Source: Gammaproteobacteria bacterium HGW-Gammaproteobacteria-3 (lineage in GTDB: Bacteria; Pseudomonadota; Gammaproteobacteria; Methylococcales; Methylomonadaceae). Taken from it: 41,105 nucleotides of DNA. The notes under the pieces were generated by a model. That model was not told where the DNA came from. It made no database searches and saw nothing but the letters and a program-made list of their open reading frames with translations. Position numbers and translations under genes: made by a program. The stretch is taken from contig PGZD01000018.1 of the NCBI GenBank assembly GCA_002843155.1, positions 39,370-80,474 on the forward strand, written 5' to 3'. Shown piece by piece: positions 1 through 41,105 of the stretch (position 1 is its first letter; every line of letters begins with the position of its first letter).

Positions 1-243
1 TCTCGTAAAGAAAAATTGATGGGTATTTTCAACGAACTGGTAGTTGAGCCTGATTTGGAATGGGCATTTATTGATGGCAGTATTGTGAAAGCTCATCAGT
101 ATAGTAGCGGTGCGGCCTCTGGGCAAGAATCGGCGATTGGAAAATCTGTTGCGGGTAATACAGCCAAAATTCATAGGGCTGTTGATGCCGGCGGCCTTCC
201 CATCCACTTTACAGTGAGACGGGAAAACACCCGGGTGGGTTAA
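1..243 (+). pseudogene. IS5-family transposase fragment
   Basis: The reading frame is open from the first base of the window and reads through a conserved stretch of IS5/IS427-type DDE transposases: WAFIDGSIVKAHQYSSGA, then ESAIGKS, then GNTAKIHRAVDAGGLPIHF. The D of FIDGS is the usual first catalytic aspartate region of this family. After HFTV the frame leaves the family pattern (VRRENTRVG, then stop), so the C-terminal half with the remaining catalytic residues is absent. The N-terminal part lies outside the window. It is best read as a decayed insertion sequence, not an active one. Family assignment is from the recognisable core motif only. Confidence 0.8.
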
Positions 244-305
244 GCGTACTGATCGGTCGCTACGCGTCAAGTATGGGCGCGATAAAAATCCGCGCTACGC
301 CCGTC

Positions 306-321
306 GCCCGATAAATCGGGC
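306..321. repeat. short perfect hairpin between IS remnant and glycosyltransferase
   Basis: GCCCGAT at 306-312 and ATCGGGC at 315-321 form a 7-bp perfect stem with a 2-base loop. It lies in the 244-492 gap, which contains no convincing gene. There is no T-run after it, so it is not an obvious intrinsic terminator. It may be part of the decayed insertion sequence or a dispersed palindromic repeat. Confidence 0.4.
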
Positions 322-492
322 TCCTGCACAGCGCGCTCCGCCTTCGATACCGGTAACCCTAGCGATTTTGTTTGCACAAAGCTTTTTGCTTTTGGTTCAC
401 GCCCTTTACCTATATCCTTTGCAGGCAACGCAGAAAAGACAAGTCGGTTGCACAAGCTATACAATGCACTTTCCTTAACTCAAGCAAAAATC

Positions 493-1302
493 ATGGCGCA
501 TAAATTAAGCATTTCCCTGGTGGTTTACCATTCAGACCTTTTGCTGCTGGAAAAAACCTTGCAGAGCTTGAAACAGGCTGTCGGCAAAGCGCTTGAGGCT
601 GAATTGCTCGATGACTATAGCGTTAAAATTGTCGATAACACGGCGGGCAAAAACCGGCGGGAAGTCGCAAAAGTATTGGCCAGAACCGGGATGAACGGCA
701 AGCTTGTCACCGCGCCCCGAAACCTGGGTTATGGCCGGGGCCATAACCTTGCGCTGGCTCACGGGTATGATGATTATCATCTAGTAATCAATCCTGATGT
801 CATTGTCCATGAAGAGGCCATTACCGGTGCTATCCGCTATTTACAAAAACATCCGAAAGTCGGCCTGATAACGCCGTTGAGCCAGAGGGAAGAAGGCGGC
901 AGAGAGTATTTGTGCAAAGCCTATCCTACTGTTCCGGTACTGTTGCTGAGAGGTTTTGCGCCCGCCGTAGTTAAAAACCGGTTTTCCGGAAGGCTCGATG
1001 CCTACGAACAAAAAGATCAGGATAAAACCCGTAACGATGTGTTGATAGCCAGCGGCTGCTTTATGTTTTTCAGGCATGAGGCGCTGCGTTGCGTAAAAGG
1101 TTTCAGCCCCTTATTTTTCATGTATTTCGAAGATTTCGATTTATCGCTGCGGCTGGGAAAAACATGGCGGATTGCCTATGTGCCGACTGTAAAAATCATT
1201 CATTACGGCGGTAATAGCGCCAAAAAAGGCTTCAGGCATATTGCCTTTTTTGCCCGCTCCGCAATAACCTTTTTCAACCTTCATGGCTGGCGACTTTGGT
1301 AG
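493..1302 (+). CDS. family 2 glycosyltransferase (rhamnosyltransferase-like)
   Basis: This is a GT-A fold family 2 glycosyltransferase of about 269 residues that would transfer a sugar from a nucleotide donor, probably in surface polysaccharide or LPS assembly. Visible features are the N-terminal strand LSISLVVYHSD, the nucleotide-binding segment NLGYGRGHN near residue 80, a DxD-like NPDV near residue 100, FMYFEDFDLSLRL near residue 210 as the acceptor/catalytic ED motif, and IIHYGGNSAKKG near the end. An upstream in-frame ATG exists at 448, but ATG 493 gives the usual N-terminus (MAHKLSISLVVYHS) for the family. No clear ribosome binding site precedes either. It stands alone between an IS remnant and a PhoB-type promoter, so its acceptor cannot be deduced. 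The family call is firm and the substrate unknown. Confidence 0.85.
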   Translation: MAHKLSISLVVYHSDLLLLEKTLQSLKQAVGKALEAELLDDYSVKIVDNTAGKNRREVAKVLARTGMNGKLVTAPRNLGYGRGHNLALAHGYDDYHLVINPDVIVHEEAITGAIRYLQKHPKVGLITPLSQREEGGREYLCKAYPTVPVLLLRGFAPAVVKNRFSGRLDAYEQKDQDKTRNDVLIASGCFMFFRHEALRCVKGFSPLFFMYFEDFDLSLRLGKTWRIAYVPTVKIIHYGGNSAKKGFRHIAFFARSAITFFNLHGWRLW

Positions 1303-1438
1303 CCGTTTTTTTGGACTCTCCCGAAATGCTTGCGAACGGTCATTAAGTGCTCGGTTAGTATGTCTATGGCAACATTTATCAAAACGGGCATTGGCTCTCT
1401 GTGCGTCATACAACAGCTTTTCAAGTTCCATAACAGAG

Positions 1439-1494
1439 CCGTCATAAAGATGTAATCTGTATGTAACAATTTTGTAACAATAATGCATTATGAT
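1439..1494 (+). promoter_or_regulatory. tandem PhoB-type box and -10 for the TonB operon
   Basis: Four 7-base half-sites are spaced exactly 11 bases apart: CCGTCAT (1439-1445), ATGTAAT (1450-1456), ATGTAAC (1461-1467) and TTGTAAC (1472-1478). This is the 7+4+7 layout of Pho boxes (consensus half-site CTGTCAT). A -10-like TATGAT starts at 1489, exactly 10 bases after the last half-site, the position expected when PhoB replaces a -35 element. Transcription would start near 1500 and leave a leader of about 100 bases before the DUF3450 gene. No regulator gene is in the window, so PhoB control is inferred from the site alone. Confidence 0.7.
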
Positions 1495-1601
1495 TCACCT
1501 TTTTAAAAATGCGGGCTTGAATGCGCCTGCGGCTTGAGTTCCGGGGTTTTCGGGGCTCTTATAAATCATGCCGCAACGCCTTACCCTTTTATCAGGTGTC
1601 G

Positions 1602-2378
1602 ATGAATATGAATGCCGTAACAAAATTTAAATCGGGCGCGATAACAATGGCCTTGGGAGGGCTTCTAAACATCAGCCCGCCCGTTAGTGCGGATACCTTG
1701 GAAAACCTTGCGCAGACATTGATTTCGATGCGGGGAGAAGTCGAGGAATTGCAATCCCAACTGGACATGGAAAAACAGTCCCATAGAACCCGTATGGACG
1801 CCTTGAGTTCGCAAATGGCCGATTTGAGCGTTGACAATCAACGTCAAGAAGTCGCCATGGAAAAACTGCAACAAACGCTCGTTAAATATGAAGAGGCCAG
1901 CGCTCAAGCCAAAAGTGGCGATGAAGTCTTGGTGCCCGTTGTGCTGGCCGCGCTGGATGATTTGAAGCAATATGTTCAGGACAGCCTGCCTTTTAAAACA
2001 GAAGAACGGCTGGCGGGACTTTCCGAGCTGAGAACACAGGTTGAAACCCGGCTTCTAAGCCCTAAAAAAGCGGCGAACCGGGTGTGGTCTTTTGTCGAGG
2101 ATGAAATCCGCCTGACGCGCGAGAACGGCGTCTACAGCCAGACTATAAACCTGGGCGGCGAGCAGCGTCTGGTCGATGTCGCCAAACTGGGCTCCATGTT
2201 TCTCTATTTTCAAGCCAACGATAACCACTATGGCATGGCGATCAAGCAAACGGGCACATGGCGTTTTGTCGAACTGAAAAATCAGGAAGAAAAAGAGCAG
2301 ATTGCATTGCTGTTTGATTCACTGAGAAAACAAATTCGGCAAGGTTATTTTGAGCTGCCTAATCCTTTGGAGTCGTAA
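1602..2378 (+). CDS. DUF3450 protein, first gene of a TonB operon
   Basis: This is a probable exported protein of 258 residues in the DUF3450 family, whose members are typically encoded just upstream of TtpC/ExbB-ExbD-TonB clusters. The start at 1602 (MNMNAVTKFKSG) follows AGGTG and gives a signal-like N-terminus: basic residues, a hydrophobic stretch ITMALGGLLNI, and a likely cleavage after VSA. A longer in-frame start at 1521 would put 27 non-signal residues in front and is less likely. Residues about 35-110 are strongly predicted coiled coil (SMRGEVEELQSQL and similar), followed by a compact C-terminal domain ending LFDSLRKQIRQGYFELPNP. It abuts the next gene with no gap (TAA then ATG). 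The expected role is a periplasmic accessory of the TonB energising complex; its biochemical function is not known. Confidence 0.85.
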   Translation: MNMNAVTKFKSGAITMALGGLLNISPPVSADTLENLAQTLISMRGEVEELQSQLDMEKQSHRTRMDALSSQMADLSVDNQRQEVAMEKLQQTLVKYEEASAQAKSGDEVLVPVVLAALDDLKQYVQDSLPFKTEERLAGLSELRTQVETRLLSPKKAANRVWSFVEDEIRLTRENGVYSQTINLGGEQRLVDVAKLGSMFLYFQANDNHYGMAIKQTGTWRFVELKNQEEKEQIALLFDSLRKQIRQGYFELPNPLES

Positions 2379-3881
2379 ATGAAATATCTGTTGGTTGGAT
2401 TTTTAATCAGTGCCGCCGGTTTTCAATCGGCCCTAGCTCAGGACGCGCCGAAAGCAACGGCAGGGGCCGCTTCGGCCAAGCAGGCAGCCCCTGCGGCAAA
2501 AGCGGAACCGGAAGTGAAAAAGGACAAGCCGGTATCATTGGCCGCGACCTATAAAAGAGAATTCGCATTTTTGCAGGCGCAGAAAAAAGAACTGGAAAAC
2601 AGGCTGAAGACATTTAAGGCGCAGGCGGCTCATGCCGAGCAAAGTATCAGCCGGAAAATCAGCAGTCTGGAAAATAAAAATATTGCCTTGTCGGCCAAAG
2701 ACGAAGCCATCCGAACTCAATTGGCCAATGCCGAACGTAAAGATGAGAGCTTGAGCGATAACCATGAGTTGTTGGAGATGACCTACTCGCAAGGTAATAC
2801 CAGTCTCGATGCTTACGGCAAGTCTCTCGAAAACAATGCCGACTTTACCGCCGCGACCGATGACGGCAAGCTTGCCATGCTGTTCGGGCAAGCGACCGCC
2901 CTGCTTAAAGATTTAGGCAGTATCCGCACGAGTGAAACACACTTTTTCAAAGCGGACGGCAGTGAAATAGCGGGCGAGGTCATCAATGTCGGTAACATTG
3001 CCGCTTACGGCGTCAGTGATGTCGCCAGCGGCATTTTAGTACCGGCGGGCGGTGGCCGTCTTAAATTGTGGAGCGAGCCGTCCGAAAACGTAGCCAAAGG
3101 CCTGTTGACCGGAAAAATGCCCAACAGCCTGAAGATATTTTTGTTTGAATCCAAAGACAAAGCGGTCGATGAAAAACAGCAGAAAACCGTAATGAGCATT
3201 ATCGATTCCGGCGGCACCATCGGCTGGGCCATTGTCGGTCTAGGTTTGGTGGCCGTGGTGCTGATCGGTATTCGCTGGGCTTTGCTGTATTTTGCCTCGC
3301 TCAACACCCAATCGATTGCCAAAGTGGTGATTCCGTTATTGCAAAAAGATAAAGAACAGGAAGCGCTGGCTTACTGCAAGCAGCAAAAAGGCCCGTTTGC
3401 CCGGGTTTTGATGGCCACTATTCAAAACTCCCACGGCAATCGGGACCATATGGATGATGTCATTTCCGAAGCACTGTTACACGAAGCCGGAGCGTTAAAC
3501 CGCTTTGGCTCGGCGATTCTGGTGATTGCTTCCATCTCCCCGTTACTGGGTCTGTTGGGCACGGTAACCGGGATGATTTCAACCTTTGACATTATCACCG
3601 AATTCGGCACCGGCGATCCCAAGCTTTTATCCAGCGGCATATCCGTAGCGTTAGTGACCACCGAGCTGGGTTTGATTATTGCCATTCCGGCTGTGCTGGC
3701 GGGAACCCTGCTCTCCAGTTGGTCGGATGGCATCAAATATGATCTTGAAGAAGTGGCGCTCAAAGCCACCAATATCCTGCTCGATAAAGATCATCCGGAA
3801 AAAGTTCAGCGAAGAATACTGGCCGAAGCCAACAGCATGGCGGGTATCAAAGGCCTGGAGCCGGATTATGCGGCCGGTTGA
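2379..3881 (+). CDS. long MotA/TolQ/ExbB proton-channel protein (TtpC-like)
   Basis: This 500-residue protein combines an N-terminal periplasmic part with a C-terminal MotA/TolQ/ExbB domain, the build of TtpC, which in Vibrio works with a second ExbB-ExbD-TonB set. A signal peptide (MKYLLVGFLISAAGF, cleavage after ALA near residue 20) is followed by an Ala/Lys/Pro-rich linker and a coiled coil (about residues 50-130). The first channel helix lies near residues 278-302 (WAIVGLGLVAVVLIG). The conserved ExbB core follows at SPLLGLLGTVTGMISTF (about 385-402) and TTELGLIIAIPAVLAGTLL (about 427-446). The start directly abuts the DUF3450 stop, which indicates translational coupling. It most likely gives an extra or regulatory layer to force transduction to the outer membrane. 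Confidence 0.9.
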   Translation: MKYLLVGFLISAAGFQSALAQDAPKATAGAASAKQAAPAAKAEPEVKKDKPVSLAATYKREFAFLQAQKKELENRLKTFKAQAAHAEQSISRKISSLENKNIALSAKDEAIRTQLANAERKDESLSDNHELLEMTYSQGNTSLDAYGKSLENNADFTAATDDGKLAMLFGQATALLKDLGSIRTSETHFFKADGSEIAGEVINVGNIAAYGVSDVASGILVPAGGGRLKLWSEPSENVAKGLLTGKMPNSLKIFLFESKDKAVDEKQQKTVMSIIDSGGTIGWAIVGLGLVAVVLIGIRWALLYFASLNTQSIAKVVIPLLQKDKEQEALAYCKQQKGPFARVLMATIQNSHGNRDHMDDVISEALLHEAGALNRFGSAILVIASISPLLGLLGTVTGMISTFDIITEFGTGDPKLLSSGISVALVTTELGLIIAIPAVLAGTLLSSWSDGIKYDLEEVALKATNILLDKDHPEKVQRRILAEANSMAGIKGLEPDYAAG

Positions 3882-3920
3882 TTTATTTTCTCTGCGTCAC
3901 CGATTTGATTGGGTGAAATC

Positions 3921-4511
3921 ATGGAACTGATCAGCGAAATAAAAGACTTCATGGATAAAGGCGGTTTTATCATGCCGCCTTTGCTGTTCCTGACTGTGCT
4001 GCTCTGGTACGGCCTGGGCTATCGCTTTTGGGTACTCAGGCGCAGTGGCCGCTACAGTGTGCGGGAATTAATCAAACAAAATAAAAACGACTGGCAAAAA
4101 CAGCCAAAAGATATAGTCGAGGAAGCGGTCAGGGTTGGCTTTGCGATTAAAGCACAGGCGCCAGAGCATTTGCGCAAGCATCTGGATGTCGAGTTTTATC
4201 CTTATGAAAAAGAACTCAGAAAATTTACCGCGCTGATCAAGATTGTCGTGATTCTGGCGCCATTGATGGGTTTGCTGGGTACCGTAACCGGCATGATCGA
4301 GACTTTCGATTCCCTGGCGGAAATGGCGCTGTTCACTCAGTCCGGCGGCATCGCGGGCGGTATCGCCCAAGCCTTGTTCACAACCCAGATGGGTTTGTCG
4401 GTAGCAATTCCTGGGGTTCTGGCCAAAAGCGCCCTGGATCGTAAACAAAGCCGAATACAATCCGAGCTTGAGCAAGTCAAGGATTTATTGAGTCTTGAAG
4501 AAACCCGGTAA
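3921..4511 (+). CDS. exbB: ExbB-type proton-channel subunit
   Basis: This is an inner-membrane ExbB/TolQ family subunit of 196 residues that forms the proton channel with ExbD and energises TonB. ATG 3921 has GGGTGA 5-6 bases upstream; a TTG start at 3909 is in frame but less likely. The first membrane helix is FIMPPLLFLTVLLWYGLGY (about residues 14-32). The conserved pair of helices follows at LMGLLGTVTGMIETF and TTQMGLSVAIPGVLAKSAL. It is shorter than E. coli ExbB (244 residues) and resembles the compact ExbB2 type found in TtpC clusters. It lies between the TtpC-like gene and exbD in one operon. Confidence 0.92.
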   Translation: MELISEIKDFMDKGGFIMPPLLFLTVLLWYGLGYRFWVLRRSGRYSVRELIKQNKNDWQKQPKDIVEEAVRVGFAIKAQAPEHLRKHLDVEFYPYEKELRKFTALIKIVVILAPLMGLLGTVTGMIETFDSLAEMALFTQSGGIAGGIAQALFTTQMGLSVAIPGVLAKSALDRKQSRIQSELEQVKDLLSLEETR

Positions 4512-4554
4512 AACCGGCCAATAGACACACACAGTTTAAACAGTAGGTTATTGC

Positions 4555-4959
4555 ATGAGATACCGAGAAAAAACCGACTTTTCCCAGGCTTTGGATATTT
4601 CACCCCTGATCGACATTGTTTTTATTTTGTTGATCTTTTTTATGGTGACCACAACCTTTGTCAAAGACATGAAGCTGGAACTGGAGCGGCCGAGCGCATC
4701 CAGCGCCAATACCGCCTCCTCCAAAGCTATTCGCCTGTATATCGATCAGGCCGGTGACACTTATCTGGACGGCGAACCCATCAGGGTGTGGCTGATTCAA
4801 AGCAAGCTGCGGGACTTATTGAAAGCATCCGCCACGGCCAGCGTGCTGGTGGTAACCGATGATGGCGTGCCCGCCGGCAAACTGGTTGAAGTCGTCGATC
4901 AGGCGCGCTTGGCGGGCGCCCAGGGCGTTGGCGTGGCCACTAAAAAAGAAGCGGGCTAA
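4555..4959 (+). CDS. exbD: ExbD biopolymer transport protein
   Basis: This 134-residue ExbD/TolR family protein has a single N-terminal membrane helix and a periplasmic domain. The helix ISPLIDIVFILLIFFMVTTTF carries the essential proton-carrying aspartate (the D of PLIDIVF, near residue 20). The periplasmic part ends with DDGVPAGKLVEVVDQARLAG, typical of ExbD. It functions with the upstream ExbB subunits and the downstream TonB. The 43-base gap after exbB and the same-strand order support cotranscription. Confidence 0.93.
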   Translation: MRYREKTDFSQALDISPLIDIVFILLIFFMVTTTFVKDMKLELERPSASSANTASSKAIRLYIDQAGDTYLDGEPIRVWLIQSKLRDLLKASATASVLVVTDDGVPAGKLVEVVDQARLAGAQGVGVATKKEAG

Positions 4960-4969
4960 GGGATTATAA

Positions 4970-5617
4970 GTGGCTACAGACAAGCTTACAGAAAAGCGGG
5001 GCAAATACCTGTCCGGCTCCATCGCCATGCTAGTGGGGCCAGTGCTGGTATTCGGCACCGTTTTGTTCATGAACCGGATGGATGATGGCCTTGATAAAGG
5101 CCATCAGGAAAAGTCCACCGAGCTGAATGTGGTCAAGCAGGAAAAGCCCAAACCCAAGAAAAAAGTTCAGAAACGAAAAGCCAGGCCCAAACCCCGACAA
5201 TCGCGTGCACCGGCTCCCGTGACCGGCTTGAACTCGAATTTATCGGGTATCGATTTAGGTTTATCCAGTCTGGGCGTGGACGGATTGGACAATGACAACA
5301 GCTTGCTCGGCAACACCCAGGCTTCGGTCATGACTGAAGATACCGTTGATACCTTGCCGCAGCCCAAAGTCAAAGGCAATTTTGTCTATCCCAAATCCGC
5401 CAAAAAACGCGGCATCGAAGGTTATGTGGTGCTGTCGGTGCTGATAGATACGGACGGCAGCGTTGACAAGATCCAGGTGCTGGAATCATCGCCTCAGGGC
5501 GTGTTCGACGACTCCGCCATCGCGGGACTCAGAAACTGGCGCTTTACGCCCGCGCAGTATCAAGGTCAGGCGGTCAAAGTCTGGGCTAAGCAGAAAATAC
5601 GATTTGGACTCGGGTGA
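4970..5617 (+). CDS. tonB: TonB energy-transducing protein
   Basis: This TonB protein of 215 residues spans the inner membrane once and contacts outer-membrane receptors. The start is GTG at 4970, preceded by AGGGA. The membrane segment is GSIAMLVGPVLVFGTVLF (about residues 16-33). It is followed by a short Lys/Pro-rich spacer (KPKPKKKVQKRKARPKPR) that is much more basic and shorter than the E. coli Pro-Glu/Pro-Lys stretch. The C-terminal TonB domain (about 135-215) has YPKSAKKRGIEGYVVLSVLI, SSPQGVFDDSAIAGLRNWRF and a final KQKIRFGLG. It is the fifth gene of the DUF3450 operon and overlaps the TPR gene start region. Confidence 0.93.
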   Translation: MATDKLTEKRGKYLSGSIAMLVGPVLVFGTVLFMNRMDDGLDKGHQEKSTELNVVKQEKPKPKKKVQKRKARPKPRQSRAPAPVTGLNSNLSGIDLGLSSLGVDGLDNDNSLLGNTQASVMTEDTVDTLPQPKVKGNFVYPKSAKKRGIEGYVVLSVLIDTDGSVDKIQVLESSPQGVFDDSAIAGLRNWRFTPAQYQGQAVKVWAKQKIRFGLG

Positions 5618-5625
5618 TAAACACT

Positions 5626-6843
5626 ATGATGATTTTGACTAAGGCGGATAAAGTGCCGGAAAGCGTGGCGTTCGAGCGCTTTATGTCGGCTTTATTGGTT
5701 TTACTGATGCTGGGTTTTGCGGTTGCAGGTTTTGCGAAAGACTCGGAAAAAAAAGACCCCGATACCTTTGCGGTCGGCGATTTAATGCCACTGGCAGCCA
5801 TGCTGATTAAAGACGGCAATCCCGGCCGCGCCGTGAAAACCCTGCAATCGATCGATTTAACCCAAGAAGACCTGGATCTGGCGCGTTATTACACTTTGTT
5901 GGGGATGGCGCAAATGGGGCTGAATGATCTGGCCTCGGCCAAAGACAGTATCGGACAGGCGATTGCCAACGGTCAGTCCGACCCGGTTATCTATGTTTAC
6001 CTGGCGCAAGCGCATTACGGCTTGAAGGAATACCCGGAAACTTTGGCCGCTATAGACCACGCGCAGGCGGTATATAAAACCTACCCCGCGCTGATTGAGA
6101 TGAAAACCCACGCGCATTGGCTGTTAAAACAATACGATCAGGCTTGGGATGCCTTGACGCTGGGTGAATCGCTGTTTCCCGACAATGATAAATTTTTGCA
6201 GCGCCGGGTTTTTTACGCCATGGATTTGGGGCTGTACCGCAATGCCGCTGAATTGGGTAGACGGTATTTAGCCAAATCAGCCGCCAAACCGGAAGATTTT
6301 GTCACAATTGGCAATGCTCTACGCTTGAGCCGACAATTTGACGAGGCGACCAATATTCTCGAAGCGGCCCGGTTGAATTACCCAGAACATGTCACGTTAG
6401 CCAAAGTGTTGGCGCATACTTATCTGGATCAGGGCATGACCAACGCCGCTGCGGCGATACTCGAACAAGCTTCGCGTTATAACGCTGAATTCATCTCCGA
6501 AGCCGCCGAATTATATAAGCGCGCGGGGCGCCTATACCGGGCTCTGGAATTGAATGCCCAGGTGCCTGACCAGACAATAAAGCTCAAGCAGCGGCTGGCC
6601 ATTTTACTGGGTTTGAAAAGATATGAAATGGTCATCAATATGGAGGCGACACTGTACCGCGCCCATTTATTGGGTGATCAGAATATTCGCTATGCCTTGG
6701 CATATGCGGCCTACTCCATCGGGGAGTTTGAACAAGCCAAAAAGCATTTGCGTTTTGTCAAGGAACCGGGTTTGTTCAAGCAAGCCATGGAGCTGCAACG
6801 ACTGATGCAGGAATGCGCGGACGAAAAATGGAAATGCGCGTAA
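5626..6843 (+). CDS. TPR-repeat protein of the TonB operon
   Basis: This is a tetratricopeptide-repeat protein of about 405 residues at the end of the operon, as is usual for DUF3450/TtpC clusters (TtpB-type TPR proteins). A hydrophobic stretch FMSALLVLLMLGFAVAGFA near residues 20-38 looks like a signal peptide or anchor. Helical repeats follow throughout, for example YYTLLGMAQMGLNDLASAKD, PVIYVYLAQAHYGLKEYPET and FVTIGNALRLSRQFDEATNI. ATG 5626 sits 8 bases after GGGTGA; a GTG at 5614 that overlaps the tonB stop is the alternative. Its likely role is as a periplasmic scaffold for the energising complex; direct evidence is lacking. Confidence 0.85.
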   Translation: MMILTKADKVPESVAFERFMSALLVLLMLGFAVAGFAKDSEKKDPDTFAVGDLMPLAAMLIKDGNPGRAVKTLQSIDLTQEDLDLARYYTLLGMAQMGLNDLASAKDSIGQAIANGQSDPVIYVYLAQAHYGLKEYPETLAAIDHAQAVYKTYPALIEMKTHAHWLLKQYDQAWDALTLGESLFPDNDKFLQRRVFYAMDLGLYRNAAELGRRYLAKSAAKPEDFVTIGNALRLSRQFDEATNILEAARLNYPEHVTLAKVLAHTYLDQGMTNAAAAILEQASRYNAEFISEAAELYKRAGRLYRALELNAQVPDQTIKLKQRLAILLGLKRYEMVINMEATLYRAHLLGDQNIRYALAYAAYSIGEFEQAKKHLRFVKEPGLFKQAMELQRLMQECADEKWKCA

Positions 6844-6930
6844 GGCGCGCTTGCTTCAAAGCGGGAGAATTCCCGTCCGGGATGTAAAAGTTCCCGGTCA
6901 TGTAACCTTTACACTCATCGTAGATCAAAA

Positions 6931-6966
6931 TTCGGCCCCTCACCTAACGTTAGGTGAGGGGCCGAA
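6931..6966. repeat. 36-base perfect palindrome before the TonB receptor gene
   Basis: Positions 6931-6966 are an exact inverted repeat with its centre between 6948 and 6949 (arm TTCGGCCCCTCACCTAAC) and no loop. After one mismatched pair, three further A/T pairs extend it on both sides. It lies 87 bases after the TPR stop and about 54 bases before the receptor start. As RNA it would fold into a very stable hairpin, but only TTT follows on the plus strand (TTTT on the minus), so it is a weak terminator candidate at best. A protein-binding site or a mobile-repeat scar are alternatives. Confidence 0.8.
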
Positions 6967-7019
6967 ATTTGAAGTGCGAAAGGTATAAATTCAGCCATAG
7001 CCACAGTCCAACGCCATTT

Positions 7020-10000
7020 ATGACGAAGTATTTTTACGCCGCCGTATTATTCGCTTTTTTGAGTTTGTTTGCCAAGGTTCATGCCGCCGATTCAGCATCG
7101 GTTTACCTGTATTTATTCAAAAGCGGAAAACCTTTGCCGCAAGTCGAAATCAGCGCTGATGGCGCGCAATCGATAGCCTCGGACAAGGATGGTTATGCCC
7201 GGATGCAGCTCGATCCCGGCGCGCATCATTTGTCTTTTCGCCAAAGGGGACAGGAACTTCTGGAACTGGATTTACCGTTGTCGGAGACTGAAAACATCCA
7301 GTTGATCATCACCTTTTTCAGTTATGGCCAAAAGCCCCGGGTGGAAATTGAAAGTTCCAATGCCGCCAGAGGAAAACAGCTCGCGGCATCGGAAAAAAAA
7401 CCAGAAGCCCTGGGAAAAGGTTTTCTTGAAGGTGAGGTAACAAGTTCGGAAACCAAAAAACCCATCGCCGGCGCCCAGGTTTTTATCAGCGGCCTGGCCA
7501 ATGAATTGACGACCGACCAGCAGGGCAAATTCAAAGCTGAAGTGCCGGTGGGCGAATACAGCATTTCCGTATTGCATTCCGATTTCAGCACCCAAATCAA
7601 GGACAAGGTTCCGGTAGTCGCCGACGCCACGACCACGCAACCTTTCGCGATGACGCCAAGGGGGCTCGAATTGCCGGAATATGTCGTGCTGGAGCCGCAT
7701 ATCGGCGGCAGTCTGGCCTCGATTATCGAAGAACAAAGAACGGACTCGGCGGTCAGCAATGTACTGGGCGCCGAACAAATCACCCGTAACGGCGACTCTG
7801 ACGCCGCCAGCGCTTTGCGGCGCGTAACCGGCTTGACCCTGGTGGGCGGCAAATTTGTGTTTATCCGGGGCTTGGGTGAGCGCTATTCCACCACGCTGCT
7901 CAACGGCATTTCGGTGCCCTCGCCGGACCCGACCCGGCGCGTGGTGCCTTTGGATTTATTTCCCACCAGTGTCCTTGAAAGCGTATTGATCCAAAAATCC
8001 TATTCGGTCGACCGGCAGGCAGAATTTGCCGGCGGCACCGTCGAGTTGCGTACCCGGGGTATTCCCGATGAATTTTTTGCGGAAATTGACTATCAAACCG
8101 GCTTTAACGATGGCACCACCTTTACCAAGGGTCTGCGTTACAAAGGCGGCGACTTGGACTTTCTCGGCGCCGATGACGGCGCCCGCGCGCTGCCCGGTTC
8201 TTTACAGAATGCACTTTCCGGCGGCCGGGTATTGAGGCCGCAAACACCGTTCAATCCTGACGGCTTCACGCGTGAACAGCTCGATGGTTTCGGCCGTGAT
8301 TTGTCGGGTGTTTATGACGTCAACGAAAAAAACATCAACCCCGATCAGCGTATCAGTGCGGCGCTGGGCGATGCCTATGAATTCGGCGATTTCGGCTTCG
8401 GTTTTACCAGTTCGCTACGTTGGTCGGATACCTGGGATACGCAGGATGAAATACTCAATACATTCGCGGTCAACGGGGTTGGGGCTAACGGCGCCGCCAG
8501 ACTCGATCCTATTATCGAAAACAACATGACCCGGACGGAACGGGAAACGCAAACCAACGGTTATTTAGGCATGGAAGGCCATTATACCGAGCATCATAAA
8601 CTGTTCGCCCGCGCTATTATTCTGCGCCAAACGTTCGATGAGGCGCGCATCACCGAAGGCTTTTCCGATGCCGACGCCACCGACATCAGGCGCACCCGGC
8701 TGCGCTATATCGAAAATAAACTGATCGTCGGCCAATGGGGCGGAGAACATGCGTTGAACCGCATCGGCAATATCAACTTACTCGACGGCATCGACTGGCT
8801 TGGCGATATCAAGCTGGACTGGCAGCTTTCGCGCGCCAACTCGGGGCGCGAAGCGCCGGATGAGCGCGAATTCCGCTTCGACAGAATCGGTGACGATTTC
8901 TTTTTTTCACGGCGCGCGGACAGCAATTCAAGCACTTTTTCGTCGCTGAACGATGACGATATGAGCTACCGGCTCGATCTGACCATTCCTTTTAATTTTC
9001 ATAAAAACCTGACCGGCGCCTTGTCATCCGGCTTTATCGATCGGCTGCTTACCCGTGAATCCGCTATCCGGCGCTTCAGTTTTGCCCCGTCCGGAGCGCT
9101 CTCGCGGGATTCGGACATTTTAGGGCGAAATTCGGTGGAAGCTATATTGAGTGATGAAAATATCGGCACGCAAGGTTTTGTACTCAATGAAACCACACGC
9201 GCCACCGATAATTTTACTGCGGAACAAAAGCTGTTTTCCTATTACGGCCAGGGCGATGTCACCTTGTTCGAGCGGCTGCGCCTGACCGGCGGCGTTCGGG
9301 TCGAAGACAACGACCAGACGGTCTCGACTTTTCAGTTGTTCAACCCTAACAATGCCCCCATCGAATCGACTCTGGCGCAAGTAGACCTGTTGCCGTCGGC
9401 AGCGGCTACGTTGTTTATCACCGATAAACAGCAATTGCGTTTCAGTTATTCGGAAACCCTGTCGCGGCCTGATTTCCGGGAGCTTTCGCCCGCCCCCTTC
9501 ACCGATCCTAACAACGATAAGGAAACGGTGGGAAATCCCGACTTACAGCAAGCCGAAGTCACCAGTTATGACGTGCGCTGGGAATATTACTTTTCCGGCA
9601 CTGAAAATCTGACGTTGGGATGGTTCAGAAAAGAATTGACCAACCCCATCGAAACTATTTTATTGCCGGGCCCTGCGGGACTGTTGACCTTGCAAAACGC
9701 CGCCACTGCCGAAATCTTCGGCTACGAAGCGGAAATTTTGAAACACCTGGAGTTTATTTCGCCGAAACTGGCCAACTTTTTTGTCGGCGGCAACTATACC
9801 TGGTCGCAGTCGGAAATCGAGCTACTGCCCGCAAACCTGCAAACCCAGACCACCAACTTCCGACCTTTGCAAGGGCACTCGAAATATATCATCAATGCCC
9901 AGGTAGGCTACGACAATCCGGACAACGGCATCACCAGCACCTTGCTTTACAACACCATCGGCAAGCGCATCACCGAGGTGGGCTCCCTGGGCGCGCCCGA

Positions 10001-10187
10001 TAAATATGAACAGCCTTTCGATCAGCTCGATTTCGTTTTCCGTTATAAATTTCCGGAGCACTATTCGGTGGCGTTCAATGCCCGCAATCTGCTCGATGAT
10101 ACCGTCACTGTGCGCCAGGGCGACAGGGTCACGCGCCAGTTTAAAAGAGGCCGCGAGTTTCGGCTGAGCTTCAAACTGGAGTTCTGA
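7020..10187 (+). CDS. TonB-dependent outer-membrane receptor with N-terminal regulatory-like domains
   Basis: This is a large TonB-dependent receptor of about 1055 residues. ATG 7020 gives a clean signal peptide (MTKYFYAAVLFAFLSLFAKV, cleavage after VHA). Two beta-sandwich domains follow: one at about 25-100 (VYLYLFKSGKPLPQVEIS) and a carboxypeptidase-regulatory-like domain at about 137-215 (GEVTSSETKKPIAGAQVFIS). The plug is at about 235-370, with SDAASALRRVTGLTLVGGKF, FIRGLGERYSTTLLNGI and AGGTVELRTRG. The rest is a beta barrel ending in LSFKLEF with the terminal Phe typical of outer-membrane barrels. No TonB box is obvious by eye. It lies directly downstream of the TonB operon, so it is the likely client receptor. 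The substrate is unknown; the Pho-type promoters around it point to a phosphorus source. Confidence 0.92.
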   Translation: MTKYFYAAVLFAFLSLFAKVHAADSASVYLYLFKSGKPLPQVEISADGAQSIASDKDGYARMQLDPGAHHLSFRQRGQELLELDLPLSETENIQLIITFFSYGQKPRVEIESSNAARGKQLAASEKKPEALGKGFLEGEVTSSETKKPIAGAQVFISGLANELTTDQQGKFKAEVPVGEYSISVLHSDFSTQIKDKVPVVADATTTQPFAMTPRGLELPEYVVLEPHIGGSLASIIEEQRTDSAVSNVLGAEQITRNGDSDAASALRRVTGLTLVGGKFVFIRGLGERYSTTLLNGISVPSPDPTRRVVPLDLFPTSVLESVLIQKSYSVDRQAEFAGGTVELRTRGIPDEFFAEIDYQTGFNDGTTFTKGLRYKGGDLDFLGADDGARALPGSLQNALSGGRVLRPQTPFNPDGFTREQLDGFGRDLSGVYDVNEKNINPDQRISAALGDAYEFGDFGFGFTSSLRWSDTWDTQDEILNTFAVNGVGANGAARLDPIIENNMTRTERETQTNGYLGMEGHYTEHHKLFARAIILRQTFDEARITEGFSDADATDIRRTRLRYIENKLIVGQWGGEHALNRIGNINLLDGIDWLGDIKLDWQLSRANSGREAPDEREFRFDRIGDDFFFSRRADSNSSTFSSLNDDDMSYRLDLTIPFNFHKNLTGALSSGFIDRLLTRESAIRRFSFAPSGALSRDSDILGRNSVEAILSDENIGTQGFVLNETTRATDNFTAEQKLFSYYGQGDVTLFERLRLTGGVRVEDNDQTVSTFQLFNPNNAPIESTLAQVDLLPSAAATLFITDKQQLRFSYSETLSRPDFRELSPAPFTDPNNDKETVGNPDLQQAEVTSYDVRWEYYFSGTENLTLGWFRKELTNPIETILLPGPAGLLTLQNAATAEIFGYEAEILKHLEFISPKLANFFVGGNYTWSQSEIELLPANLQTQTTNFRPLQGHSKYIINAQVGYDNPDNGITSTLLYNTIGKRITEVGSLGAPDKYEQPFDQLDFVFRYKFPEHYSVAFNARNLLDDTVTVRQGDRVTRQFKRGREFRLSFKLEF

Positions 10188-10205
10188 TAAGCCGTTGGTT
10201 TGTAT

Positions 10206-10239
10206 TTGTCACAAAATTGTCATATCGAGCCGCTAGAAT
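10206..10239 (+). promoter_or_regulatory. PhoB-type box and -10 for the secreted repeat protein
   Basis: TTGTCAC (10206-10212), a 4-base AAAA gap and TTGTCAT (10217-10223) form a near-consensus Pho box with 11-base repeat spacing. A -10-like TAGAAT begins at 10234, exactly 10 bases after the box. The site lies just after the receptor stop and about 147 bases before the next start codon, so it should drive the D/N-rich protein separately from the receptor. The leader RNA contains an A-run/T-run segment (about 10300-10318) of unknown role. Confidence 0.75.
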
Positions 10240-10370
10240 TCAATCACCGAAGTTGGCGTCGAGTTAATTTCTCAACGCCCGCTCGATGCCGGCCTTAAAA
10301 AACCGTGGTGTTTTTTACGGACTTTTACCCGCACTTCTCATTCAACCTTAACTAAAGAGGAAATTATCCG

Positions 10371-12017
10371 ATGTCATTCCCAACGTTTAAAAAAAATAAA
10401 TCCGCCCTAGCGGTGCTTACCCTATTGGGTGGTGCGCTGGTGGGCGGCGCGGCCCATGCCGCCACCGCCAATTTTGATTCTGCCAGCTCGCAATTGCACA
10501 TTCAGGCAGTCGATGTACCCAGCAGCGCTTCCAAAGTCGACACTTTCGATGCCACTTTGAAAATGGTAGCCACGTCTCCACTGATTCAATTCGAATTAAT
10601 GGCGGCGTCTGTAGTACCGACACCTGATGCACTCCGGGTACATTTTGACGCCAGCACCAGCAAAGTTTTCATACCCACCGTCACCATCGACAATAGTAAT
10701 GAGGAATGGTTTGCCGAGCTGGAACTGGTGCCGGGCTCCGATCCTTTGCGCTTCAATGTCACCAAATTACACAGCACACAATTTTCAGGCTGCCCCGGCT
10801 TCTCAACGCCAATAGGCGGCAATGCCTGTCAATTGTCAGGCAGAATCACTTCCGATGTAACCTTGACCAACAACATTCTGTGGGGGCTTAATGGCGCTGT
10901 CGATATTGGCGACGACAACACGCAACCTGCCACCTTGACCATCGAACCCGGTACGCGCGTAGTCGGCCAGTCCGGCGCCGATTTTCTGTTCATCAATCGC
11001 GGCTCTAAAATCAACGCCGTCGGCAGCCCGCAGCAGCCGATCATTTTTACCGGCGCGGCGGATGATGACTCCGGCACACTGGCGCCGGGCGCCTGGGGTG
11101 GTTTTGTTATTGCCGGTAATGCCCCTGTCAACGGTTGTAACACGGGTATTGTTTGTGAGCAATTCGACGAAGCTTTGACCCGTCCTTACGGCGGCAATAA
11201 CCCGGCTGAAAACAGCGGTATTTTAAAATACGCGCAAATCCGTTTTGCCGGTGTCGAGATTCGCCCGGATAACGAACTCAATGCCTTGACGCTGCTGGGT
11301 GTGGGTGCGGGCACAACGCTTGATTTTATCCAGGTGCATCGCGGTAAAGACGACGGCATTGAAATGTTCGGCGGTACCGCGCAGTTCAAACATCTGGTAG
11401 CCACCGGCATGTCCGATGATAACATCGACTGGGGCCAAGGCTGGACCGGTAAAGCCCAGTTTGCGTTGATCCAACAAGTCGGGGACGACGGTGACAATGG
11501 TCTGGAGGCCGATAACAACGAAAGCGATTTTAACAGTTTGCCGCGCTCCAAACCGGTTTTGGCCAATATTACCGCGATCGGCACCGGCAGCACAACAGTG
11601 GGTGGCAACGGCGCATTGCTCAGACGCGGTACCGGCGCCAACATTCATAATTCGGTATTTACCGGGTTCAGAAAGTCGTGCCTTAACATCGATTCCGATG
11701 CCACTTTCACCAATGCCGGTACGCCAGGTAATCTGACCGGTGAATTGACTCTGGTCAACACCTTTGTTGACTGCGCCACCAATTTTGACGATCAACCGGC
11801 CGAGCCATTTCTGGTCAGTGCCTGGTTTGACTCACAAACCGGCAATGAGGCGGCCAATCCACAGTTAGCAGGTTTTCTGCCTGCGCCGGGCTCGCCTTTG
11901 ATTACCGGCGGCGCGCCGGTACAGGGTGACGCCTTTTTTGAGGCGACCACCTATTCAGGCGCGTTTGCCGATGAAAACGACAATTGGACCCAAGGCTGGA
12001 CTTTTGGCCTGAACTAG
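10371..12017 (+). CDS. secreted D/N-rich protein, probable right-handed beta-helix
   Basis: This is an exported protein of 548 residues of unknown function. ATG 10371 follows AGAGGAAA. The N-terminus has a basic start, a hydrophobic core (SALAVLTLLGGALVGGAA) and AHA cleavage near residue 31. The central part has short repeating strand-turn units (ANFLF-, ITFTG- and IRFAG-like) that suggest a parallel beta-helix. Acidic/Asn clusters recur: KDDGIEMFGG, DDNIDWGQGW, DDGDNGLEADNNESDF and the C-terminal DENDNWTQGWTFGLN. These would suit calcium binding. Several Cys residues (SGCPGF, NACQL, NGCNTGIVC, SCLNI, VDCAT) could form disulfides. It is paired with the TonB receptor and has its own Pho-type promoter, so it may be a surface or periplasmic binding partner or an enzyme. 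No catalytic motif is recognised. Confidence 0.85.
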   Translation: MSFPTFKKNKSALAVLTLLGGALVGGAAHAATANFDSASSQLHIQAVDVPSSASKVDTFDATLKMVATSPLIQFELMAASVVPTPDALRVHFDASTSKVFIPTVTIDNSNEEWFAELELVPGSDPLRFNVTKLHSTQFSGCPGFSTPIGGNACQLSGRITSDVTLTNNILWGLNGAVDIGDDNTQPATLTIEPGTRVVGQSGADFLFINRGSKINAVGSPQQPIIFTGAADDDSGTLAPGAWGGFVIAGNAPVNGCNTGIVCEQFDEALTRPYGGNNPAENSGILKYAQIRFAGVEIRPDNELNALTLLGVGAGTTLDFIQVHRGKDDGIEMFGGTAQFKHLVATGMSDDNIDWGQGWTGKAQFALIQQVGDDGDNGLEADNNESDFNSLPRSKPVLANITAIGTGSTTVGGNGALLRRGTGANIHNSVFTGFRKSCLNIDSDATFTNAGTPGNLTGELTLVNTFVDCATNFDDQPAEPFLVSAWFDSQTGNEAANPQLAGFLPAPGSPLITGGAPVQGDAFFEATTYSGAFADENDNWTQGWTFGLN

Positions 12018-12062
12018 CACCCAGCGCCCGGCTCTGTTCGGGCGACTCAAGTTAGCCCTCCG

Positions 12063-12099
12063 AAAACAGCGGTCTGCACCAGCGGGCCGCTGTTTTTTT
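12063..12099. terminator. bidirectional intrinsic terminator
   Basis: ACAGCGG (12066-12072) pairs with CCGCTGT (12087-12093), flanked by AAA upstream and a run of seven T downstream (12093-12099). Because the upstream arm is preceded by AAAA, the minus-strand transcript also ends in a T-run. It therefore can stop both the secreted repeat protein gene and the convergent greB transcript. Confidence 0.85.
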
Positions 12100-12143
12100 A
12101 TGCCGTCAATGAAACGGTGCAGCTTGGGTTCCCGATAAAGCCG

Positions 12144-12632
12144 TTAACCTACCCGGCCACCTTTTTCATAATCAATGGCCATGATGGTCCAGATGAACTC
12201 GCCTGTCGCGGTTTTAACTATCGCCTCGTCATCGACTGTTTTCTTCAGCAAGGCCCGCGCCATAGGGGAATCGACCGAAATATAATCCTTGCGGCCGAAT
12301 ATTTCATCATAACCTGCAATCCGAAAGCGCAGGGTGTCGCCTGCGTCATTTTCAACCGTTACCCAGGCGCCAAAAAAAATCCGGTTTTCCTGTTCGGGAT
12401 GATAATCGACGATTCGCAGACTCTCCAGGCGTTTTTGCAGATAGCGGACGCGCCGGTCTATTTCCCGCAGCCGCTTCTTGTTGTATTGGTAGTCCGCGTT
12501 TTCGCTACGGTCACCGAGGCTCGCTGCCCAGGTTACCATTCGAGTCACTTCCGGCCGTTCGACACGCCATAGCTCATCCAATTCCTGTTTGAGTTTTTCA
12601 TAACCCTGTCTTGTGATAAGCGCTGTATTCAT
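12144..12632 (-). CDS. greB: transcription elongation factor GreB
   Basis: GreB stimulates transcript cleavage by backtracked RNA polymerase. The 162-residue protein matches the GreB pattern throughout: an N-terminal coiled coil with WAASLGDRSENADYQYNKKR, where the acidic/Asn tip residues act at the polymerase secondary channel, then LREIDRRVRYL, and a C-terminal FKBP-like domain with YDEIFGRKDYISVDSPMARA. Start ATG 12632 (MNTALITRQGYEKL) fits the family; the frame is open upstream to 12683, but the extra 17 residues have no counterpart. It is a single gene with a shared terminator at its 3' end. Confidence 0.95.
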   Translation of the reverse strand: MNTALITRQGYEKLKQELDELWRVERPEVTRMVTWAASLGDRSENADYQYNKKRLREIDRRVRYLQKRLESLRIVDYHPEQENRIFFGAWVTVENDAGDTLRFRIAGYDEIFGRKDYISVDSPMARALLKKTVDDEAIVKTATGEFIWTIMAIDYEKGGRVG

Positions 12633-13099
12633 TGTTTTGTAATGCCTTGAATTCGCGAACCTTGAAACTGAGCAAAAAGGCATTTATAGCCCTTAATAAC
12701 AGGATAAACAGATATCCATCGTTACCGAAATACTACATGACTATTCAACCTCAAATCTAAGGAAAACAGGTAGAGGTTATTTTTTGCGAGTTACCCAATC
12801 ACTTCAGCTTTCGCTTACGGCCTATTGTCTGAGTGACTTTGTGCTTAATCTTTAGGGTTACCCCCGCCGACCCAAAGACTCTACCCAGTGGCTGACCAGC
12901 CTTCCGGCACGGGATTCCCCCCGCTGATACAAACGACCTTGTCTGGCCGCACTGACTATTCAGGCCTCAGAGTTACGCATTGTTCGTAGGAGCCCGGTTT
13001 ACCGCTCTCTATTGTGTCGGCAGCCAAAATTAATGGCATTTTACCCAAATGAGTGCGTACAATGGACAGCCCCTATTTCAGATAATTAAAGAGGTCGAG
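12633..13099. other. gene-poor stretch, possible mobile-element remnant
   Basis: About 470 bases separate greB and the next plus-strand gene. The first part should hold the greB promoter. The GC-rich block from about 12850 to 13020 differs in composition from the AT-rich bases before it and reads like worn coding or structured sequence, but stops interrupt every frame I tried and I recognise no family. A possible -10 (TACAAT, 13058-13063) lies before the next gene. No confident RNA gene or repeat was found. Confidence 0.3.
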
Positions 13100-13495
13100 A
13101 TGAAAATATTGAATTTTACAGCACGGGTATTGGTGTTTGGCCTATCGACTTTCGCAGGACTTGTTAATGCCGACATTCCTTTTGAATCGGACCGGCAAAT
13201 CCAGGGTAGCTGGAAGCTTGACTCAACCAAACAATCCGCTAAAAGCAATCAAGTCATGACACGGGAAGATACCTGGACATTTAAAGACGGCTCTGTGGCC
13301 ATTACTCATATCCCGCGCGATGGTGGCTATTATGACCAAGCACCAGTCAAATATGTCATAGAGGAAGGGAAATTAAAAATTTCGATACAAGGCAGACCGA
13401 GCCGATTTGATGTCTTTTCCCTGGTAGAAATAGATGAAAAAAATATGGTTTTAAAAACCAAGTACGGTAATATTTACCAGTTCACAAAAAAATAA
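13100..13495 (+). CDS. small exported protein, lipocalin-like
   Basis: This protein of 131 residues has a signal peptide (MKILNFTARVLVFGLSTFAG, cleavage after VNA near residue 23). ATG 13100 is preceded by AAAGAGG at the right distance; the frame is open to 13049, but that extension would bury the signal. The mature part (about 108 residues) begins with IQGSWKLDSTK and alternates short strands (DTWTFKDGSVAITH, YVIEEGKLKISI, LVEIDEKNMVLKTKYGN), which resembles small lipocalin-like or META-type beta barrels. It has no cysteines and no lipobox. The fold is inferred only from the strand pattern. The function is unknown, and it appears to be a single gene before diaA. Confidence 0.75.
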   Translation: MKILNFTARVLVFGLSTFAGLVNADIPFESDRQIQGSWKLDSTKQSAKSNQVMTREDTWTFKDGSVAITHIPRDGGYYDQAPVKYVIEEGKLKISIQGRPSRFDVFSLVEIDEKNMVLKTKYGNIYQFTKK

Positions 13496-13542
13496 GTCGT
13501 GGCTCCGCCCGCTGTGGTAACGGGTATTTATAAAAACTGTTT

Positions 13543-14130
13543 ATGAATTTACAAGACCGCATTGCGTTTCACTTCCGCGAAAATCTGAAAACGCAACAAG
13601 AAGTGTTGAGCCAACTCGGCGAGCTGATCGAATTCGCCTCACAAAAACTGGTTGCCGCCTTATTAAACGACAATAAGATTCTTATTTGCGGCAATGGCGG
13701 CAGCGCTGCCATTGCCCAGCAGTTTTCCGCAGCCATGCTCAATCGCTTTGACCGTGAACGCCCTGCGCTACCGGCCATTACTTTAAACGCCGATAGCGCA
13801 ATCCTTACGTCAATCGCCAACGATTACCATTTTGACGACATTTTCGCCAAGCAAGTCAAAGCTTTGGGGCAAAGCGGCGATATTCTGATGGTATTGGCCG
13901 ACAGCGGCAACCCGGCCAATATTGTCAAAGCAGCGGCCGCCGCGCACGATAAAAACATCCCTATCATCGCACTGACAGGTCAGGCGGACGGCACTTTGAC
14001 AGAAATATTGTATACTACCGACATCGAAATCCGTGTACCATCAGATAGCCGCGCCAGAATCCAGGAATCGCATTTACTCATACTGCATTGCATATGCGAC
14101 CTTATCGACCAGCAAATATTCGGCGCTTGA
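13543..14130 (+). CDS. diaA: SIS-domain DnaA initiator-associating protein DiaA
   Basis: This 195-residue single SIS-domain protein follows E. coli DiaA closely: NKILICGNGGSAAIAQQFSA, then MLNRFDRERPALPAITLNAD, then IANDYHFDDIFAKQVKALG and SRARIQESHLLILHCICDLI at the end. DiaA binds DnaA and promotes orderly initiation at oriC. The paralogous GmhA (sedoheptulose-7-phosphate isomerase) shares the fold, but its NRPGYPA/H180 pattern is not what is seen here. DiaA usually sits next to lpoA-yraN; here those are absent and the gene is isolated. DiaA is preferred over GmhA with good but not full certainty. Confidence 0.82.
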   Translation: MNLQDRIAFHFRENLKTQQEVLSQLGELIEFASQKLVAALLNDNKILICGNGGSAAIAQQFSAAMLNRFDRERPALPAITLNADSAILTSIANDYHFDDIFAKQVKALGQSGDILMVLADSGNPANIVKAAAAAHDKNIPIIALTGQADGTLTEILYTTDIEIRVPSDSRARIQESHLLILHCICDLIDQQIFGA

Positions 14131-14356
14131 TCTCTTGACTTTCCGCTCAAACCCGCACAATCCTTATCGGGAAAACTTGCTGTAATCATAAAATATTTAA
14201 AAATATGCAAAAATAAATTTTATGACATTATAAAGTTAATTTCGGCATGATTTTTAATTCTTTTATTTCAAAAGCATAGGCCGCAGACACACCATTTGTT
14301 ATAGCTGGGCTAAGCCACTGTAAAACTTCCTGAGCCTCTGCGATAAAGGTGACATA

Positions 14357-15352
14357 ATGACTAAAGTATTAGTGATCGGAGCCAGTGGCCAACTGGGGGC
14401 GGTTGTGCTTGATCGATTATTGGCAACGAGCCGGGAATGCGTGGCCTTCGTCAGGCCTGCTTCCGGTTTTATCCCGCCCGCTTCTGCGCAGGTGAAAATA
14501 GTACGCGGTGATTTGGCCGATTTCGCTAGTGTCGATAACGCTTGCGTGGGAGTAAAAAAAGTCATCGCAACCGCCAGTTCGATAGTTCCGAGGCTGGGCG
14601 ATAAATTCGGCAGCGATGAAGTCGGCCATTACCGGAATCTGATTAAAGCCTGCCGACGTCATGCTGTTGAACATTTGGTATATATCTCGGCTTTTTCTTC
14701 GCCTTATGATAAACAGGTTCCCGAATTTCGGATTAAAAGGCAGATCGAGCAGCTTATTGTTGAATCCGGTATTTCTTTTACGATTTTCAGGGCAGCAGCT
14801 TTTATGGATGTTTATTACGCGGTGCTGGGTAGCCGTCTGGCGACAACAGGCGTTTCTCACCCAACCTTGTTACGCGGCTTTTGGCTGACCAAGTTTTATG
14901 CCCGAGCGACCTCCGGCTGGCTGGAAAAATACGGTATTGCTTTAGTGCCGGGCAGTGGCAAGGCCAGGCATAATTTTATTTGCATTGATGATGTGGCCAC
15001 TTTTATGGTCAAGGCGCTGACGATGCCCTCGGCAAAAAACCGGCTTATCGAATTAGGCGGCCCGCAAGCGCTGTCATGGCGCGAAGTTGTCGATATTTAC
15101 GCACAGGTTCTGAATAAAAAAGTCATCAAACTGTCTATGCCCGGCTTTATTCTGAATTTCTGGCGTCTGGCTTTGCGTCCGTTCTCGCCTGCCGGAGAAA
15201 ATATAATGAGTCTTTTATCTTTACTGGGTCGCTACGATGCGGTAATGGATATGGCGGCGATCAGTGCTGAATTTGCCATTCGCCTGACCGATACACGAGG
15301 GTTTCTGTTAGCCAAAATAAAGGCTGATCGGTCCGCTTATAAAAAGTCATAG
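14357..15352 (+). CDS. NmrA/Ycf39-like atypical SDR oxidoreductase
   Basis: This 331-residue NAD(P)-binding protein has an N-terminal Rossmann motif VLVIGASGQLGAVVLDRLL (GxxGxxG, residues 4-22). The start ATG 14357 has AAGGTGA 5 bases upstream. Further features are VRGDLADFASVDNAC, HLVYISAFSS in the position of the SDR active-site strand, and IRIAAF-like FRAAAFMD. The YxxxK catalytic pair of classical SDRs is not evident, as is usual for NmrA/Ycf39-type members. The C-terminal part (RHNFICIDDVATFMVKAL, IELGGPQALSWREVVDIY) matches the family. It appears monocistronic, and the substrate is unknown. Confidence 0.82.
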   Translation: MTKVLVIGASGQLGAVVLDRLLATSRECVAFVRPASGFIPPASAQVKIVRGDLADFASVDNACVGVKKVIATASSIVPRLGDKFGSDEVGHYRNLIKACRRHAVEHLVYISAFSSPYDKQVPEFRIKRQIEQLIVESGISFTIFRAAAFMDVYYAVLGSRLATTGVSHPTLLRGFWLTKFYARATSGWLEKYGIALVPGSGKARHNFICIDDVATFMVKALTMPSAKNRLIELGGPQALSWREVVDIYAQVLNKKVIKLSMPGFILNFWRLALRPFSPAGENIMSLLSLLGRYDAVMDMAAISAEFAIRLTDTRGFLLAKIKADRSAYKKS

Positions 15353-15400
15353 CAATGATTCTATACGCAAAGTCGTAATCGTGGCTGCGCAAAGTATCAT

Positions 15401-16534
15401 TCAAGCGGTTCTCAAATCGGACGTTTCAACGCCGCTGATGACACGATTGCACAGACTGCGGCAAAGATTCATCAGCACTTTGTTGGCCAGTTCACTTTCA
15501 TATTTCAACAAGCGGGATAATGAAGGCTCATCCAGACTCAAAACCCTGACCTCTTCGGTGGCGGCAACGATGCTGGCCGAGCGCGGAATATGTAAAAAAA
15601 AGGCAATTTCGCCAATCACTTCTCCCGGCATGATAATGGCTTGCAATTCGCCATCGCGCCTGACTTCGACCACGCCCGAAAGCACTATAAACAGGGTTCT
15701 TGAGCTATTGTCCTTGTCGATGATAAGGCTGCCTCGGGCACAGTCGAAAATATAGCTTTTGGCTATCAGCCGTTGAATTTCATCCTCTGTCAGGAAATCA
15801 AAAAGCTTGGGTTTTGTCGTTTGCAAAAGCGTGTTGTCGGCATATACTTTTTTTAAATAATCGTGTTGTTCGCTCAGTTCCTGACTGATAATGTCGCCCC
15901 CATGACCTATTGTTTTCAATAGCGCCCGTGTGTGCCGGCAATACTTCAGGTCTTGCTCTTTTGTCAGCAGGGCAAAGGGAGAGCCTACGCGCTTTAAATG
16001 CGTATAGTCGCCTGCGATCAGTACCATCGGCACGGCAAGGCCGATACCGGGGTAAGAGTAGGTTTCGGTAAACGGTCGGAAGCCGAGTTTTAGATAGGAA
16101 TTGAGATGGTGAGGTTCGCACACCAGCAGTACCGCTTCTATTTGATGCTGGAGTACGAAATGCATGACTTCTTTATACATGTGTAAAGTGGTCGATGACC
16201 CCCGGTGCGGGTCTATGACCATTAACCGCTCGACGATGCAGATTTTACTGTCATCCAGTAATGCTTGAAAAGGCGCAAGATGGTAAGCGTCGATGAGTTC
16301 TTTTGAAAACGGGGCATCTTTTCCCCAGAACAATCTCAAGGTACCGATCGGAACACCCGCCTTTATTGCGATAATGGCTCGGGCGTTTTTATCTTCGTCA
16401 TCGCGTAATTCTTTCAGAACCGGGTCGCTTTTATCCTTGAATCTTCCCATGGATTCAACGTAGACTTGATAACGCAATTGATAAGAAGCCCGAAGCTCCT
16501 CGTCGGTTTCCGCAAATCTGATGCCCTCTTGCAT
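15401..16534 (-). CDS. N-acyltransferase fused to a cyclic-nucleotide-binding domain
   Basis: This protein of 377 residues has two domains. Residues 1 to about 210 are a GNAT-like acyltransferase of the autoinducer-synthase/FeeM type, often annotated as PEP-CTERM/exosortase-associated acyltransferase (YQLRYQVYVESMGRF, GTLRLFWG, CIVERLMV, YLKLGFRPF). Residues about 235-365 form a CRP-type cyclic-nucleotide-binding domain (LFIVLSGVVEVRRDGE, then PGEVIGEIAFFLHIPRSASI). The latter keeps the Glu and Arg that contact cyclic nucleotide phosphate in that family. No DNA-binding domain follows. ATG 16534 is chosen because GGTGA precedes it and the paralogue starts at the same place; a GTG at 16543 is possible. 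The fusion suggests acyl transfer gated by cAMP or cGMP, which is inference. Confidence 0.8.
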   Translation of the reverse strand: MQEGIRFAETDEELRASYQLRYQVYVESMGRFKDKSDPVLKELRDDEDKNARAIIAIKAGVPIGTLRLFWGKDAPFSKELIDAYHLAPFQALLDDSKICIVERLMVIDPHRGSSTTLHMYKEVMHFVLQHQIEAVLLVCEPHHLNSYLKLGFRPFTETYSYPGIGLAVPMVLIAGDYTHLKRVGSPFALLTKEQDLKYCRHTRALLKTIGHGGDIISQELSEQHDYLKKVYADNTLLQTTKPKLFDFLTEDEIQRLIAKSYIFDCARGSLIIDKDNSSRTLFIVLSGVVEVRRDGELQAIIMPGEVIGEIAFFLHIPRSASIVAATEEVRVLSLDEPSLSRLLKYESELANKVLMNLCRSLCNRVISGVETSDLRTA

Positions 16535-16712
16535 TTTGGTCACCTACGAATTAGATTTGAAATTGAGTTTTTTCTAGCCGCGAGTATTGCAGGTCTTCCG
16601 TGTAGTTTCTCATTACGATTCAGGCAGGGCTTGCAGCCTCCGAGTCCGTCGTTACCTGGCGCCATCGGTTGCTTTAAGGTTCAGATATCTAATGTATGGG
16701 AGCGACTATTTA

Positions 16713-17486
16713 TCAAACGCTTAATCTCATTTTTAAACGGGCATTGTATAATTCAGCTTTTGATTTATCCTGATGGAGACAGGACCCCCTGACAATGTCC
16801 GCGCGCTGTTTCAGTAAATCAGTATAGCGGATTATATTTGTTATATTCGCTTTTCCCATAATCAGCTTTTGCAAATTATTGACATGACGGCAATAGCTTG
16901 TGTCTTCTGGGCTGATTAACTTTGCAAAAGGTGAGCCTATATTTTTTAAATGCTGATAATCCCCCGCAATTAATGCCATCGGGATGACCATGCCCACGCC
17001 GGGGTAAACATATTTATCCGCGAAAGGACGAAAGCCGAGCTTTAAATAGGAATTGACATGATGCGGTTGACAGAGAATCACTACCGCTTCAACTTGATGA
17101 GCCAGCACGAATTTCATCACTTCCTGGTACAGGCGCAAAACGGTCGTGGAACCCCGGTGTTTTTCATCCACCATTAAACGCTCTACGACACAAATATGCC
17201 GACTATTCAATAATCTCAACAAAGAATCCAGGCGGTAATCTGTTTGTAATGAGGGGGCAAAGGCGCCATCCCCGCCCCAAAAGATTCTGAGCGTACCGGT
17301 CGGCGCGCCATTTTTAATGGCTACAACACTGTGGGCGAAGTCATCAAATTCATCGCGTAATTCCTTTAGCGCATGATCGCCTTTTTCCCTGAACCGCCCC
17401 ATCGTTTGCACATAAATCTGATAGCGCAGCTTATAGGCTGCCCGCTGTTCAGTTTCGCTTTGTGTGAGCCTGACGCCATCTTTCAT
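16713..17486 (-). CDS. N-acyltransferase paralogue lacking the nucleotide-binding domain
   Basis: This 257-residue protein is a clear paralogue of the next downstream gene on this strand. It shares YKLRYQIYVQTMGRF, LRIFWGGDGAF, CVVERLMVDEKHRGSTTVL and VNSYLKLGFRPFADKYVYPG. Similarity stops soon after YCRHVNNLQKLI, and a short unrelated tail (QDKSKAELYNARLKMRLSV) replaces the cyclic-nucleotide-binding domain. It is therefore either a single-domain member or a truncated duplicate. ATG 17486 follows GAGGG at good spacing. Tandem duplication with later divergence is the simplest reading. It would acylate an amine or amino acid from an acyl-ACP/CoA; the substrate is not visible. Confidence 0.8.
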   Translation of the reverse strand: MKDGVRLTQSETEQRAAYKLRYQIYVQTMGRFREKGDHALKELRDEFDDFAHSVVAIKNGAPTGTLRIFWGGDGAFAPSLQTDYRLDSLLRLLNSRHICVVERLMVDEKHRGSTTVLRLYQEVMKFVLAHQVEAVVILCQPHHVNSYLKLGFRPFADKYVYPGVGMVIPMALIAGDYQHLKNIGSPFAKLISPEDTSYCRHVNNLQKLIMGKANITNIIRYTDLLKQRADIVRGSCLHQDKSKAELYNARLKMRLSV

Positions 17487-17796
17487 AGTGTACGCCCTCA
17501 AGTTTGACCTTAATTAATAGAGTCAAGAATTTGATTGTGTGTAGATTAATTTTTCAATAGTTCAGTTTGCATGTCATCAGGCGAATCCGCCTGTTGAAAT
17601 TTATTAAAAATTTGGCCGGTTTGCCACACACAAACACACCGCCGCTATCGGACAAAATAGCGAGTTAGCTTACCAGCAAATGTGGCCGCGCGAAGTATAC
17701 TACTGGTGTCTTTTAAAATAGCGCTGTTCATTGCTCCCCGTCGCAAGACCCGACACATAGCGTTATCCCGTCCGTGGTTTTTACATATTGAACAAA
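17487..17796. other. gap between acyltransferase and nitroreductase-like genes
   Basis: This 310-base stretch has no convincing gene. It should contain the minus-strand promoter of the acyltransferase at 17486. A perfect hairpin is present: CAGGCG (17578-17583) and CGCCTG (17588-17593) with loop AATC. It has no T-run on either strand, so its role is unclear. Confidence 0.4.
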
Positions 17797-18870
17797 TTAA
17801 AACAAAAACGACGCTATCGGTCTTCGATAAGATCTGGTCACCGGTTTCCGGGCATAACCCAGCCGAAACAGCATAACGATTTGATCGGTTTCCGCGTCAA
17901 ACTTAAGGGTATGGCGGGCAAAATCCTGCGCCAAAACGGTCAGTGTTTTACGTTGATCCGGCGTAAAGCCTTCTCCCTGATGCAGATGCAGGCGGGCTAG
18001 AAACAAAGGCAAAGCCCCCAACGCCTGAACGCTCAAACCGAGTTCATTGGCTCGCAGCCAAAAACGCTGCATGATTCGGCCGGACTCGACATAATCTACG
18101 GAGCCTTTATGCACAATCGCCACGATCCGGGATGATGACTTCATAGGCAGCCAGGTGCCTCGAAAAGCCATGATATGATGCAAACCAATACAATTGAACA
18201 GGCGGGTCAGCTTCCAGGGTCTGAAACTTTGCAACAGAGGCAAAAGCCACCGCTCTATGCCCAAGGTAGCAGCCGCCAGACCATCACGGGTTTGTTCGGC
18301 AGCCTTGCCAAAACGCAGTACGCGGTAAAAATCATCATGAATTTGTTGATGAATGAAACGCAGAGTATCGGTCTTGGTAATCGTTCGGATAATGGCTTTT
18401 CGGTCATTAAAGGACGAGTAGCTGTGTAAACGGTAATTTTGCCCGGATGACACCACGTCAGCCAGTTCCGTCAGTAAGTTATCGGGTATTTTTTGCTTCA
18501 ATCGAAACAGATTTCTGTTGCTGTGACGATTGAAAATAGCGGCCCTGACGGCATTTTCGGTACCGGCAGGCTTGCCGGTCACAGTAAAATTGAGCCGGGC
18601 AATTCTGACGGATTCATTTAAAAAATCGATGTCTGTCGACCAGCCTTTGGCTTTGGCCAACATAAAAACATTTTCCAGTAAGGCCCCGCAACTGATTTTA
18701 GTAGCGATTTGATCCACATCGAAAAACAGCCCCATGTTCGCTGGATCGAGCCATAATTCAAAGCCTTTATCCAGCAGTTTAAATTTCCAGGGCTGCCCAT
18801 TATCGGCGGACGGCGCCTGAATACCCGCCGTTATCAGATCAACGATTTCATTCGCGGCGATTGTGCTCAT
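17797..18870 (-). CDS. nitroreductase-fold protein (Acg-like)
   Basis: This 357-residue protein resembles the long, Acg-like branch of the nitroreductase superfamily. The N-terminus IVDLITAGIQAPSADNGQPW matches the conserved phosphate-binding RxxAPSxxNxQPW-type motif of FMN nitroreductases, here without the usual first Arg. NRHSNRNLF near residue 135 matches the RRSxR.f pattern of the second half. The C-terminal half contains SSRIVAIVHKG and a region (FWLRANELGLSVQALGALPL) typical of the second nitroreductase lobe. It may bind FMN only weakly or not at all. It lies next to the two acyltransferases on the same strand, so joint action on a lipid-like product is possible but unproven. Confidence 0.7.
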   Translation of the reverse strand: MSTIAANEIVDLITAGIQAPSADNGQPWKFKLLDKGFELWLDPANMGLFFDVDQIATKISCGALLENVFMLAKAKGWSTDIDFLNESVRIARLNFTVTGKPAGTENAVRAAIFNRHSNRNLFRLKQKIPDNLLTELADVVSSGQNYRLHSYSSFNDRKAIIRTITKTDTLRFIHQQIHDDFYRVLRFGKAAEQTRDGLAAATLGIERWLLPLLQSFRPWKLTRLFNCIGLHHIMAFRGTWLPMKSSSRIVAIVHKGSVDYVESGRIMQRFWLRANELGLSVQALGALPLFLARLHLHQGEGFTPDQRKTLTVLAQDFARHTLKFDAETDQIVMLFRLGYARKPVTRSYRRPIASFLF

Positions 18871-19001
18871 AGTGCTTTAAAACCCCATTCAAGCCTGAGA
18901 AAAAATCGGTCAACATTATACTTCGCGAAAGTCGCTCTGGTTCCCAGGCTCAGTCTGTAAATGCAGTCGAAACCGCGCCCATTGAAGTTCAATCTACCCG
19001 G

Positions 19002-19598
19002 TCAGATTTCTTTGCGGCCGTTGAAAGCATGCGCCAAAGTGCCGCTGTCGATATATTCCAGTTCGCCGCCCATGGGTACACCGTGCGCTATTCTGCTGGC
19101 GTGAACTTTATATTTCCGGGCCAGTTCAGCGATTAAATGCGCCGTAGCCTCACCTTCCACCGTTGAGTTGGTCGCCAGAATAAGCTCATCGACAGTGCCG
19201 GCGATGAGCTTTTGCGTCAGTTTATCCAGGCCCAATTCATCGGGTCCTATGCCATCAAGCGGCGATAAATGACCGTGCAGGACAAAATAAATACCTTTGA
19301 AAGCTCCCGCCTGATCGACCGCCCAGACATCTCCCGGGCTTTCCACAATACAGATCACGGCTTGATCCCGGGAGGTATCGGAACAAATCCGGCATAATTT
19401 TTGTTCGCTCAAGGTCTGGCATTGTTCGCAATAGCCTATCGTTTGGCTGGCGCTCAACAGCGTATTCGCCAATTGTCTGGCACCCTGACGATTGCGTTGC
19501 AACAAATAATAAGCCATGCGCTGGGCCGATTTAGGGCCCACTCCCGGCAAACAGCACAAATCCTGAATCAATTGTCCCAGCAAGTCTTTCCCGTGCAT
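19002..19598 (-). CDS. recR: recombination mediator RecR
   Basis: RecR loads RecA at gaps together with RecO and RecF. The 198-residue protein has the N-terminal helix-hairpin-helix ([17 protein letters not shown]), a C4 zinc finger ([16 protein letters not shown]) and a Toprim domain ([17 protein letters not shown], then [18 protein letters not shown]). The C-terminus [20 protein letters not shown] is highly conserved in RecR. It follows ybaB with a 1-base gap in the common dnaX-ybaB-recR operon. Confidence 0.97.
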
Positions 19599-19599
19599 A

Positions 19600-19923
19600 T
19601 CAGAAAGGCATCTGGAATCCGGGCGGTAAAGGAATACCGGCAGTCAAATCCGCCATTTTTTCTTTTTTCATTTTAGCGACTTTATGGACTGCGTCATTGA
19701 CCGCCGCCGCGACCAAATCTTCCAGCATGTCTTTGTCATCGCCTACCAACGAGTCATCGATACTGATTTTTCTGACTTCGCGCTTGCCGGTCATGATCAC
19801 CGTCACTAATCCGCCGCCCGATTCACCTTGCACCTGCATCAAAGCCAGTTCATCCTGGGCTTTTTTCAGATCTTCCTGCATTTTTTGGGCCTGCTGCATA
19901 ATATTGCCCAGTGCGTTTTTCAT
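19600..19923 (-). CDS. ybaB: YbaB/EbfC nucleoid-associated protein
   Basis: This 107-residue YbaB/EbfC family protein is a small DNA-binding dimer associated with the nucleoid. It shows the N-terminal helix [20 protein letters not shown], the central [17 protein letters not shown] and the C-terminal [10 protein letters not shown]. Its strong ribosome binding site (AGGAGAG) overlaps the dnaX stop codon. It is the middle gene of dnaX-ybaB-recR. Confidence 0.95.
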
Positions 19924-19932
19924 GTCGCTCTC

Positions 19933-21534
19933 CTAATCCTGTTTATCGATGGGCTCGATGGTACCCGGCAATATCCGCGCATCGAAGCGTTCTTTCAATA
20001 GCTGTACATCAGCATTGTCATTAATGGCGGCAACGGCCGCTTGCTGCCGTACTTCCTGTTCCTGTTGCAGTTGCAGCGCCGGCGTTTCGACGAGTGTCTT
20101 ATCGCTATTGATGGTCAATTTTAAGGGCTTGCCGCGATAATCCTGCAAAGCTTTTTGCAGCCTTTCCGTGGTTCTGGCGCTGCTCAATTGTTTATGCGCC
20201 GGGTCCAGTATCAAAGTACAGACTTTATCATCAATATTTTCCAGCACGCAATTATTCGCCAATTCGCGGGTCATACCGCCCAGCTTCATTGCCGCGATCA
20301 TGGCGCGCCACGGCTCATTGTCGCTGTTACCGGGCGCTACGGGGACGGGTGGTGTTGCGGAAAGTTTCGTGCTTGACACACTGGCGAGGCCCGGTGACGT
20401 TTTATTTACCGCTATCGGCGCCTGTTGCGGTTCGGACACGGCACTTCCAGGTGCTGTCGGCCTGAAGGCCAGCATCCGCAGCAGCGTCATTTCAAAGCCG
20501 CTGCGCGGGTCGGGCGCCCATTCCAAATCGCGCTGCCCAAGCAGTGCAATCTGGTAATAAAGCTGTATGTCTTCGGGACTGAGCTGTGATGCCAGATTAA
20601 TAATCCTGTCGGCATCGAATTCATGCCTGAGAGCGGTGGGGGCTGCCTGATAAAGCGCCATTTTGTGCAAGAGTTGCAGGAGTTGTTGCAACACTTCGTT
20701 AAAATCGGGAGACAAGTCGGCCATATCGCTAACGGTCTGCAACAGCAGGGCGGCATCGTTTTGCGCCAACGCACTCAAAATATCACAAACCGGCCGCTCC
20801 GCCACCGTACCCAGCATCGCTTCGACATCACTGCGCTGGATGCCGCCACTGCCATAGACAATGGCCTGATCGAGCAGACTCAAGCCGTCACGCATACTGC
20901 CATCGGCCGCTTCGGCCAGCAATTGCAAGGCCGAAGGCTCGGCTTCGATAGCTTCCTGTTGCAAAATGAATTGCATTTGCTCGAAAATCTGCCCCGGCTG
21001 CATTCGTTTAAGATTGTATTGCAGGCAGCGTGATAATACCGTAACCGGAATTTTATGCGGATCGGTGGTGGCGAGTAGAAACTTGACGTGCGGCGGCGGT
21101 TCTTCCAGTGTTTTCAGCAGTGCATTGAAGCTGTGTCCGGAAAGCATGTGTACTTCATCGATCAGGTATACTTTGTAACGACCCATGTTGGGCGCATACT
21201 GGGCGTTTTCCAGCAGCTCGCGGGTGTCTTCGACTTTGGTGCGGGACGCCGCATCGACTTCGATCAAATCCAGAAAGCGACCCTGATCGACCGCTACACA
21301 CACGGCACAGTTTCCGCAAGGATTGTAGCCTTGAAGATTTTCGCAGTTGATGGCTTTGGCCAGTATCCGGGCCAGCGTAGTTTTACCTACCCCCCGGGTA
21401 CCGGTGAATAAATAGGCGTGATGCAGGCGCTCGTGTTGCAGCGCGTTAATCAGTGATTTGACGACATGTTCCTGGCCTACGATTTCGGAGAAATTGCGGG
21501 GACGCCATTTGCGGGCGAGAACCTGATAAGTCAT
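19933..21534 (-). CDS. dnaX: DNA polymerase III subunit tau/gamma
   Basis: DnaX is the clamp-loader ATPase. The 533-residue product starts at ATG 21534 (MTYQVLARKWRPRNF, the family's standard start); the frame stays open upstream but there runs through the SRP RNA gene. Features are Walker A GTRGVGKTTLARILAKAIN, a zinc module (CENLQGYNPCGNCAVC), YLIDEVHMLS (Walker B) and sensor 1 LATTDPHKIPVTVLSRC. A variable linker and a tau-specific C-terminal domain follow. I saw no A-AAA-AAG slippery site, so production of a short gamma form by frameshift is not supported by what I could read. No SRP RNA terminator separates it from ffs. Confidence 0.96.
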   Translation of the reverse strand: MTYQVLARKWRPRNFSEIVGQEHVVKSLINALQHERLHHAYLFTGTRGVGKTTLARILAKAINCENLQGYNPCGNCAVCVAVDQGRFLDLIEVDAASRTKVEDTRELLENAQYAPNMGRYKVYLIDEVHMLSGHSFNALLKTLEEPPPHVKFLLATTDPHKIPVTVLSRCLQYNLKRMQPGQIFEQMQFILQQEAIEAEPSALQLLAEAADGSMRDGLSLLDQAIVYGSGGIQRSDVEAMLGTVAERPVCDILSALAQNDAALLLQTVSDMADLSPDFNEVLQQLLQLLHKMALYQAAPTALRHEFDADRIINLASQLSPEDIQLYYQIALLGQRDLEWAPDPRSGFEMTLLRMLAFRPTAPGSAVSEPQQAPIAVNKTSPGLASVSSTKLSATPPVPVAPGNSDNEPWRAMIAAMKLGGMTRELANNCVLENIDDKVCTLILDPAHKQLSSARTTERLQKALQDYRGKPLKLTINSDKTLVETPALQLQQEQEVRQQAAVAAINDNADVQLLKERFDARILPGTIEPIDKQD

Positions 21535-21566
21535 TACCGACTCGGAAGGAAAATGATAGGAATTGG

Positions 21567-21680
<114 letters not shown>

Positions 21681-21776
21681 AAAAACGTCGGCATAACTGC
21701 CGAAGCTGGCTATTGTCCTGTAAACCGATAAATAGTTCAAGCCCTATTTTGTAATTGGCTTTGTCGGGTGCGCGGG

Positions 21777-22064
21777 TTATTTGAAGCGGGCGATGACCGA
21801 TTTTAGCGTGTCGCTCAATGTGTCCCACGTCCGATCCGCACCGGCTTTGATGTCTTCCCAAGCGTCGTCGCCGGCATTCGCCAGATGATCAAGATGGTCG
21901 CGCATTTCTTGGCGCTTGACTTTTAATTCGGCGATTTTTTCCTGAACATCATCCTTGATGTCGGCCTTGGCTAAATTGGCCTGAACTTCCATCTGATCGA
22001 TGTCGGCATTCCATTCATCCAGCTTGGCTTTCAACTGATCAATATAGCGTTGTCGATTACTCAT
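21777..22064 (-). CDS. small coiled-coil protein (sll1863-like)
   Basis: This 95-residue, highly charged and almost wholly helical protein begins MSNRQRYIDQLKAKLDEWN at ATG 22064. Heptad-like spacing of Leu/Ile/Ala continues through VQEKIAELKVKRQEMRDHL, and the C-terminus has DDAWEDIKAGADRTWDTLSD, similar to sll1863-type stress-response and YtxH/apolipoprotein-like small proteins. The frame is open to 22100, but the extra 12 residues are not helix-like. There is no signal peptide and no known catalytic motif. The function is unknown. Confidence 0.75.
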   Translation of the reverse strand: MSNRQRYIDQLKAKLDEWNADIDQMEVQANLAKADIKDDVQEKIAELKVKRQEMRDHLDHLANAGDDAWEDIKAGADRTWDTLSDTLKSVIARFK

Positions 22065-22187
22065 GGCTAACTCTGGTAAAAAAAGACGGGACGATTCCAT
22101 TATCCATGCTTGGCCTGAGAAGTCAATTGGCCCTATTTTGGAATCGCTGCCAATAACAGGATAGCTACAAACGTACAGCCCGCCCCA

Positions 22188-23231
22188 CTAATGCCGAACC
22201 TGCAATACTTCTACGGTATCCCAGACCTGTTCGATAAAATCCTGATCCATTGGTTGCATACCGTTTTTGATCCATTGCACGATGACCCGGGCAATGTTGG
22301 GGTAAGTGACGCGCACGGCATGATGGTTATGTAGCCAGTTTTCAATGACAGTCGTATCCATATTGAACATGGTATGGCCATAACCGAGTTGTTCCAGTGC
22401 GGCGGCGTTGGAAATTTGCTCCATTTGCGCATGCAGCGGCTTGGCCAGTATTTTCTTGCCCAGTTGCAATGATTCACTGGCCAGTTCGAATCCGGCGTTG
22501 CTGATGATGCCGACACAGTCATACAGGTCTTTTTGAAAACCGTCTCTGGACAAAGGCTTGCAACTGACATGGGGATATTTTGACTCGACGACAACCGGCG
22601 AGTAAATATGAAACTCGAAATTCTCGAACGGACAAAGCAGCCGGATAACTTCATTCGTGTCTTCAAAAGGCAGATAAACGATTATTTTATTGCCCACAAT
22701 CGCAGTTGGAAAATCCGGCGTATCGATAATCGGCGGCAAAATAGGCTGGCCGAAATGATGCCAATGCAAACCGATACCGATATCAGCCGGTGCGAAATGT
22801 TTCATGATCTGATCGACGATCAGGCCGGAGCCTGCGCGTGGAATGTGATGATTGAACGCATATTGATGACCGATACCGAGCACCGGTTTTTTTTGTTTTC
22901 TTGCGGCCCAGGCCGTGACCGGCTCGAAGTCGCTGATGACCAAGTCGTAAGCGCTTAAATCCAGTGTATTGATGTCGCGGATAAAACGAATGGGCTGGGC
23001 TTCCAGAGCTGTTTTCAGGTAATTGACCTGGCCTTTGTCGCTATTGAAAGTCAGTCCGGGCTTGCACTGATAACCGTTAAATATTTCCATGTCGAAATAT
23101 TTTTCGACAGGACGCCCGGTAAATTGAAAGTCTACTTCGTAACCGGCCGCGTAAAGCTCTTTTGCCATTACCCGGGCACGCGTGACATGACCGTTGCCGG
23201 TACCTTGAACGCCATAAAATATTTTCATCAT
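22188..23231 (-). CDS. MJ1255/VC2487-type glycosyltransferase
   Basis: This 347-residue protein is related to MurG/GT28-like glycosyltransferases. It has an N-terminal GTGNGHVTRARVMAKELYA motif that corresponds to the MurG GGTGGH loop. The C-terminal half has CVGIISNAGFELASESLQLG, then ILAKPLHAQMEQISNAAALE, matching the donor-binding region of that superfamily. There is no signal or clear membrane helix, so it is probably peripheral at the inner membrane. Its start overlaps the stop of the PAP2 gene (ATGA), so the two are translationally coupled. With the Pho-type promoter upstream and plcP next door, a role in making glycolipid from diacylglycerol during phosphate shortage is plausible. The acceptor is not proven. 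Confidence 0.85.
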   Translation of the reverse strand: MMKIFYGVQGTGNGHVTRARVMAKELYAAGYEVDFQFTGRPVEKYFDMEIFNGYQCKPGLTFNSDKGQVNYLKTALEAQPIRFIRDINTLDLSAYDLVISDFEPVTAWAARKQKKPVLGIGHQYAFNHHIPRAGSGLIVDQIMKHFAPADIGIGLHWHHFGQPILPPIIDTPDFPTAIVGNKIIVYLPFEDTNEVIRLLCPFENFEFHIYSPVVVESKYPHVSCKPLSRDGFQKDLYDCVGIISNAGFELASESLQLGKKILAKPLHAQMEQISNAAALEQLGYGHTMFNMDTTVIENWLHNHHAVRVTYPNIARVIVQWIKNGMQPMDQDFIEQVWDTVEVLQVRH

Positions 23232-23749
23232 AAGATAATTTCCAAACTAAAAATTGCTGTACCAATACCTAAAATAACGCCCATCAGCGTGTCGGTGGGA
23301 AAATGCACGCCCAGCACCACTCTCGAAAAACCGACCAGAGTCGCCCAAATATAAAGCGGTATCATCAGCATCGGAAAAAAATATCCCACCAGTGTTGCCA
23401 TCATAAAGGCGGCCGAAGTATGGCCTGAAGGGAAACTGAATTGATCGGAAGGCGTAATCAGGCTATGGAAGTTTTGCAAGGCCGCTTGCGGGCGATTACG
23501 TTTAAAACCGTTTTTCAGAATAAAATATAAAGGACGCTCGATCAGCAAGCCCAACAACATGGCTTGTAATAACAGGCTTGTCGCGCCTTCACGCCAATAC
23601 AGAACGACAATAATCCGGGCATATAAATAACCGTCACCGGTTTTGGAAATAGTGCGTCCGAGTTTAGCCAGAAATGTGTGCAACCGGGCATTGACCAGCC
23701 AGGTGAACATAAAGACATCGTATTTGTGGATTGAATAGATCAGTTTCAT
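23228..23749 (-). CDS. PAP2-family membrane phosphatase
   Basis: This 173-residue integral membrane PAP2 (type 2 phosphatidic acid phosphatase) protein keeps all three motifs: KNGFKRNRPQ (KxxxxxxRP), FPSGHTSAAF (PSGH) and SRVVLGVHFPTDTLMG (SRxxxxxHxxxD). Hydrophobic segments include LLLQAMLLGLLI and MLIPLYIWATLVGF plus a C-terminal helix. The family dephosphorylates phosphatidic acid, undecaprenyl diphosphate or similar lipids. It is first in a two-gene unit with the glycosyltransferase and has tandem Pho-type half-sites upstream. It could produce diacylglycerol for the neighbouring enzyme; undecaprenyl phosphate recycling is the main alternative. Confidence 0.88.
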   Translation of the reverse strand: MKLIYSIHKYDVFMFTWLVNARLHTFLAKLGRTISKTGDGYLYARIIVVLYWREGATSLLLQAMLLGLLIERPLYFILKNGFKRNRPQAALQNFHSLITPSDQFSFPSGHTSAAFMMATLVGYFFPMLMIPLYIWATLVGFSRVVLGVHFPTDTLMGVILGIGTAIFSLEIIL

Positions 23750-23883
23750 CGCTCAGGCCCTCAGTGAAAGCAATTAACACATCCCTCTCGCCCCAAGCAC
23801 TGACATCCTTGACCATCAGTCGCGCGCTCGGGTAGCGGTAAAATACTGACTTTCCGGTTACTGCTGTTTCAACTCAAGGGCCA

Positions 23884-23939
23884 AGATTAACGCGCCACTG
23901 TGACAATTACATGAACATTTGTTGAAGTTTTTGTGACAA
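23884..23939 (-). promoter_or_regulatory. tandem PhoB-type box and -10 for the PAP2-glycosyltransferase unit
   Basis: Read on the minus strand, half-sites lie at 11-base intervals: TTGTCAC (23939-23933), a weak ACTTCAA (23928-23922), TGTTCAT (23917-23911) and TTGTCAC (23906-23900). After exactly 10 bases comes a -10-like TAATCT (23889-23884). The box is about 150 bases upstream of the PAP2 start. The outer two half-sites are near-consensus and the second is poor. Confidence 0.65.
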
Positions 23940-23985
23940 GCGCTGCGGGCAGAGCCTTTACAAACGGATACGCCGATAATGGAAA

Positions 23986-24006
23986 TGATGCCGCCAAGCG
24001 GCATCA
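23986..24006 (-). terminator. strong hairpin after plcP, possible terminator
   Basis: TGATGCCGC (23986-23994) and GCGGCATCA (23998-24006) form a 9-bp perfect stem with a 3-base loop. On the minus strand it is followed by only a short T-rich stretch (TTTCC), so it is a modest terminator for plcP. On the plus strand a T-run comes 11-16 bases later, too far for a classical terminator. Confidence 0.45.
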
Positions 24007-24056
24007 AATAAGGATTTTTTAATTATTCAGCTTGCTGAACAGAAAGCACCCCGTAG

Positions 24057-24082
24057 ACTGGATAAACGATAGCGCATCCGGC
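24057..24082. repeat. REP-like palindromic element, copy 1
   Basis: An imperfect inverted repeat with the arm GCGCATCCGGC at 24072-24082 and the opposing ACTGGATAAACG. The same pattern (GGATAA... GCGCATCCGGC) occurs at 38192-38220. Such sequences are typical of dispersed extragenic palindromes. No RAYT (REP-associated) transposase is in this window. Confidence 0.55.
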
Positions 24083-24109
24083 AGGTAAGCCTGGATAGTT
24101 ATAAATTTC

Positions 24110-24916
24110 TTAACATTCATCTGCCGTTTGCGCATAAATAGCTTGCGCATCAGTCTGTTGATCCAGCAACACAAGACTGTCTTCCAACCAACGGATCAAT
24201 AAGATTTGTCCGTTTGTCTCTTCAACCAACGCCGTGCAACTTTCTACCCAATCCCCGCAATTACAATAGGTTTTACCAAAATCCATGTCGGCGATGTCGG
24301 CGTGATGAATATGGCCGCAAATAATGCCGTCCACCTTCTTTTTCTGGGCTTCCAGACTCAGAATATGTTGATAGCTGTCCATGAAACTGACGATATTTTT
24401 GACTTTGTGCTTCAAATAAGCGGACAGGGACCAGTATTTAAAACCCAGGCGGGTGCGCACGATGTTGAACCAGCGGTTGACCAGCAACAACACCTCATAA
24501 GCCTCGCTGCCGATATAAGCCAGGCTTTTGTTGTGGCAGACGATGCTGTCGAATTCATCACCGTGCAACACCAAAAACTTGCGGCCGTCCGCAGTCTTGT
24601 GAATGGCGTTCAACTGAATATCGATACCGTTAAAATGCATACCCGCGTGTTTGCGAAAGATTTCATCATGATTGCCGGGTATATAAATCACACGCGTGCC
24701 GTTTTTAGCTTTATTGATAACCCGCTGTACAATATCGCTGTGCAGCATCGGCCAGTACATACCGGTTTTAAATTTCCACAAGTCAATAATATCGCCCACC
24801 AGATACAAGGTATCGGATTCGGTATGGTCTAAAAAGTCCCTCAAATATTCGGCTTTGCAACCTTTGGTGCCCAAATGCGTATCGGAAATCCAGATCGAAC
24901 GATAATGCAGTTTCAT
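24110..24916 (-). CDS. plcP: PlcP-type phospholipase C (metallophosphoesterase)
   Basis: This 268-residue calcineurin-like metallophosphoesterase resembles PlcP, the phosphate-starvation phospholipase C that releases diacylglycerol from phospholipids in several Proteobacteria. Metal-site motifs are ISDTHLG (DxH), YLVGDIIDLW (GDxxD), YIPGNHDEIF (GNHD), FLVLHGDEFD and ICGHIHHA (GHxHxA). The C-terminal DWVESCTALVEE and the central YWSLSAYLKHKVKN fit PlcP better than LpxH, which is shorter. Annotation pipelines often call such proteins UDP-2,3-diacylglucosamine diphosphatase, and that remains the alternative. ATG 24916 is preceded by AGAGG; a TTG at 24925 is also in frame. It has its own Pho-type promoter and neighbours a PAP2 phosphatase and a glycosyltransferase. 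Confidence 0.8.
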   Translation of the reverse strand: MKLHYRSIWISDTHLGTKGCKAEYLRDFLDHTESDTLYLVGDIIDLWKFKTGMYWPMLHSDIVQRVINKAKNGTRVIYIPGNHDEIFRKHAGMHFNGIDIQLNAIHKTADGRKFLVLHGDEFDSIVCHNKSLAYIGSEAYEVLLLVNRWFNIVRTRLGFKYWSLSAYLKHKVKNIVSFMDSYQHILSLEAQKKKVDGIICGHIHHADIADMDFGKTYCNCGDWVESCTALVEETNGQILLIRWLEDSLVLLDQQTDAQAIYAQTADEC

Positions 24917-24989
24917 ATTGATCAAACCTCTGTTTACTGGTCAGTAGATAGATATACCTCAAGCAGTTTCAAGCACATAACATACCGGG

Positions 24990-25034
24990 TAATTATTACA
25001 GCAAGTTAACTGTTGCATGACGGTTACATGAAAG
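24990..25034 (-). promoter_or_regulatory. PhoB-type box before plcP
   Basis: On the minus strand three half-sites are 11 bases apart: CTTTCAT (25034-25028), CCGTCAT (25023-25017) and a weaker CAGTTAA (25012-25006). The first two match the CTGTCAT half-site at 6 of 7 positions. An AT-rich -10 region follows (TAATAAT at 24998-24992, or TAATTA at 24995-24990, 10 bases after the third half-site). Transcription would start near 24983, about 65 bases before the plcP start. Confidence 0.68.
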
Positions 25035-25162
25035 TTTTGATCCGATCCCGGCGTTGTCAAACACTAAATTTCGGATTACGGACACACAATCACACACTGG
25101 ATTTGCTTAAATGGTGGATTGTTTTAAAGTAAGCGCTCCGGCAACAAGAAAAGGTGGTAATC

Positions 25163-26032
25163 GTGAAAAGGTATGATTTGACAGAAAGAAAACGCCCCTG
25201 GGGCACAATATTTATACTTTTGCTTGTGATGGCGACTTTTGGCGTCGGCGCCTGGCTTTATTACAAGCCGCAAAAACCCGACGAAACCGGTAGCAAGACA
25301 CAAGAATTGCCGGTGCCCAAAATCAGCAAAGAACCGATTGTTCAGAAAGATACGCTATCTGAAAACAAAGCATCCTTATCGACGCAGGATGAATCGGCTG
25401 CTTCAACTACGCCCCTGGCGCCCACCGATGCAAGGCCGCTCATTTTACCTGCACTTGAAAGCAGCGACAGTTTGTTCCGCACCAAGATGACAGAACTTTC
25501 TCCAGAGCTGGCCCCTTGGTTAAACACGGATGCCTTGATCAGAAAAACACTTGTTATTGTCAACGATTTTGCCCAGGGCCAAAGGCTGTATCAGCACATG
25601 CAATCTTTTAAACTGTCGGAACCTTTTGCGGCGAAACAGGATGAGCAAGGGCTTTATATCACCAGCAAGAGTTATCAGCGTTATAATGCGCTGACGCAAG
25701 CGCTGGACGCCATCAATGTGCAGTCGGCACTGGCCTTTTATAAGGCTATCAAGCCTTTGAGTGAGCAGGTTTTCGCCGGATTCAATTACCCGGAAGATTA
25801 CCGGCTTGACGATATTGTCAAAAAAGCGTCCGCCGAAATTCTGGCCGCGCCCATCGTGGACGGACGCATCGACTTGGTGCGGACTTCGGTTAATTATAAA
25901 TTCGCCGACAAACAACTCGAAGCACTCAATCCGGTACAAAAACAAATGCTCCGCATGGGGCCGCAAAATACCCGGATTATCCAAAATAAACTACGCCTGC
26001 TGCTGGAAGTTCTGGCCAGCTCGGATGATTGA
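25163..26032 (+). CDS. DUF3014 protein with one membrane anchor
   Basis: This protein of about 289 residues belongs to the DUF3014 family. The start is GTG 25163 (MKRYDLTERKRPWG), with AAGGTGG 5 bases upstream; GTG 25154 is the alternative. One N-terminal membrane helix (FILLLVMATFGVGAWLYY) is followed by a Pro/Thr/Ser-rich spacer to about residue 95. A conserved C-terminal domain (LIRKTLVIVNDFAQG to the end, with YNALTQALDAINVQSALAFY) lies in the periplasm. There is no catalytic motif. It is divergent from plcP across a 246-base gap; the two may share the intergenic region but not the Pho box, which points toward plcP. Confidence 0.8.
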   Translation: MKRYDLTERKRPWGTIFILLLVMATFGVGAWLYYKPQKPDETGSKTQELPVPKISKEPIVQKDTLSENKASLSTQDESAASTTPLAPTDARPLILPALESSDSLFRTKMTELSPELAPWLNTDALIRKTLVIVNDFAQGQRLYQHMQSFKLSEPFAAKQDEQGLYITSKSYQRYNALTQALDAINVQSALAFYKAIKPLSEQVFAGFNYPEDYRLDDIVKKASAEILAAPIVDGRIDLVRTSVNYKFADKQLEALNPVQKQMLRMGPQNTRIIQNKLRLLLEVLASSDD

Positions 26033-26085
26033 TATACGACACACGCCACATTCACGTTTTTTAATCCCTTTACAGACCGGAACAA

Positions 26086-27468
26086 ATGACAAAAAATAGA
26101 CACTATGACGTAGTTGACGCAAGACTATCGCCTGAAGGCCATCTGGCAGTGCTTTCCAGAAGCGAAGTCAATAACTTACTGGATACCAGCCAGGGCGGAC
26201 TGTACCGCTTATTGCATTGTTGCGCCTTGGCGGTGCTCAATTGCGGCAATTATATGGATGACGGCAAAGAACTGATGGAACGCTACCGGGACTTTGAAAT
26301 ACGCCTCATTCAGGAAGAGCGCGGCATTAAACTCGAAGTCAAGGGCGCGCCAGCCAATGCCTTTGTCGATGGCCAGATGATAAAAGGCATTAAAGAACAT
26401 CTGTTTGCCGTATTACGGGATGTCGCCTATGTCAGTGCCGAAATCAAAGATAATCCAAAATTCGATCTGGAAAACTCGGAAGGCGTAACCAACGCCGTCT
26501 TTCATATTCTGCGCAACGCCAATGTCGTGCATTCGCAAACGGAACCTAAACTGGTCGTGTGTTGGGGCGGCCATTCCATTTCCAGGGAAGAATATGATTA
26601 CACCAAGGAAGTGGGTTATCAGCTTGGCCTCAGGGAGCTCAATATCTGCACCGGCTGCGGACCCGGCGCCATGAAAGGTCCGATGAAAGGCGCAACCATA
26701 GGTCATGCCAAGCAAAGAATTGTCAAAGGCCGCTATCTGGGTATTACCGAACCCGGCATTATCGCCGCTGAATCACCCAATCCGATTGTCAATGACCTGG
26801 TAATTTTGCCGGATATAGAAAAGCGTCTGGAAGCTTTTGTCCGGGTTGGGCACGGGATAGTCGTGTTCCCCGGAGGCGCCGGAACGGCGGAGGAAATTCT
26901 GTATTTGCTGGGAATTTTACTGCATCCTGAAAACGCCGACATTCCGTTTCCGTTAATTTTCAGTGGACCGCAATCGGCGGAAAATTATTTCAAGCAAATC
27001 AACCAATTCATCGGCGACACACTGGGACTTGAAGCCCAGCAGCGTTATCGGGTCATTATCAATGATCCGGGCCGTGTCGCGCGGGAAATGAAAGAGGGCA
27101 TAAAACAAGTGCGAGAATACCGAAAAAACAAGGACGATGCTTATTATTTCAACTGGTCTTTGAAAATCAGCCCTGAATTCCAGCAGCCTTTTATCCCCAC
27201 ACACGCCAACATGAGTAATCTGCAACTGCATAAAAACCAGCCGCGCCACGACCTCGCCGCCAATTTAAGGCGGGTTTTTTCCGGCATCGTGGCCGGCAAT
27301 GTCAAGGAAGACGGCATCCGCGCCATAGAGCAACTCGGCCATTTTGAAATCAAAGGCGATGCGGAGATCATGGAGCCGGTCGATAAACTGCTGACCGCTT
27401 TCGTCACACAGCACCGGATGAAACTGCCGGGCAAGACTTATGTGCCTTGTTATCGGATTGTAAAATAA
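26086..27468 (+). CDS. ppnN: pyrimidine/purine nucleotide 5'-monophosphate nucleosidase PpnN
   Basis: PpnN (YgdH) hydrolyses nucleoside monophosphates to base and ribose 5-phosphate and is activated by (p)ppGpp in E. coli. The 460-residue protein has an N-terminal DUF4478-like domain, the LOG/lysine-decarboxylase-like Rossmann core with ICTGCGPGAMKGPMKGA and the hallmark VFPGGAGTAEEILYLLGILL (PGGxGTxxE), and a C-terminal DUF3412 domain. Length and order match E. coli PpnN (454 residues). ATG 26086 is the first in-frame Met and fits the family start. It appears to be monocistronic. Confidence 0.93.
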   Translation: MTKNRHYDVVDARLSPEGHLAVLSRSEVNNLLDTSQGGLYRLLHCCALAVLNCGNYMDDGKELMERYRDFEIRLIQEERGIKLEVKGAPANAFVDGQMIKGIKEHLFAVLRDVAYVSAEIKDNPKFDLENSEGVTNAVFHILRNANVVHSQTEPKLVVCWGGHSISREEYDYTKEVGYQLGLRELNICTGCGPGAMKGPMKGATIGHAKQRIVKGRYLGITEPGIIAAESPNPIVNDLVILPDIEKRLEAFVRVGHGIVVFPGGAGTAEEILYLLGILLHPENADIPFPLIFSGPQSAENYFKQINQFIGDTLGLEAQQRYRVIINDPGRVAREMKEGIKQVREYRKNKDDAYYFNWSLKISPEFQQPFIPTHANMSNLQLHKNQPRHDLAANLRRVFSGIVAGNVKEDGIRAIEQLGHFEIKGDAEIMEPVDKLLTAFVTQHRMKLPGKTYVPCYRIVK

Positions 27469-27516
27469 AAACGGGGGACGGCGGCGGCCTTGCCCATCGA
27501 AAAAAGTCGCTGCCTG

Positions 27517-27894
27517 CTAATCGACAATTTTAACCAGCCAGCCATCACTGCCCTGGCATTGACTTGGGCCTTCAGCTTTAATACTGATTCTTGCGTAAGT
27601 ATTGTGCAACGTAGAGGGGAGATGCCCCGTGACCTGATAAAACGCCTTGGTTTTGACTATATTGATTTTAACAGCTTGCTGTTTTACCGTGACTTCGATG
27701 CTTTCAGGATAAGTAGCGGCCGAGGCCACAAAAGAAAACGCCGATTGCGCCGCTACTTCGGACTTATCGGCAGGCATGAATTGGGAAAACTTCGGTTTGG
27801 TGCATGATCGGGTACTGCTGCTACTGCCGTAGGCCCAGACATTAGCCGTCACCGCCATCCCTATCAGCATCAGAAAAAAACAGTGCAATTTCAT
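27517..27894 (-). CDS. small exported protein of unknown function
   Basis: This 125-residue protein has a signal peptide (MKLHCFFLMLIGMAVTANVW, cleavage after VWA). The mature part starts YGSSSSTRSCTKPKFSQFMP and continues with strand-rich sequence (VTVKQQAVKINIVKT, YARISIKAEGPSQCQG). Two Cys in the mature part could pair. Its 3' end converges on ppnN with a 48-base gap. The strand pattern would fit a small immunoglobulin-like domain, but I recognise no family. It is followed on the minus strand by no other gene before ppnN and preceded by the next small gene at a 33-base gap, so the two may be cotranscribed. Confidence 0.65.
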   Translation of the reverse strand: MKLHCFFLMLIGMAVTANVWAYGSSSSTRSCTKPKFSQFMPADKSEVAAQSAFSFVASAATYPESIEVTVKQQAVKINIVKTKAFYQVTGHLPSTLHNTYARISIKAEGPSQCQGSDGWLVKIVD

Positions 27895-27927
27895 GATTAT
27901 CGCATCCTATGTTGGAATAAAATATGT

Positions 27928-28281
27928 TCAGCCGTGAAAAAGTTTTGCCAATAAACCGCCATCGTTTTGAATATGTTCGAGTTGTTTACGCGCCAATTGC
28001 CCGAATTCGGAATCGGCTTCCTTAACGAGGATTTGTTCCAGCACAGACTGGCTTTTTTTATCCAGTAACTCAATGGCATGACGCCTTACCGAAGGATAAT
28101 GCGCGTTTAGCGCCGCCAACTCCCGAAGATAAGTATTCGCTTCCTGGAGTTGCTTCAAGATGACTTTTTCAGGATCATCGGTAAAAAGATCACGCACCAG
28201 ATTGCCGTACTGCGTTTGTACACGAGCTACATCCCGCAAATCGGCTTTGGCAGGTTCCGTAGGGTCGTCGCAGCAGCTCAT
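27928..28281 (-). CDS. small helical cytoplasmic protein, uncharacterised
   Basis: This protein of 117 residues starts at ATG 28281 (MSCCDDPTEPAKADLRD) with GAGG 8 bases upstream; the frame extends to 28314 without better signals. It begins with a Cys-Cys-Asp-Asp motif and is then helical, ending ADSEFGQLARKQLEHIQNDG and LLAKLFHG. The helix pairs (NTYLRELAALNAHYPSVRRH, AIELLDKKSQSVLEQIL) look like short HEAT-type repeats. The CC pair might bind metal, but this is a guess. It is probably cotranscribed with the exported protein downstream. Confidence 0.65.
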   Translation of the reverse strand: MSCCDDPTEPAKADLRDVARVQTQYGNLVRDLFTDDPEKVILKQLQEANTYLRELAALNAHYPSVRRHAIELLDKKSQSVLEQILVKEADSEFGQLARKQLEHIQNDGGLLAKLFHG

Positions 28282-28663
28282 ATCGCAATCCTCATCAGAA
28301 TCAAAAGCCAACAAAATATCTTTGGCTTAAAAAAAACAGCAGTAAAGTGTTCATTAAATGTGCCAAGCTATTTCATAACATGACTCACAGCCATTTGTCC
28401 AACCCTTTTAATATTCAAATCTGCTGAACTTTGTTTTACACCTCTCTCGCTTCAAATTTTGGTTTTGATGCGACATCGGGGAATGTTTAACAAAGGTTTA
28501 GACAGTCGGGATGCAGCCTAATGCCTTCCTGGGGGGTTAACTTCATACCCGTTGAATATAAAGTAAAACTAACGTCCTTATTTCTGTATCTACGAATGCT
28601 TTTTTCCAAAAGCAATGTTAGAATTCCCGTCAGCCCCTGATTTAAAATATTAGTAGAGAACGG
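28282..28663. other. divergent intergenic region before minC
   Basis: This stretch of about 380 bases separates the minus-strand small gene at 28281 from minC at 28664 and should hold both promoters. It is AT-rich at both ends. A TTAGAAT at 28617-28623 could act as a -10 for minC, but I could not find a convincing -35. No repeat, RNA gene or Pho-type box was recognised. A 65-residue minus-strand frame at 28487-28684 has no coding character. Confidence 0.4.
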
Positions 28664-29389
28664 ATGTCGATCGAAAGTCATCAAAAACCCGCAATAGAGT
28701 TTAAGAGCAGCACTGTTACTGTACCTATGCTTGTGCCAAGTATTCAGGATTTAACCGTCATCGAACACCAATTGCTGGAAAAGATCAAGCAGGCGCCTGA
28801 GTTTTTCAAAAACTCACCTTTGCTACTTGACCTGCAAGAGTTGAATAAACAACATCCCGACCCCGACATCTCACTTATCATCGAGCTATTGCGGCAACTC
28901 CATTTATTACCTATAGGTATTCGCGGCGGCACCGAAAAACAGAATGCGGCGGCCTTGAGCATGAATATCCCCAAGCTGTCGTCGCAAACCAGCTTGCATC
29001 ACGAACCTGTGCAAAAAGCCAAAATAGTGCCCGAAGAACAAACACCGGAACCAGCCGAACCCCACATAACCACCCGGATAGCCACGCAGCCGGTCCGTTC
29101 GGGGCAACGGCTCTATGCTCAAGGCGATCTTATCGTGCTGGCCCAGGTCAGCGCCGGAGCGGAAATTATGGCCGAAGGCAACATTCATGTTTATGGTACA
29201 CTCAGAGGCCGGGCGTTAGCGGGTGTACAAGGTGATACCGAAGCGCGTATATTCTGCTCCGATCTACAGGCCGAACTTGTTTCCGTTGCCGGTAATTACA
29301 AAATAAGCGAAGATATTGATGAATCGGTGCGCGGCAAACCGGTACAGATCTATCTCAATGATAAGGCTTTAATCATTCAGGATTTATAA
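28664..29389 (+). CDS. minC: septum site-determining protein MinC
   Basis: MinC inhibits FtsZ assembly away from midcell. The 241-residue protein has a variable N-terminal FtsZ-inhibiting domain (IEFKSSTVTVPMLVP), a Pro/Glu-rich linker (about residues 115-142), and the C-terminal beta-helix domain with RSGQRLYAQGDLIVLAQVSA, GAEIMAEGNIHVYGTLRGRA and ARIFCSDLQAELVSVAG. The RSGQ and RGRALAG motifs bind MinD. It is first in minC-minD-minE. Confidence 0.95.
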   Translation: MSIESHQKPAIEFKSSTVTVPMLVPSIQDLTVIEHQLLEKIKQAPEFFKNSPLLLDLQELNKQHPDPDISLIIELLRQLHLLPIGIRGGTEKQNAAALSMNIPKLSSQTSLHHEPVQKAKIVPEEQTPEPAEPHITTRIATQPVRSGQRLYAQGDLIVLAQVSAGAEIMAEGNIHVYGTLRGRALAGVQGDTEARIFCSDLQAELVSVAGNYKISEDIDESVRGKPVQIYLNDKALIIQDL

Positions 29390-29420
29390 TTTTCTACTGT
29401 CTCTTCAGGAGGACAAGCAC

Positions 29421-30233
29421 TTGGCTAGAATCATCGTCGTAACATCTGGAAAAGGCGGAGTCGGCAAAACCACAACCAGCGCCGCCATTGCGATGGGACT
29501 CGCAAAAAAAGGGCATAGAACTGCGGTTATCGATTTCGATGTAGGCTTGCGCAACCTGGATTTGATCATGGGGTGCGAGCGCCGCGTTGTTTATGACTTT
29601 ATCAACGTTATCAACGAGGAAGCCACGCTTAACCAGGCTTTGATTCGCGACAAGCGCTGCAATCAACTGTACATCCTGCCCGCCTCGCAGACGCGCGACA
29701 AAGACGCACTGACACAGGAAGGCGTGGGCAAAGTGCTGGAAAACCTGGCCAAGGATTTTAAGTATATCGTCTGTGATTCTCCGGCCGGCATAGAAAAAGG
29801 CGCTCATTTGGCGATGTACTATGCCGATGACGCGTTTGTGGTGACCAATCCCGAAGTGTCCTCGGTCAGAGATTCCGACCGTATGCTGGGCCTGTTGTCC
29901 AGCAAATCCAAGCGAGCCGAAAACAACGAAGAGCCGATCAAAGAATACCTGCTGTTGACACGTTATTCGCCTGACCGGGTCAAACTGGGCGAAATGCTGA
30001 GCGTCGATGATGTGCAGGAAATTTTGTCCTTGCATCTGTTGGGCGTGATTCCTGAATCCAAATCGGTATTGAATGCTTCGAACTCGGGCGTCCCTGTGAT
30101 TCTCGACGACAAAAGCGACGCAGGTCAGGCCTATGAAGATATCGTAGCCCGTTATTTAGGTGAAGATAAACCGCATCGGTTTATTGAGGTGGATAAAAAA
30201 GGTCTTTTTGGAAAATTGTTCGGAGGGAAATAA
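29421..30233 (+). CDS. minD: septum site-determining ATPase MinD
   Basis: MinD is a membrane-binding ATPase that recruits MinC and oscillates with MinE. The start is TTG 29421, supported by a strong AGGAGGA 7 bases upstream and by the N-terminus [18 protein letters not shown], which holds the deviant Walker A motif. [20 protein letters not shown] and the C-terminal amphipathic membrane-targeting helix ([11 protein letters not shown]) are present. Length (270) equals E. coli. The TAA stop overlaps the minE ATG by one base. Confidence 0.97.
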
Positions 30234-30499
30234 TGAGCTTACTCGATTATTTTAAAACCAACAAGCCCAACTCGGCATCGGTCGCTAAAGAAAGGCTGCA
30301 AATCCTGGTTGCGCATGAACGCTCTTCGCAAAACAGACCGTCTTATCTGCCGCAATTACAAAAAGAATTACTCGAAGTCATCCGCAAATATGTCAATGTC
30401 GAGCAGGATGCCATTTCTGTCAATTTTGAACAGGACGATGACCAGGAAATACTCGAACTCAATATTATTTTACCCGATGATCACAACAAAGCTCCTTGA
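30233..30499 (+). CDS. minE: cell division topological specificity factor MinE
   Basis: MinE stimulates MinD ATPase and sets the pole-to-pole oscillation. The 88-residue protein has the N-terminal membrane-targeting MSLLDYF, the MinD-binding helix [16 protein letters not shown] and a C-terminal beta-rich dimer domain. The start overlaps the minD stop, with GGAGGG upstream. Confidence 0.96.
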
Positions 30500-30523
30500 A
30501 TCCACAATACTATGGTGAATAAA

Positions 30524-30721
30524 ATGACTAAGACTATTGGACATGCCGCTGGAAAAATATGGCAGTATCTGGATAAAAACGGCGCCGCCAGCGTCAGCAA
30601 AATCACTAATGAAACCGGCCTGAACAAAAACGATGTTCACCGCGCATTAGGCTGGCTGGCCAGAGAGGAAAAAATTACCTTTGAAACAAGCGGCCGGACA
30701 GAAACCGTATCGGTCATTTAA
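30524..30721 (+). CDS. small winged-helix protein (DUF2582)
   Basis: This protein of 65 residues is a single winged helix-turn-helix domain of the DUF2582 type. The recognition region SVSKITNETGLNKNDVHRAL is followed by GWLAREEKITFE. ATG 30524 is chosen because GGTGA precedes it by 5-6 bases; ATG 30512 adds four residues. It follows minE by 24 bases and may be in the min transcript. It converges on rapZ with only a 13-base gap. Its partner or DNA target is unknown. Confidence 0.82.
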   Translation: MTKTIGHAAGKIWQYLDKNGAASVSKITNETGLNKNDVHRALGWLAREEKITFETSGRTETVSVI

Positions 30722-30734
30722 GTATCAACCGGGG

Positions 30735-31592
30735 CTACAACAACTCCCGATGCCGAATGATCACATGCAGCGACTGTTTTTTAAAATGCCGTGATAACAG
30801 TTCAGCAAGGTAGACGGAGCGGTGCTGGCCGCCGGTGCACCCGATCGCCACCGTTAAATAACTGCGCCCTTCCTTCTCGAACCGGGGCACCCAACGCCCT
30901 AAAAATTGGCAAACATCGGCAAGATAGTGCTGTACATCAGGCTCTTGCTCCAGAAACTCGATCACCGGACGGTCTTTGCCGGTGAAATCACGTAAATCCG
31001 GTATCCAGTAAGGATTGGGAAGAGCCCTCGCATCAAACATGAAATCGGTATCCAGCGGCACGCCGTATTTATAGCCGAATGATTGAAATTGCAGGGAAAT
31101 GTGGCTGATGTTTCTTTCGCCGACCAGGTCTCTGAGCAAGTCGCGCAATTGATGGCCATGTGTACGGCTGGTGTCGATCACCAGACTCGCCATTCTGGCT
31201 ATCGGCTGTAACAGTTTTTTTTCCATGGCCAAGGCTTCCTTGAGCGGCAAATCGAAATCCGTCAAGGGATGCCTGCGCCGCGTTTCGCTATAGCGTTTCA
31301 GTAAAACCGCCTCTTCAGCCTGCATATACAGGACGTCGCAATCGATGCCTTTGCTCCTAATTAATTCGACACAGTTGGAAAAATTGATCAGGCTTTCGCT
31401 CTGATTTCGCGCATCGACGCCTATCGCTGTTTTTTTATAGATTTTATGATCTGCCAGCATGACATGGTTGATAAAATCTTCCAGCATGATGACCGGCAGA
31501 TTATCAATACAGTAATAGCCGCAATCTTCAAGAGTAGCCAAAGCGATACTTTTACCCGACCCTGAAAGCCCGCTGACAATTAATAGTTTCAT
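30735..31592 (-). CDS. rapZ: RNase adapter protein RapZ
   Basis: RapZ binds small RNAs and, in E. coli, guides RNase E to GlmZ to control glucosamine-6-phosphate synthase. The 285-residue protein starts MKLLIVSGLSGSGKSIAL with Walker A at residues 8-15, has a Walker B-like region near IDNLP, and the C-terminal GCTGGQHRSVYLAELL motif. ATG 31592 is the normal family start; further in-frame Met codons (for example 31604) add nothing conserved. It is last in the rpoN-hpf-rapZ cluster. Confidence 0.95.
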   Translation of the reverse strand: MKLLIVSGLSGSGKSIALATLEDCGYYCIDNLPVIMLEDFINHVMLADHKIYKKTAIGVDARNQSESLINFSNCVELIRSKGIDCDVLYMQAEEAVLLKRYSETRRRHPLTDFDLPLKEALAMEKKLLQPIARMASLVIDTSRTHGHQLRDLLRDLVGERNISHISLQFQSFGYKYGVPLDTDFMFDARALPNPYWIPDLRDFTGKDRPVIEFLEQEPDVQHYLADVCQFLGRWVPRFEKEGRSYLTVAIGCTGGQHRSVYLAELLSRHFKKQSLHVIIRHRELL

Positions 31593-31783
31593 AAAACAAG
31601 GCATTGGAAGCGATTGACAAGGAAGCGTCAACCCACAGGATCGACGCTCCCGATGATGCTAGCTTGAAAAAACGCGGAGGGTACCGCATCTATTTTTTCC
31701 TGACGGGTCAATGTCTTTAACAAACACAAGAATCGTTGCTAGTTTTTTATGCGTTTACCCGTCAATATTAAAATGGGACCGTA

Positions 31784-32074
31784 CTAACGATGACTACCGT
31801 TTTTTTCTTTATGTTTGATGATCTGCCGATCCAGTTTATCAACCAGATTATCGATAGCAACATACATATCTTCTTGTGTGTCTTCGGCGAATAGTTTAGC
31901 GCCACTGACCTGTACCGTCGCCTCAGCTTTTTGGTTAAGCTTTTCCACTGTCAGAATAACGTGTACATCCGTCACATTGTCGAAATGCCGTTTTAATTTT
32001 TCAAACTTTGCTTCGACATGATCCTTGAGTGAATCCGTTACCTCTATGTGGTGACCTGTGATACTGATTTGCAT
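31784..32074 (-). CDS. hpf: ribosome hibernation promoting factor HPF
   Basis: This is a short-form HPF/YfiA-type protein of 96 residues that binds the 30S A/P site region to dimerise or silence ribosomes in stationary phase. It begins MQISITGHHIEVTDSLKDHV and continues with typical beta-alpha pattern (KFEKLKRHFDNVTDVHVILT, AEATVQVSGAKLFAEDTQED, DKLDRQIIKHKEK). AAGGAG precedes the start. It lies between rpoN and rapZ. The ptsN gene usually found here is absent. Confidence 0.95.
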   Translation of the reverse strand: MQISITGHHIEVTDSLKDHVEAKFEKLKRHFDNVTDVHVILTVEKLNQKAEATVQVSGAKLFAEDTQEDMYVAIDNLVDKLDRQIIKHKEKNGSHR

Positions 32075-32116
32075 GAAATAAACTCCTTGAGTTATAGCTA
32101 TTGTAATGATCGGGCG

Positions 32117-33559
32117 TCATAAAATACGCCTTCTCTGACTGGATGAAGCGATATTCATCGCTTCACGGTATTTGGCAATCGTCCTTCTGGCGACATTGAT
32201 GCCTTTTTCTTTTAACAGATCCGCTATTTTACTATCACTGAGCGGTTTTGCCTGAGATTCATTGTCGATGAGTTGTTTCAGCAAAGCCCTGATAGCCGTG
32301 GACGAGCACTCACCCCCGCCTGCCGTTGAAACATGACTGGAAAAGAAATATTTGAATTCGACGATACCGTTAGGGGTGTGCATATACTTTTGCGTTGTCA
32401 CCCTTGAAATAGTCGATTCATGTAATTCCAACTGCTCGGCAATATCTTTCAGCACCATGGGCTTCATCGAAATGGAGCCGTGCTCAAGAAAATCTTGCTG
32501 TTTTTCGACAATACAGCGCGCCACGCGCAATAAGGTTTCATTACGACTGTGTAAGCTTTTGATAAACCAGCGGGCTTCTTGCAGATGATCTCTCATACAG
32601 GTATTGTCTTTGCTGTTATCAGCTCTTTTAACCAAACTCGAATAAAAAGGATTGATGCGTAATTTAGGCGCGATTTCAGGATTGAGGTTCACTTCCCAGC
32701 GTCCCTTGATTTTGGCCACATAAACATCGGGCACCACATATTCTGAATGGGCGTCTTCAATTTTAGCGCCCGGCTTGGGATCGAGTGTCCTGATCAAAGC
32801 AATCGCACCCGACAACTGCGACTCGGTGACACCCAACTGCCGCAGCAGTTTGCTACGTTCATTCCCTGCCAATAAATCCAGGTAACGAGTCACCAACAGC
32901 AAAGCCTCTGTTTTATACGACGTGGTGCCGGGCAATTGCTGTAATTGCAGGCGCAGGCAATCCGCCAGATCGAGCGCCGCCACGCCGGGCGGGTCGAAAT
33001 TTTGCACTCGGTGCAATACCGCTTCGACTTCATCGAGCTCCAGATCATCCAACTGCTCCTGAAGCCCTTCAAAAAAGTCGGCGACAGAGCTTGTCAAATA
33101 GCCGTCATCGCTCACCGAGTCGATAATCGTCAGAGCAATGGCGCGATCCCGTTCGGAAAACAGCGTCAATTCAAGCTGCCATAACAAATAATCCTGCAAG
33201 GTTTCGACTTTGCTGCGCTGCGTTTCAAATTCGGCGGTTTCTGCCGAGCTGTTGCCGGCCGTTTGCGCATTTTCAAAAATATCTTCCCATGAGGTATCGA
33301 TCGGTAATTCTTCCGGTATCTCGGTTTGCGAGCCTTCACTCGTAATCTGATCGGGATTGTCTATTTTTTGCTCGGGCGGCGCCGAATCAACAGACGAAAC
33401 GTTCTCCTCCTCCACTTCCAGCATCATATTGGATTCGAGCGCTTGTTGAATTTCCTGCTGCAAATCCAGCGTGGACAATTGCAACAGTTTGATAGCCTGT
33501 TGCAATTGCGGGGTCATGCTGAGCTGCTGGCCCAGACGAAGTTGCAGGGATTGTTTCAT
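32117..33559 (-). CDS. rpoN: RNA polymerase sigma-54 factor
   Basis: RpoN directs transcription from -24/-12 promoters with AAA+ activators. The 480-residue protein has the Gln/Leu-rich region I (LGQQLSMTPQLQQAIKLLQL), an acidic region II, the core-binding domain, a helix-turn-helix region (LELHESTISRVTTQKYMHTP, then GIVEFKYFFSS) and the RpoN box ARRTIAKYRE near the end. It follows lptB by 35 bases. Confidence 0.97.
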   Translation of the reverse strand: MKQSLQLRLGQQLSMTPQLQQAIKLLQLSTLDLQQEIQQALESNMMLEVEEENVSSVDSAPPEQKIDNPDQITSEGSQTEIPEELPIDTSWEDIFENAQTAGNSSAETAEFETQRSKVETLQDYLLWQLELTLFSERDRAIALTIIDSVSDDGYLTSSVADFFEGLQEQLDDLELDEVEAVLHRVQNFDPPGVAALDLADCLRLQLQQLPGTTSYKTEALLLVTRYLDLLAGNERSKLLRQLGVTESQLSGAIALIRTLDPKPGAKIEDAHSEYVVPDVYVAKIKGRWEVNLNPEIAPKLRINPFYSSLVKRADNSKDNTCMRDHLQEARWFIKSLHSRNETLLRVARCIVEKQQDFLEHGSISMKPMVLKDIAEQLELHESTISRVTTQKYMHTPNGIVEFKYFFSSHVSTAGGGECSSTAIRALLKQLIDNESQAKPLSDSKIADLLKEKGINVARRTIAKYREAMNIASSSQRRRIL

Positions 33560-33594
33560 ACCGCTGAACAGTGATTCATGTGTGTTTTTTACCG

Positions 33595-34320
33595 TTAAAG
33601 ACTGAAGTTTTCACCCAGATAAACTTTACGCACCTCGGGGTTATCGACAATGGCCTGCGCGTCTCCTTCAGCAATAACTTTGCCATTGTTAAGAATATAG
33701 GCCCGATCACAAATGCTCAAGGTTTCCCGGACATTATGCTCGGTAATCACCACGCCAATACCGCGCTCTTTAAGATGAACGATGATTTGCCTGATATCTT
33801 CCACTGAAATAGGATCGACTCCGGCAAACGGCTCGTCCAATAAAATAAACTCGGGTTCGCTGGCCAGCGCCCGGGCGATTTCGACACGCCGACGTTCGCC
33901 GCCGGACAGACCCAGAGCGAGTTGATCGCGTAAATGTCCGATATGAAATTCTTGCAACAGCTCCTCAATCGTCAATTCGATTTGTCCTTTGGTCAAATCC
34001 CTGCGAATTTGCAGCACCGCCCGCAAATTATCGGCAACGCTCAGTTTCCTGAATACTGAAGGTTCCTGGGGCAGATAACCCACTCCCAATTGCGCGCGGA
34101 CATGCATCGGATAATGGGTAATCAAATGGTCATCCAGAATAATCTCCCCGGCATCGGCTTTGACCAGACCCACCAGCATATAAAAACTGGTGGTTTTTCC
34201 CGCGCCATTAGGTCCCAATAAACCGACCACTTCCCGGGTATTGACATTGAACGAAACGCCATTGACAACATTGCGTTTATTATAGTTTTTAATCAGATTT
34301 TTAACTGCGAGATTCGCCAT
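33595..34320 (-). CDS. lptB: LPS export ABC ATPase LptB
   Basis: LptB powers LPS extraction with LptFG. The 241-residue ATPase shows Walker [11 protein letters not shown], the signature [16 protein letters not shown] and Walker [32 protein letters not shown] is the family Q-loop area. It lies 5 bases after lptA. LptF and LptG are not in the window. Confidence 0.97.
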
Positions 34321-34325
34321 GGCTA

Positions 34326-34832
34326 TTATTTTGCGGATTTTGGTTTCAATATGACACGGACGCGCTTGGTATCGGACGATTGCTCGCCCGCCTTGACGAC
34401 TGCGTTCTTACTGTCATAGCGAATCAGTTCGCTGGCATAGGTATTGCCGTCCTGCTCAACCACGGCTTCTTTTATGAGTATCAGAAGCGACTGTTCAGGA
34501 TAATATTCCCCTTTCAACGCCCGCCCCCTGATTTCGGCGCCCTTGTCCGGCATTTGCCGGAAACGCGCGGGCTTACCGATGGCGATGAATTTATCCACTT
34601 CGCCATCCTTGAAATAGACTTCCAATCTGTCACATTTAACTTCAAGGCTGCCCTGGGTCGCCACCACATTACCGGTATAAATACTTGTTGCGGTCGTATC
34701 GTCATAAGACGCAGCGTTCGAATCGATAATAACAGGCTGGTCGGAATCGCTCTTCAGCGCATGACTATTGGCACTGTAGAGCGCAAACAGCAGCAATCCG
34801 GCCCCTGCCCACTTATTTTTATTTTGACGCAT
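34326..34832 (-). CDS. lptA: LPS periplasmic bridge protein LptA
   Basis: LptA forms the periplasmic filament that carries LPS. The 168-residue protein has a signal peptide ([20 protein letters not shown], cleavage after SHA), then the OstA-like beta-jellyroll with [19 protein letters not shown] and YSDKNAVV-like repeats ([16 protein letters not shown]). ATG 34832 starts inside the end of lptC (14-base overlap). A longer frame to 34877 has no signal peptide at its front and is unlikely. Confidence 0.93.
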
Positions 34833-35388
34833 ACTTCCCTCGTACTTTGGAAAACAGTTTAATCCGTACCGGATCACTATAATTCATCTGCATACCGACG
34901 CCTTCGGTTCGGTTCAATGCACTCAACAACTCCGCCCAATCATCCGTTTCCGCGTAATATTGCTCCGGCTTGACGCGCATATTCGAACTGTTTATTTTCA
35001 AAGGACTGATGCCGGGAGCTTCAGCCCTCTCGATAACGGTTTTACCTTTCAAAAAAATTTGTTCACCATTGGCGGAAACAATGCCGACTTCCGCCGCTAT
35101 CAGCCAGGGCGGGGTATCCTGATTGATCAAAGTCAACTTCGGTGTTTGCAAATGCGTGGTCTGATCGTCACCATAATGTGTCATGGTTTTGGCAATCAAC
35201 TTACTTTTCAAGTGTCCGGTTTCGTCCATTTCCCATTTGACATAGCCGCTGCTGAAGTATTCGGCACTATGACTTTTTTGTAATATCGGACTCTGTGTCC
35301 GATCCGATTCAGACAGTTTGACCAACCACCCACTGACAATAGCCAGAAGGGCAATATAACAATAAAACTGAACCTTACCCGGCATCAT
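34819..35388 (-). CDS. lptC: LPS export protein LptC
   Basis: LptC is the bitopic membrane protein that passes LPS from LptBFG to LptA. The 189-residue protein has an N-terminal helix (FYCYIALLAIVSGWLVKL) and a periplasmic jellyroll (YFSSGYVKWEMDETGHLKSK, LINQDTPPWLIAAEVGIVSA). Two adjacent Met codons at 35388 and 35385 are possible starts, overlapping the end of kdsC by up to four bases. Sequence identity across LptC proteins is low, so the call leans on position and topology. Confidence 0.92.
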   Translation of the reverse strand: MMPGKVQFYCYIALLAIVSGWLVKLSESDRTQSPILQKSHSAEYFSSGYVKWEMDETGHLKSKLIAKTMTHYGDDQTTHLQTPKLTLINQDTPPWLIAAEVGIVSANGEQIFLKGKTVIERAEAPGISPLKINSSNMRVKPEQYYAETDDWAELLSALNRTEGVGMQMNYSDPVRIKLFSKVRGKYASK

Positions 35389-35921
35389 GTCAGATAATTA
35401 TCGACGATTACCGCAAAAGTTCCCTGCGCCTGCATGATCAAATCGCAGACTTCACGCACCGCGCCCTGCCCTCCTGCAAGCGAGGTAACCCAGTCGGCGT
35501 GCTGTCTGACCACGCCATGCGCATCGGCAACCGCGATGGCCAGCCCCACCCGTGTCATAACGGGCAAATCCAGCAAATCGTCGCCGACATGCGCCGCCTG
35601 ATTTGCGTGTATGCCCATTTCCCGAATGATTTCGTCAAAAGCGCCGATTTTGTCTTCATGACCTTGATAGACATATTCGATACCCAGGCTTTTCATCCGC
35701 AGCGCCACCGAGTTTGATTTTCGGCCTGAAATGACCGCTACTTTGACACCGGTTTGCTGTAATAATTTAATACCATGGCCGTCACGGGCATGAAAACTTT
35801 TATATTCTTTGCCCTGATCATCGAAAAACAGCTTGCCGTCGGTCAAAACACCGTCCACATCCAGAATCAGCAATTTTAATTGTTTCGCTTTTTCACGCGT
35901 TTGCAGGCTTACTCCGGCCAT
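35385..35921 (-). CDS. kdsC: KDO-8-phosphate phosphatase KdsC
   Basis: KdsC dephosphorylates 3-deoxy-D-manno-octulosonate 8-phosphate in inner-core LPS synthesis. The 178-residue HAD protein has motif I LILDVDGVLTDG, motif II VISGRKS and motif IV GDDLLDLPVM, with the C0-type lack of a cap domain. KSFHARDGHGIKLLQ is characteristic. The start overlaps the kdsD stop by one base. Confidence 0.96.
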   Translation of the reverse strand: MAGVSLQTREKAKQLKLLILDVDGVLTDGKLFFDDQGKEYKSFHARDGHGIKLLQQTGVKVAVISGRKSNSVALRMKSLGIEYVYQGHEDKIGAFDEIIREMGIHANQAAHVGDDLLDLPVMTRVGLAIAVADAHGVVRQHADWVTSLAGGQGAVREVCDLIMQAQGTFAVIVDNYLT

Positions 35922-36901
35922 TATACAATTCCCGCGCGAATTAAATCATGCATATTCAATGCCCCTATCGCCTGCCGCCTCTCATTGATCACTACCAGCG
36001 CGTTGATTTTCCCGCTCTCCATGATCTGCATGGCCTCCGCCGCCAGCAACTTGGAAGTGATCGAAGTGAAGGACCGATTCATCACGCTACTTATGACGCA
36101 CTGATGAATATCGATGTTCTTACTCAACAGACGGCGTAAATCACCATCGGTAAAAATACCCACCACTTTCCCGGCGGCATCGACAATCACCGTCATGCCC
36201 AGTTTTTTTTCGGTCATTTCCAACAACACCGCGCTGATCAGCGCGGTTTCCGGTACTTTCGGCACATCGGCGCCGGTATGCATAATATCGCTCACACGCA
36301 ACAAAAGGCGCTTGCCAAGGCTGCCGCCCGGATGTGACAGGGCAAAATCATCCCGGGTGAAACCTTTCGCCTGCAACAGCGACACCGCCAGGGCATCACC
36401 CATCACCAGCGCGGCGGTGCTACTGGAAGTGGGCGCCAAACCTAAAGGACAAGCCTCCTGTTCGACACCGACATTGATATGGACAGTGGCAAATTGCGCC
36501 AGCGTCGATTGCGGGTAACCGGTCATTGCGATTAACGGCACGTTCATCCGTTTGATGATCGGCAATAAAGTCAATACTTCGGCGGTTTCGCCTGAATTCG
36601 ACAAAGCCAATACGACATCCTGGCGGGTAATCATTCCCAGATCGCCATGACTGGCCTCACCCGGATGCACAAAAAATGCCGGCGTGCCGGTACTGGCCAG
36701 AGTAGCGGCAATTTTACCCGCGATATGGCCGGACTTGCCCATGCCGGTCACGATCACGCGGCCTTTGCAATAAAACATCAATTTGCAGGCAGCCACAAAG
36801 TTATCGTTGACTTGCCCCGCCAAGGCTTGCACCGCCTGCGCCTCAACCTGAATGACCGCCAGCGCCAGTTTACGCAGTTCCGGTTCGAAAATAGTTATCA
36901 T
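35921..36901 (-). CDS. kdsD: arabinose-5-phosphate isomerase KdsD
   Basis: KdsD converts ribulose 5-phosphate to arabinose 5-phosphate, the first KDO precursor. The 326-residue protein has an SIS domain (VTGMGKSGHIAGKIAATLAS, then HPGEASHGDLGM and LSNSGETAEVL) followed by two CBS domains (SDIMHTGADVPKVPETALIS, VMNRSFTSITSKLLAAEAMQ). It is the first gene of the minus-strand kdsD-kdsC-lptC-lptA-lptB-rpoN-hpf-rapZ run, and the promoter should lie in 36902-37144. Confidence 0.95.
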   Translation of the reverse strand: MITIFEPELRKLALAVIQVEAQAVQALAGQVNDNFVAACKLMFYCKGRVIVTGMGKSGHIAGKIAATLASTGTPAFFVHPGEASHGDLGMITRQDVVLALSNSGETAEVLTLLPIIKRMNVPLIAMTGYPQSTLAQFATVHINVGVEQEACPLGLAPTSSSTAALVMGDALAVSLLQAKGFTRDDFALSHPGGSLGKRLLLRVSDIMHTGADVPKVPETALISAVLLEMTEKKLGMTVIVDAAGKVVGIFTDGDLRRLLSKNIDIHQCVISSVMNRSFTSITSKLLAAEAMQIMESGKINALVVINERRQAIGALNMHDLIRAGIV

Positions 36902-37144
36902 GTTCTTTTAAGCAACTCCGCCACAGCAAAAAACAGTGCCTATCCACGCGCGCAGCTTACGCTTCGGCAATAAAATACAGGCTCAAATAATGTATATTAT
37001 GTCATGATTTAAGCCCTTATCCCTAATCTCACGCTGGGCTCGTCACCTGCCGGTTTCGCTGGAAAGTGAGCCATATCAACTGGTGTAAACAAACATAGAG
37101 CAGGTTATAATCATCCACTGAAATCATCGCTTAACATAATTATT

Positions 37145-38125
37145 ATGAATCAAGACTGGAAAGCTTTTCTCATCACGCAACAAGCCCACTTTGCCGATAA
37201 CGGCAACCTCGCTTTCCCCACTTCTCAGGAAACGGATACAAACCGGCTCTGCGCGCTCACGCATTTGGCTGTGCTGACGGTATCGGGTAACGATGCCGCA
37301 CAGTTTTTACAAGGCCAGATCACTTGCAACATTAATGACATCACTGACACCAAAGCCAGTCTGGGCGCTTTTTGCAATGCTAAAGGACGCACCATCAGCA
37401 CTTTTTTACTGGTCAAAACAGACGCCTCTTTTGCCTTGATAATGCCGCAGGAATTACTGGAAACGGTACGGAAAAAACTGCAAATGTATATCTTGAGATC
37501 GCAGGTGACTCTGACCGACAGCAGTCATTATTATTGCCTGATCGGCTTGAGCATTACCCCTACATGCGACTATCCCGACTTGCCCAAACAGGCCTTTGAT
37601 GTACTGAATGCAAATGGCTACCTGATAAAACTGCCCGCCACACCGTCTCGTTATCTGCTGCTGGCCGAGCCTCAAACGGCCATAAAGCAATGGTCGGATT
37701 TGACAGAACACAGAGGATTTCTGCCCCAAAGTTCGGATCGTTGGCGTTATCTGGATATTCTGGCGGGCCTGCCGTGGCTGACGACGGCAACCAGCGAAGC
37801 CTTTATTCCGCAAATGCTCAATCTTGACAGGTTGGGCGGCATTAGTTTCAATAAAGGTTGTTACACCGGACAAGAAATCATCGCCCGCACACATTATCTG
37901 GGCAACAGCAAACGGGCTTTATTTTTGGCTGCAGCCGATGCTGCCCCCGTCCTTCCCGGCGCTGATATTATTGGCCAGGATGGACAAAAAGCAGGCACAG
38001 TGCTCACAGCGCAAGCCGATGCCTCAGGCTGTAAAATGCTGGTAGTATTATCGGGCGCACACAGCGCGTCAACTACGTTAAGCTTGGACAATCAAGCTAA
38101 AAATGCCATCAGATTGTTAAGTTAA
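37145..38125 (+). CDS. ygfZ: tRNA-modifying/Fe-S cluster protein YgfZ
   Basis: YgfZ is a folate-dependent GcvT-like protein needed for some Fe-S enzymes, including MiaB. The 326-residue protein has the family signature KGCYTGQEIIARTHYLGNSK near residues 239-258 with the essential Cys. Earlier segments include FLQGQITCNINDI and NAKGRTISTFLL. It is divergent from kdsD. Confidence 0.93.
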   Translation: MNQDWKAFLITQQAHFADNGNLAFPTSQETDTNRLCALTHLAVLTVSGNDAAQFLQGQITCNINDITDTKASLGAFCNAKGRTISTFLLVKTDASFALIMPQELLETVRKKLQMYILRSQVTLTDSSHYYCLIGLSITPTCDYPDLPKQAFDVLNANGYLIKLPATPSRYLLLAEPQTAIKQWSDLTEHRGFLPQSSDRWRYLDILAGLPWLTTATSEAFIPQMLNLDRLGGISFNKGCYTGQEIIARTHYLGNSKRALFLAAADAAPVLPGADIIGQDGQKAGTVLTAQADASGCKMLVVLSGAHSASTTLSLDNQAKNAIRLLS

Positions 38126-38191
38126 GGCGCGGACGTCGATAGAGCCCTATTTTTTTAACTATTCAGGCCGCTGCTCAGGCAGTAATTCGCA

Positions 38192-38220
38192 GGTCGGATA
38201 AGCGGTCAGCGCATCCGGCC
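38192..38220. repeat. REP-like palindromic element, copy 2
   Basis: Opposing arms GGTCGGATAAGCGG (from 38192) and GCGCATCCGGCC (38209-38220) form an imperfect inverted repeat. The core TCAGCGCATCCGGC matches copy 1 at 24057-24082. It lies in the 186-base gap between ygfZ and the HDOD gene, where I saw no clear terminator. Confidence 0.55.
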
Positions 38221-38311
38221 AATAAGGTGGAGACCGGAGCTTTCCATCAGCATCAGATGCTGAATAGTTGACCTGTTTTTTAATTTATTTTAATACTGGA
38301 ATTTTTCACGA

Positions 38312-39154
38312 ATGCAATTTAAATCTGTTCAGGATTTTCTTGATCATGTGCAGCAAGAACTCGACGCCAATCGCCTGGTATTACCCACTCTGCCCGACAT
38401 CGCCCTGCGCGTCAGAGATGCTGTAGCCAAGGGCGATGCTACCGCGCACGATCTCGCCAAGATGATCACAACCGACGCCGCGCTTTCGACCCGGCTGATT
38501 CAAGTCGCCAACAGTCCTTTGTACCGGGGCGCGGCTGAAATTAAAAATATTCAAATGGCCGTGACCCGGCTTGGCCATAAAACCATCCGCTCCCTGATTA
38601 CCAGCCTGGTGATGCAGCAAATGTTTACCCCTACAACCGACACGCTGGAAGCCTATTTTCGGGAGACCTGGGAACAAAGCATCGCCGTATCATCGATCAG
38701 CCGGGCATTGGCACAATTCGCGCCACATTTAAATCCGGACGAAGCCATGTTGGCCGGCTTGATCCACCAAATCGGCAAACTGCCTATTCTAATGCTGGCG
38801 GAAAACATTCCCGAGTTTCGTGACAGCCCTTCACGTTTGCACAAATTATTGGAAAAAGCTCATCCGGCTATCGGTAAAATTATTATGGATACCTGGACTT
38901 TCCCTGATGAACTCAAAAACGTTCCCCATCAATACATAAATTTCAGTTATGATTCGGGCGCTAAAGCCGATTATGTGGATATTGTGCAAGTTGCATTTTT
39001 ACAAAGCATCGTCGGCACCGATCATCCGGCTAATCGGGTGGACACTTCCAGCCTTTCATCGTTCACCAAGCTAGGCCTCGCTTCGGATATGGAAATTCTT
39101 GAGATTCAAGGCGTTTCGGAAGAGATTGAACTGGCCCAATCCATGCTGTCTTAA
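38312..39154 (+). CDS. HDOD-domain signalling protein
   Basis: This 280-residue protein is an HDOD domain nearly throughout. It has the start LPTLPDIALRVRDAVAKGD, then TTDAALSTRLIQVANSPLYR, IKNIQMAVTRLGHKTIRSLI and AMLAGLIHQIGKLPILML. HDOD proteins resemble HD phosphohydrolases without the full metal site: here the HD pair is replaced (LIHQIGKL). They usually act in signalling or motility output. No EAL or receiver domain is attached. It ends 12 bases before the heme A synthase start, so they may be cotranscribed. Confidence 0.88.
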   Translation: MQFKSVQDFLDHVQQELDANRLVLPTLPDIALRVRDAVAKGDATAHDLAKMITTDAALSTRLIQVANSPLYRGAAEIKNIQMAVTRLGHKTIRSLITSLVMQQMFTPTTDTLEAYFRETWEQSIAVSSISRALAQFAPHLNPDEAMLAGLIHQIGKLPILMLAENIPEFRDSPSRLHKLLEKAHPAIGKIIMDTWTFPDELKNVPHQYINFSYDSGAKADYVDIVQVAFLQSIVGTDHPANRVDTSSLSSFTKLGLASDMEILEIQGVSEEIELAQSMLS

Positions 39155-39166
39155 CTGGGGAATTTC

Positions 39167-40156
39167 ATGACCGACACACTAAACGCCATTCATTTTCGAC
39201 GCATCGGCACTGTTACCATTTTCGCCGTTTATTTTTTAATCCTGGTTGGCGGCATTGTCCGGGCATCCGGTGCGGGCATGGGATGTCCCGACTGGCCCAC
39301 CTGTTTTGGCCAATTGATTCCGCCCACCGATGTTGCCGAATTACCGACCGATTATCAGACGATTTACGCCGAGCGCGGCTATAAAGACACGCATTTCAAC
39401 CCGGTTAAAACCTGGACCGAATATCTCAACCGTCTGACCGGAGTCACCATTGGCCTGCTGGTGTTGTTGACGGCCTGGTCTTCGCGTGTTTACCTCAAAA
39501 CGGACAAACGGGTTTTTTATTTATCGCAAACGCTGGTATTGCTTGTAGGCTTTCAGGCCTGGCTGGGATCGCAGGTAGTTGCCAGCAACCTGAAGCCTTT
39601 TATGATCACCTTACACATGCTGCTGGCCTTACTTATAGTGGCTTTATTGCTTTACGTCATCGCCCGCTCGCAACGGCATTTTATTCGGCAAATCGACACC
39701 ACTCGCTTACCGCCCGCATTCAAAACCGTTTTGATAACTGCCATGGCACTGACCTTATTACAAGTTGCCATGGGCACTCAGGTACGGGAAGCGGTCGATA
39801 TGATAGCCAATCAACATGGCTACATTGACCGTCAATACTGGCGCGATGATTTTCCCGTGATTTTTTATATCCACCGCTCGTTTTCATCGGTTTTACTGCT
39901 GACCAACCTGTGGCTGGCCTTTAAGCTCAAGCGGTCAATAAACAAAAACGGCTTTTTATATCCATTCAGTTATGTTTTGACAGGCTTAGTGACCGCCGCC
40001 ATATTGGCGGGCGTCAGTCTCGACAGGCTGGGCTTTCCGGCAGTGGCGCAACCGATTCATCTGCTGCTGGCCAACCTCATTTTCGGCGCCCAGTTTTTTA
40101 TATATATCTGCCTGAATTATTCATCGGAAAAACCCAAAAGCCTTGATCCGGCATAA
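39167..40156 (+). CDS. ctaA: heme A synthase (COX15/CtaA family)
   Basis: Heme A synthase hydroxylates the heme O methyl group for cytochrome oxidase. The 329-residue protein has about eight membrane helices (for example GTVTIFAVYFLILVGGIVRA). After the first comes GAGMGCPDWPTCFG, whose two Cys are spaced as in the CtaA extracytoplasmic pair. Ligand regions ITLHMLLALL, FYIHRSFSSV and AQPIHLLLAN are present. The position normally read as EYxHR reads EYLNR, so the first conserved His is Asn. The start ATG 39167 follows GGGG with about 9 bases. No oxidase genes are in the window. Confidence 0.88.
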   Translation: MTDTLNAIHFRRIGTVTIFAVYFLILVGGIVRASGAGMGCPDWPTCFGQLIPPTDVAELPTDYQTIYAERGYKDTHFNPVKTWTEYLNRLTGVTIGLLVLLTAWSSRVYLKTDKRVFYLSQTLVLLVGFQAWLGSQVVASNLKPFMITLHMLLALLIVALLLYVIARSQRHFIRQIDTTRLPPAFKTVLITAMALTLLQVAMGTQVREAVDMIANQHGYIDRQYWRDDFPVIFYIHRSFSSVLLLTNLWLAFKLKRSINKNGFLYPFSYVLTGLVTAAILAGVSLDRLGFPAVAQPIHLLLANLIFGAQFFIYICLNYSSEKPKSLDPA

Positions 40157-40322
40157 CGCTTCTCCTTATGAACGTGCATGAAACAACTTGAGCAACGCCC
40201 TAATGCTCCTTTTTACCATGAAAGATACCCTATACGGGAAGCAAACAAACCCTTAGCCTCAAAAATAGGATTGTAAAATCCGTTTATGCGGCATAATGGC
40301 CGTGTTTTTTTTAGTGTTTTAA

Positions 40323-40346
40323 TCCAGCGCGGGGCATTACGCTGGA
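40323..40346. repeat. hairpin downstream of heme A synthase
   Basis: TCCAGCG (40323-40329) pairs with CGCTGGA (40340-40346) around a 10-base loop. It is not followed directly by a T-run. It lies between ctaA and the IS110 remnant and may belong to the element's end; the 40157-40392 gap holds no gene I can support. Confidence 0.4.
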
Positions 40347-40392
40347 CAGAGAGTTTTTCATAATCAACGGTGGCATCCCGGTAATAATCGCC

Positions 40393-41054
40393 TCATTCGA
40401 TCAATAAAAATACAATCTTCACTATTTTGTGAGCTAATGCAAAGATGGCTCGTTTTCGCCCTCGTCGAATCAGCAAACCTTTGAACATATCCTGTAGCCG
40501 ACAGGGTGTTCGACTCGCCGCATTGGATGCCTCGCATACAATTCGGCGTACGTAGGGGTTACTCTTGCGGGTTTTGCCCGTTTTCTTTTTGCCTGCCGAT
40601 TCGTTATTGCCTGGGCAAACACCCGCCCAGGAAGCAAAACGTTCCGGCGTTACCCAAGCACTCATATCATCGCCAATTTCCACCCACAACAAAACGGCTC
40701 CGGTTTCATCCAGCCCGGGGATGGTTTGTAGACTCCGCAAAATAGCTTGATAAGGCGCAAGTCCTTGCAATAGTGCTTGACGGAAAGTCCCAATCCGGGC
40801 TTCCAATTCGTCAATTGCGCCATCAGTTCGGTGAGTACGAAATGATGAGAGGGACTTAAGTCACCCACTAACGCATCCAGAAGCTCTTCGTCGCCGGCTT
40901 TAAGGCGATTGCTCGCATACTGTAACACCTGCTCGGGCGATTCTCCGACTAACAGGCATTTAATCATCGCTTTTGCTGATTTGCCGTGAATATCACTGAC
41001 CACAACCCTTAACCCAACTTCGTCACCTAATAACGAAGTTCCCCGCCATTTCAA
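40393..41054 (-). pseudogene. frameshifted IS110-family transposase remnant
   Basis: Two minus-strand frames together match the C-terminal two thirds of an IS110 transposase. The upstream frame has VVSDIHGKSAKAMIKCLLVG and HHFVLTELMAQL. The downstream frame has LQTIPGLDETGAVLLWVEIG, FASWAGVCPGNNESAGKKKT and FALAHKIVKIVFLL. They join near 40812-40816, where loss of one base after MAQ turns IDELEARIG-type reading into LTNWKPG. The N-terminal DEDD catalytic part is missing, because an in-frame stop lies just upstream of 41054. This is a dead copy. Confidence 0.85.
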
Positions 41055-41105
41055 TCAGTTAAAAATTTTAACTACTGTCGGTTGGCACTACAGATTTTTT
41101 GCTGT

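Follow-up and report, generated by a model that had tools for sequence, protein, structure and literature searches.

Exoproteins made at low phosphate and encoded beside a TonB-dependent receptor (TBDT) have been described in two organisms. According to the available text of the Caulobacter crescentus report (PMC2996285), ElpS (CC0170) is a phosphate-starvation-induced lipoprotein that crosses the outer membrane independently of the T2SS, and its overproduction goes with more secreted phosphatase activity. The ElpS/Cc0171 pair sits beside T2SS genes; cc0171 was reported not to be Pi-induced, and its deletion did not suppress ElpS production. In the available part of the Flavobacterium johnsoniae report (PMC8115612), FI, FII and FIII (Fjoh_3856, 0546, 4889; PUSIII, PUSIV) are Pi-depletion exoproteins and lipoproteins of Bacteroidetes with a polygalacturonase-like fold. 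FI, the most abundant Pi-deplete exoprotein, adjoins a TBDT, and FII lies in a phoBR cluster. The Vibrio TonB2 and TonB3 systems share the gene order TtpB-TtpC-ExbB-ExbD-TonB-TtpD; in the literature seen in part, TonB2 is iron-controlled and TonB3, with an outer-membrane receptor at its start, responds to serum and, judging by the title of a cited paper, to Lrp/CRP. Finally, Oar of Myxococcus xanthus is a TBDT with a PF13620 extension whose cargo, PopC, is a protease without a signal peptide (PMC6434023).

We analysed a 41,105-nucleotide stretch of DNA (the window) from a probable methane-oxidiser. Sequence analysis of the window, including a Pfam/NCBIfam scan, confirmed eight genes, comprising a six-gene TonB motor operon (1602-6843), a receptor and an exported beta-helix protein, with these features:

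1439..1482, + strand: Pho-type element of four tandem 11-mers, CCGTCATAAAG ATGTAATCTGT ATGTAACAATT TTGTAACAATA; best box 1461-1478, score 12.0
1489..1494, + strand: -10 hexamer TATGAT, 10 bp past the first box, 5/6 match to TATAAT
1602..2378, + strand: ttpB-like gene, DUF3450 (PF11932, E 4.8e-35); the ORF opens at 1521, the likely start is 1602
2379..3881, + strand: ttpC-like gene, MotA/TolQ/ExbB family (PF01618, E 1.5e-25)
3909..4511, + strand: exbB (PF01618, E 1.8e-26); TTG at 3909, ATG at 3921 possible
4555..4959, + strand: exbD (PF02472, E 7.8e-28)
4970..5617, + strand: tonB (PF03544, TonB_C, E 1.4e-24)
5614..6843, + strand: ttpD-like TPR protein (TPR_19, E 9e-11)
6931..6966, no strand assigned: hairpin with a 16-bp stem in the gap between operon and receptor, possible terminator
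7020..10187, + strand: TonB-dependent receptor, 1055 aa, likely start 7020; CarboxypepD_reg extension (residues 136-212), Plug, barrel (E 4e-32)
10206..10223, + strand: Pho box TTGTCACAAAATTGTCAT, score 13.5
10234..10239, + strand: -10 hexamer TAGAAT, 10 bp past the second box, 5/6 match to TATAAT
10371..12017, + strand: exported beta-helix protein, 548 aa; signal peptide without lipobox, beta domain ~33-135, right-handed beta-helix ~140-545

The complete DUF3450-TtpC-ExbB-ExbD-TonB-TPR operon proposed in the first-pass annotation was borne out, with domain E-values from 9e-11 to 4.8e-35, and its six genes stand in the order given in the literature for Vibrio TonB2/TonB3. Likewise, the receptor placed between the operon and the secreted-protein gene was confirmed by its Plug and barrel domains. 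Terminator-like sites as a class showed no excess in the gap between operon and receptor (17 versus 16.1 expected). By description, the window resembles both published exoprotein systems in having an adjacent TBDT. Unlike ElpS and FI-FIII, the window protein has no lipobox, no T2SS genes lie beside the window pair, and the window holds a TonB operon, which the available texts do not mention for ElpS/Cc0171 (PMC2996285) or report for FI-FIII (PMC8115612). An equation of the module with Vibrio TonB3 was dropped because TonB3 is reported, in the sources seen in part, to be under other control and was likened by gene order alone, without sequences; no beta-helix partner is mentioned there for TonB2 or TonB3. 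The combination had been annotated as one without an established substrate, yet resembling pairs of receptor and secreted protein, both low-phosphate, are already in print as far as the available texts go (ElpS/Cc0171, PMC2996285; FI/FII with TBDTs, PMC8115612). Two aspects appear to be new: that a dedicated TonB motor of the TtpC type has a Pho promoter to itself, and that the partner protein of methanotrophs and nitrifiers is not lipidated.

The Pho-type promoters annotated ahead of the motor operon and of the secreted-protein gene were both upheld by box score and -10 hexamer. As in the Pho regulon, both sites are direct repeats of period 11 with two half-sites, and the -10 lies about 10 bp downstream. 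The second site has the maximum possible score and was the sole such site in 305,392 strand-positions scanned in the same genome, in stretches that overlap in part; a Markov-1 model of 2,000,000 bases gave two sites of at least 12 and none of at least 12.5. Read on the minus strand, the first site scores 12.5, slightly above the 12.0 of the plus strand, but the -10 is present only in the plus orientation. A pattern fitted post hoc to both sites had no other exact match anywhere in the 3.13 Mb genome; with one mismatch it gave six matches versus seven for the reversed control. The canonical E. coli box, CTGTCAT-N5-CTGTCAT with two mismatches, was discarded as a search pattern, its 36 matches in the genome (17 for the reversed control) including neither window site. 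A sigma-70 -35/-10 scan listed neither promoter, as expected of promoters in which a Pho box stands in for the -35. The receptor gene has no Pho box of its own in the window. The genome encodes a PhoB over the cut-off, and similar boxes were found at its pstS, a phn-like operon and a Porin_O_P gene.

We then compared related loci with a box score fixed beforehand and a threshold of at least 11.5. A box preceded the beta-helix gene in 34/49 scorable loci, compared to 11/367 other genes (mechanical ORFs of at least 150 aa), and pstS, the positive control, had one in 11/11. These locus counts are not independent because most of the 52 loci are from Nitrosomonas, and one relative search used two peptide patterns and therefore favoured close relatives. 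The own-genome paralog L049 was counted among the beta-helix genes; left out were genes with fewer than 250 upstream bases or with N (beta-helix genes L091, L106 and L112) and L111, a second beta-helix gene on the L090 contig that scored 12.5 when rescored. The 15/49 beta-helix genes below 11.5 reached down to 8.75 (L117). In the same scored set no box was found at TtpC (0/22), ExbB (0/23), ExbD (0/23), TonB (0/22), TPR (0/26) or receptor genes (0/31), and those at DUF3450 were weaker (5/17 at 11.5 or above), with a -10 signal that was not sharp. For beta-helix genes with a box of at least 11 (n=45), the mean -10 match peaked at 3.98/6 at spacer 10, against 0.6-2.6 at the other 24 spacers; for pstS (n=11) it was 4.36 at spacer 10 and up to 3.2 elsewhere. 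DUF3450 genes that share contig and strand with a beta-helix gene and lie no more than 16 kb from it, a class set by position alone, had a box of at least 12 in 6/6 cases versus 0/5 distant copies; two of the six stem from a single genome, the window supplies one, and the weak matches L179 and L180 were left out.

Pseudoalteromonas shows no -10 at the 10-bp spacing, and one DUF3450 gene there scores only 10.5. Outside the Alteromonadaceae-like family, beta-helix boxes of distant loci are sparse or ill-placed (L152 11.5, L164 11.25, L165 12.0 at -238, L166 11.5 at -198), and among the distant loci that could be scored, which excludes high-GC ones, L160 and L162 have no box of at least 11 before the beta-helix gene. 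Fur control of the system found no support: Fur-like sites (at least 14/19 matches) were not enriched at DUF3450 (0/17) or the beta-helix gene (1/49) relative to other genes (7/378). The occurrence in methanotrophs and nitrifiers would suggest copper or lanthanide control as a further candidate.

Related sets also occur in nitrifying and marine bacteria, where some of them adjoin recognised phosphate genes. PhoX, phytase-like, pst or phn genes, with Pfam identity established for examples, lie near 17/52 loci, or 21 if response regulators labelled phoB are included. The Alteromonas macleodii plasmid pBGP9 carries the cluster phoB-phoR-pstS-oxygenase-Secr-TBDR-DUF3450-MotA-ExbB-ExbD-TonB-TPR, in which phoB, Secr and DUF3450 each have a box. 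The phoB gene itself has a box in the Alteromonadales-like loci L149, L151, L154, L155 and L189. The receptor adjoins the beta-helix gene in 20/20 distant loci fetched, which represent 20 of 29 other matching genomes. Among the 35 loci whose upstream sequence extends to 9 kb or more, the receptor was absent from the available stretch in eight and the motor in nine. Beta-helix relatives also occur on Bacteroidetes plasmids and in genomes with the Caulobacter gene order, such as L158, a probable alphaproteobacterium of the family with Secr-Rec-gspC-gspD-gspE on one strand, as in the Caulobacter pair beside T2SS genes.

The secreted protein matched no Pfam or NCBIfam model at E 0.001 and no relative in a profile search of PDB sequences at E 1. 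A pectate-lyase-like beta-helix, a fold common to many unrelated enzymes, was indicated by an AF2 model (mean pLDDT 89.7, on 33 of 48 collected sequences) and fold-search matches, and agreed with the family alignment. It had been annotated as a secreted D/N-rich protein; the signal peptide stands, whereas the D/N richness is only mild (D+N 14.7% of the mature chain). The mature protein has a net charge of -33 and six cysteines. Conserved acids in the alignment and model (D327, D328, E331, D349, D350, D353, E379) form a candidate Ca2+-type site; a likeness to the Ca2+ site of Pel9A was considered and set aside, as the residues could not be mapped. Without a Pfam match or a lipobox, the protein does not qualify as a SusD-like partner of the SusCD/Pus kind. 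The receptor model was less confident (mean pLDDT 73), and its profile matched one TonB-linked receptor among PDB sequences, over the extension only (9gbc).

As a whole explanation, we favour with somewhat better than even confidence a PhoB-controlled outer-membrane system for phosphorus scavenging. Its gene content, Pho promoters, conserved pairing, phosphate-gene neighbourhood and predicted fold are supported by sequence analysis. Phosphate control of the gene set, already annotated for a phosphorus-related system, is well supported at this level by the stereotyped promoters, the contrast between near and distant DUF3450 genes, and the phoBR, pst, PhoX, phytase-like and phn neighbours. Under phosphate shortage, PhoB would turn on the complete TtpB-TtpC-ExbB-ExbD-TonB-TtpD motor together with the acidic, six-cysteine exported protein of the ElpS and FI-FIII kind. 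Outside the outer membrane, the beta-helix protein would bind or process a phosphorus-bearing polymer or mineral-bound material, probably through the conserved acidic site. The partner receptor, powered by the dedicated motor, would move the ligand inward to the periplasm; from there, phosphatases and PstSCAB would complete phosphorus acquisition. Uptake of a phosphorus source is what we infer from these parts, as are the surface location in the host, Ca2+, the ligand, inward transport and service of the neighbouring receptor by the motor.

Rather unlikely, though the strongest competitor, is that receptor and motor carry the beta-helix protein out across the outer membrane, in the way that Oar exports PopC, after which the protein would mobilise phosphorus in the cell's surroundings. 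Methanotrophs and ammonia oxidisers would then possess a secretion system for phosphate starvation made from the components of TonB import, in which an ElpS-type protein without a lipid anchor is exported by an Oar-type receptor on a Pho-controlled dedicated TonB motor, a doubtful proposition of the same standing. The T2SS-independent crossing reported for ElpS in the available text (PMC2996285) points this way, as does the beta-helix gene in 25/31 genomes of a genus read as Nitrosomonas (G162; G367:C105:670-2265 is the named locus L105), where T2SS GspD at E<=1e-70 was found in 0/31 while the controls E. coli and Caulobacter both matched; secretin matches in that genus fall below this cut-off, however, and the window's own genome has a GspD above it. 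The window receptor shares the PF13620 N-terminal extension of Oar (there called NTE), and CarboxypepD_reg was found in 21/21 window-group receptors scanned, of 28 collected. A lipobox-like site occurs in 1/52 window-group ORFs (L117) versus 13/13 distant-relative and 6/6 further high-GC ORFs; where the partner carries a lipobox and no plain copy exists, the extension is absent from 8/8 receptors scanned, and it is present in L148, whose partner has a plain signal peptide. The correlation is blurred by L167 (extension next to two copies, one with a lipobox and one plain), by L117 (extension with lipobox-like SAAC) and by F. johnsoniae Fjoh_3857, which has PF13715 beside a lipoprotein in the available text (PMC8115612), and the beta-helix protein could simply remain periplasmic.

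A smaller chance still goes to a general, phosphate-controlled TonB2-type energiser that serves several receptors, the neighbouring one being for a metal that phosphate enzymes require (e.g. the iron or calcium of PhoX). The identically ordered Vibrio TonB2 powers siderophore uptake in the sources seen in part, but Fur-like sites are not enriched, the same genome contains a further DUF3450 gene (C101) that lacks a Pho box, and the motor tends to occur together with the beta-helix gene. Least probable by our estimate is that the boxes are bound by a different member of the OmpR/PhoB family, one that recognises a comparable direct repeat, since the departure of the first window site from the E. 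coli consensus (TGTAAC for TGTCAT) and the lack of a fitting -10 (1/6) at the genome's own phoB site are set against the same boxes and geometry at pstS, the boxes at phoB itself and the phosphate-gene neighbours.

For the scavenging system that we prefer, the biological interest lies in proteins of the ElpS type, which can rank first in abundance among the exoproteins of a bacterium starved of phosphate, as the available text reports for F. johnsoniae (PMC8115612). The conserved set ties such proteins to a receptor and a private TonB motor, so that substrate and surface route are open to clean deletion experiments. The relevant hosts are ammonia and methane oxidisers, active in the nitrogen and methane cycles, and marine Alteromonadales, and the system would give a TtpC-type TonB system a non-iron function.

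The first-pass annotation had proposed Pho-type promoters before both the TonB operon and the secreted-protein gene, and each was found to consist of a Pho box and a -10 element that matched TATAAT at 5/6 positions and started exactly 10 bp past the 18-bp box:

1439-1482, + strand: Pho element of the operon, four consecutive 11-mers
10206-10223, + strand: Pho box of the secreted gene, TTGTCACAAAATTGTCAT

The box score was fixed from the textbook consensus before any relatives other than those of the first family search had been looked at. The box at 10206-10223 reached the highest possible score (13.5) and was the sole such site in 305,392 strand-positions of source-genome DNA. Elsewhere in this genome (3.13 Mb, 135 contigs), pstS had a box of 12.5 and a 5/6 -10 match, and boxes of 12.5 and 11.75 accompanied an operon that we take to be phn-like from its likeness to locus L090. 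The phoB gene had a site of 11.75 without a fitting -10, and no clear box was found upstream of a second pst-like gene (contig C55). A Porin_O_P gene (L051:2238-3740) with overlapping Pho boxes, scoring 13.0, is possibly a second outer-membrane phosphate route. The genome also holds a paralogous pair (G000:C96; L049:229-5309), a secreted gene (48% identity) and then a receptor, on a 6.7 kb contig that lacks the motor. Upstream of this pair the best site is the palindromic TTGTCATAAAAATGACAC with a 5/6 -10 at 10 bp, a doubtful candidate for a Pho site.

All genes previously listed for the module were correct, with two starts moved to 1602 and 7020. The + strand order is DUF3450, TtpC-type MotA/ExbB, ExbB, ExbD, TonB and TPR, with intergenic gaps of -4 to 43 bp; the receptor begins 176 bp past this motor operon and the secreted gene 183 bp past the receptor, on the same strand. 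Downstream, a presumably GreB-like gene lies on the opposite strand in the window (12144-12683, -) and in two Nitrosomonas loci (L102:19524-20072, -; L089:12898-13446, -). What we take to be transposase fragments occupy both window ends (1-240 and 40393-41054), the first adjoining undetermined bases in the contig. Of the relatives that carry the complete module, the nearest one found was Methylobacter luteus (L110; secreted protein 74% identical), and the source organism is therefore probably a methanotroph of Methylococcales.

A GTDB genome scan with three secreted proteins as queries gave 52 loci, nearly all from Nitrosomonas or methanotrophs. Many were short; a receptor was present in 30/52, at least one motor gene in 28/52 and all six in 17/52, and among loci with at least 9 kb upstream these were 27/35 for the receptor and 26/35 for the motor. 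Of the 49 loci in which the secreted gene could be scored, 34 had a box of at least 11.5 before it. Such a box also preceded pstS in 11/11, DUF3450 in 5/17 and other genes in 11/367; none lay upstream of the inner motor genes or receptor in scored loci, or of the PhoX-like genes (0/11). Mann-Whitney comparisons with other genes gave 5e-26 (secreted gene) and 2e-8 (DUF3450), values that are not true probabilities because the loci are related. Both the secreted gene and pstS had their highest mean -10 match at spacer 10, and DUF3450 had no such peak. The three lowest DUF3450 scores came from L067, L091 and L101, where the order is secreted-motor-receptor, and there the box preceded the secreted gene in both scorable loci (L067, 13.25; L101, 12.25). 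As an internal control, six genomes were searched for DUF3450 genes: copies within 16 kb of the secreted gene had a box of at least 12.0 in 6/6 cases (five genomes, including that of the window), and the five distant copies scored 9.25 to 10.0. One Nitrosomonas-genus genome (G162) carries the DUF3450 and beta-helix genes twice (C1:863930 and 3196038) with the same Pho box.

In 17/52 stretches there were PhoX-type, phytase-like, pstSCAB or phosphonate genes, with pst genes in 11 (Pfam examples: PhoX, E 2e-167 and 2e-24; Phytase-like, 7e-59; Phosphonate-bd, 2e-67). Six loci belong to one gammaproteobacterial family, Alteromonadaceae-like by its plasmid relatives. L151 and L154 read phoB-phoR-pstS-like-secreted-receptor-motor, and L155 the same without a motor in the stretch; in L149, phoB-phoR is directed away from the secreted-receptor pair and there is no motor, and the stretches of L150 and L153 contain the pair and the motor but no phoBR. 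Here a box of at least 11.5 preceded the secreted gene in 6/6 and DUF3450 in 4/4. A named case of the phoBR-linked module is Alteromonas macleodii plasmid pBGP9; in this species the module (L189, NZ_OX359244.1) lies on a plasmid, typed non-mobilizable, and is therefore able to move between replicons. Two Pseudoalteromonas replicons with the order motor-secreted-receptor had secreted/DUF3450 boxes of 12.0/12.0 and 11.75/10.5, with no good -10 at 10 bp; in other distant loci boxes were sparse. A MAG contig labelled Planctomycetota, probably through a binning error, has two beta-helix genes (L090 and L111; JAJDEF010000044.1), one after a receptor and directly before GntR-like and phosphonate-binding protein genes by Pfam.

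At E<=1e-10 the beta-helix family occurred in 30/299 genomes and 22/154 genera of a phylum sample that included the source genome, and a same-family receptor adjoined the gene on the same strand in 20/20 loci fetched. Within the source organism's own family, 7/61 genomes matched at all, with full-length matches only in the source genome (two copies) and G052. AlphaFold2 modelled the secreted protein (mean pLDDT 89.7) as a right-handed parallel beta-helix preceded by a beta domain at the N-terminus. VIA-align matched the fold to phage tailspikes, NosD, alginate epimerases and pectate lyase Pel9A (Z about 22), and function is not derivable from this shared fold. D327, D328, E331, D349, D350, D353, Q363, E379, N399, N427 and four cysteines were conserved in 36 or 37 of 37 helix domains, and the acid ladder would form a putative Ca2+-type binding site for a polyanion. 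The N-terminal domain (10467-10776, residues 33-135) recurs as matches of about 100 residues in other proteins of related genomes and is doubled in the G052 protein.

TonB receptors import by default, here a phosphorus ligand, and we consider import the likelier direction, with some reserve. That receptor and motor instead export the beta-helix protein is unlikely, even though the secreted protein occurs in 25/31 Nitrosomonas-genus genomes and a T2SS secretin in 0/31. Proteins of the window's group lack a lipobox (L117 is doubtful) and distant relatives have one; an Oar-type extension was present in 21/21 receptors of that group scanned and missing in 8/10 distant ones, all eight with lipobox partners. 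The two distant receptors with the extension lie beside a plain partner (L148) and one of each kind (L167). Against export, a receptor from Flavobacterium that has a related domain adjoins a lipoprotein (PMC8115612). The beta-helix protein may also stay periplasmic.

In P. aeruginosa, exbB2/exbD2 genes belong to the phosphate-starvation VreI regulon. The literature describes a PhoB regulon containing T2SS and TBDRs (PMC11208175) and Flavobacterium FI-FIII lipoproteins 31-36% identical over 50-54% to the Caulobacter lipoprotein (PMC8115612). Two loci, L158 (probably Alphaproteobacteria, another class than the window), with the pair then gspC-gspD-gspE on the same strand, and L159, with gspD and gspF after the pair, have the order described for Caulobacter elpS-cc0171-gspC (PMC2996285). 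Among the titles and abstract openings listed by open-literature searches, none concerned this pair together with a TtpC-type TonB operon under Pho control; novelty is provisional because subscription papers fall outside that search. The module is a real, conserved phosphorus system, very probably PhoB-controlled, and a variant of the ElpS/Cc0171 kind; two features, provisionally new, set it apart: a TonB motor of its own and a partner that is not lipidated.
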